Shown piece by piece: positions 1 to 37,024 of a stretch of 37,024 nt of DNA. Source of the stretch: Synechococcus sp. UW140. Lineage in GTDB: Bacteria; Cyanobacteriota; Cyanobacteriia; PCC-6307; Cyanobiaceae. The position numbers and the translations under genes are program-made. The notes beneath the pieces are model-generated. The model searched no databases, had not been told where the DNA came from, and worked only from the letters and a program-made list of their open reading frames with translations. The stretch lies in assembly GCA_945877115.1 (NCBI GenBank), contig CAMCQR010000019.1, forward strand, positions 1 through 37,024. Direction: 5' to 3'. Every line of letters starts with the position of its first letter. Position 1 is the first letter of the stretch.

Positions 1-1052
1 ACCACGGCGAAGCGCAGCACCTCCAGGGGGTCGAAATCACCGCCCGGAAACCAGGCGTCCTGGACGTTGTCGCCCCCCACCGCCACCACCACGCCACTGT
101 TCTGCAGCTGGCGGATGGGGGCCTGGGCCCGCCGCGATGGCGTGGCCTCGGCGCGGCGATCCAGCAGCCAGAGGTTGGTGCTCGGCAGGGCCACCACCCC
201 CAGGGCCAACCGGGCCATGCGATCCACCAGCCGCTGGCAGGCCCGGGGCGGCAACAGGGCCATGCTGCAGGCGTGGCTACAGACCACCGGCACCTGCAAG
301 CGCTGACGCTCCAGCGCCTCGCATACCAGGCGCACGCCCCGGCCCCGGTGGCTGACGCCCTCATCGAGGTGCAGGTCGACGCCGCAGCCCAGCTGGTCCG
401 CCAACCGCAACGTCTCCAGCACCGCCTGGCCATCGCCGGGGCCGATGCCGAAGGGGGCGCCGATCACGCCCCCGAGCCGGCCGCCCCGGTCCGCCAGCCA
501 GCTTGCCTGGAGGCGGCCCTGCTCCGTGCCCCAGTGGTGGATCGGCACCAATCCCACCAGCTGCAGATCCAGCCGATCGGCCCAACGGCGCCGCAGGCCG
601 TCGAGCACCTCCAGGCTGAGGTCGCCCCGCTCGCCGCTGCAGTCGACATGGCTGCGGATCGCCCGCAGCCCCTGACGCCAGGCCCGCATCAGGGCCCGCT
701 CGGCCCGCTGCTCCAGGTCCTCGGCGGTGCGGCAGCTGGTTTCGGCCTGGTTGGCCTCCAGGGCCGCCGCGATGGTGCCGTCGCGATTGGGGAAACGGGC
801 CGCACTGAAGGCCTTGTCCAGGTGGGCGTGGGGCTCCACCAAGGGGGTCAGGGCCAGGGGAGGCCCCGCCACCGTGTCGGCCTCGAACTCGGGCTCGGGC
901 TCCGACTCGGGCGCCGGATGCAGGGCCCGGATGCGCCCCGATTCGATCTCCAGCACCACCGACACCAAGCCCTCGGCATCGCCTTGGGGCAGTCGCCCAT
1001 CCCGGCCATCCAGCAGCATCCGGGGGATGCGCAGCGGCGGCAACAGGCTCAA
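1..1052 (-). CDS. CodA-like amidohydrolase (cytosine deaminase family), C-terminus outside the window
   Basis: Metal-dependent amidohydrolase of the cytosine deaminase / N-isopropylammelide-hydrolase branch; the true substrate is unknown. Seen in order: metal-binding EPHAHLDKAF near residue 70, RSHVDCSGE, HLDEGVSH, VVCSHACSM, and GGDNVQDAWFPGGDFDPLEV close to the left edge. These match the HxH, HLDE, SH and D metal/substrate positions of E. coli CodA. About 350 residues are present and the last part of the barrel is missing. The start is ambiguous: a TTG at 1052 overlaps the stop of the upstream DUF4359 gene and gives an N-terminus MSLLPPLRIPRMLL; an ATG at 1019 is the alternative. I prefer 1052 because the residues before the ATG look like the usual first beta strand. 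Probably co-transcribed with the gene at 1049-1501. Confidence 0.8.
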   Translation of the reverse strand, partial: MSLLPPLRIPRMLLDGRDGRLPQGDAEGLVSVVLEIESGRIRALHPAPESEPEPEFEADTVAGPPLALTPLVEPHAHLDKAFSAARFPNRDGTIAAALEANQAETSCRTAEDLEQRAERALMRAWRQGLRAIRSHVDCSGERGDLSLEVLDGLRRRWADRLDLQLVGLVPIHHWGTEQGRLQASWLADRGGRLGGVIGAPFGIGPGDGQAVLETLRLADQLGCGVDLHLDEGVSHRGRGVRLVCEALERQRLQVPVVCSHACSMALLPPRACQRLVDRMARLALGVVALPSTNLWLLDRRAEATPSRRAQAPIRQLQNSGVVVAVGGDNVQDAWFPGGDFDPLEVLRFAV

Positions 1053-1501
1053 GGCTCCAGCCCCTGCTGGCGTCCGGTGCGGATCACCACGAAGCAACCC
1101 GCCGCCGCCAAGGTGGTGGCCTTGTAGCGGGGAATCTGCCATTGGGCCAGCTGCTGGCCCCCCAGGTTGGTGGTGTAAAGGCTGAACAGGCCGAAATTGC
1201 GACGGATCGTGCCCTGGCGCGCCCAGGCCCCCAGGGGCGTCCGTTGGGAGCGCACCAGGCCCGGGCAGTCATGCACCACAACCCTCATCATCATCGGCAA
1301 TCCACCCTGATCGCATAGATCCCGCGTCAACAGATCCACCAACCGATCAGCGGCGAAGTCCTCAAAGGCGGCGGGGCCCGGATTGGTGAGCACCAGACCG
1401 GCGGCCGCCACCGAGGCCGCCAGGGCACCCATCGCCAAAGCCGCAAAGGGAACAGACAAAAGGGAAGGGAGCAGCACGAGGGGGCCCGGCCACCATGGCA
1501 A
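1049..1501 (-). CDS. DUF4359 family protein, membrane-anchored
   Basis: A 150-residue protein of a family I recognise from cyanobacteria as DUF4359; function unknown. The N-terminal ~45 residues are hydrophobic and would form a signal anchor, followed by the typical family pattern TNPGPAAFEDFAADRLVDLL, a Cys-containing segment (DLCDQGG and HDCPG), and RRNFGLFSLYTT. The soluble part probably lies outside the cytoplasmic membrane. An internal ATG at 1432 would give a shorter 127-residue protein with a more usual single-helix anchor, so the start is uncertain. It overlaps the CodA-like gene downstream by a few bases, which suggests translational coupling, and its 5' end faces the tRNA-His gene on the other strand. 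Confidence 0.7.
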   Translation of the reverse strand: MPWWPGPLVLLPSLLSVPFAALAMGALAASVAAAGLVLTNPGPAAFEDFAADRLVDLLTRDLCDQGGLPMMMRVVVHDCPGLVRSQRTPLGAWARQGTIRRNFGLFSLYTTNLGGQQLAQWQIPRYKATTLAAAGCFVVIRTGRQQGLEP

Positions 1502-1537
1502 AGACGCCGGGGTCGTGTTGTAAGTTTGCTAATGCAC

Positions 1538-1611
1538 GGCGGGCGTCGCCAAGTGGTTAAGGCAGTGGCTTGTGGCGCCACCATTCGGGGGTTCAAGTCC
1601 CCTCGCTCGCC
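1538..1611 (+). tRNA. trnH: tRNA-His (anticodon GUG)
   Basis: A complete cloverleaf can be drawn. The acceptor stem GCGGGCG at 1539-1545 pairs with CGCTCGC at 1604-1610 (one G-U). The anticodon stem-loop is GTGGC-TTGTGGC-GCCAC with anticodon GTG, and the T-arm GGGGG-TTCAAGT-CCCCT is at 1587-1603. Position 1538 is a G that can pair with C at 1611, which is the extra G-1:C73 pair specific to tRNA-His. The 3' CCA is not encoded and must be added by nucleotidyltransferase. Confidence 0.95.
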
Positions 1612-1617
1612 CTGATT

Positions 1618-1650
1618 AAATCAAGGTTCCCCAGGGGGCCTTGATTTTTT
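1618..1650 (+). terminator. Rho-independent terminator of tRNA-His
   Basis: A perfect 9-bp inverted repeat, AAATCAAGG at 1618-1626 and CCTTGATTT at 1639-1647, has a C/G-rich 12-nt loop and a run of T through 1650. It lies 7 nt after the tRNA 3' end on the same strand. Confidence 0.85.
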
Positions 1651-1752
1651 ATGGGGTGAACGGGCGGAAGCGATGTCTGAAACCCAAAGCTAGGTGGTCA
1701 TTGCCAGACCCAATCAACCGATGGAAATAAGAACCACGGACAGTCCCTAGCT

Positions 1753-1783
1753 GCAAACAGTGGCCGCAAACAGTGGCCGCAAA
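1753..1783. repeat. 13-bp direct tandem repeat in an intergenic gap
   Basis: The unit GCAAACAGTGGCC occurs twice head-to-tail (1753-1765 and 1766-1778), followed by a partial third copy GCAAA to 1783. It lies in the 195-nt gap between the tRNA-His terminator and the 3' end of the DUF1611 gene. Nothing else coding is visible in that gap. Probably a local slippage duplication. Confidence 0.8.
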
Positions 1784-1845
1784 TCGAAGCGACTTCTCTG
1801 TCGTGCCTTACAAAAAGGAAGGAGACAAACTATTTAACTTCGCTA

Positions 1846-2970
1846 TCACCCCATCCCCATAGCCAGCAATACCTCCCACAGCCCCTCTCCCCCCTGTCGC
1901 ACCGGATCCAAGCAGGGCAAACCCGTGCTGGCTGCCGTGGCGGCGAGGGCCTGCTGCGCCGCAGCCCCATCCAGATGGGCGGTGTTGAGGGCGATGGCCC
2001 GCACCCGGGGCGGTGGGGTTGGGGCCGATGCCGCTGCGGCCGGCCGGCCCAGGGCCGCCAGCCGTTCGACCGCATCGATCACCGCGGTCAGGGGCGGCAT
2101 AGCCACCTCGGCATGGTTGCGGATGCTGGTCTGGCCGGCCCGGTGCACCAGCAGCAGGTCCGTGGGCTGGCTACCCCGGATCAAGGGCAACGTGGCCGTG
2201 GAGCCGGGGTGGCAAATAGATCCCTGGCCCTCCACCAGCAGCCAGGTGTGGGGCCCCGCCGGACCCGCCGAGTCAGAGGGCTCGGCCGGGTCCGCCGCCG
2301 CCAGCACCGCCTGCTCCACCGCACCGGCTGCGTAATCCACCCGCACCGCATCCAAAGCCACGCCCTGCCCACTGATCAACAGACCCGCCTGGCCGGTGCC
2401 GATAAAGCGCGCATCCAGCCCCCGGCGCCCGGCCGCCGCCAGCAGTTCGAGGCAGGCGCTCATCTTGCCCACCGCCATGTCCGTGCCCACCGCCAGCAGC
2501 CGCCGGCAGGGCAGGGACGCCGCCCGGCCCGAGGCCACCGGCAGGTCAGCCGGCTCCTGGCGCAGGTCCCAGATCCAGGCACCGTCCTGGCGGCTGGCCG
2601 CCAGCTGGGGGTCATCCCCCAGGCGGGTGTGCAGGCCGCTGGCCGCCGAGCATCCAGCCCCCAGGGCCACAAGCAGGTCGGCGCGCAGGGCCGCGGGCAA
2701 GCGCCCGCCGGAGGGGGCCAGGCCCACCACCGCCACAGGCCTGGCAGCGCTGGCGGGCAGCAGGGCCAAGGCCGCCTGCATCGAGGCCAGCACCGGCACC
2801 GGCCGGGCAATCCCCGTCACGGTCTCCAGGTCGGCGCCGGCATGGGCCGGATCGATCACCGCCACGATCGGTCCGCGGCGATAGCGCAACATCGCCAAAC
2901 CCGTCTTGCCACCCAGGTTGTCGAGACCGCCGTGCAGCAACAGCACCACCGGGTCATCAGGGCCGAGCAT
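1846..2970 (-). CDS. DUF1611 P-loop protein, DgcN-like
   Basis: A 374-residue DUF1611 family protein. It has an N-terminal Rossmann-like half (VVLLLHGGLDNLGGKTGLA, then AVIDPAHAG) and a C-terminal P-loop NTPase-like half with GTDMAVGKMSA, the family Walker A, followed by RFIGTGQAGLLISG and VEGQGSICHPGS. One subfamily, DgcN, is a D-glutamate N-acetyltransferase in marine Proteobacteria and haloarchaea; whether this protein does that is inference. The start ATG at 2970 lies inside the end of the epimerase gene (14-nt overlap), which implies translational coupling. A longer in-frame reading to 3114 exists but would lie entirely inside the epimerase gene and is not needed. The C-terminus reads PVRQGGEGLWEVLLAMGMG. 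Confidence 0.85.
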   Translation of the reverse strand: MLGPDDPVVLLLHGGLDNLGGKTGLAMLRYRRGPIVAVIDPAHAGADLETVTGIARPVPVLASMQAALALLPASAARPVAVVGLAPSGGRLPAALRADLLVALGAGCSAASGLHTRLGDDPQLAASRQDGAWIWDLRQEPADLPVASGRAASLPCRRLLAVGTDMAVGKMSACLELLAAAGRRGLDARFIGTGQAGLLISGQGVALDAVRVDYAAGAVEQAVLAAADPAEPSDSAGPAGPHTWLLVEGQGSICHPGSTATLPLIRGSQPTDLLLVHRAGQTSIRNHAEVAMPPLTAVIDAVERLAALGRPAAAASAPTPPPRVRAIALNTAHLDGAAAQQALAATAASTGLPCLDPVRQGGEGLWEVLLAMGMG

Positions 2971-4105
2971 GGGGGCCTCCAGCAGCAGCAGGACCAAGGG
3001 CCAGGGCCTCGGCCAGGGGAGTGTCGGGCCGCAGGCGCACCCCCAGGCCGGCCCCGTCCCCGGCCCGCAGCCCATCGCCTTGCACCAGTTGGGGGCCCTC
3101 GAAGGGATCGTCAACCAGGTTGAGGTGGCTGTCCAAATCGGGCCAGGTGACCAGGGGCAGCAGCTGGGCGGCGGCCCCGTTGAGCAGGGCGCTGTCGGAA
3201 TAGCAGCCCAGCATCACCTCCAGCCCCAGCCGCTGGGCCGCCCGGGCCATCAGCAGCGCCTCCGACAGCCCGCCGCTCTTGAGCAGCTTGATGTTGATCC
3301 CGTCCACAAAGGGAGCCAGGCGCACCACATCCGCCAGGTTCCAGCAACTTTCATCCGCCACCAAGGCGATCGGGCAATCCAGCTCCAGGGCCGCGAACTG
3401 GGCCGCATCGGCCTCAGGATCCAGCAGGGGTGGCAGGGGCTGCTCCACCAGTACCACTCCCGCATCCGCCAGCCCAGACACCATCGCGCGAGCCGTCTCC
3501 AGGCTCCAGCCGCCATTGACATCGACCTGCAGTTCGGCCGCTGCGCCGCCCAGCCGCTGCTGCCGTGCCTCGATGGCAGCGGCCACCGCCCCCACCAGGG
3601 CCCGGTCGTGATCCAGCCCCTCGGGGCTGCCCAGCTTGAGCTTGATGCGGCTGGCCGGAAGCTGTTCCCACCAGCGCTCCAGCCGCTCCAGAACGGCCGG
3701 TACCGCCCCCAGCCCCAAGGTGACGCTGGTGGCCACGGCACGCCGCGTCTCCAGTCCCCACAAACAGGCCACGGGCCTGCCGAGCCGCTGGCCCCACCAA
3801 TCGTGCAGGGCCAGATCGACGGCGCAGCGGGCGGGGGGGGAGAGGCTGGCCAACAGGGGCTCAAGGGCCTGCAGGGGTTCGGGGGACAGGTCCGCCAGCT
3901 GGGGCATCAAGGCTTGCAGTTCGGCGGCGACCTGGGCCGTTTCGTAGCGGCGATGGCCCGTCTCGAAGCCGCCGGTTTCGCCCCAGCCCGTCGTGCCCTC
4001 GGCTTCAATAACGAACAAAAGGTGGTCTACCGCCTTGGTGGTGCCCCGGCTGATCGCCAGCGGCACGGCCTTGGTGAGGCCAAACCGGTGCAGGCTGCAG
4101 CGCAT
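2957..4105 (-). CDS. Enolase-superfamily dipeptide epimerase / N-acyl amino acid racemase (DgcA-like)
   Basis: A 382-residue member of the muconate-lactonizing subgroup of the enolase superfamily. Catalytic landmarks in order: KLKLGS with the KxK base, DVNGGWS (metal Asp), VEQPL (metal Glu), VADES (metal Asp), and [11 protein letters not shown] with the second catalytic Lys. C-terminal GCYSDSALL and DLDSHLNL resemble the substrate-binding motifs of L-Ala-D/L-Glu epimerases. Likely substrates are L-Ala-D-Glu from peptidoglycan turnover, or N-acetyl-D-glutamate if it is DgcA. I chose the ATG at 4105 because the family N-terminus ([17 protein letters not shown]) begins right after it; 4132 is an alternative, and longer readings run into the divergent miaB start. 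It is the first gene of a two-gene operon with the DUF1611 gene. Confidence 0.88.
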
Positions 4106-4178
4106 CGCATTGCGGAGGTTCCGGCGGACCATAACCACTTCCAGGCGCCCAGGAGCCTCGATATCCGAGAATGACCCC

Positions 4179-5591
4179 ATGACCGCCACCCTCAGCGACG
4201 CCACCAGCGCCCCTGGAACTCCCCCCACCCCCGAACGCGGGCGGGGGGAGTACTGGATCACCACCTTCGGCTGCCAGATGAACAAGGCGGACTCGGAGCG
4301 CATGGCCGGCATCCTCGAAGCCATGGGCTATCGGGCCGGCCAGGACGAACACAGCGCCGATCTGGTCCTCTACAACACCTGTTCAATCCGCGACAACGCC
4401 GAGCAAAAGGTCTACAGCTATCTAGGGCGCCAGGCGCAACGCAAACGGGACAATCCCCATCTCACCCTGGTGGTGGCCGGATGCGTGGCCCAGCAGGAGG
4501 GTGAATCCCTGCTGCGCCGCGTACCGGAACTGGATCTGGTGATGGGGCCCCAGCACGCCAACCGCCTCGAGAGCCTGCTGATCCGGGTCGAGAATGGCCA
4601 GCAGGTGGTCGCCACCGACGAGCACCAGATCTTGGAGGACATCACCACGGCCCGCCGGGACAGCCGCGTCTGCGCCTGGGTGAATGTGATCTACGGCTGC
4701 AACGAACGCTGCACCTATTGCGTCGTGCCGGCGGTGCGCGGGCGCGAACAATCGCGGCTGCCCGGGGCCATTCGCCTCGAGATGGAGGGTCTGGCGGCCC
4801 AGGGCTACCGGGAGGTCACCCTGCTGGGCCAGAACATCGATGCCTACGGCCGCGACCTGCCGGGCATCACACCGGAGGGCCGCCGCCAGCACACCCTCAC
4901 TGACCTGCTGCGCGAAGTGCACGCGGTGGACGGCATCGAACGGCTGCGCTTTGCCACCAGCCATCCCCGCTATTTCACCGACCGCCTGATCGACGCCTGC
5001 GCCGAGTTGCCCAAGGTGTGCGAGCACTTCCACATCCCCTTCCAGAGTGGCGACAACGAGGTGCTCAAGGCCATGGCCCGCGGCTACACCATCGAGCGCT
5101 ATCGCCGCATCCTGGAGCGCATCCGCGAGCGCATGCCCGACGCCTCGATCAGCGCCGATGTGATCGTCGGTTTTCCTGGCGAAACCGACGCCCAGTTCCA
5201 GCGCACCGCCGATTTGGTCGGAGAGATCGGTTTTGATCTGGTCAACACGGCGGCCTATTCCCCCCGCCCCAACACCCCCGCCGCCGATTGGCCAGATCAG
5301 CTCCCAGATGCGGTCAAGGTTGAACGGCTGGCCGCCCTGAATGGGGTGGTCGAAGCCACCGCCCGCCAGCGCAGTGCCCGCTTTGTCGGACGGCTGGAGC
5401 AGGTGCTGGTGGAGGGGGTCAATCCCCGCAATCCCCTCCAGCTGATGGGACGCACCCGCAGCAACCGGCTCACCTTTTTTGCCGCCGAGGCTGCTGGGGG
5501 TCACCGCTGGGGGATAGGAGATCTGGTGCCGGTGCGCATCGAAACAGCCCGGCCCTTTTCGCTCAGTGGCCAGGCCGAGGGGCCCGTCTGA
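4179..5591 (+). CDS. miaB: tRNA-2-methylthio-N6-dimethylallyladenosine synthase MiaB
   Basis: Radical-SAM methylthiotransferase that adds the 2-methylthio group to i6A37 of tRNAs reading UNN codons. 470 residues, the normal length. The N-terminal UPF0004 domain has its three cluster cysteines in [17 protein letters not shown] and VVAGCVAQQ. The radical-SAM motif [15 protein letters not shown] follows near residue 180, and a C-terminal TRAM domain starts near residue 400 ([13 protein letters not shown]). NTCSIR with GREQSR is more typical of MiaB than of RimO or MtaB. The start ATG at 4179 gives a short low-complexity leader before [10 protein letters not shown]; an out-of-frame ATG lies at 4171. 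It is divergent from the epimerase gene with a 73-nt gap, and no clear terminator follows. Confidence 0.96.
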
Positions 5592-6050
5592 TCGGCGAGC
5601 AAGGGACCTGGGAGGCGGGGTGCATTTGGGCTTCAGACATCTTCATATCATGTTGATTAGGTTTGTTCGAAGTGATTTTTGCTGGCCTCAGCCAGATCCA
5701 TTACTTATGCTGATTAGCCCGCTATAGCCCTCTTCCGTAAGTTGATGGTGCGCAATGCCAAATTCACAAAACCCTTCAGCAACAGCCTGAGCAGGCTGGC
5801 GGCCAGCACCATGGCCAAGATCTTGGCTTGAAGGCCGAATTTGCGAAAGATTTGACCGACCATGGGGGCCCCTGCCAGCGGCATCTTGATGCAACCCAAT
5901 TTCCATGGATGGTGCCACCCTGAAGGCGGCCTAGCTCTTTGGAAGAAATTTATTTTGACTGGGCCTGAATATCGCGAATTGACTTGCCAAAAGCGAAGGC
6001 CCCCCAGACGCTGATACCGTCTGCCCCAGATCTCCGGCTCGCCGGCCCCC
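5592..6050. other. 459-nt gap between miaB and ddl, mostly without a recognisable gene
   Basis: The stretch from about 5630 to 5990 is visibly richer in A+T than its surroundings. It holds a short perfect hairpin (CTGGC-CTCA-GCCAG near 5682-5695), a possible 56-codon ORF on the minus strand (listed separately) and the ddl upstream region. TTGACT hexamers occur at 5955 and 5979, but no convincing -10 box sits at the right spacing, so I do not call a promoter. Confidence 0.5.
5714..5884 (-). CDS. Possible small membrane protein (56 aa), uncertain
   Basis: Opposite strand to miaB and ddl. The reading frame gives a short basic N-terminus (MVGQIFRKFGLQAK from an inner ATG at 5863, or eight residues more from ATG 5884). 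A hydrophobic segment ILAMVLAASLLRLLLKGFV and a basic tail TINLRKRAIAG follow. The arrangement of one helix flanked by basic residues is what a small membrane protein would look like. The frame is short, however, I know no homologue, and no ribosome binding site stands out. It may equally be a remnant or chance frame. Confidence 0.3.
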   Translation of the reverse strand: MPLAGAPMVGQIFRKFGLQAKILAMVLAASLLRLLLKGFVNLALRTINLRKRAIAG

Positions 6051-7148
6051 ATGTCCAGCAGCCCCACCCCCCTCCCCGTCGGCCTGGTGTTCGGAGGGGC
6101 CTCCGGCGAACACGCCGTCTCGATCCGCTCCGCCCACACCGTGCTGGAAGCCCTCAGGACCGGGGCCAATGCCGACCGCTACGAGCCTCTGCTTTTTTAC
6201 ATCGATCGCCAGGGCCGTTGGTGGCCCGAATCCGTCGCCAGTGCTGTGTTGGCCAGCGGGCTCCCCACCGGGCCTGGTGACCTACCCGGCCCGGATCGGA
6301 CCGGCTTCCAGGGCTTTCCCGAAGGGGCCTTCGACGTTGAGGTCTGGCTGCCCGTGCTGCATGGGCCCAATGGCGAAGACGGCACCATCCAGGGGTTGTT
6401 CACCCTGATGCAGCGCCCCTTCGTCGGCTCCGGCGTGCTGGGTTCGGCGGTGGGCATGGACAAGCAGGCCATGAAGGCCGCCTTCGCCGCCGCCGGCCTG
6501 CCCCAGGTGCCCTACGCCTGCCTAACTGCCGCCGAGCTGGAACCAGCGCCCGACACCGTTGCCGAGCGCCTGGAGGCCAGCCTCGGCTATCCCTGTTTCG
6601 TCAAGCCAGCCAACCTCGGTTCGTCCGTTGGCATCAGCAAGGCCACCAACCGCGCTGAGCTGCTGGAGGGCCTGCGCCTCGCCGCGACCCTCGACCCCCG
6701 CTTGGTCGTGGAACAGGGGGTCGACGCCCGCGAGCTGGAATGCGGCGTGCTGGGGGTGACGACGCTGCGGGCCTCCGTGCTCGGCGAAATCTGCTTCGAT
6801 GCCGATTGGTACGACTACGACACCAAGTACAGCGAGGGGCTCAGTCACACGGTCATCCCGGCCCTGGTGAGCGAGGCGGTGAGTGAACGGGCCCGCGCCC
6901 TGGCCCTGGACGTCTTTCGTGCCGTGGGGGCCAGCGGCCTATCGCGGGTGGATTTCTTTTTTAATGAGGAGCGCGACCAGCTCTGGGTGAACGAGATCAA
7001 CACCTTTCCCGGATTCACCAGCCAAAGCATGTATCCCATGCTCTGGGCCGCCAGTGGTCTACCCCTGGAGGAACTGGTTCATACCCTGGTGACGGAGGCG
7101 AGAGAATCCTTCCACCTTCATGACAATTCTGCGAGGTTGAATCCATGA
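6051..7148 (+). CDS. ddl: D-alanine--D-alanine ligase
   Basis: ATP-grasp ligase making the D-Ala-D-Ala dipeptide for peptidoglycan precursors in the cytoplasm. 365 residues, the long DdlA-type length. Visible motifs: [16 protein letters not shown] at the N-terminus, [13 protein letters not shown], the ATP-grasp loop [32 protein letters not shown], and the metal-binding C-terminal [18 protein letters not shown]. The ATG at 6051 directly precedes the conserved first strand. It is first in a division/cell-wall cluster (ddl, small anchored protein, ftsQ, ftsZ); the next gene overlaps it by ATGA (7145-7148), implying coupling. Confidence 0.96.
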
Positions 7149-7555
7149 ACGAGGGTCTCCTTTGGCTGCCTTTGCTGCTGGTCTTTGTGCTGCTGACGGC
7201 CCTCGGCTGGCTTGAGCGTCGCCGCCAGCGGCTGTTTCGCGAGTGGGCGGCTGGGGCCGAACTGGCCAAGCTGGATTCCTGCGGAGCGGCCCGCCTCCAG
7301 AATGGTGAGCTCAGCTGGAGTCGCTTCGAAGCGGGCCGCTTTGAAACCATCGATCACTTCCCCATCAAGGTCCTTGAGCTGGTCGAACTGCTCTCCCTGG
7401 GTTCCGGGGAGGCCCCCCTCACGGAAGAAAGCCAGGGAGCCTGTCGATTGCGTTTGGTCGGTGGCGGCATCGCCAAAGATCTTCCCTTTGCCGATGCCCA
7501 GCGGGCCCGGCTCTGGATTGATGAGCTGATGGCCCGCTCCCGTTGCGAATTGTGA
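7145..7555 (+). CDS. Membrane-anchored protein of unknown function between ddl and ftsQ
   Basis: 136 residues. An N-terminal transmembrane helix ([18 protein letters not shown], residues ~5-22) is followed by a basic stop-transfer ERRRQR, which puts the remaining ~110 residues in the cytoplasm. That soluble part has no motif I recognise; it contains [19 protein letters not shown] and ends [15 protein letters not shown]. It overlaps ddl by 4 nt and ftsQ by 4 nt (GTGA at 7552-7555), so it is translated as part of the cluster. Its position suggests a role at the envelope or divisome, but this is only inference from context. Confidence 0.8.
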
Positions 7556-8481
7556 GGGCCACCCCGGGTCCCCCCCCCTCCCTCAGTCCCGCTGCCCAAC
7601 GCCGCCGGGAACTGCGCCAGCAGCGCCGCGCCGATCGCTTGCGCCATGGGTGGCGCATCATGGTCTATGCCGCCCTGGCGGCAGGTCTCGGGTATGGCCT
7701 AATGCGCCAGGGCTGGGTCTTGCGCGATGCCACCCAGGTGGAGGTCAGCGGCAGCTCCCTGGTGAGCCGGGAGCAGGTGATTGAGGCCGCCGCTCTGCGC
7801 TTCCCCCAACCGCTCCTTGTGCTTCAACCAAGGGAGCTCAGCCGCAGCCTCAGCGAGGGCCTGCCCGTGGAGCAAGTGCAGATCAGCCGATTGATGATGC
7901 CTCCTCGCCTTCGCATTGGGTTAAAAGATCGCCAGGTGGTCGCCCGGGCCGAGCGCCAGGAATCCGGCGGCCTGGCCCAGGGTTTTGTGGACCAACGGGG
8001 TGCCTGGATTAGTAAACGCCAAACCCATGGACTTGTCAGCCCCGGGGATACTTCCCTCAAGGTGCTGGGCTGGAGCGAACGTCACCGCGCCAGCATCGCC
8101 AGATTGCTGGAGGTGCGGCATAACGTTCAGGGTGGATTGCGGGAAATCCGTTTTGATCCCGAGGGCAACCTCTGGGTGACGACCGGAAACCTTGGGGCCG
8201 TGAGATTGGGCCAAGAGGATGGCCAACTGGATCGCCGCCTGATGGCCCTGCTCCACCTCAACAAGGACCTGCCCGAGAAGCTGGGCCACCGGAAGCCTGT
8301 CAATGTCGACCTTACCGATCCCGAACAGCCCGAGCTGAGTGTGGGATCCCCGCCCCTCCCCGCAAGCAACAGTCCCAGCACGAAAAGCGCAGGGCCAACG
8401 GCCAGCCCCGACCCCGCTACACCTGGGTCAACCCCCGGAACCGTCGCCGTTCCAGCCGCCCCGCCCCGCGGAGCCCAGTAA
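7552..8481 (+). CDS. ftsQ: Cell division protein FtsQ (POTRA domain)
   Basis: Bitopic divisome protein. 309 residues from GTG at 7552, which overlaps the previous stop (GTGA). The in-frame TTG at 7543 would add only three residues. An Arg-rich cytoplasmic N-terminus ([18 protein letters not shown]) is followed by one transmembrane helix ([15 protein letters not shown]). A POTRA-type domain follows, beginning [18 protein letters not shown] and including [17 protein letters not shown] and the FtsQ hallmark [12 protein letters not shown]. The C-terminal ~50 residues are Pro/Ser/Thr-rich and low complexity. Cyanobacterial FtsQ diverges strongly from proteobacterial forms, so the call rests on the POTRA signature and the position just before ftsZ. 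Confidence 0.88.
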
Positions 8482-8585
8482 AGTCGCGAGCCAACGCTGA
8501 CACCAGCTTGTCTGGAGACGCATCTGGGCCCACCCTGGCCAAGTTCCCCTTTCCTGAGATCTCGACAGATCCCGCTAACGACATA

Positions 8586-9788
8586 ATGCAGCCTCAGATC
8601 AACGGCAATCTCACGCCTATCCCAATGTCGCGTGACCCCCAAGACCCCAGCATTGATCTGTCGACCCCATCCGCGTTCCCCCTGGAGCCCAAGGAGATGA
8701 GCCAGAATGCCCACAGCCCCAACGGCATTGTTCCCAGTCAGTCAGCACGCATCGAAGTCATAGGGGTCGGTGGCGGCGGCAGCAATGCGGTGAATCGCAT
8801 GATTGCCAGCGACTTGAAGGGAGTCGGCTATCGGGTGCTCAACACCGATGCCCAGGCGTTGCTGCAGTCGGCGGCGGGCCAACGCATCCAGCTGGGCCAA
8901 AAGCTGACCCGGGGCTTGGGGGCCGGCGGTAACCCCGTGATCGGTCAGAAGGCCGCAGAAGAATCACGGGCTGAACTGCAGGAATCCCTGGCAGGTGCAG
9001 ATCTGGTGTTCATCGCCGCCGGCATGGGTGGCGGCACTGGCACCGGTGCGGCACCGATCCTGGCGGAAGTGGCCAAGGAATGCGGCGCCTTGACCGTAGG
9101 GATCGTGACCAAGCCCTTCGGCTTCGAGGGCCGCAAGCGGCTGCGGCAGGCCGAAGAGGGCATCGCCAGGCTGGCCGAACACGTGGATACCTTGATCGTC
9201 ATTCCCAATGACCGACTCCGGGAAGCCATCGCCGGAGCTCCCCTACAGGAAGCCTTCCGCGCCGCCGATGACGTCCTGCGCATGGGTGTCAAGGGCATCA
9301 CGGACATCATCACCAAAGCCGGTCTGGTCAATGTGGACTTCGCCGACGTGCGTTCGGTGATGGCCGATGCCGGCACGGCCCTGCTGGGCATTGGGGTCGG
9401 TTCGGGCCGGTCCCGCGCCCTCGAAGCGGCCCAGGCGGCCATGACCAGCCCCCTGCTGGAATCAGCCCGGATTGACGGTGCCAAGGGCTGTGTGATCAAC
9501 ATCAGCGGCGGCAAGGACATGACCCTTGAGGACATGACCACGGCCTCGGAATGCATCTATGACGTGGTCGATCCCGACGCCAACATCATTGTGGGTGCCG
9601 TTGTCGATGAAAGCCTGGAAGGGGAAATCCATGTCACCGTCATCGCCACCGGCTTTGAAAGTGGAGGCAAATACAGGCCCGTTCAACGCAGCAACCCCGC
9701 CTTCATGGAGCAGCTGCCCGACACCACAACCGAACGGGGCGCCAAGATTCCTCCCTTTCTGATCAACCGTCAGCTGGGCCAGGAGTAA
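8586..9788 (+). CDS. ftsZ: Cell division GTPase FtsZ
   Basis: Tubulin homologue that forms the division ring. GTPase landmarks: [18 protein letters not shown], the signature loop [23 protein letters not shown], and the T7 loop region [18 protein letters not shown]. The extreme C-terminus [13 protein letters not shown] matches the cyanobacterial C-terminal binding peptide. Start choice: ATG 8586 gives 400 residues with a ~55-residue disordered N-terminal extension before the core; ATG 8625 or the one at [10 protein letters not shown] are shorter options, and a TTG at 8508 is unlikely. 104 nt separate it from ftsQ, enough for its own promoter. A strong terminator follows at 9845. Confidence 0.96.
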
Positions 9789-9844
9789 CGGGGAAGGGGC
9801 CAAGCCGATTCAAGGCCCCCCGTTCTGAAGTGAATGCCACCTAC

Positions 9845-9882
9845 AAAAAATCCCACCCACCGGATAGTGGGTGGGATTTTTT
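9845..9882. terminator. Strong bidirectional terminator after ftsZ
   Basis: A perfect 16-bp inverted repeat: AAAAAATCCCACCCAC at 9845-9860 and its complement at 9867-9882, with a 6-nt loop CGGATA. The GC-rich 10-bp core is flanked by A6 and T6, so it works on both strands. It ends the ftsZ transcript, and read on the minus strand it could stop the SRP RNA transcript. Confidence 0.92.
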
Positions 9883-9909
9883 GCTGAACGCCAGTGGTTC
9901 TCTGGCCGA

Positions 9910-9941
9910 AACCCAGGATCGATCGCACTGGATCCTGGGTT
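9910..9941. repeat. Perfect 11-bp inverted repeat between ftsZ terminator and SRP RNA
   Basis: AACCCAGGATC at 9910-9920 and GATCCTGGGTT at 9931-9941 enclose the 10-nt loop GATCGCACTG. Neither side has a proper T-run; on the minus strand only TTT follows. It could be a weak terminator or 3'-processing signal for the SRP RNA, which ends about 18 nt away. I cannot decide its role from sequence. Confidence 0.6.
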
Positions 9942-9958
9942 GGCTGAAAGGGTGACCC

Positions 9959-10042
9959 GGAGTCCACGCCTGCCAAGAGCATCCCGTGTGGCTGCTCCCT
10001 TCCGGTTCTGACCAGGTTTGGGCGTCCTGGCCGCGTGGGTCC
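9959..10042 (-). ncRNA. ffs: Signal recognition particle RNA, small bacterial type
   Basis: Read on the minus strand, the core GGTCAGAACCGGAAGGGAG followed by CAGCC matches the universal SRP domain IV hairpin (GGTCAG..CCGGAAGG.AGCAGCC) with its GGAA tetraloop. It is followed by GGGATG..TTGGCAGG, as in E. coli 4.5S RNA. The ends pair: CCACGC (10038-10033) with GCGTGG (9969-9964), extended by flanking GGACC/GGACTCC. Length is about 84 nt; exact ends are estimates. With Ffh it targets membrane proteins co-translationally. Its promoter must lie in or next to the panB start region on the opposite strand. Confidence 0.9.
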
Positions 10043-10062
10043 GAGTCGGTTGGATGCTAGCA

Positions 10063-10923
10063 ATGACACGGTTGAGGACTTCCGCCGTGCCCAAGCGCCC
10101 CGGTGATTGGCTGTCGCGCAAACAATCGGGTCGGCCGATCACCATCCTCACGGCCTGGGATGCGCTGTCGGCGAGCCTTGTGGCCCAAGCGGGTGTCGAT
10201 GCGGTCTTGGTGGGGGATTCGCTGGCCATGGTGGTGCTGGGCCACGCCACCACCCTGCCGGTGACCCTGGACGAGATGCTGCACCACTGCCGGGCCGCCG
10301 GCCGGGGCCTGGCCCTGGCTTGTGGGACCGATGCGCCGCTGCTGATCTGCGATCTGCCGTTCCTCAGCTATCAATGCGGCCTCGATGACGCCGTGGCGGC
10401 GGCTGGCCGGGTGCTCAAGGAAACAACTGCCGCCGCCGTCAAACTGGAAGGGGCAGAACCGGAAACCCTGGCCGTCATTGACCGGGCCGTCAGGGCTGGC
10501 ATCCCGGTGATGGGCCACCTGGGCCTCACCCCCCAGTCGGTGCACCGCCTGGGCTATCGCCGCCAGGCGGAGGATCCCATTAGCCAAGAGCGCCTGCGGC
10601 GCCAGGCGCTGGCCCTGCAGTCCCAGGGATGCTTCTCCCTGGTTCTCGAACATGTGCCGCCAGCCCTGGCGGCCTCCCTCAGGGCCGAACTGGTGATTCC
10701 GGTGATCGGCATCGGTGCCGGCGAGGGCTGTGATGGTCAGGTGCGGGTCACCGCCGACCTGCTTGGCCTGACCCCCCGCCAGCCCCCCTTCAGTCCTCCC
10801 TTGATCCAAGGCCGGGATCTGACGGTCGGCGCCTTGCGGGACTGGGTCAACGGCCAGCAGCAGCCCCGGGCTGCTGCTGCTCCCGACACCATTCCAGAAC
10901 GTCCCGCAGCACCGCGTTACTGA
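10063..10923 (+). CDS. panB: 3-methyl-2-oxobutanoate hydroxymethyltransferase
   Basis: First committed enzyme of pantothenate synthesis, transferring a hydroxymethyl group from methylene-THF to alpha-ketoisovalerate. Conserved motifs: [35 protein letters not shown] (metal-binding Asp), [28 protein letters not shown]-like segment, and [14 protein letters not shown]. 286 residues from ATG 10063; ATG 10054 would add three. A ~25-residue Ala/Pro/Gln-rich C-terminal tail ([19 protein letters not shown]) is not part of the fold and lies within the 77-nt overlap with the convergent hemW gene. IlvC, also in this window, supplies the branched-chain precursor pathway and CoaD acts later toward CoA. Confidence 0.93.
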
Positions 10924-12196
10924 GGGCCAGTCCCTGGGGATCCTGCAGCCGCCAGCGACCCCCCTCCACCAGCAACAGGCCCCGCTGCTCAAAAGGGGCC
11001 AGCCGACACCTCAGCTCGACTTCGGCCTGCCGGTCCAAGCCCTGCTGGGCCAGCATCCGGCGCAAGGGCACCCCTTCGCGGCGGCGCAGCCCCACCATCA
11101 ACAGCTCATCGAGGGGCGGTCCGGCCGCCCCCAGCTCGCCCCCCTGGCCAGCCCCAAGGGCCCCGTCCGGGGGGGGAGCCTGGATCCAGGCGGCGTATTG
11201 CTCCCGGGTGCGGGGGCGGGCCTGGCGCCGTCCCCAGGGAGCGGAAGTGGCGCCCATGCCAAATCCCCACCAGCCAGCGCCGCTCCAGTACACCCGGTTG
11301 TGACGGGAAGCGTGGCCGGGCAGGGCGTAATTGGAAATCTCATAACGGCCGTAACCGGCCTGGCGCAGGACGTGGGCCGTGGATTCCATCAGGTCGGCAC
11401 CCAGGTCCTCGTCCGGCAGGGGCAGCTGGCCCCGTTGCTGCTGGCGCGCAAACACCGTGCCCGGCTCAACGATCAGGTCATACACCGAGAAATGGGGTGG
11501 ACCCAGGGCGAGGGCCTGCCCCAGTTGCTGCTGCCAGTGGGCGAGGGCCTCGGTGGGGGCCCTGACAGCGGCAACCGTGGCGCCTGCAAAGGCAGGCAAC
11601 CCCTGGATCAGGTCCAGGCTCCAGCTGCGCAAGGCACTCCGCCCTTGGGCGGCCTGCAGCCAGGCGGCGGCCTGAACCACATCGGTGCGCCGATGGCGGC
11701 GCCCCAGGGCCGCCAACACCCCATCGTCCAGGCTCTGTCCCCCCAGGCTGATGCGGTTGATGCCGGCGGCCAGCCATCCCTGCAAACGGGCCCGATCGAA
11801 ACTGGCCGGATCAGCCTCCAGCGTGATCTCCGCCCCAGGAGCGATGCCGAAGCGATGCCGCAGCGCTTCCAGCAGGGCTTCCACCTGGGGGGGGGCCAAC
11901 ATCGAAGGGGTTCCACCTCCCAGATAAATGGTGGACAAGGGCGGGCCCTGGGGGGCCAGGGTGATCTCCTGATGCAGGAGGTCCAGGTAGGCGGCCACCG
12001 AGGCCGCTCCGGGTCCTTGGGCGCCATCGGCCCGGTCCCCCAGGGGAACCACCGGGAAATCACAGTAGAAACAACGGCGGTGGCAAAAGGGAATGTGCAG
12101 ATAGGCGGCGCGGGGGCGCTGCGCGGGGGCCAGGGCCGCTGACGCCGGCTTCACAGGCGGTAACCCCGTAGTGGCGATGGGGCGTAAATCGGTCAT
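10847..12196 (-). CDS. hemW: Heme chaperone HemW (radical SAM, coproporphyrinogen oxidase-like)
   Basis: Radical-SAM protein of the HemN/HemW family. 449 residues. The [18 protein letters not shown] motif gives CxxxCxxC, followed by [50 protein letters not shown] and the C-terminal HemN domain with [16 protein letters not shown]. HemW lacks the extra N-terminal residues needed for oxygen-independent coproporphyrinogen oxidation and is thought to insert heme; the sequence starting right before the cluster motif fits HemW. The 3' end overlaps panB by 77 nt in convergent orientation. The 5' end is only 17 nt from the earliest start of the divergent PIN/TRAM gene. Confidence 0.9.
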
Positions 12197-12213
12197 GCTG
12201 CAGGGCTGAATAG

Positions 12214-13506
12214 GTGGGAGCCCACGCGAAACCGGCTTTGGTGGATCCCCTCATCCTGGTGCTGTTCTTGGTCTCCGGCGCGGCCACCGGCTGGTTGGGG
12301 GTGGATCTGCTGCCCGAGCCCCTGCTGGTGCAGGTGACCAATCCGGAGGGATTGCGGCTGGTTTTAGCGGGCTTTGGTGGCTTCTTTGGGCTGATTGCCG
12401 GTTTCTTTTTTCAACAGCTGCGTCGTCGCTTGATGCAGCAGGTGCGCTCCATGCCCACCGACCTGCTGATCAGCCGAGCGGTGGGCCTGATCCTGGGGCT
12501 GCTGGTGGCCAATCTGCTGCTGGCCCCGATTCTGTTGTTGCCCCTTCCCTGGGAGGTCGTGCTGGTCAAGCCCCTGGCGGCCGTGCTCAGCAATGTTTTC
12601 TTTGGGGTGTTGGGCTACAACCTGGCCGAGGTGCATGGCCGCACCCTGCTGCGCTTGTTCAATCCCACCAGCACCGAGGCCCTGCTGGTCGCCGAAGGGG
12701 TGCTCCAACCCGCCAGCGCCAAAATTCTGGATACCAGTGTGGTGATCGATGGCCGCATCAGGGGCCTGCTCGCCAGCGGCCTGCTGGAAGGCCAGGTGAT
12801 CGTGCCCCAGTGTGTGGTGGACGAATTGCAGGCCCTGGCAGACTCCGCCAATTCCGAAAAGCGCGGCAAGGGCCGTCGCGGCCTGAAGCTGCTCACCGAG
12901 CTCAAGGAGAGCTACGGCCGTCGCATCGTGCTCAATTCCACCCGGTACGAGGGCAATGGCGCGGACGACAAGTTGCTGAGGTTGACGGCGGACACCGGCG
13001 GCACCTTGCTGACCGCCGACTACAACCTGGCCCAGGTGGCCAGGGTTCAGGACCTCAAGGTGCTCAATCTGAGTGAACTGGTGATTGCCCTGCGGCCAGA
13101 GGTCCAGCCCGGCGACAGCCTGCAAATCAAGATCGTGCGGGAGGGCAAGGAGGCCGACCAGGGGGTGGGCTACCTGGAGGACGGCACCATGGTGGTGGTG
13201 GAAGAAGGCCGTAGCCGCATCGGCGAACGCCTTCAAGTAACGGTCACGGGTGCCCTGCAGACCCCCACGGGCCGCTTGGTGTTCGCCCGCAACGACAGGC
13301 CCCGGGCGAGCGAGGCAGCAGCGGAACCCAAGGGCCCTGACAGGACCAGGGAGCGTCGCTCCGAGAAAGAGACGGGCCGCGGGTCCCCTAACGAGAGCAA
13401 TGACCCCCTTACCAAGTTCAACACCTCGGCGGCGCGCGCCGCCGCATCACCCCAAACCGGCGACGCCCCTCCCCCTGGGACGCTGCCTTCCCAAGGGGCC
13501 AACTGA
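12214..13506 (+). CDS. Membrane-anchored PIN/TRAM domain protein (YacL-like)
   Basis: Four predicted transmembrane helices fill the first ~130 residues (for example DPLILVLFLVSGAATGWLGV and AVGLILGLLVANLLLAPILL). A cytoplasmic PIN nuclease domain follows with acidic residues in ILDTSVVIDGRI, CVVDELQAL, GADDKLLRL and LTADYNLA. A TRAM RNA-binding domain (PGDSLQIKIVREGKEADQG to the VTVTGALQT region) comes next, then a ~70-residue charged, low-complexity tail. This architecture is conserved in Gram-positives (YacL) and cyanobacteria; an RNase role is likely, its target unknown. The GTG at 12214 is the earliest start; a TTG at 12238 or GTG at 12241 (MVDPLILVLF) fits the family N-terminus equally well. 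Confidence 0.85.
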   Translation: MGAHAKPALVDPLILVLFLVSGAATGWLGVDLLPEPLLVQVTNPEGLRLVLAGFGGFFGLIAGFFFQQLRRRLMQQVRSMPTDLLISRAVGLILGLLVANLLLAPILLLPLPWEVVLVKPLAAVLSNVFFGVLGYNLAEVHGRTLLRLFNPTSTEALLVAEGVLQPASAKILDTSVVIDGRIRGLLASGLLEGQVIVPQCVVDELQALADSANSEKRGKGRRGLKLLTELKESYGRRIVLNSTRYEGNGADDKLLRLTADTGGTLLTADYNLAQVARVQDLKVLNLSELVIALRPEVQPGDSLQIKIVREGKEADQGVGYLEDGTMVVVEEGRSRIGERLQVTVTGALQTPTGRLVFARNDRPRASEAAAEPKGPDRTRERRSEKETGRGSPNESNDPLTKFNTSAARAAASPQTGDAPPPGTLPSQGAN

Positions 13507-13606
13507 ACGCTGGGTAGTCTGGGGGCGGGAAACCCGCGTGATAGCGCGGCCGTTGTCACCAGCCCCCGGCTAGGCTCCTGCTCAAAGCCCCCCTTGGTGA
13601 GTGCGG

Positions 13607-14290
13607 ATGACGGCGTCGGCCCCCTATTACGGCGATTCCGCAGTGATGCGCACCCCGCCGCCGGATCTGCCCTCGTTATTGCTGAAGGAAAGGATCGTCT
13701 ATCTGGGATTGCCCCTGTTCAGCGATGACGATGCCAAGAGGCAAATGGGCATCGATGTCACCGAGCTGATCATTGCCCAGCTGCTCTATCTGGAATTCGA
13801 CAATCCCGAAAAGCCTATTTTCTTTTACATCAATTCTACCGGCACCAGCTGGTACTCCGGCGATGCCATCGGCTTCGAGACCGAAGCTTTTGCCATCGCC
13901 GATACTCTCCGCTATGTCAAGCCCCCGGTCCACACGATCTGCATCGGCCAGGCGATGGGCACGGCGGCCATGATCCTCAGCGCCGGCACCAAGGGCCATC
14001 GGGCCGCCCTCCCCCACGCGTCCATCGTGCTGCACCAGCCCCGCAGCGGCGCCCGCGGTCAGGCCAGCGACATCCAAATCCGGGCCAAGGAAGTGCTGCA
14101 CAACAAACATTCGTTGCTGGAGATGCTGGCCGAGAACACCGGCAAATCCATCGAACAACTGTCTAAGGATTCCGATCGCATGACCTATCTCACGGCCCAG
14201 GAGGCTGTGGAATATGGGCTGATCGATCGGGTGTTGACCAGTCAGAAGCTGGTGCCCGCCCCCGTGGTTACCGCCGCCGGGATTGGCTGA
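13607..14290 (+). CDS. clpR: ClpR, inactive ClpP-like subunit
   Basis: 227 residues, a ClpP-fold protein that lacks the catalytic serine. At the nucleophile position where ClpP has [11 protein letters not shown] this protein has GQAMGTAAMIL, so Ser is replaced by Gly; the His region (IVLHQPRSG) and the late Asp region (SDRMTYLTAQEAVEYGL) are still recognisable. In cyanobacteria ClpR forms mixed rings with ClpP3 and works with the ClpC chaperone as the essential Clp protease. ATG 13607 is chosen over GTG 13601. clpP3 follows 77 nt downstream, the usual clpR-clpP3 arrangement. Confidence 0.9.
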   Translation: MTASAPYYGDSAVMRTPPPDLPSLLLKERIVYLGLPLFSDDDAKRQMGIDVTELIIAQLLYLEFDNPEKPIFFYINSTGTSWYSGDAIGFETEAFAIADTLRYVKPPVHTICIGQAMGTAAMILSAGTKGHRAALPHASIVLHQPRSGARGQASDIQIRAKEVLHNKHSLLEMLAENTGKSIEQLSKDSDRMTYLTAQEAVEYGLIDRVLTSQKLVPAPVVTAAGIG

Positions 14291-14367
14291 AGCCCAGGCC
14301 CCCCGCCTGTAGCCGGGTGCAACACCGGCACTGCTGATTTCTTAACCCTTCTCTCAAGCGTTTCGCC

Positions 14368-14976
14368 ATGCCCATCGGCACCCCCAGCGTTCCCTACCGC
14401 CTGCCCGGCAGCCAGTACGAGCGCTGGGTCGACATCTACACCCGCCTAGGGGTGGAGCGCATTCTCTTCCTCGGCTCCGAAGTCAATGACGCCGTTGCCA
14501 ATGCCTTGGTGGCCCAGATGCTGTATCTGGATTCGGACGACAACAGCAAGCCGATTTATCTCTACATCAATTCCCCAGGGGGATCGGTGACGGCCGGCCT
14601 GGCGATTTTCGACACGATGCAATACGTCAAGTCCGATGTCGTCACCATCTGCGTCGGTCTGGCGGCCTCCATGGGAGCCTTCCTGCTGGCGGCGGGCACC
14701 AAGGGCAAGCGGCTAGCCCTGCCCCACAGCCGCATCATGATCCACCAGCCCCTAGGGGGCACCAGTCAGCGCCAGGCCAGCGACATCGAGATCGAGGCCC
14801 GCGAGATCCTGCGCATCAAGGACATGCTCAACCAGTCCATGGCGGACATGACATGCCAGCCCCTGGAAAAGATCGCCAAGGACACTGACCGGGACTACTT
14901 CTTGAGCGCCGCCGAAGCGGTGGAATACGGCCTGATCGACCGGGTCATCGCCCACCCCAGCGAAGCAACGGCATGA
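14368..14976 (+). CDS. clpP: ATP-dependent Clp protease proteolytic subunit (ClpP3 type)
   Basis: 202 residues with an intact catalytic triad: Ser in [15 protein letters not shown], His in [10 protein letters not shown], and Asp in [11 protein letters not shown]. The N-terminus [20 protein letters not shown] and [11 protein letters not shown] are typical. Being immediately downstream of clpR identifies it as the ClpP3-type partner that supplies the active sites of the ClpP3/R core. Cytoplasmic. The two subunits are similar in length and clearly arose by duplication. Confidence 0.94.
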
Positions 14977-14977
14977 C

Positions 14978-14995
14978 GGGGGGGGTTGCCCCCCT
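14978..14995. other. G-run/C-run hairpin after clpP, possible weak terminator
   Basis: Eight G at 14978-14985, then TTG, then six C at 14989-14994 can form a short very stable hairpin directly behind the clpP stop and before the end of the convergent NTF2-like gene. There is no T-run, so termination is uncertain. Confidence 0.35.
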
Positions 14996-15001
14996 GGGGC
15001 C

Positions 15002-15514
15002 TCACCCCTTGCCCATCACCGCCAACAACTGGGCCGCCGTATTCACGCCGATGGGTAGACCCGCTGGATCGATGAGCCCCAACTGCACCAACATCGCCGC
15101 CTGATCACAGTAAATGTGCTCGTAGGCCACCTTGCCGTCCTTGGCCCCCACGACCACCACGAAGGCCACCTCCACCCGCCGACCGGTGGGGGCCACCCCC
15201 GGCAGCAAATGGGTGATCACCCGGTCGTGGGTGAAGCGCACCACGATTTCATCCACCAGTCGTTCGTCGTTGATGGTTCGGGAGATTGGGATGATCTCGG
15301 CATCGGGGGGGAAAAACTGGCCAATCAGGTCGTTGGCATAGAAGGCGCGCACCCCGTCATGGCCGACCCCGCCAGTTCCCGAGCCAACATTGATTAGGTG
15401 GGGATCAGGAGCCATTGTGGCCATCGTGGTTTCCAGATCCCCTTTCATCTCTGCCGCCATGTGGCCGTCAAACAGGTCAGCGATGACCTGCTGTTGGGGG
15501 GAGAGGGAACCCAT
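15002..15514 (-). CDS. NTF2-like / SnoaL-type protein of unknown function
   Basis: 170 residues with the pattern of the SnoaL/NTF2-like alpha+beta barrel superfamily. An N-terminal helix pair (QQQVIADLFDGHMAAEMKGD) is followed by a strand with HLINVGSGTGGVGHDGVRAFY, then DEIVVRFTHDR, VEVAFVVVVGAKDGKVAYEH and IYCDQAAMLVQLGLID. Members often act on small ring compounds or serve as ester cyclases, and similar proteins occur as stand-alone genes in many bacteria; the substrate cannot be read from sequence. It is convergent with clpP and divergent from ilvC (126-nt gap), so it is probably a single-gene unit. Confidence 0.82.
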   Translation of the reverse strand: MGSLSPQQQVIADLFDGHMAAEMKGDLETTMATMAPDPHLINVGSGTGGVGHDGVRAFYANDLIGQFFPPDAEIIPISRTINDERLVDEIVVRFTHDRVITHLLPGVAPTGRRVEVAFVVVVGAKDGKVAYEHIYCDQAAMLVQLGLIDPAGLPIGVNTAAQLLAVMGKG

Positions 15515-15640
15515 CGTCTGACAAAGGCTTCAGGCTTCAGCCTAGTCAGTTCCAGCGGAACGCTCCCCCTGCAACGGTCCGCCAGGAGTCGGGGCAGCCC
15601 TCTTGGGTAGGCTCACCCTTTGCCCCGCCCGCCGACCGGA

Positions 15641-16636
15641 ATGGCCCAGCTCTTCTACGACTCCGACGCCGATCTCAGCCTGCTGAACGGCAAGACGGTG
15701 GCCATCATCGGCTACGGCTCCCAGGGCCATGCCCATGCCCTCAACCTCAAGGACAGTGGTGTCCATGTGATCGTCGGCCTCTACGAAGGCAGTCGCTCGG
15801 CCGATAAGGCCCGCGCCGATGGCCTGGAGGTGCTGAGCGTGGCCGATGCCGCCGAGCGTGCCGACTGGATCATGGTTCTCCTGCCCGATGAATTCCAGAG
15901 GGCGGTCTACGACGCCGAAATTGCTCCCCACCTCATGGCCGGCAAGGTGTTGAGCTTTGCCCACGGCTTCAACATCCGCTTCGGGCTGATCAAGCCCCCG
16001 GCCGATGTTGACGTGGTGATGGTGGCCCCCAAGGGACCGGGCCATACCGTGCGCTGGGAATATCAGAACGGCCAGGGCGTTCCCGCCCTCTTCGCCATTG
16101 AGCAAGATGCCTCCGGCCAGGCCCGTGCCCTGGCCATGGCCTATGCCAAGGCCATCGGCGGCACCCGCGCTGGCATTCTCGAAACCAACTTCAAGGAAGA
16201 AACCGAAACCGACCTCTTCGGTGAGCAGGCGGTGCTTTGCGGCGGCCTCAGCGAGCTGGTCAAGGCGGGCTTCGAAACCCTGGTGGAAGCGGGCTACCAG
16301 CCCGAACTGGCCTACTTCGAATGCCTCCATGAGGTCAAGCTGATCGTTGACCTGATGGTCAAAGGCGGCCTCACCGCCATGCGCGATTCGATCTCCAACA
16401 CCGCCGAATATGGCGATTACGTCAGCGGGCCCCGCTTGATCACCGCCGACACCAAAGCGGAGATGAAGCGGATCCTCACCGATATCCAGGACGGCACCTT
16501 CGCCCGTAACTTCGTGGCGGAGTGCGAGGCCGGCAAGCCCGAAATGGACCGGATCCGCCAACGGGATGCCGAGCACCCCATCGAGCAGGTAGGTACGGGT
16601 CTGCGTTCCATGTTCAGCTGGTTGCGGGCCTCCTGA
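15641..16636 (+). CDS. ilvC: Ketol-acid reductoisomerase (NADP+), class I
   Basis: Second enzyme of valine/isoleucine synthesis, converting acetolactate or acetohydroxybutyrate with NADPH and Mg2+. 331 residues, the exact length of short class I enzymes. The N-terminal Rossmann motif [19 protein letters not shown] is followed by [14 protein letters not shown] and the C-terminal knotted domain with metal ligands in [14 protein letters not shown] and [12 protein letters not shown], then [10 protein letters not shown]. The ATG at 15641 gives the family N-terminus [13 protein letters not shown]; an upstream in-frame reading from 15620 is not supported. cobD follows after 22 nt and may be co-transcribed. 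Confidence 0.97.
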
Positions 16637-16658
16637 GGCCTCTGTTACCGCGCCCCTG

Positions 16659-17705
16659 ATGGCACCCTGGCTCCCCTGGCACGGCCAGGGCCTTGCCCTT
16701 GTCGCTGGGGCCTGTCTGCTGGATCGCCTGGTGGGCGACCCCCGACCCTGGCTCCATCCCGTGCAGGTGATGGGCTGGGTCATCGACTGGCTGCGCCGGT
16801 CCGCCGAGGCCTGGGCTGGCGATCAACCGGCCCGGCTCCGGCTCGTGGGACTGGGGATCACCCTGGTGCTGGTGCTGGGCAGCGCCCTGGCGGGCTGGAG
16901 CCTGGAGCGCCTGGCCGGGCGCTGGCCCCTGGTGGGCCTGCCACTCCTGCTCATCGGACTGGCCAGTGCCCTGGCCGGCCGCAGCCTGGAGCAGGCCGTG
17001 CGACGGGTGCTGTGGGCCCTGCCCGATCTGGGCGAAGCACGCTCGCGACTGGCCTGGATTGTGGGGCGCCAGGTTGATGACCTCGATGGGGGAGAGATTC
17101 TGCGGGCGGCGGCCGAAACCGCCAGTGAAAATGCCGTCGATGGCCTTTTTGCGCCCCTCTTCTGGATGATCGTGGGCGCGGCCCTGCTGGGTTGGCCCCA
17201 GGCGGCATTAACCGCCAGGCCGGGGCCGCTGGCCCTGGCCTGGACCTTCAAAGCAGCCAGCACCCTGGATTCGATGCTGGGCTACAAACTGGGCCGCCTG
17301 CGCTGGCTGGGCACGGCGGGAGCCCGTCTTGATGATGGACTCACCTGGTGTCCCGCCCGGCTGGTGGCCCTCACCTTGCCCCTGGCCGCCGGTCGTCCCG
17401 ATCGGCTGTTCGATTGGTTCGCCGCCGCCCTGAGGGAGGGGGCGGCGGATCCTTCGCCGAACGCGGGGGTTTCGCAGGCCGCCTATGCCATGGCGGCCCA
17501 AGTGCGCCTGGGCGGCATCAACCGCTACGCGGACGGTCCCAAGGCCAAACCGGTTCTGGCGGCCTGCGCCCCCCCGCCGGATCCAGCCGCCGTCGAACGC
17601 ATCCTGGGCCTGACCCTGAGGTTGGAACTGCTTTGGCTGGGGCTGGCCCTGCTGGGACTGGCCGCTTTAGGGCTTGGGCCCCCGGGGCTGGCAGCCCAGG
17701 GATGA
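16659..17705 (+). CDS. cobD: Adenosylcobinamide-phosphate synthase CobD/CbiB
   Basis: Membrane protein that attaches aminopropanol (or its phosphate) to cobyric acid in the late steps of cobalamin or pseudocobalamin synthesis. 348 residues. The N-terminal signature LLDRLVGDPRPWLHPVQVMG is diagnostic, followed by several hydrophobic helices, AAETASENAVDGLFAPLFW, FKAASTLDSMLGYKLGR, DPSPNAGVSQAAYAMAA and LGGINRYADG. A final hydrophobic helix rich in Leu/Gly ends the protein. It lies 22 nt after ilvC on the same strand and is convergent with the sugar transferase gene. Confidence 0.93.
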   Translation: MAPWLPWHGQGLALVAGACLLDRLVGDPRPWLHPVQVMGWVIDWLRRSAEAWAGDQPARLRLVGLGITLVLVLGSALAGWSLERLAGRWPLVGLPLLLIGLASALAGRSLEQAVRRVLWALPDLGEARSRLAWIVGRQVDDLDGGEILRAAAETASENAVDGLFAPLFWMIVGAALLGWPQAALTARPGPLALAWTFKAASTLDSMLGYKLGRLRWLGTAGARLDDGLTWCPARLVALTLPLAAGRPDRLFDWFAAALREGAADPSPNAGVSQAAYAMAAQVRLGGINRYADGPKAKPVLAACAPPPDPAAVERILGLTLRLELLWLGLALLGLAALGLGPPGLAAQG

Positions 17706-17743
17706 CAATCGGGCCGGTGATGGGGGCCCTGGGGCTGGCAACC

Positions 17744-18559
17744 TCAGTAGGCGCCCCGGTCGCGGGGATCGAGCACCACCCGAATCGTGCGGAACAAGAT
17801 GCGCAGGTCCATCTTCAAGCTGCGGTGGCGGGCGTAATAGAGATCGAGTTGGACGCGTTTGCGATAGCTGAGGTTGTTCCGGCCTGAGACCTGCCAGAGC
17901 CCGGTCAACCCCGGACGCACCGCCAGCACCTCCTCCATGCGCTTGCCGTAGCGGGGCAATTCCTGTTGCACGATTGGACGGGGGCCAACGACGCTCATCT
18001 CACCCCGAAGCACATTCAGGAACTGGGGCAGTTCATCAAGGCTGGATCGGCGCAAGAAACGGCCCAGGCGGGTGATGCGGGGGTCGTTGCGCAGCTTGAA
18101 GTCATTGCGAAACTCCTCCTGCAGGTCAGGGGAAGCCGCCAACACGGCTGAGAGAATGCGGTCGGCATCGCGGCGCATGGTGCGGAACTTGATGCAACCA
18201 AACTTTCCATAGCCGCGCCCCACCCGCTGCTGAACGTAGAAAACGGGTCCCTTGGAGGTGATTTTCACCAGCAGCGCCAGAACCACCAACAAGGGGGATC
18301 CCAGGCTGAGCATCGCCAGGGAAAAGACGATGTCGCCCGTGCGTTTCAGCACCCGAGAACGGCGGGGCTGGCGCTCGATCAGCTCCTGGACCTTGAAAGC
18401 CATGCCCGGCTCACCCGTGGCAGACGCGCCAGAACCAAGGGAGCGGCTGGCATCCAACGGCAAGCCAACGGCAACAATTGGGGCAAAAAAGCCATCAGAA
18501 GGTTGAACATCCACGGATCGACCGGATCGAAACTCCGAAGATCTCGGGGAGACAATCAT
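17744..18559 (-). CDS. Polyprenyl-phosphate sugar-1-phosphate transferase (initiating glycosyltransferase)
   Basis: Bacterial sugar transferase (WcaJ/PglC-type catalytic domain) that loads the first sugar phosphate onto undecaprenyl phosphate at the cytoplasmic membrane. 271 residues. A ~65-residue Ser/Gly/Pro-rich N-terminus, apparently without transmembrane helices, precedes the re-entrant membrane helix KRTGDIVFSLAMLSLGSPLL. Catalytic motifs GKFGCIKFRTMRRDAD, RFLRRSSLDELPQFLNVL, MSVVGPRP and VRPGLTGLWQVSGRNNLSYR follow. It lacks the four-helix and CoA-binding-like N-terminal module of long WbaP/WcaJ proteins. It lies 65 nt downstream of the glycosyltransferase on the same strand, so the two likely act in one exopolysaccharide or O-antigen pathway. 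The donor sugar is unknown. Confidence 0.9.
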   Translation of the reverse strand: MIVSPRSSEFRSGRSVDVQPSDGFFAPIVAVGLPLDASRSLGSGASATGEPGMAFKVQELIERQPRRSRVLKRTGDIVFSLAMLSLGSPLLVVLALLVKITSKGPVFYVQQRVGRGYGKFGCIKFRTMRRDADRILSAVLAASPDLQEEFRNDFKLRNDPRITRLGRFLRRSSLDELPQFLNVLRGEMSVVGPRPIVQQELPRYGKRMEEVLAVRPGLTGLWQVSGRNNLSYRKRVQLDLYYARHRSLKMDLRILFRTIRVVLDPRDRGAY

Positions 18560-18624
18560 GGAGCCCAGCAGGAGTGCAGGAATCTAAGGATCAGTCGCGA
18601 CGAGACTCCAGTCGCCAGGGTCAC

Positions 18625-19878
18625 TCAGACCAGAGGCACAGGGAGATCGGGGCTGAGAGCGGGGGCTGAGTGGCCAGAGTCCAGACGGTGGCGATGTTGG
18701 GTCCAGTGGTGCATCAGCAGCGCCTGGAAGCGGGCGCGGAAGATCTCCGGTGCAAAACCCTCCGCCCATTCACGCTGGCCGCTGGCCGGCAACTGGCGCC
18801 AGAGCTGGCCCTGGTGGAAATGGTCCAGAACTGCCGCCAGGCTGGTGGCGGTCTGGTCGGGGAAGAGCAGTCCAGTCGGACGGCGATCACCCCGGTTCAG
18901 GCAGCGCACGCTGTCGCACAACCCCCCAGCGCCGTAAGCGATCACCGGCGCCCCGGCGGCCATCGCCTCAACGGGAGCGATGCCGAAATCCTCAAGACCG
19001 GCGTAGACGTAGGCGCGACAGCGCTCCAGCCAGTGGTTGGCCTCGGCCTGGCTACAACGCCCCAGAAAGCGGATCTGGGGACCCGCCATGGCCTGCAGTC
19101 GCCGCCGTTCGGGGCCATCGCCGATGACCACCAGGGGCAGGCCGGTGCGATTGAAGGCTTCGACCACCACATCCACCCGTTTGTTGGGCACAAGCCGGCA
19201 GAGGCTCAGGTAAACGTCGTCCCGATCCTGGTCCCAGCGGAAGCGTTGCACCGCGACTGGTGGATGCAGCACCTGGGCCTCACGCCCCCAGTAACGGCGG
19301 ATGCGACTGGCGGTGAAACGGGAATTGGCCAGCAACACATCGGGGCGGCCCGCGCTGGCCACGTCCCATTGGCGCAGCCAATGGAGCTGCAAGCGCACCA
19401 GGGGGCCAAGCGGGCCGCGGGCCAGGGTGGAACGGCGCAGGTAAGCCCCCATCTGATCCCAGGCATAACGAACAGGGGTATGCACGTAGCTGACATGCAA
19501 CTGATCTGGACCCGTCAGCACCCCTTTGGCCACCAGATGGCTGCTGCTGAGCACCAAGGGGTAGCCGCTGAGATCGAATTGCTCGATCGCCAACGGCAGT
19601 AAGGGCAGGTATTGCTGGACATGGCTGACCCCCCAGGGCAAACGCTGCACAAAACTGGTTTGGATGGTTCGTCCCGCCAGCCATGGGTCCAGGTGGCGAC
19701 TTTCCCCTGCCACCAGGGAGAAAAGATCAGGCATTTGGCCCGCCGCCGCCAAAAGTGCATCGATTTGTTCCACCACCAGCTCGGCTCCCCCGTGGGAACG
19801 GGGGCTGAACCATTCGTGGACAAGGGCGACGGGGCCTGGCAGGGGCGTGAGGGCGGTCGCTGGGGCCTGGCTCTCCAT
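18625..19878 (-). CDS. Family GT4 glycosyltransferase
   Basis: 417 residues with the GT-B fold of glycosyltransferase family 4. The N-terminal domain opens ALVHEWFSPRSHGGAE and contains LVLSSSHLVAKGV and YVHTPVRYAWDQM. The C-terminal nucleotide-sugar domain has SLCRLVPNKRVDVVVEAF, VIGDGPERRRLQ, RFLGRCSQAE and the GT4 E-x7-E motif in LEDFGIAPVEAMAAGAPVIA. This resembles WbaZ/mannosyltransferases of polysaccharide clusters; the acceptor is unknown. ATG 19878 is preferred to a longer reading from 20091, because the conserved first strand begins shortly after it and the longer leader overlaps a divergent gene. It is first gene of a two-gene unit with the sugar transferase. Confidence 0.9.
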   Translation of the reverse strand: MESQAPATALTPLPGPVALVHEWFSPRSHGGAELVVEQIDALLAAAGQMPDLFSLVAGESRHLDPWLAGRTIQTSFVQRLPWGVSHVQQYLPLLPLAIEQFDLSGYPLVLSSSHLVAKGVLTGPDQLHVSYVHTPVRYAWDQMGAYLRRSTLARGPLGPLVRLQLHWLRQWDVASAGRPDVLLANSRFTASRIRRYWGREAQVLHPPVAVQRFRWDQDRDDVYLSLCRLVPNKRVDVVVEAFNRTGLPLVVIGDGPERRRLQAMAGPQIRFLGRCSQAEANHWLERCRAYVYAGLEDFGIAPVEAMAAGAPVIAYGAGGLCDSVRCLNRGDRRPTGLLFPDQTATSLAAVLDHFHQGQLWRQLPASGQREWAEGFAPEIFRARFQALLMHHWTQHRHRLDSGHSAPALSPDLPVPLV

Positions 19879-19961
19879 CACGAAAATTCTCAGCTGATTG
19901 CAATGGGGACAGACCCTGCCGAAGCTAGGTGCACGATCGAGAGGGCTAAAGCCGAAACGGC

Positions 19962-20204
19962 ATGGCGATCCGAGAGCTCCTTGAAGATGCGTTGCAAGAA
20001 CCCTCCATTGGGTCCACGGCCAGTTTCCGTTGGCACGCCACCTCGGTGGGGATCGCCGCCCTGTGGAGCGACAAGGAGGCCCCGACCTCACCCCCCTTTG
20101 AGATGGCCCTGAAGGAGGGGTTGGAAGTGGGATTGGATTTGAGTCGCGAAGAAATGGAATTTCATCAGGTCAAATCGGGCCTGGTGCTGTTGTTCCATTC
20201 CTGA
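19962..20204 (+). CDS. Small protein of unknown function (80 aa)
   Basis: The frame starts at ATG 19962 and gives MAIRELLEDALQEPS, a Trp/His-containing middle (FRWHATSVGIAALW) and an acidic amphipathic part (EMALKEGLEVGLDLSREEME), with no signal peptide or transmembrane helix. I do not recognise the family. The balanced composition and the lack of a competing frame on either strand favour a real gene. It is divergent from the glycosyltransferase (83-nt gap) and may be co-transcribed with the membrane hydroxylase just downstream. Confidence 0.55.
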   Translation: MAIRELLEDALQEPSIGSTASFRWHATSVGIAALWSDKEAPTSPPFEMALKEGLEVGLDLSREEMEFHQVKSGLVLLFHS

Positions 20205-20278
20205 CGTCGGCAAAATGGATGGCTGACTAGAGCGACAAGCTGCGGCAATGGTTCTATCCTTATCGGATCATCTTCGCT

Positions 20279-21082
20279 TTGGGTTCCTGTTTGTTGCTTC
20301 CTGCGTTGGCCAGCCTGGACATTCTGCGCGTCGGTGGTCGTCAGTTCTGGGTTGATGCCTGCCTTGCTTTTGCAATTATTCTGGTTCGCTACCTGCTGGT
20401 GGCAGGAATCAGCGGCTGGTTGCTGAATCTGGTGGCGACCCCCCCGGGGGAGCAACAGCAGCAAGGATTCGGCCATGACTTGGCCCTTTCGGTTGGGTCG
20501 GCGGTAATCTTCGCCCTAACGACGGCGCAAATCCTGCAGTGGGATGGGGCCGGTGGCACCCTTCTTTATGGCGATCCAGGGCACTATGGGCTCTGGTACC
20601 TGGGCTTCAGTTATGTCTTAGTGCTTCTGCTGCAGGATGCCAGCTTCTACGTCACCCATCGCCTGTTTCACCTTCCCTTCTTTTACCGCTGGTGCCATCT
20701 TGGCCACCATCGCTCCAAACAACCCACCCCTTGGACCTCCTTTGCTTTCGACCCAATTGAGGCGGCGACCCAGGGGCTTTTTCTGATCGCAATTGTGTTT
20801 TTAGTGCCACTGCATTATATCACTCTGCTCGCTGTTCTCACCACCATGAGTATCTGGGCCGTGGTCAATCACCTCGGACTCGAACGCTTGCCTGCCAAAT
20901 TCCCGCATCACTGGCTGGGCCGTTGGCTGATTGGGCCAGCCCATCACGGTCTGCACCATCAACGCCAGTCCCTGCATTTCGGTCTGTATTTCACATTCTG
21001 GGATCGCGTCTGTGGCACCGAGGCCCCCAGTTATCCGGGCCTGAGCTGGCCGGCCACCCCTGGGGCGAATCCCTCGCCTTGA
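20279..21082 (+). CDS. Fatty acid hydroxylase / sterol desaturase family membrane enzyme
   Basis: Integral-membrane di-iron oxygenase family. The three histidine clusters are visible: HRLFH, HLGHH and HHGLHH, followed by HFGLYFTFWDRVCGT, the typical family end. Hydrophobic helices fill the first ~110 residues and another pair lies between clusters two and three. The substrate could be a lipid, carotenoid or hopanoid-like compound. Start problem: no in-frame ATG or GTG precedes the first helix and an in-frame TAG sits at 20228. The TTG at 20279 gives MGSCLLLPALASLDILRV; a CTG at 20240 would add LRQWFYPYRIIFA, which also looks like protein. GC content is lower than in flanking genes. Confidence 0.82.
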   Translation: MGSCLLLPALASLDILRVGGRQFWVDACLAFAIILVRYLLVAGISGWLLNLVATPPGEQQQQGFGHDLALSVGSAVIFALTTAQILQWDGAGGTLLYGDPGHYGLWYLGFSYVLVLLLQDASFYVTHRLFHLPFFYRWCHLGHHRSKQPTPWTSFAFDPIEAATQGLFLIAIVFLVPLHYITLLAVLTTMSIWAVVNHLGLERLPAKFPHHWLGRWLIGPAHHGLHHQRQSLHFGLYFTFWDRVCGTEAPSYPGLSWPATPGANPSP

Positions 21083-21155
21083 GAGGCGGGGGATGGATGG
21101 AGCCTGCCGTTCAGCATGGTCCTGGCCTATCGGCGTCAACCACGCTGTTCAGGGT

Positions 21156-21320
21156 TCAGTCCCGCAGGTGCCGGGTCCAGGACGCTGGCGAGAAATGATG
21201 GCCTTCCGCTTCAGCGATCACAGTGACAGCAGCCGCATCAGTGGCCGCATCGACCTTGGCCTTGAGAGCCGGGTCGGCATTCACCTTGAGCAGAAAGGAC
21301 TGGAGCTGGGGTTTGGACAT
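21156..21320 (-). CDS. Nif11 domain small peptide (orphan)
   Basis: 54 residues from ATG 21320: MSKPQLQSFLLKVNADPALK, then AKVDAATDAAAVTVIAEAEG and HHFSPASW. This matches the ~49-residue Nif11 leader domain (S.xQLxxFLxKVxxDPxLxxxLxxAxxxxAxxxIAxxxGxxFSxxxW). In many cyanobacteria Nif11 domains are leaders of RiPP precursors such as prochlorosins. Here the peptide stops six residues after the domain, with no Gly-Gly cleavage site or Cys/Ser/Thr-rich core, so it is not an obvious RiPP precursor. No LanM, YcaO or peptidase/transporter gene is nearby. An in-frame upstream ATG at 21362 would add 14 residues and seems less likely. Confidence 0.75.
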   Translation of the reverse strand: MSKPQLQSFLLKVNADPALKAKVDAATDAAAVTVIAEAEGHHFSPASWTRHLRD

Positions 21321-21482
21321 GGGGGCATGGCTTAGGCCCCCCAGTCCTAACCAGGCTGGCAAACAACGGTGCAGGGGAGGGTGGGTGTAGGCTGATAGAG
21401 GTTCAAAGATTTCTCTTCAGGGAGCTGACAACTTTCTTTGGGGCTTTCGGCGGATCGGGTTCATAGTTTCTTTTCCAGGTTC

Positions 21483-21827
21483 ATGACAATTTACGTGGGC
21501 AACCTCTCCTTTGACGCCGAGGAGCAGGACGTCCAACAACTCTTCGGCGAGTACGGCAAAGTCAACAAATGCAGCCTTCCCCTAGACCGCGAAACCGGTC
21601 GCAAGAGGGGTTTCGCATTTGTCGAAATGGCCAGCGAAGCGGAAGAAGCCAAGGCCATCGCCGATTTACAGAACGTCGAATGGATGGGTCGCGCCATCCG
21701 GGTCAACAAGGCTGAGCCCCGTCCCGAACGGGGTAGTGGCGGCGGCGGCGGCTACGGCGGTGGCGGCGGCGGCGGTTACGGCGGCGGTGGTGGCGGCGGC
21801 GGCGGCGGCAATCGCAACCGCTGGTGA
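21483..21827 (+). CDS. Single-RRM glycine-rich RNA-binding protein (Rbp family)
   Basis: 114 residues. An RRM domain (MTIYVGNLSFDAEEQDVQQL to about residue 82) has RNP2 (IYVGNL) and RNP1 (KRGFAFVEM), followed by a Gly/Tyr-rich tail built of GGGGGGYGG repeats and ending NRNRW. This is the cyanobacterial Rbp family, often cold-induced and involved in mRNA stability or localisation. The start is ATG 21483, which leaves a ~120-nt AT-richer 5' leader after the divergent Nif11 gene; such leaders carry the regulation of cold-responsive rbp genes, but no specific element can be named. A clear terminator lies about 100 nt after the stop. Confidence 0.92.
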   Translation: MTIYVGNLSFDAEEQDVQQLFGEYGKVNKCSLPLDRETGRKRGFAFVEMASEAEEAKAIADLQNVEWMGRAIRVNKAEPRPERGSGGGGGYGGGGGGGYGGGGGGGGGGNRNRW

Positions 21828-22177
21828 TCGCTTAGAGGGCTCAGGCTCTCCCCATCCCCCACCCCAGCCATTCATCAGGTTCAACCCCCAAATTCCTACT
21901 AAGGAATGGGCGAATGAAATCCGACCTAACCGTCTCTGGCTTTCAAGCCAAGACGGTTTTTCTTTTTGTAGCCCCTTTGACCATTTCAGGAGCTGCTATC
22001 ACCGTTGCGGCCTTGGTCACCACTCAGCCGTCTCTTGGCAAGATACTGCGACTGAAACGGGCCAGTAGGAAAAGTAATCTTTGCCTGAAAATGAGAAGGA
22101 GTTGCCAGATCCAGGCGAAACCAGAGAAAACAAGGAGAACATCGCAGACCCCACCGTTTTTGGGCCAAAATTGTTCC
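21828..22177. other. 350-nt gap after the RRM gene
   Basis: Contains the RRM gene's 3' untranslated region and its terminator (listed separately at 21928-21967). About 210 nt of lower-GC sequence leads to the next small gene. A frame open from 21914 runs in phase into the 70-residue gene at 22178, but its upstream part (containing KTVFLFVAPLTISG) is translated terminator and does not look like protein. Confidence 0.5.
21928..21967 (+). terminator. Rho-independent terminator of the RRM gene
   Basis: AACCGTCT at 21928-21935 pairs with AGACGGTT at 21951-21958, and inside it TGGCT pairs with AGCCA around a TTCA loop. A T-rich tract (TTTTCTTTTTG) follows to about 21967. Confidence 0.85.
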
Positions 22178-22390
22178 ATGAATTCACATACGGTGAATGG
22201 CCCCTACCGTGTCCGAGCAGCGGTACGCCATGAGAAGATCGTTCCAGAGGAGGTTCCGGCCTTCCACTTCAAAAGCAGTGTGGCCGCCCACAGCTATGCC
22301 CGCCAACTGGCCTCAGAGCAGAAGCGACCGGTGGTGATCGAGAAGCTGGCCCCCAGTGGCTGCTGGTTGCAGTTGACCACCTTGGGTTGA
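22178..22390 (+). CDS. Small protein of unknown function (70 aa)
   Basis: ATG 22178 gives MNSHTVNGPYRVRAAVRHEK, a central FHFKSSVAAHSYARQLASEQ and an end VVIEKLAPSGCWLQLTTLG. No signal peptide or transmembrane helix. The alternation of a strand-like start (YRVRAAVRHEKIV), one amphipathic helix (AAHSYARQLASEQK) and a final strand pair (PVVIEKL, CWLQLTT) looks like a small folded alpha+beta domain rather than noise. I do not know the family. Convergent with the 82-residue gene, whose end is 27 nt away. Confidence 0.55.
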   Translation: MNSHTVNGPYRVRAAVRHEKIVPEEVPAFHFKSSVAAHSYARQLASEQKRPVVIEKLAPSGCWLQLTTLG

Positions 22391-22417
22391 GGGATGGTTC
22401 CCCAGTTCAAATCAGGC

Positions 22418-22666
22418 TTAGTCCATCTCTGCGACTTGCTTTTGTTGTTCGCATTCCCGACGAAACAACCAGAACAAATATTCAGGAGACTTGTAACGTC
22501 TCGGCAAACTGTGGTGCAAAATTGCTAGCCGATCCCAGCATACGGTACGTTCAATTTGTTTTTGCGTACAGCCTTCACGCAGGAGCAGCCTCAGGGCCTT
22601 GCAGTACATCGGATATTTGGCTTCGAGTTCACCGATCGTCAGAACCGGCGCCGAATCATTGGTCAT
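22418..22666 (-). CDS. Small basic protein of unknown function (82 aa), picocyanobacterial type
   Basis: Starts ATG 22666. The sequence (LTIGELEAKYPMYCKALRLL, LREGCTQKQIERTVCWDRLA, HHSLPRRYKSPEYLFWLFRR) is helical, rich in Arg/Lys, Tyr and Cys, and contains a possible helix-turn-helix (GCTQKQIERTVCWDRLAILH). I recall similar LPRRYKSPEYL-containing small proteins from marine picocyanobacteria, but no function is known. Single gene on the minus strand with 222 nt upstream before the end of the next minus-strand gene; that gap shows no gene. Confidence 0.65.
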   Translation of the reverse strand: MTNDSAPVLTIGELEAKYPMYCKALRLLLREGCTQKQIERTVCWDRLAILHHSLPRRYKSPEYLFWLFRRECEQQKQVAEMD

Positions 22667-22888
22667 AGGTGGCTTGCGGGGAGGGTAAGCACATGGCGCA
22701 ACCGTGCAGGCGAAGGTCAGGTCGCCGCAGGGGTCTAGTCATTCGCCGTGGTGCCTCCAGGGCCACGAGGTTGGTGGGCGGATCGGATGGCCGAGATCAA
22801 GCACTCTTGCCAGCTCCGCAACACCACCCTAGGCCCGCTCCCCGTTGGAATGGTCAGGCGACTGCAGCAAGGCCCTCCCCCATGGATA

Positions 22889-23215
22889 TCAGGAGACCGC
22901 CGAATTGGCCAATCGGCAGGCCCGCCGAGCCACGGCGGCGGCGTGGCCCCGCTCGATCGGACCCTGCTGGGGACTGATCGCTCCATTGCGGCAATCGACG
23001 ACAATCCGTTCGCGCTGGCCGCGCTGGTCGGCGATGCGCAGGTGCAACTGCCAATCCATCCGGCTGCTGCGGCTTAACAAATCACCGCAGACGGGACCCA
23101 CGCAGAGGCCCGGGGCCGCGTGGGCAGCGGCGGCGCCCAGCAGCCAGGCTGCGACCACAGCAATCAGCGCCCGCAGGATTCCCACCCGGTTGAGTCGCGG
23201 CGCGGCGGGGCTCAA
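22889..23215 (-). CDS. Secreted small protein of unknown function downstream of uvrC
   Basis: 108 residues with a signal peptide ([22 protein letters not shown], residues ~13-34, likely cleaved after AHA), then a Cys-containing mature part: [52 protein letters not shown] and VARRACRLA. Four Cys residues could form two disulfides. Its TTG start at 23215 overlaps the uvrC stop (TTGA); a GTG at 23185 is an alternative that begins just before the hydrophobic segment. I recognise the pattern from picocyanobacterial proteomes but no function is assigned. Last gene of the flavin reductase-uvrC operon. Confidence 0.75.
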
Positions 23216-25254
23216 GGATTGGCCTCCGAGGTGGAGAAGGCCCCCGACGCCACAAGGGAACTGGGGACTGGGGTGGCCTCGGCATCCCCCTCACCAAGCT
23301 CCTGCGGATGGAACCATTCCCACACCTGGCGGGCCAGGGCGGGGCCCAGCCCTGGGGCCAGGGCCAGGGTCTCAGGGCTAGCCAGTTGGATGGCGTCCAC
23401 CGAATGGAAATGGGCCAGAAGATCCTTGACCCGTTTGGGGCCAAGGCCGGGGATGTCGCCCAGCCGGGAGCGACGCATCCGCTCACCCCGCTGCTGGCGG
23501 TGGAAACTGACGGCAAAACGGTGGGCCTCATCCCTCAGGCGCCGCAACAACATCACCCCCAGCTGGTCCGCCTCACTGTCCAGGGGCTTGCTGGCGCCGG
23601 GCAGGAAGATCTCTTCGCGCTGCTTGGCGAGGGAGCACACCACCAGGTCTTCTTGCAGGTTGAGTTCCCTTAGGGCTTCCATCACGGCGGAGAGCTGCCC
23701 CTTGCCGCCGTCGATCATGACCACGTCCGGCCAATCATTGAGGCCGCCCGTATGCAGGGTGGTATTGGCGGTCCGGCGCAGGGCCGGCAGGTCCGCCCCC
23801 TCGGCCTTGGCCTGGGCCCAGCGCCGGAATCGGCGCCGCATGATCTCGGCCATGGCCATGAAGTCATCGGAGTGGCCCGAGCGAATGCTGCTGCTCTGAA
23901 TCTTGTATTTGCGATAATGCTGCTTGGCCGGTAGGCCGTCAATGAAAACCACCTGGGAGGCGACGGCGTCACTGCCCTGGATATGGCTGATGTCATAGCC
24001 CTCGATGCGGCGGGGAGGCACCGGCAGTTCCAGCAATTGGGCCAGGTCCTCGGTCGCCAGCAGTTGCTGTTCGGCGCCGCGCTGGGCACGCACCAGCTCG
24101 AAACCAGCATTGCGCTCCACCAGCTCGACCAGGTCCGCCTTTTGCTGGCGCTGGGGCACTGTCAATTTCACTTTGCGGCCACGCCTCTCGCCCAGCCACT
24201 CCTGGATCAGGGCCTGCTGGGGCAGGGGATGTTGCAAAAGCAGCTCGGGCGGTATTTCCACGGGTTCCACCTGGCTGTAATGCTCCTCGATCACCCGCTG
24301 CAGGATGCGGCCCCGATCCGCCAGCTCGCCGCTGTCAGTGGCGGCATCAGCGGTATAACCGAGCCGGCCCACCAACCGCCCGGCCCGCATCTGAAATAAC
24401 TGAACGGCGGCCAGCCGGTCATCGGCGGCCAGGGCCACCACGTCATGGCTGATCGAACTGTCCCCCAGGCTCATCTTTTGGTTGGCGGTGAGGGCATCAA
24501 GGCCCTGCAACTGGTCCCGCATGTTGGCGGCCGATTCGAAATCAAGCCGGTCGGCACACCGCTGCATCTGTTCCTGCAACAGGGTAATTAATTCGTCATT
24601 GCGGCCCTGAAAAATCATCGCCACCTTGCGCATGCTTTGGTGATAATCCTCAGAAGTAATCTTCTGTTGGCAGACCCCGGGGCAACGGCCGATGTCGTAG
24701 TTGAGACAGGTACGGTCGCGATAGAGGGGCTGGGGGCGCTGCCGCAGCGGGAACATCCGTTTCACCAGGGTGAGGGTGCGGCGCAGCAGGCCGACATCGA
24801 CGTAGGGGCCGTAGAAACGGTCGAGGGGACTGCGCTGACGGCGGCGGCGGGTGATGAAGATGCGGGGATAGGGTTCACTCCAGGTGATGCAGAGATAGGG
24901 ATATTTCTTGTCATCTTTCAACAGCACATTAAAGTGCGGCTGGTGATTCTTAATCAGGTTCGCTTCCAGGGCCAGGGCTTCCGCCTCACTGTCCGTGACG
25001 ATGAATTCGATCTCACAGATCTGCCGCACCATCAAGCTGATGCGAGGGCTATGGCCACCGGATTCGTGGAAATAGGAACGCACCCGGTTGCGCAGAACCT
25101 TGGCCTTACCTATATAAAGAATTGCGTCTTCTTTATCGCGCATTAAATAGCAGCCCGGTTCGACGGGAATCTCCCGCAGCCGGGCGGCCAGCCGCTCACT
25201 TTGTAGCAACAGGGGTCTGCTGGCGGGTACCGCCATTCCAGGGCTTTCCTTCAC
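23212..25254 (-). CDS. uvrC: UvrABC excinuclease subunit C
   Basis: Nucleotide excision repair endonuclease that makes both incisions around a lesion. 680 residues. The N-terminal GIY-YIG domain ([20 protein letters not shown], with the catalytic Arg in [10 protein letters not shown]) is followed by a Cys-rich [11 protein letters not shown] segment and a UVR motif (around [13 protein letters not shown]). The RNase H-like domain carries [33 protein letters not shown] and [14 protein letters not shown]-terminal double helix-hairpin-helix ([19 protein letters not shown]) follows. A GTG start at 25254 overlaps the flavin reductase stop (GTGA); ATG 25236 is an alternative. The 3' end overlaps the next gene by 4 nt. 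Confidence 0.96.
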
Positions 25255-25745
25255 CCCCCGTACTGCCAGCCGGTGCCCGCCAGTTCGAGGGGGCTGCCAT
25301 CGCGATGCAGCACCGCCGTTTTGACTTCGGCCACAAAAACGGTGTGATCACCGTGGGCCACCTGACCCACCAGGGTGCATTCCAGGCCGCCAAGGGCGTC
25401 ATTGAGGATCGGCAGACCAAGGGCGCCGAGACTGAAGGGGGCCGCATCGAAGCGCCCGCCCACGGCCTGTTGGGGCTTGAAGAACACGGCAGCCAGATCT
25501 TTCTGGTGGTCAGCCAACACGTTGAGCGAGAAGCGGCCGGTGCGTTGGATGATGCCATTGCTGGTGGAATCCGCCCGCACCGCCATCACCACCAACGGCG
25601 GCTCGAAGGAGCCCTGGGTCACCCAACTGGCGGTAAAACCGTTCACCTGGTCGCCCTCGGCCACACCGCAGATGAAGACGCCGTGGGGAATCTTGCGCAG
25701 CAGGGTTTTTTTAGCGGCGGCGTCGAGGGTCACGGAGTCGGACAT
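25251..25745 (-). CDS. Flavin reductase-like domain protein (FMN-binding split barrel)
   Basis: 164 residues of the flavin reductase/FlaRed family, a stand-alone split-barrel FMN protein. The N-terminal [20 protein letters not shown], then [36 protein letters not shown] and [20 protein letters not shown] match the family strands and the FMN phosphate-binding loop. In cyanobacteria such proteins also occur as C-terminal domains of flavodiiron proteins; here the domain is separate. ATG 25745 is chosen; the longer frame to 25823 overlaps the coaD start on the other strand. First gene of the operon with uvrC. Confidence 0.88.
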
Positions 25746-25821
25746 GGGTGGGCGGGCCAAACGGGCCCATGGGAGCAAAGTTGACTCTAGGAAGGTGTTC
25801 CGACGCCAACGGCCGGTTTGC

Positions 25822-26313
25822 ATGCGTGTTCTCTATCCAGGCAGTTTCGATCCGATCACCCTGGGCCATCTGGACCTGATCGAGCGCAGCGCCCGTCTTT
25901 TCGGAGGGGTGGTGGTGGCGGTGTTGCAGAACCCGGGCAAGGAACCCAGCTTCCCCCTGGATCGCCGTTTGGAGCAGATCCGAGAGGCCACGACCCATCT
26001 CAGCGGCGTGGAAGTGGCCAGTTTTGATGGTCTGACAGTCCAATACGCGCGGCTTTGTGACGCCCGGGTGATTTTGCGGGGCCTGCGGGCCTTAAGCGAC
26101 TTCGAATTCGAATTGCAGATCGCCCACACCAACCAGAGCCTCGAACCCGAAGTCGAGACCCTGTTCCTGGCCACCGCCACCCGCCACAGCTTCCTGAGCA
26201 GCTCGGTGGTCAAGGAAGTCGCCCGTTTCGGCGGGGATGTGGGCCATATGGTGCCCCCAGGAGTGGCGCGGGACCTGATGAGGCTCTTTAATCGGTCCAT
26301 TCCCCACGGTTGA
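25822..26313 (+). CDS. coaD: Phosphopantetheine adenylyltransferase
   Basis: Penultimate enzyme of CoA synthesis, transferring AMP from ATP to 4'-phosphopantetheine. 163 residues, the normal hexameric PPAT size. The nucleotidyltransferase signature is [18 protein letters not shown] with the TxGH motif; also visible are [32 protein letters not shown] and [22 protein letters not shown] 25822 gives the standard N-terminus [11 protein letters not shown]. It is divergent from the flavin reductase (76-nt gap) and separated from the next gene by a single nucleotide. Confidence 0.97.
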
Positions 26314-26314
26314 C

Positions 26315-27268
26315 ATGGCAGAGGTCCGCATCACGGTTCTTGACCAACTCGAGGAACTCATGGAGCTCGTGCTCGAGGGCAGCCGGATTCCCTTCAGTGG
26401 CGGCCGACTGGTCAATGAGCGAGAAGCCTTTGAGCTGGTGGATGCTCTGGATAAGGCCATTCCCGTTCAGCTGGCCCAAGCCGAGGAACTGCTCCTCCAG
26501 AGGGAGTCCTTCATCGAGAAGGCCCGTCAGCAGACCGACGAGATCCTGGCCCAGGCCCGCCGCGAGCGGGAGCAGCTGATCAGCAGCGCCACCATCCGCC
26601 AGGAAGCGGAGAAGCAGGCCACCGAATTGCGGGACCAGGCCCGCCAACAGTGCGAGCAAATTTTGCTGCAGGGTCGTCAGCAGACGGCCCTGGCCGAGCA
26701 AGAGCATCAGAGCCGCATGGCCCAGATGGAGCAGCAGTTCGCCGTGCGCCGCCAGCAGCTGGAGCAGGAGTCCCAGACCCGGCGCCAGCAACTGGAACAC
26801 GAGGCCACGGAGCGCAACCGCCAGCTGGTGGAACAACACGAACGGGGCCGCCAACAGGCCCTGCAGGAACTGGAGACGATTCGCCAGGAAGGGTTGCGCA
26901 TCCACCGGGACAGCCAGGCCGAAGCGGAGCGCCTGCACCAGGACGCCCTGCAATTTCGTCAGCAGACCCAGCAGCAATGTGACGCCCTGGTGGCCCGCAG
27001 CCGTCAAGAATCGTCCAACGTCCAGGATGGGGCCAACCGCTACGCCGAGCAGGTGCTGAGCGAACTGGAAACCCGTCTGCAGGAGCTGAGCCAGGTGGTG
27101 CTGGCCGGTCGTCAGGAGCTGGGCCGCATCCAGAGCCAGGATGTAGTGGCCCCCGCCGCACTGCAACCCGGCGAAAATCAACCTCTCCTGGAGGGCAGTG
27201 GCGTCACCCGCGCCCGAAGGGCAGCGGCCCGTCTCGGCCGTTCGGCCAGCCGTCGCATGGCGAGTTGA
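26315..27268 (+). CDS. Long coiled-coil protein, DivIVA/SepIVA-like, downstream of coaD
   Basis: 317 residues. The N-terminal ~60 residues (VLDQLEELMELVLEGSRIPF, then LVDALDKAIPVQLAQAEELL) form a short folded part. It is followed by a ~190-residue Gln/Glu/Arg-rich continuous coiled coil (ARQQTDEILAQARREREQLI through LETRLQELSQVVLAGRQEL) and a basic tail ending RLGRSASRRMAS. The N-terminal pattern is close to what I remember of mycobacterial SepIVA (DELxxIVEEARGVPM...LIDDIKDAIPGEL), a DivIVA-related septation protein. That similarity is from memory and not computed. The 1-nt gap to coaD means co-translation. Likely a cytoplasmic scaffold at the membrane or septum. Confidence 0.75.
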   Translation: MAEVRITVLDQLEELMELVLEGSRIPFSGGRLVNEREAFELVDALDKAIPVQLAQAEELLLQRESFIEKARQQTDEILAQARREREQLISSATIRQEAEKQATELRDQARQQCEQILLQGRQQTALAEQEHQSRMAQMEQQFAVRRQQLEQESQTRRQQLEHEATERNRQLVEQHERGRQQALQELETIRQEGLRIHRDSQAEAERLHQDALQFRQQTQQQCDALVARSRQESSNVQDGANRYAEQVLSELETRLQELSQVVLAGRQELGRIQSQDVVAPAALQPGENQPLLEGSGVTRARRAAARLGRSASRRMAS

Positions 27269-27320
27269 AGCCCAGGGCGCTTAAACCCCCCACCCAGGGC
27301 TGCTGAATGGGGCTGGCCCC

Positions 27321-27668
27321 CTAATCCCAGCCCTGACTCAGAAGAAAGGTTTCCACTGGCGCCGGCCCCGCCAGCTCGATTTCATCGCCCGGCTTGAGGG
27401 GACCCTCCAGCAAGGTGGCGCTGGTGATTTCACTGCCCTCCGCCAAGGCCGGTTGATCCGGGTCGTAGGCGGTGGGATGGGTGGTGCTGCTGGAGAAACC
27501 GCGATAGATCAATAGCTCAAACCGTTCGCCGCATGGCAAGCGGCCCTCGAGGCGCAGCACGCGCTTTGGGCGCTCCCGGCTGAGGGCCTCCAGCTGGACC
27601 AGCAGGGCGGACAACTTTGCTGGTAATGGGGGGGGGACTGGCAGGGGGGAATCGGCGTCGCTGTTCAA
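27321..27668 (-). CDS. Small conserved protein of unknown function (115 aa)
   Basis: Starts ATG 27668, overlapping the DUF3177 stop by ATGA. A Pro/Leu-rich first 20 residues precede a compact soluble domain: LVQLEALSRERPKRVLRLEG, ERFELLIYRGFSSSTTHPTA, YDPDQPALAEGS and GDEIELAGPAPVETFLLSQG. I recall this IYRGFSSSTTHPT pattern in cyanobacterial and plastid proteins of unknown function (possibly the family now called DUF7734). No catalytic motif is visible. It is convergent with the coiled-coil gene and translationally coupled to DUF3177. Confidence 0.75.
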   Translation of the reverse strand: MNSDADSPLPVPPPLPAKLSALLVQLEALSRERPKRVLRLEGRLPCGERFELLIYRGFSSSTTHPTAYDPDQPALAEGSEITSATLLEGPLKPGDEIELAGPAPVETFLLSQGWD

Positions 27669-28279
27669 AATTCACCCGCCACCCGGCCCAGGCGCGGCAG
27701 TCGCACCACCAGCCATTGCAAGAGACCCACCCCATAGGCCACCAAACCAATCAAGCCAAGGAAACCCGCCACCCCCTGGCTCCAGGTGCCCCCGAAGACG
27801 AAACCGATCACGACCTCAAGCAACCCATGTAACCCCTTCGGCGCCTCCAGCCACACCTGGCAGAAGGGGCGATCCAGCGCCCCATTGATGCAGGGCAGGG
27901 CTGTGGCGGCGAATACGGCACTGGCGAGCCCGTAGGCCGTCAGCCCCCAGCGCCAGATCCGCAATGTCAGGGGCAGGGCCCGCCAGGGGGGCATGTCGGC
28001 CAGCTCCTCGTTCAGATCGACCCAAAACCACAACACCGCCACCAACAACAGGGGAGCCAGCACCAGCAATGGATAGGCCACCGCCCTGCCGGCGCTGAGC
28101 AGCAACACCGCCACCAGCAACAGACTGGCCACTTTCCAGTAAAGATCGAGGAGCCGCAGCATGGCCTTTTCGCGACGCAGGGCGGCCCAGATCACCAGCA
28201 CCAAAGGCAGAGCCAGGGCAAACAAGACCCCCAGGCGCACATCCATCCAAAGGAGGGAGCGGTAAAGCAGAGGCGGCAC
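27665..28279 (-). CDS. DUF3177 family membrane protein
   Basis: 204 residues with five or so transmembrane helices: LGVLFALALPLVLVIWAALR, ASLLLVAVLLLSAGRAVAYP, LLVLAPLLLVAVLWFWVDLN, LTAYGLASAVFAATALPC and VAGFLGLIGLVAYGVGLLQW. The N-terminus LLYRSLLWMDVRLGVLF and the lumenal-looking loop ALPCINGALDRPFCQVWLEA with two Cys are as in the DUF3177 family of cyanobacteria; function unknown. A GTG at 28279 is used as start. It is divergent from the FIST gene with a 60-nt gap and coupled to the 115-residue gene downstream. Confidence 0.82.
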   Translation of the reverse strand: MPPLLYRSLLWMDVRLGVLFALALPLVLVIWAALRREKAMLRLLDLYWKVASLLLVAVLLLSAGRAVAYPLLVLAPLLLVAVLWFWVDLNEELADMPPWRALPLTLRIWRWGLTAYGLASAVFAATALPCINGALDRPFCQVWLEAPKGLHGLLEVVIGFVFGGTWSQGVAGFLGLIGLVAYGVGLLQWLVVRLPRLGRVAGEF

Positions 28280-28339
28280 AGACGCACGGTTCGGTTAGGC
28301 GCCATTATCCGTACACCCCTCGGGCGATAGGGTCCGGCC

Positions 28340-29647
28340 ATGGCTGCGCTTCCTCCCTTCCCCTGGCTTCCCCGGCGGGATCCCGGCGCCTGGTGTCGCA
28401 CCGCCCTCGGGCGGAATGTGTCCCTGCAAGGGGCCGTCGATGATGTGGCCCGCCAATTGGCCGGTAGTGGCCCGGCGGATTTGGCCCTCGTCTTCGCCGC
28501 CTCGGACTACGCCAGCGACCTACCCCGACTGCTGCCCCTCTTGCGCCAGAAACTCCAGGCCAGCCAATGGTTGGGTTGCTGTGGAGCCGGGGTCGTGGGC
28601 ACCGCCGCCGGGGAGGCCCCCCACGAGATCGAACGCCAACCGGCCCTCAGCGTCATGCTGCTGCGCCTGCCCGGAGTCCAGCTCCATCCTTTTGTGATCG
28701 ACACCGGGGAGCTGCCGGATCTGGACGGACCCGCCGACGCCTGGCACGCAGCCGTCGGTGTCTCCCCCAGCATGGCCACCTCCATGCTGCTGCTGGTGGA
28801 TCCCGCCAGCCAGGGCCTCAATGACCTGATCAGTGGACTGGATTACGCCTATCCCCAGACCATCAAGTTGGGCGGAATCGCCGCCCAACACAGTGCGCCC
28901 CACGGCTCGTTGCTATTTGACGACGGCGTCCGCAGCGGCGCCATCGGCTGCCTGATCGGAGGTGCCTGGCGGCTGGACCCAGTACTGGCCCAGGGCTGCC
29001 GGCCCATTGGCCCGGTAATGGAGGTGGAACAGGCCCAACGCAACGTGGTGTTGCAGGTGAGCAGCGAGGGCGAGCGCCAGCGCAGCCCGGTCGAGGCGCT
29101 GCAGGCGATCCTCACCCACCTCAGCCCCGCCGAACGGGAACAGGTGCGCCACTCGCTGTTCCTGGGGGTGGGCCGCAACGACTTCCGCTTCACCACCGCT
29201 TTGGTGGAGCCCTCCACCTTCCTGGTGCGCAATCTGTTGGGCGTGGATCCGCGCAATGGGGCCGTCGCGGTGGCTGAGCGCATGCGGGTCGGCCAAAAAG
29301 TGCAGTTCCAGTTGCGGGATGCCGCCGCCTCGCGCGATGAGGCCCGCCAGTTGCTGGCCCGCCAGGCCGATCGCCAAGCCGCCCCCCTGGCCGCCTTGTT
29401 GTTTGCCTGCCTGGGCCGGGGTGAGGGGCTCTATGGCGAGGCCGATGGCGATGTGGGCCTCTGCCGCGAAGCCTTCGCCAACCTGCCGATCGCGGGCCTG
29501 TTCTGCAATGGTGAAATCGGTCCCCTGGGGGCTGGCGACAGCACCCACCTGCACGGTTACACCGCCAGCTGGGCGTTCCTGGTACCCAACCCACCCGAGG
29601 CGCTGCCTGATCTGGCCGCACCCCAGGGCGGCGCCCTGGATGACTGA
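28340..29647 (+). CDS. FIST N- and C-domain protein
   Basis: 435 residues. The FIST N domain spans about residues 35-220 (ADLALVFAASDYASDLPRLL, WLGCCGAGVVGTAAGEAP, ALSVMLLRLPGVQLHPFVI). The FIST C domain spans about 230-410 (NVVLQVSSEGERQRSPVEAL, SLFLGVGRNDFRF, LVRNLLGVDPRNGAVAVAER, ending SLCREAF-like DVGLCREAFANLPIAGLFCN and GEIGPLGAGDSTHLHGYTA). FIST modules are small-ligand sensors, often fused or adjacent to kinases or GGDEF domains; this stand-alone form is common in cyanobacteria. No signal peptide, so cytoplasmic. Its stop overlaps the trmB start by one nucleotide (TGATG). Confidence 0.88.
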   Translation: MAALPPFPWLPRRDPGAWCRTALGRNVSLQGAVDDVARQLAGSGPADLALVFAASDYASDLPRLLPLLRQKLQASQWLGCCGAGVVGTAAGEAPHEIERQPALSVMLLRLPGVQLHPFVIDTGELPDLDGPADAWHAAVGVSPSMATSMLLLVDPASQGLNDLISGLDYAYPQTIKLGGIAAQHSAPHGSLLFDDGVRSGAIGCLIGGAWRLDPVLAQGCRPIGPVMEVEQAQRNVVLQVSSEGERQRSPVEALQAILTHLSPAEREQVRHSLFLGVGRNDFRFTTALVEPSTFLVRNLLGVDPRNGAVAVAERMRVGQKVQFQLRDAAASRDEARQLLARQADRQAAPLAALLFACLGRGEGLYGEADGDVGLCREAFANLPIAGLFCNGEIGPLGAGDSTHLHGYTASWAFLVPNPPEALPDLAAPQGGALDD

Positions 29648-30342
29648 TGGTGCGCCAGCACGTCAACCCCCTCAGCGTCCTCTACCAGCAGCCCCTGGCG
29701 CTGCCGAGCCCCAGTGACCTGTTCGCCCAGCCCTGCCTGCCTTTGCATCTGGACATCGGCGCAGCGCGGGGACGGTTTTTGCTGGCGATGGCCGAACGCT
29801 GTCCCGATCGCAACCACCTGGGCGTTGAAATCCGTCGCCCCCTCGTGGTCGCCGCCGAGGCCGACCGGCAGGCCGCCGGCCTCACCAACCTCCACTACCT
29901 TTTCTGCAATGCCAGCCTCAACCTGGTGGAGTGGCTGCAGGATCTACCGCCAGGGCTGTTGCAGCTGGTGACCCTGCAATTCCCGGACCCCTGGTTCAAG
30001 AGTCGCCACCACAAGCGGCGGGTGCTGCAGCCGGCACTGCTGCGTTCCCTCGCCCTGGCCCTGCCGCCGGGGGGCACCTTGTTGATGCAGAGCGATGTGC
30101 TGGCGGTGATCAAACCAATGGTGGCCCTGGTGGAGGCCAGCGGCTGCTTTGAACGCCCGTGCAACGATCCTGTCCCCTGGCTGGAGACCAACCCGCTGGC
30201 GGTCGCCACGGAACGGGAATGCCATGTGCTGGCCCAGGGTCTGCCCGTGTACCGGGTGCGCTACCACCGCCGCCATGGCCCTGTTGGAGGGCTGGGGAAC
30301 GAGCAGGACATCCATAATTCCTGCGTCACGACCCAGGCCTGA
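29647..30342 (+). CDS. trmB: tRNA (guanine-N7)-methyltransferase TrmB
   Basis: SAM-dependent enzyme that makes m7G46 in the variable loop of tRNAs. 231 residues. The SAM-binding motif LHLDIGAARGRFLLAMAE is followed by HLGVEIRRPLVVAAE, the TrmB signature LQFPDPWFKSRHHKRRVLQP, and the C-terminal specificity region NPLAVATERECHVLAQGLPV followed by YRVRY. A ~20-residue tail after that is unremarkable. It overlaps the FIST gene (TGATG at 29645-29649) and ictB (TGATG at 30340-30344) by one nucleotide each, so the three are translated from one mRNA. Confidence 0.95.
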   Translation: MVRQHVNPLSVLYQQPLALPSPSDLFAQPCLPLHLDIGAARGRFLLAMAERCPDRNHLGVEIRRPLVVAAEADRQAAGLTNLHYLFCNASLNLVEWLQDLPPGLLQLVTLQFPDPWFKSRHHKRRVLQPALLRSLALALPPGGTLLMQSDVLAVIKPMVALVEASGCFERPCNDPVPWLETNPLAVATERECHVLAQGLPVYRVRYHRRHGPVGGLGNEQDIHNSCVTTQA

Positions 30343-31694
30343 TGCCACCAGTCACCGCCACTCCGCCCCTGATTCTGCGCTGGCAGGGGCTGCTGGCCGA
30401 GGCACGCGCAGGCCGCCTGGGCTCCCGGCTTCCCGAGGTGGCCGGGGTCATGCTGTGCGCCCTGATGGGCTGGTTGCCCCAGATCACCCGGGGTGGACTC
30501 ACCTTGATGATCGCGGCCTGCGGCTTGCTGTGGCTGCTCTGGTCCCTGCGCTGCCGGCCCGGGGGCCTCAACGCCATCAATGGTTGGCTGCTGGCGGTGC
30601 TGGCCGTGGCGGTGCTGGCCACGGGATTTTCGCCGGTACCCCTGGCGGCCTTCAAGGGGCTGATGAAACTGGTCAGCTACCTGGGGGTGTACGCCCTAAT
30701 GCGCCAGCTGCTGGATCAGGCCCCCGTCTGGTGGGACCGCATCGTGGCGGCGATCCTGGCCGGAGAATTACTCACCAGCGTCCTTGGCATTCGCCAGCTG
30801 TACGGCGATTCCGGAGCCCTGGCCCGCTGGTCCGATAACAATTCCGTGGCCGCCGGCACCGTTCGCATCTACAGCAGCCTCGATAACCCCAATTTGTTGG
30901 GGGGCTATCTGCTGCCGATCCTGCCCCTGGCGGTGGTGGCCCTGCTGCGCTGGCAGGGGCTGCCCCGCCGCCTGTTCGCCCTCGCCTCCCTGGTGCTGGG
31001 CCTGGTGGCCCTAGTGCTCACCTACAGCCGCGGCGCCTGGATGGGCATGGTGGCTTCGCTGGCGGTGCTGGGCCTACTGCTGATGGTGCGCTACACCCGG
31101 GCCTGGCCGCCGTTCTGGCGGCGGACCCTGCCGATCCTGCTGCTGGTGGGCGCCAGCCTGGCGCTGGTGGTGCTGGTCACCCAGGTCGAACCGTTGCGGG
31201 TGCGGGTCATGAGTCTGGTGGCAGGAAGGGAAGACAGCTCCAACAACTTCCGCATGAATGTCTGGACCGCGGTACTGCAGATGATCCGCGACCGCCCCTG
31301 GCTGGGGATCGGGCCAGGCAACAGCGCCTTCAACCTGATTTATCCGATCTACCAACAGCCCAAGTTCAACGCCCTCAGCGCCTATTCCATCCCCCTGGAA
31401 TTGCTGGTTGAGGCTGGAATCCCCGGCCTGTTAGTGGGCCTCGGCGTGCTCTGGAGTGCCTTGAAGGTGGGCCTAGGCCAATGGGTCTCGACCAGCCGGC
31501 TGGCCCTGCCCGCCCTGGCGGCGGTGGCCGTCTGCGTGGGTCTCGGGGTCCAGGGCTTCACGGACACGATTTTCTTCCGGCCGGAGGTGCAGCTGCTGGG
31601 ATTGTTCAGCCTGGCCACCCTGTCGGCCGCCGGTAACGCGGTAGGCCACCGCCTTATTACCGGTGGGGGTTCGGGCAAGCCGTGGCGGAACTGA
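30342..31694 (+). CDS. ictB: IctB family membrane protein (O-antigen ligase-like, Wzy_C domain)
   Basis: 450 residues, ten or more transmembrane helices. Family motifs: IYSSLDNPNLLGGYLLPILP, LTYSRGAWMGMVASLAVLG, and the Wzy_C region NFRMNVWTAVLQMIRDRPWL followed by GIGPGNSAFNLIYPIYQQPK. IctB was named for inorganic carbon accumulation in Synechococcus, but the protein belongs to the O-antigen ligase/polymerase superfamily and direct bicarbonate transport has been disputed. A role in surface glycan assembly is equally plausible. It starts within the trmB stop and overlaps the next gene by 13 nt. Confidence 0.9.
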   Translation: MPPVTATPPLILRWQGLLAEARAGRLGSRLPEVAGVMLCALMGWLPQITRGGLTLMIAACGLLWLLWSLRCRPGGLNAINGWLLAVLAVAVLATGFSPVPLAAFKGLMKLVSYLGVYALMRQLLDQAPVWWDRIVAAILAGELLTSVLGIRQLYGDSGALARWSDNNSVAAGTVRIYSSLDNPNLLGGYLLPILPLAVVALLRWQGLPRRLFALASLVLGLVALVLTYSRGAWMGMVASLAVLGLLLMVRYTRAWPPFWRRTLPILLLVGASLALVVLVTQVEPLRVRVMSLVAGREDSSNNFRMNVWTAVLQMIRDRPWLGIGPGNSAFNLIYPIYQQPKFNALSAYSIPLELLVEAGIPGLLVGLGVLWSALKVGLGQWVSTSRLALPALAAVAVCVGLGVQGFTDTIFFRPEVQLLGLFSLATLSAAGNAVGHRLITGGGSGKPWRN

Positions 31695-32656
31695 TCGCCG
31701 GCTTCGATGCCGGGCAGACCCACACCACCTGTCGGCTGGCCGATCGCGATAGCGGTGTCACCCTGGCGGGGGGGGAGGGCCCGGGGGTATCCCATCTGGC
31801 GGCGGCGGCGGGGCCGGAGAAATTCGCTGCCGCCCTACGCCAAAGCCTGGCTGCGGCCCGGCAGGCTCTACCGGCGGCGCGGCACCGGGACCGCCTGGCG
31901 GCGGCGGCGGTGGGGGCAAGCGGCATCGAGGCCGGCAGTGCCGTGCAGCAAGAGGGGCTGGACCTGGCCGCCGCTGCGCTGGCCTTGCCCCCGCAGCGTC
32001 TGGTGGTAACGGGAGATGAACGCACGGCCCTGCGCGGTGCCTTCCCCAACGCTGCCGGCATCGTGGTGATCAGCGGGACCGGCACGATTGCCGTGGGCCG
32101 TGATGGCCGGGGCCGGGAACACCGCTGCGGCGGCTGGGGCTGGCTGCTCGATGGGGCCGGATCGGCCATGGACATCGGCCGCGATGGGCTCGCCCTGAGC
32201 CTGCGGATGGTTGATGGCCGCGAGCCGGTCTCTAGGCTTGGGGAGGCCCTCTGGCAGGCCCTGGAGATCGATCCCCTAGATCCCCAGGGCCCGCAGCGGA
32301 TCAAGGGGCTGGTGGTCGACCCTGGCTTCGGTGCGGCGGGGTTCGCCCGGCTGGCTCCGGTGGTGGATCAACTGGCGGAGCAGGGCGACGCCCGGGCCGG
32401 CGCGATCCTGGTCCAAAATGCCGAGGCCCTGGCGGCCATGGTGGCGGCGGTGGCCGCAGCCCTGGAACTGCGGTGTCCGCCGGTCTGTGCCCTGGGTGGT
32501 GCTTTGCTACACCTCGGAGAATTGCGCCGTCATTTCGCCGATCTGCTGTCCAGGAGGCTGGGGGGACATGCCCTGGTGAGCCCCGGCGGAGATGCCTGCC
32601 AGGGTGCCCTTCAAATGGCGGCCGACTGCCTGCCGGGGCCAGCTGAAGGCGCTTGA
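31682..32656 (+). CDS. BadF/BcrA-type ATPase, N-acetylglucosamine kinase-like
   Basis: 324 residues from GTG 31682, inside the end of ictB. ASKHA-fold sugar kinase pattern: IAGFDAGQTHTTCRLADRDS (phosphate 1), AAAAVGASGI, the phosphate 2 region GIVVISGTGTIAVGRDGRGR, then CGGWGWLLDGAGSAMDIGRD with the GWG/GS signature of GlcNAc kinases, and the adenosine motif PVCALGGALLHLGELRRH. The likely substrate is N-acetylglucosamine or a related wall sugar, but the BadF/BadG family also contains activases of 2-hydroxyacyl dehydratases, which normally have an Fe-S Cys pair that is absent here. End of the FIST-trmB-ictB coupled run. Confidence 0.85.
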   Translation: MAELIAGFDAGQTHTTCRLADRDSGVTLAGGEGPGVSHLAAAAGPEKFAAALRQSLAAARQALPAARHRDRLAAAAVGASGIEAGSAVQQEGLDLAAAALALPPQRLVVTGDERTALRGAFPNAAGIVVISGTGTIAVGRDGRGREHRCGGWGWLLDGAGSAMDIGRDGLALSLRMVDGREPVSRLGEALWQALEIDPLDPQGPQRIKGLVVDPGFGAAGFARLAPVVDQLAEQGDARAGAILVQNAEALAAMVAAVAAALELRCPPVCALGGALLHLGELRRHFADLLSRRLGGHALVSPGGDACQGALQMAADCLPGPAEGA

Positions 32657-32692
32657 GCCCGTGATACGTTCGGCTCGGCTTGGCGCAGGAAC

Positions 32693-33337
32693 ATGACCCT
32701 GATACAAATCGGCTGCGGCCAGAGCCCTATCACCGGCTGGTTGAATTATGACAATTCACCTAGCATTCGACTGGCCAAGCTTCCCCCAGCCTTGATTCAA
32801 TTGGCGGGGAAATTAAAGCTGCTTGATAGCCAGTCAAGTGCCTATGTGCGTTTCTGCCGAGCCAACGGCATCAACCATTGCGACGCCACCCGACACATCC
32901 CCTGGCCGGATGCTTCGGTGGAGGCGATCTATTCCAGTCACATGATTGAGCATCTCGATCGCCGTGATGCCAACCTGTTTCTGCGGGAAGCTCGGCGGGT
33001 CCTTCGACCCGGGGGCGTGATCCGCCTCTCGACCCCGGGGCTAAAGCATCTGGTCGCGGCCTACGAATCCCAAGGCGACGGCGACCGCTTCATCGAATCT
33101 CTCTTCACCTGCGTAGATCGCCCCCGCTCCCTGCTGGCGCGGCTCCGTGATACTTTCACCGGCCCGCGTCATCACCTTTGGCTCTACGACGAATCCTCCC
33201 TGTGCGCCCTACTCACACGCAACGGCTTCCATAACGCCACCGCCCTCTCGCCTGGGAGCACCACCCTGCGCCATCCCGGTGCCCTGAATTTGTGGGAAAG
33301 GATGGCGGAATCGATCTATGTGGAGGCCACCCGCTAG
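32693..33337 (+). CDS. SAM-dependent methyltransferase (type 11 family)
   Basis: 214 residues. It starts directly with the SAM-binding strand MTLIQIGCGQSPITGWLNYD and continues with DATRHIPWPDASVEAIYSSH, MIEHLDRRDANLFLREARRV and LRPGGVIRLSTPGLKHLVAA. This is the class I methyltransferase type found in polysaccharide and glycan clusters (SSHMIEHL, then EARRVLRPGG). The C-terminal half has HHLWLYDESSLCALLTRNGF. The substrate is unknown; a sugar or glycan is plausible. Base composition is lower in GC than both neighbours and the gene is not overlapped with the upstream run (36-nt gap), which suggests separate acquisition. Convergent with glmM. Confidence 0.87.
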   Translation: MTLIQIGCGQSPITGWLNYDNSPSIRLAKLPPALIQLAGKLKLLDSQSSAYVRFCRANGINHCDATRHIPWPDASVEAIYSSHMIEHLDRRDANLFLREARRVLRPGGVIRLSTPGLKHLVAAYESQGDGDRFIESLFTCVDRPRSLLARLRDTFTGPRHHLWLYDESSLCALLTRNGFHNATALSPGSTTLRHPGALNLWERMAESIYVEATR

Positions 33338-33429
33338 GGACAGGCCCATCTCGGAACCAACAACGAAGAAGGGATCAAGGCAAAAGGATTAGGCCCTGGC
33401 TGCGGCGATCAATGCCACTGCCGCGAGCA

Positions 33430-34827
33430 TCAAGTGCATGCCAACCCCCGCCTCGCCTCCTCGGCCAGCAATCCGGCCCAGTGATCCACCTGCTGTTGTT
33501 CTGCCGCCTCCACCATCACCCGCAGCAGGGGTTCGGTGCCGCTGGGGCGCACTAGAACGCGACCGTGGCCAGCCATAGCGGTTTCGGCTTGTTGGACGGC
33601 CTGCCACAACGGTTCACATTCTTGCCACTGGGTGCGCTTTCGGCGGTCCTGCACGGTGATGTTCACCAGTTTCTGGGGATAGGAGGTCCAGCTGCCATCA
33701 AGCCATTCGGCTAGATCCTGGCCGCGTCCATGCACCTTGGTGGCCACCTGGAGGGCCGTGAGCAATCCATCGCCACTCATGCCGTGTTCGGCCGAGAGGA
33801 TGTGGCCCGACTGCTCTCCCCCCAGTCCGGCCCCAAGCGCCTGCATCGCCGCATGTACGTACTGATCGCCTACGGCCGTGCGCTCCAGCAAGCCTCCGGA
33901 TTCAGTCCAGGCGCGCTCGAATCCCAGATTCGACATCACGGTGGCGACGATGCGGTTGTCGGGCAGCGCTCCGGCCTGTCTCAGGGCTGTACCCCACAAA
34001 TAGAGGATCTGATCACCATCGACGATGCGGCCGCGGCCATCCACTGCCAGCACCCGATCGGCATCGCCATCGAAGGCAAATCCCATCGCAGCCTCTTGCT
34101 GTAGCACCGCCTGCCGCAACGGTTCCAGGTGCGTACTGCCGCATCCCTGGTTGATACGGCAGCCATCGGGCTGGCCATGCAGCACGGTGAGATCAGCCCC
34201 CAGCTCTCGGAACACCTTCTCGCCGCAGGCCGTGGCGGATCCCCAGCAGAGATCGAGCACCACCTTCACCCCATCGAGCCGGGCCCCCTCCACGCTCGCC
34301 ACCAGGCTGTCGGCATAGGCCGCCAGCAGGTCGGAGCGGTCGGTGGCGGCACCATCCGCTGCCAGGTCGATGGGGCCAGCCTCGCCCCGCAGGCCCGCCT
34401 CAATCGCCTGTTGATCCGAGCGGCCGAGCTTGGCCCCGGAGGCGCCAAACACCTTGATGCCGTTGTCGTGGGGTGGATTATGGCTCGCCGACACCATCAG
34501 TCCACCGGCGGCGCCATGGCGGCGGATCATGCCGGGCACCGCCGGGGTAGGGCAGAGGCCCAGTTGCCACACCTGGCGGCCCGCCGCCGCCAGGCCGGCG
34601 GTGAGGGCCGCCACCAACATCGGCCCACTGCTGCGGGAATCGGTGCCGATCAGCAGCGGGCCCTCGGCTTTGAGCACCCGGCCACACCAATACCCGAGCT
34701 GGAGGGCCAGGGCTGGGTTGATCGCGGTGCCCACCCGGCCCCGGATGCCATCGGTGCCGAAGACGGCCTGGCCGGCAGGCAGGGGCGCGCCGATCGGAGC
34801 GCAGGCGTTGGCCGCAGGTTCGGCCAT
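33430..34827 (-). CDS. glmM: Phosphoglucosamine mutase
   Basis: Converts glucosamine-6-phosphate to glucosamine-1-phosphate on the way to UDP-GlcNAc for peptidoglycan and surface glycans. 465 residues. FGTDGIRGRVG near the N-terminus, the phosphoserine loop MVSASHNPPHDNGIK (catalytic Ser in ASHNP), the metal loop FAFDGDADRVLAVD, the sugar loop GGEQSGHILS and the phosphate-binding loop VLVRPSGTEPLLRVMVE are all intact. GEQSGH rather than GEMSGH/GGEESGG supports GlmM over phosphomannomutase. ATG 34827 gives a short Ala/Pro-rich leader. The small membrane-protein gene lies 49 nt upstream on the same strand. Confidence 0.95.
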   Translation of the reverse strand: MAEPAANACAPIGAPLPAGQAVFGTDGIRGRVGTAINPALALQLGYWCGRVLKAEGPLLIGTDSRSSGPMLVAALTAGLAAAGRQVWQLGLCPTPAVPGMIRRHGAAGGLMVSASHNPPHDNGIKVFGASGAKLGRSDQQAIEAGLRGEAGPIDLAADGAATDRSDLLAAYADSLVASVEGARLDGVKVVLDLCWGSATACGEKVFRELGADLTVLHGQPDGCRINQGCGSTHLEPLRQAVLQQEAAMGFAFDGDADRVLAVDGRGRIVDGDQILYLWGTALRQAGALPDNRIVATVMSNLGFERAWTESGGLLERTAVGDQYVHAAMQALGAGLGGEQSGHILSAEHGMSGDGLLTALQVATKVHGRGQDLAEWLDGSWTSYPQKLVNITVQDRRKRTQWQECEPLWQAVQQAETAMAGHGRVLVRPSGTEPLLRVMVEAAEQQQVDHWAGLLAEEARRGLACT

Positions 34828-34876
34828 GGGGCGGCGGAAGGAGGCTTGGGCAGGCTACGCGGGAGAACGCCGCCCG

Positions 34877-35098
34877 TCAGCGCCAGCGGCGCGGCCACCA
34901 CAGCCAGGCCAAAAGCTCCCACACCATCCAGAGCAGCAGGCCCCCCACCACCCAGCCCGGCAACCAGAGGAAAGGGGGCCAGGGGCGCAGCAGGGTGGTC
35001 AATGCGGCCAGGGCGGCCACCGCCAGAGCCCGTCGCCGTTGCTGGGCTCCCGGCAGGTCGTTGGGGCTGGACCGCAAGCCGTCCAACGGTGACCGCAC
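34877..35098 (-). CDS. Small membrane protein upstream of glmM (73 aa)
   Basis: From GTG 35098: a basic, Pro/Ser-containing N-terminus (RSPLDGLRSSPNDLPGAQQR), two close transmembrane helices (ALAVAALAALTTLLRPW and WVVGGLLLWMVWELLAWLWW) and a basic end PRRWR. The frame stays open far upstream (reading LARFSLPSVRSPLDGL in phase across the GTG) without any ATG, so the true start could lie earlier at a non-standard codon. I do not recognise the family. It is 134 nt from the divergent lytic transglycosylase start and probably shares a transcript with glmM. Confidence 0.6.
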   Translation of the reverse strand: MRSPLDGLRSSPNDLPGAQQRRRALAVAALAALTTLLRPWPPFLWLPGWVVGGLLLWMVWELLAWLWWPRRWR

Positions 35099-35232
35099 GC
35101 TGGGCAGGGAAAAACGGGCCAGGGGAACGGGGCGGCAGGGTGCGGAAATCCCTTGGAAGGGGCCTAGGAGAGGGCTTGCCCAGGGGGCTTCCGGTTGTCT
35201 GTTCAGAATGCCAGCGCGACGACCCCCTCGCC

Positions 35233-37024
35233 TTGCCCCGTCTCACCACCCTGCTGACCGTCTCCTGTCTTGGCACGGCGGCCGCCCTGGTGGGGGGGCG
35301 TCAGCTGCTGAGCCTGCTGCCGACCCTTACCCCCGCAACCCCCACCAGACACCTGGAACTGCAGCGCCGCTGGGCCCCGGATCCCTCCCGCCGGCGGGAG
35401 GCCAGCCTGTTGCTGCTGGACCAGGCCGCCGGTGATCGACAACGCCAGGGGCGATTGTTGATGGGCCAGGGCTGGGGCCGCGATGGGCTGGCGGCGGTGG
35501 TGCTCAAGCAACAGGCGCAGCGGGCCGAGGCCCTGCAACAGGAGCCTCAGGCGCAACGCCGCTGGCAACAGCTGCTGCGCCGCTTCCCGGGCACTCCCGC
35601 CAGCGCCGATGCGCTCTATGCCCTGGGCCGTCAGGATCCGGCCCTGCGCCACCGGCTGCTGGAGCAGTTTCCCGCCCATCCCGCCGCCCTGGCCGCCGCC
35701 CTGGAGGAGGGGCCGGCGCCGGCGGATCGGCTGGCGGGCGCCCTGCACCTGGCCCAGTGGGGGCCCCGCTGGCCCGGCGCCGACGAGCGCATCCGCCAGG
35801 TCTGCGGCCGCTCCAGCGACCGCCCCAACCTGGAGCAGCGGGCCCATCTGGCCGAAGGACTGGCGGAACTGGGCGCCGGTAAAGACGCCTTGACCTGCCT
35901 GAATGGGGGCCCAGCGACGGCAGCTGCCGCGCCGGTGATGGCCCAAGCCAACCCTTCCCCCCAGGATCTGGCGGCCCTCTCTCCCCGCGGAGCCTTGTTG
36001 TTGGCGGACGCACTCGCCAAGGGCGATGCGGGCCAGCAGGCCCTGGTCGCTCCGTTGTTGCTACAGGTGGTGAAGCAGCAACCAAAGGGCCCCGAAGCCG
36101 ACCAGGCGGTGCGGCGACTCAGCCAGGAGGAGGGAGCCGCCGTGGATTCGCGACTGGCGAGCTTGCCGCCCCAATGGCGCGAGAGCGCCCCGGTGCAGGC
36201 CCACCGCGCCAAGGCCGATCCCACCGGCCGGATGGCCCTGGAGGTGATGCAACGCTGGCCAGATGATGCCGCCAGCTGGGATCTGCAATGGGAGCTGGCC
36301 CGCAAGCAGTTACTAGCCGGCCAATGGGGCGGAGCCCTGACGGTGCTGCAGGCGATCGGGGCCGACCGGCTGCCGCCGCTGCTGGCGGCCCGCCACCGGT
36401 TCTGGAAGGGCTTCAGCCAGCACCAGCTCGGCCAGGATGAGGAGGCCACCGCCACCTGGCGGGAACTGCTGCTGCACCATCCCAGCGGCTATTACGGCTG
36501 GCGGGCTTCGGTGCAGCTGGGTGAGGGGGAGCTGCGGTTGCAGCCGGGCGCCACCGGTGCGGCGAATCTGCCGGCCCAGGTGGCCTGGAGCCCCCTGGCC
36601 AGTGGCGATGCCGACCTGGATCGACTCTGGCGCCTCAACCTCAAGGATGAAGCGTGGGAAACCTGGCGCACGCGCCGGGGCCAACCGGAGTTGAAAGACA
36701 GTCGAGCGTTGTTGCTGGAGGGCCGGCTGCGCCAGGCGGTGGGGGATGACTGGACCGGATTGCACCAACTGGAGGAGGCCAGCGCCCAATTGCGACCCGA
36801 TCAATGCGAACTGCTGCCGGCCATCGAGCAGGGCTTGCACCCGGTGCGCTTCGGCGACGACTTTGCCGCCGGGGCCGCCGGGGCGCGCTTGCACCCCACG
36901 GTGCCCCTGGGTGTGGCGCGGCAGGAATCCCGCTTCACGCCGGGGGTCAGTTCCGCCGCGGGGGCGGTGGGTCTGATGCAGCTGCTGCCCTCGACCGCCA
37001 GCGAACTGGCGGGTCGGCCAATCA
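35233..37024 (+). CDS. Soluble lytic murein transglycosylase (Slt70-like), 3' end outside the window
   Basis: About 597 residues are present, in a frame open to the right edge. The TTG at 35233 gives an N-terminal signal/anchor (LTTLLTVSCLGTAAALVGG); no in-frame ATG precedes it. The long middle part is alpha-helical and repeat-like (for example RRWQQLLRRFPGTPASADAL and ATATWRELLLHHPSGYYGWR), as in the superhelical U/L domains of Slt70. The catalytic SLT domain begins near residue 555: PLGVARQESRFTPGVSSAAG and AVGLMQLLPSTASELAG, with the catalytic Glu in RQESRF and the GLMQL motif. It cleaves glycan strands in the periplasm. The C-terminal remainder of the SLT domain is beyond the window. Confidence 0.9.
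   Translation, partial: MPRLTTLLTVSCLGTAAALVGGRQLLSLLPTLTPATPTRHLELQRRWAPDPSRRREASLLLLDQAAGDRQRQGRLLMGQGWGRDGLAAVVLKQQAQRAEALQQEPQAQRRWQQLLRRFPGTPASADALYALGRQDPALRHRLLEQFPAHPAALAAALEEGPAPADRLAGALHLAQWGPRWPGADERIRQVCGRSSDRPNLEQRAHLAEGLAELGAGKDALTCLNGGPATAAAAPVMAQANPSPQDLAALSPRGALLLADALAKGDAGQQALVAPLLLQVVKQQPKGPEADQAVRRLSQEEGAAVDSRLASLPPQWRESAPVQAHRAKADPTGRMALEVMQRWPDDAASWDLQWELARKQLLAGQWGGALTVLQAIGADRLPPLLAARHRFWKGFSQHQLGQDEEATATWRELLLHHPSGYYGWRASVQLGEGELRLQPGATGAANLPAQVAWSPLASGDADLDRLWRLNLKDEAWETWRTRRGQPELKDSRALLLEGRLRQAVGDDWTGLHQLEEASAQLRPDQCELLPAIEQGLHPVRFGDDFAAGAAGARLHPTVPLGVARQESRFTPGVSSAAGAVGLMQLLPSTASELAGRPI

What the first reader, a model, noticed from the sequence alone, without database searches (positions are those of the whole stretch)
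1846..4105. Overlapping epimerase-DUF1611 pair resembles the DgcA/DgcN D-glutamate pathway
The enolase-superfamily gene and the DUF1611 gene overlap by 14 nt, so they are almost certainly coupled. In marine Proteobacteria and haloarchaea the same pair acts on D-glutamate: DgcN (a DUF1611 protein) N-acetylates it and DgcA (previously annotated as dipeptide epimerase) isomerises N-acetyl-D-Glu to the L form. A cyanobacterial version would be a way to recover D-Glu from peptidoglycan or seawater/freshwater dissolved D-amino acids. The default annotation (L-Ala-D/L-Glu epimerase plus unknown) would miss this. The D-Glu assignment is inference.
Basis: partly seen in the sequence, partly recalled or inferred. 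Interest (0 to 1): 0.62.

Follow-up and report, generated by a model that had tools for sequence, protein, structure and literature searches.

The report
Cyanobacterial racemase and acetyltransferase-like gene pair
Two overlapping cyanobacterial genes that are kept or lost together look like a distant version of a marine bacterial pathway that tags the mirror-image amino acid D-glutamate and flips it to the usable form, but what they act on is unproven.

Summary
In detail: an enolase-superfamily epimerase gene (4105-2957, minus) overlaps a DUF1611 gene (2970-1846, minus) by 14 nt. Among 292 genomes of the phylum each gene is present in 83 (weak rows dropped) and both in 82; they are same-strand neighbours in 76 of the 82. 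In picocyanobacteria they sit between tRNA-His and miaB, and are cleanly absent there in 9 of 9 pair-less relatives examined. Functional coupling is close to certain.

The D-glutamate reading is partly supported. DgcA and DgcN are the best NCBIfam models, at 150 of 400 and 207 of 480 bits. Both proteins form cyanobacterial clades outside DgcA and DgcN. The epimerase pocket loop (GCYSDS) matches neither DgcA nor YcjG; DUF1611 shares D212, T330 and R358 with DgcN but not its R280, C165 and Y171.

Best reading: a DgcN/DgcA-like two-step route, D-Glu to N-acetyl-L-Glu at about even odds. New variant of a known kind; not a member of DgcN or DgcA by the tests run.

The parts
2957..4105 (-). Enolase-superfamily (MR/MLE) epimerase gene, 382 aa, first gene of the pair
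   Evidence: Pfam MR_MLE_N and MR_MLE_C; NCBIfam best DgcA 150.5 bits, cut-off 400; catalytic KxK, D/E/D, second lysine and DxD kept
1846..2970 (-). DUF1611 gene, 374 aa, second gene of the pair; DgcN-like
   Evidence: Pfam DUF1611_N and DUF1611_C; NCBIfam DgcN 207.2 bits, cut-off 480; 2obn, 7xrj and 2g0t by sequence and by fold
2957..2970 (-). 14-nt overlap of the two coding sequences
   Evidence: near-zero spacing recurs in other cyanobacteria
1539..1612 (+). tRNA-His, one edge of the cassette
   Evidence: ARAGORN; same place in L124-L136 and straight upstream of miaB in 9 of 9 pair-less relatives examined
4179..5591 (+). miaB, divergent, the other edge of the cassette
   Evidence: Pfam and NCBIfam MiaB; within 200 nt of the epimerase match in 11 of 13 related loci, about 2.0-2.3 kb away in L125 and L135

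Best explanation
The two genes encode one two-step route. The DUF1611 protein N-acylates, most likely acetylates from acetyl-CoA, an acidic D-amino acid, most likely D-glutamate. The enolase-superfamily enzyme then epimerises the N-acyl product to the L form, using its paired lysines and a metal ion. In cyanobacteria the product N-acetyl-L-glutamate could enter arginine synthesis directly. Shown here: the pair, its coupling, intact catalytic residues, and kinship to DgcN and DgcA. Inferred: the acetyl-CoA donor, D-Glu as acceptor, the direction, and the fate of the product.
For: Both genes present in 82 of 292 genomes, each alone in 1 after weak rows were dropped; neighbours in 76 of 82; joint decay in one remnant; DgcA and DgcN are the best NCBIfam models; fold match to DgcN 7xrj; D212, S251, T330 and R358 shared with DgcN and absent from the PLP-paired DUF1611 type; DUF1611 genes lie beside a DgcA-type epimerase in 33 of 41 Pseudomonadota cases; dgcN is described as key to a racemisation route for acidic D-amino acids and their amides (PMC12363236, passages); Synechocystis uses ArgJ and lacks ArgA and ArgE (PMC7133116, passages), and ArgJ pieces are in the window's genome on two contigs.
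Against: Scores far below both equivalog cut-offs; separate clades; reversed gene order; epimerase loop GCYSDS unlike DgcA's GCM.[GC]SSL; DgcN residues C165, Y171, H265, D270 and R280 replaced. The DxD motif, which I recall as the dipeptide-ammonium site, is kept, but it is kept in DgcA too. The best fold matches of the epimerase are dipeptide epimerases bound to L-Ala-D-Glu. No biochemical evidence for any cyanobacterial member was found.
Confidence: 0.5

Rival explanations
1. Same two-step logic, different substrate: DUF1611 acylates another D-amino acid or uses another acyl donor, and the cyanobacterial epimerase is tuned to that product; the altered pocket loops reflect this.
For: Third type of epimerase loop, in 44 of 45 distinct cyanobacterial sequences as GCYSDS or GCYSDG; several positions near-fixed in DgcN and in cyanobacteria but to different residues; DUF1611 is also paired with PLP racemases elsewhere, so its acceptor range is probably broader than D-Glu.
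Against: R358, T330 and D212 are shared with DgcN; the SRG arginine of the first loop is common to cyanobacterial proteins, DgcA and YcjG, although 3iji, which binds L-Ala-D-Glu, lacks it at that column.
Confidence: 0.28
2. Ordinary peptidoglycan recycling: the epimerase is an L-Ala-D/L-Glu epimerase and DUF1611 has a separate or supporting role.
For: Nearest solved folds are dipeptide epimerases, the top two with L-Ala-D-Glu bound; DxD motif kept; tree place near 3iji (98/92); in picocyanobacteria the pair lies next to miaB, ddl, ftsQ and ftsZ.
Against: An ordinary dipeptide epimerase would not need DUF1611, yet the two co-occur almost perfectly in the phylum, while in Pseudomonadota DgcA-model epimerases do occur without DUF1611 in 29 of 63 genomes. 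ddl and ftsZ run on the other strand and are not neighbours in most other cyanobacterial loci compared.
Confidence: 0.15
3. DUF1611 is a nucleotide-dependent ligase (BioD/CobB-like) that makes an amide or dipeptide from D-Glu, which the epimerase then inverts.
For: P-loop GTDMAVGKMS and weak fold matches to ATP-using BioD and a cobyrinic acid diamide synthase; DxD motif kept in the epimerase.
Against: The residue after the P-loop lysine is M or R (K in L123), not the serine or threonine of a usual Walker A motif (motif recalled). DgcN, with the same P-loop, is deposited as an N-acetyltransferase.
Confidence: 0.05

Closest known systems
dgcR-dgcN-dgcA of Pseudoalteromonas sp. CF6-2 (NZ_CP091443.1)
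   Same: A DUF1611 gene overlapping an MR/MLE epimerase gene (7 nt there); same domain make-up; catalytic residues shared
   Different: Order reversed; 27% (epimerase) and 30% (DUF1611) identity to the window proteins over aligned columns; separate clades; a LysR regulator gene (dgcR) precedes dgcN there, while both window edges are tRNA-His and miaB
DgcN-25328 crystal structure 7xrj
   Same: Fold (Foldseek E 4.8e-19); 35% identity; core motifs
   Different: C165, Y171, D270 and R280 of DgcN are M, S, T and Q in the window protein (window numbering)
Anabaena variabilis Ava_3511, structure 2obn
   Same: Same cyanobacterial DUF1611 clade, 56% identity
   Different: Deposited as hypothetical / DUF1611 family protein, without an assigned function
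Bacteroides thetaiotaomicron dipeptide epimerase 3iji/3ijq
   Same: Best fold and tree neighbour among solved epimerases
   Different: 30% identity; different specificity loop, ETSCAISAA
E. coli YcjG, L-Ala-D/L-Glu epimerase, 1jpd
   Same: Catalytic residues, SRG/ARG loop arginine and DxD motif
   Different: 31% identity; sits with DgcA, not with the cyanobacterial clade
DUF1611 plus PLP Ala_racemase_N pairs (e.g. L119, L120, L137-L143)
   Same: A DUF1611 protein abutting an amino-acid racemase gene on the same strand
   Different: Unrelated racemase fold; separate DUF1611 clade; lacks D212, T330 and R358

Membership tests
DgcN (NCBIfam NF041892, equivalog) | Score over the curated cut-off of 480 bits | tested here: not met
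   207.2 bits
DgcN (NCBIfam NF041892, equivalog) | DUF1611_N plus DUF1611_C architecture and the DgcN fold | tested here: met
   (model mean pLDDT 71)
DgcN (NCBIfam NF041892, equivalog) | Falls inside the DgcN clade | tested here: not met
   Cyanobacterial clade of 29 rows (SH-aLRT 99) apart from a DgcN clade of 17 rows (100); quick tree, no bootstrap
DgcN (NCBIfam NF041892, equivalog) | Conserved residues of DgcN | tested here: inconclusive
   D212, S251, T330, R358 kept; C165, Y171, H265, D270, R280 replaced; the published active-site residues could not be read
DgcN (NCBIfam NF041892, equivalog) | Acetyl-CoA-dependent N-acetylation of D-Glu | not testable with these tools
   needs an enzyme assay
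DgcA (NCBIfam NF042940, equivalog) | Score over the curated cut-off of 400 bits | tested here: not met
   150.5 bits, still the best model; YcjG 105.0 and muconate cycloisomerase 103.5 follow
DgcA (NCBIfam NF042940, equivalog) | One clade with DgcA to the exclusion of YcjG | tested here: not met
   AU p 3e-76 (group named after the tree was seen); with YcjG and 4gfi included p 0.074, not rejected
DgcA (NCBIfam NF042940, equivalog) | Specificity loop GCM.[GC]SSL | tested here: not met
   15 of 15 DgcA rows have it; the window has GCYSDSALL
DgcA (NCBIfam NF042940, equivalog) | Racemisation of N-acetyl-D-Glu | not testable with these tools
   needs an enzyme assay
L-Ala-D/L-Glu epimerase YcjG (NCBIfam NF011708) | Score over the curated cut-off of 343 bits | tested here: not met
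   105.0 bits
L-Ala-D/L-Glu epimerase YcjG (NCBIfam NF011708) | DxD motif (recalled as the dipeptide-ammonium site) | tested here: met
   DLDSH in the window; kept in DgcA too, so not diagnostic
MR/MLE enolase-superfamily epimerase | Domains, two catalytic lysines, three metal ligands | tested here: met
dgcN-dgcA operon type | DUF1611 gene upstream of the epimerase gene | tested here: not met
   Epimerase first in the window and in 71 of 76 neighbouring pairs of the phylum; DUF1611 first in the 5 of family f38 and in CF6-2

The most novel reading that the evidence does not exclude
DUF1611 proteins are a general racemase-partner family: stereoselective N-acyltransferases built on a P-loop (BioD-like) scaffold, recruited separately by at least three branches of enolase-superfamily epimerases and by PLP racemases. 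In cyanobacteria the pair turns D-Glu from cell-wall turnover into N-acetyl-L-Glu, which primes the cyclic ArgJ arginine route and so links wall recycling to nitrogen storage.
Probability: 0.2. Interest if true: 0.68.

Novelty: new variant of a known kind. Interest (0 to 1): 0.5.

Why it matters
Both genes are present in 82 of 292 sampled genomes of the phylum. The curated DgcN and DgcA models do not reach the window's proteins, so that annotation route would not name the pathway here. A relative of the DUF1611 protein from Anabaena has had a solved structure since 2007 without an assigned function in its deposit, and in the passages I saw a review of Synechocystis metabolism mentions D-Glu only as the product of MurI and a part of peptidoglycan (PMC7133116). 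If the pair makes N-acetyl-L-Glu, it would give cyanobacteria a way to recover D-Glu and feed arginine synthesis without ArgA. The recurrent pairing of DUF1611 with racemases of two unrelated folds makes the family's function directly testable.

Tried and rejected
2) DxD motif as a discriminator between dipeptide and N-acyl substrates: kept in DgcA, YcjG and the cyanobacterial proteins alike.
3) The ddl/ftsQ/ftsZ neighbourhood as evidence for a wall role: recurs in the picocyanobacterial loci and in L155, not in most other cyanobacterial loci compared, and those genes run on the other strand.
4) The D-Glu pathway paper (10.1038/s41396-023-01364-6) is not held. Its content, including the GNAT claim for DgcN, is recalled; I saw only its citation. 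DgcN active-site residues could therefore not be checked.
5) Papers: DUF1611 occurs in 2 held papers, seen as listings only, both on Dickeya. Dipeptide epimerase plus cyanobacteria: 3 papers, of which I saw passages of one (PMC3605383): it says AEE genes exist in cyanobacteria and gives nothing on DUF1611. PMC10845958 and PMC11747546: passages only. PMC9620832 and PMC13338154: passages only, nothing on this pair. Synechococcus plus D-glutamate plus uptake: 1 paper, passages seen.
6) A test that all DUF1611-linked epimerases form one clade was started and did not finish. The DUF1611 tree is the quick version; the careful one did not finish.
7) Own-genome search for M20 peptidases found two over the cut-off; whether either is an N-acetyl-L-Glu deacylase was not followed up.

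Rows dropped before counts: nine short weak DUF1611 rows (E 5.5e-5 to 6.9e-4; six of them over Pfam's cut-off only with neighbouring pieces) and the second fragment of G174; this takes 91 genomes to 83. None of the 8 dropped genomes has the epimerase, so the count kept whole would be 82 of 91. In one search, four weak genomes (G047, G016, G119, G151; E 1.2e-13 to 9.5e-11) were dropped, 87 to 83; none has DUF1611, so kept whole 82 of 87. The 83 include one split DUF1611 gene (G174) and one remnant (G266). In one search nine weak rows were dropped, 50 to 41. The Fisher value takes no account of phylogeny.

Full report
What is there. On the minus strand an enolase-superfamily gene (4105-2957, 382 aa) is followed by a DUF1611 gene (2970-1846, 374 aa); the overlap is 14 nt. 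Pfam confirms MR_MLE_N/C and DUF1611_N/C. To the right miaB, ddl, an FtsQ-type POTRA protein and ftsZ run on the plus strand. To the left lie tRNA-His (1539-1612) and a cytosine-deaminase-like amidohydrolase.

The coupling is real. I searched 292 genomes of the window's phylum for DUF1611 and for relatives of the epimerase. After weak rows were dropped each is in 83 genomes and both in 82 (with all rows kept, 82 of 91 and 82 of 87). The Fisher value is 7e-71, not corrected for phylogeny. In 76 of the 82 the genes are same-strand neighbours (match ends at most 2,395 nt apart): epimerase first in 71, DUF1611 first in 5, all five in one family (f38) outside the window's class. In six genomes the two are present but unlinked. 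The one DUF1611-only genome (G211) carries a paralogue that sits next to a PLP racemase. The one epimerase-only genome (G053) has a protein with a different specificity loop.

The pair is a cassette in picocyanobacteria. In the window and in 12 related loci (L124-L135) tRNA-His follows DUF1611 closely, and L136 holds a remnant at the same place. miaB lies within 200 nt of the epimerase match in 11 of these 13 loci and about 2.0-2.3 kb away in L125 and L135. I examined 9 of the 20 pair-less same-family genomes listed: in 9 of 9 tRNA-His lies 75-380 nt from the miaB match with no room for the pair. L136 (G266) shows a decayed copy in which the epimerase N-terminus reads in frame into the DUF1611 C-terminus. 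Pair-less genomes share genus codes g5 and g9 with pair-bearing ones, so both genes come or go together over short distances. I read this as repeated joint loss; the direction is not proven.

What the epimerase is. It keeps KxK, the three metal ligands, the second lysine and DxD; regular expressions for all but the second lysine match 45 of 45 distinct cyanobacterial relatives. NCBIfam ranks DgcA first (150.5 bits, cut-off 400), then YcjG (105.0, cut-off 343) and muconate cycloisomerase (103.5). By predicted structure (mean pLDDT 75, residues 328-382 below 50) the closest entries are 3iji and 3ijq, a Bacteroides dipeptide epimerase with L-Ala-D-Glu. In a 59-row tree the cyanobacterial proteins form their own clade (100/100), near f38 (87/75) and 3iji with G053 (98/92), outside a 17-row clade (100/100) that holds CF6-2 DgcA, other DgcA, 4gfi and YcjG. 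A clade of DgcA plus cyanobacterial proteins without YcjG is rejected (AU p 3e-76); one with YcjG and 4gfi included is not (p 0.074). The specificity loop reads GCYSDS or GCYSDG in 44 of 45 distinct cyanobacterial proteins and GCM.[GC]SSL in 15 of 15 DgcA rows; YcjG and 3iji share AISAA there. The window's pocket is a third type.

What the DUF1611 protein is. Its solved relatives are 2obn (Anabaena, 56% identity), 7xrj (deposited as N-acetyltransferase DgcN-25328, 35%) and 2g0t (31%). After these the fold search gives only weak matches, many of them P-loop proteins (adenylate kinase, BioD, MinD, nitrogenase Fe protein, a cobyrinic acid diamide synthase) (model mean pLDDT 71). Apart from 7xrj none of the 50 listed entries is described as an acetyltransferase. 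The label GNAT for DgcN, which I recall and could not read, is not what this fold search suggests. I compared 120 DgcN-type, 55 cyanobacterial and 12 PLP-paired rows (some genes fetched twice). 26 positions are common to the three; G88, L159, V161, D212, S251, L263, T330, A338 and R358 are shared by DgcN and cyanobacteria and not by the PLP-paired type; C165, Y171, H265, D270 and R280 of DgcN are among 20 listed positions that differ in cyanobacteria. That supports kinship, perhaps in the acceptor region, but not identity.

DUF1611 as a racemase partner. In the Rhodobacterales-dominated set, 78 of 80 loci have an epimerase hit beside DgcN; the other two contigs end there. In 249 Pseudomonadota genomes (centred on a DgcN-bearing genome) 41 full-length DUF1611 genes lie beside a DgcA-type epimerase in 33 cases, beside a PLP Ala_racemase_N-type protein in 5, and beside neither in 3; for one of these three a DgcA homologue is about 4 kb away. 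Of 12 plasmid loci fetched, 6 have an epimerase neighbour, 2 a PLP racemase and 4 neither (L115, L117, L121, L123). The PLP pairing also holds for 7 of 7 non-epimerase DUF1611 paralogues in the cyanobacterial sample (one partner, in L139, was Pfam-scanned). The DUF1611-adjacent epimerases of haloarchaea (L114, L116, L118) fall in yet another epimerase branch. Against a strict rule, the DgcA model passes its cut-off without a strong DUF1611 in 29 of 63 Pseudomonadota genomes, so the tight dependence seen in cyanobacteria is not general.

Mechanism. The simplest account is that DUF1611 acylates the amino group of a D-amino acid and the epimerase inverts the N-acyl product, as in DgcN/DgcA. [quoted passage not shown] Synechocystis makes arginine with a bifunctional ArgJ and lacks ArgA and ArgE (PMC7133116, passages); the window's genome holds two ArgJ pieces at contig positions C80 and C48, neither over the cut-off alone. 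So N-acetyl-L-Glu could be used without deacylation; that step is inference. I put 0.5 on D-Glu or a close acidic relative as substrate, 0.28 on the same logic with another substrate or donor, 0.15 on ordinary peptidoglycan-dipeptide epimerisation with a separate role for DUF1611, and 0.05 on a ligase.

Verdict. Observation confirmed; interpretation partly supported; a new variant of a known kind. By the score and clade tests the window proteins should not be filed as DgcN or DgcA, but they very likely work in a similar two-step manner.

Noticed in passing
L137-L143 (cyanobacteria), L119, L120 (Aliiroseovarius, Ruegeria plasmids), L197 and L201-L204 (Pseudomonadota): A second DUF1611 type abuts a PLP alanine-racemase-like gene (PF01168) on the same strand, DUF1611 first. 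It is a separate DUF1611 clade and may be a second racemase-partner system.
   Followed up: partly
L136 6637-7548 (genome G266): In-frame remnant: the epimerase N-terminus runs into the DUF1611 C-terminus and on through tRNA-His, i.e. one internal deletion removed parts of both genes.
   Followed up: yes
window 1846-2970 and DUF1611 family: DUF1611_C shows weak fold similarity to P-loop proteins such as BioD and a cobyrinic acid diamide synthase, with M or R (K in L123) after the P-loop lysine. How such a scaffold would carry acetyl-CoA chemistry is open.
   Followed up: partly
L116 2501-3637 and 4807-5862 (Haladaptatus halobius plasmid): A DUF1611 gene flanked on both sides by genes annotated dipeptide epimerase, which fall apart in the tree.
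   Followed up: no
window 3-1142 (-): Cytosine-deaminase-like amidohydrolase, below every curated cut-off of NCBIfam shown; relatives recur in all 13 picocyanobacterial loci L124-L136.
   Followed up: no
L113 4913-5773 (Ruegeria sp. TM1040): A D-amino-acid transaminase gene follows dgcN and a gene annotated DgcA on the megaplasmid.
   Followed up: no
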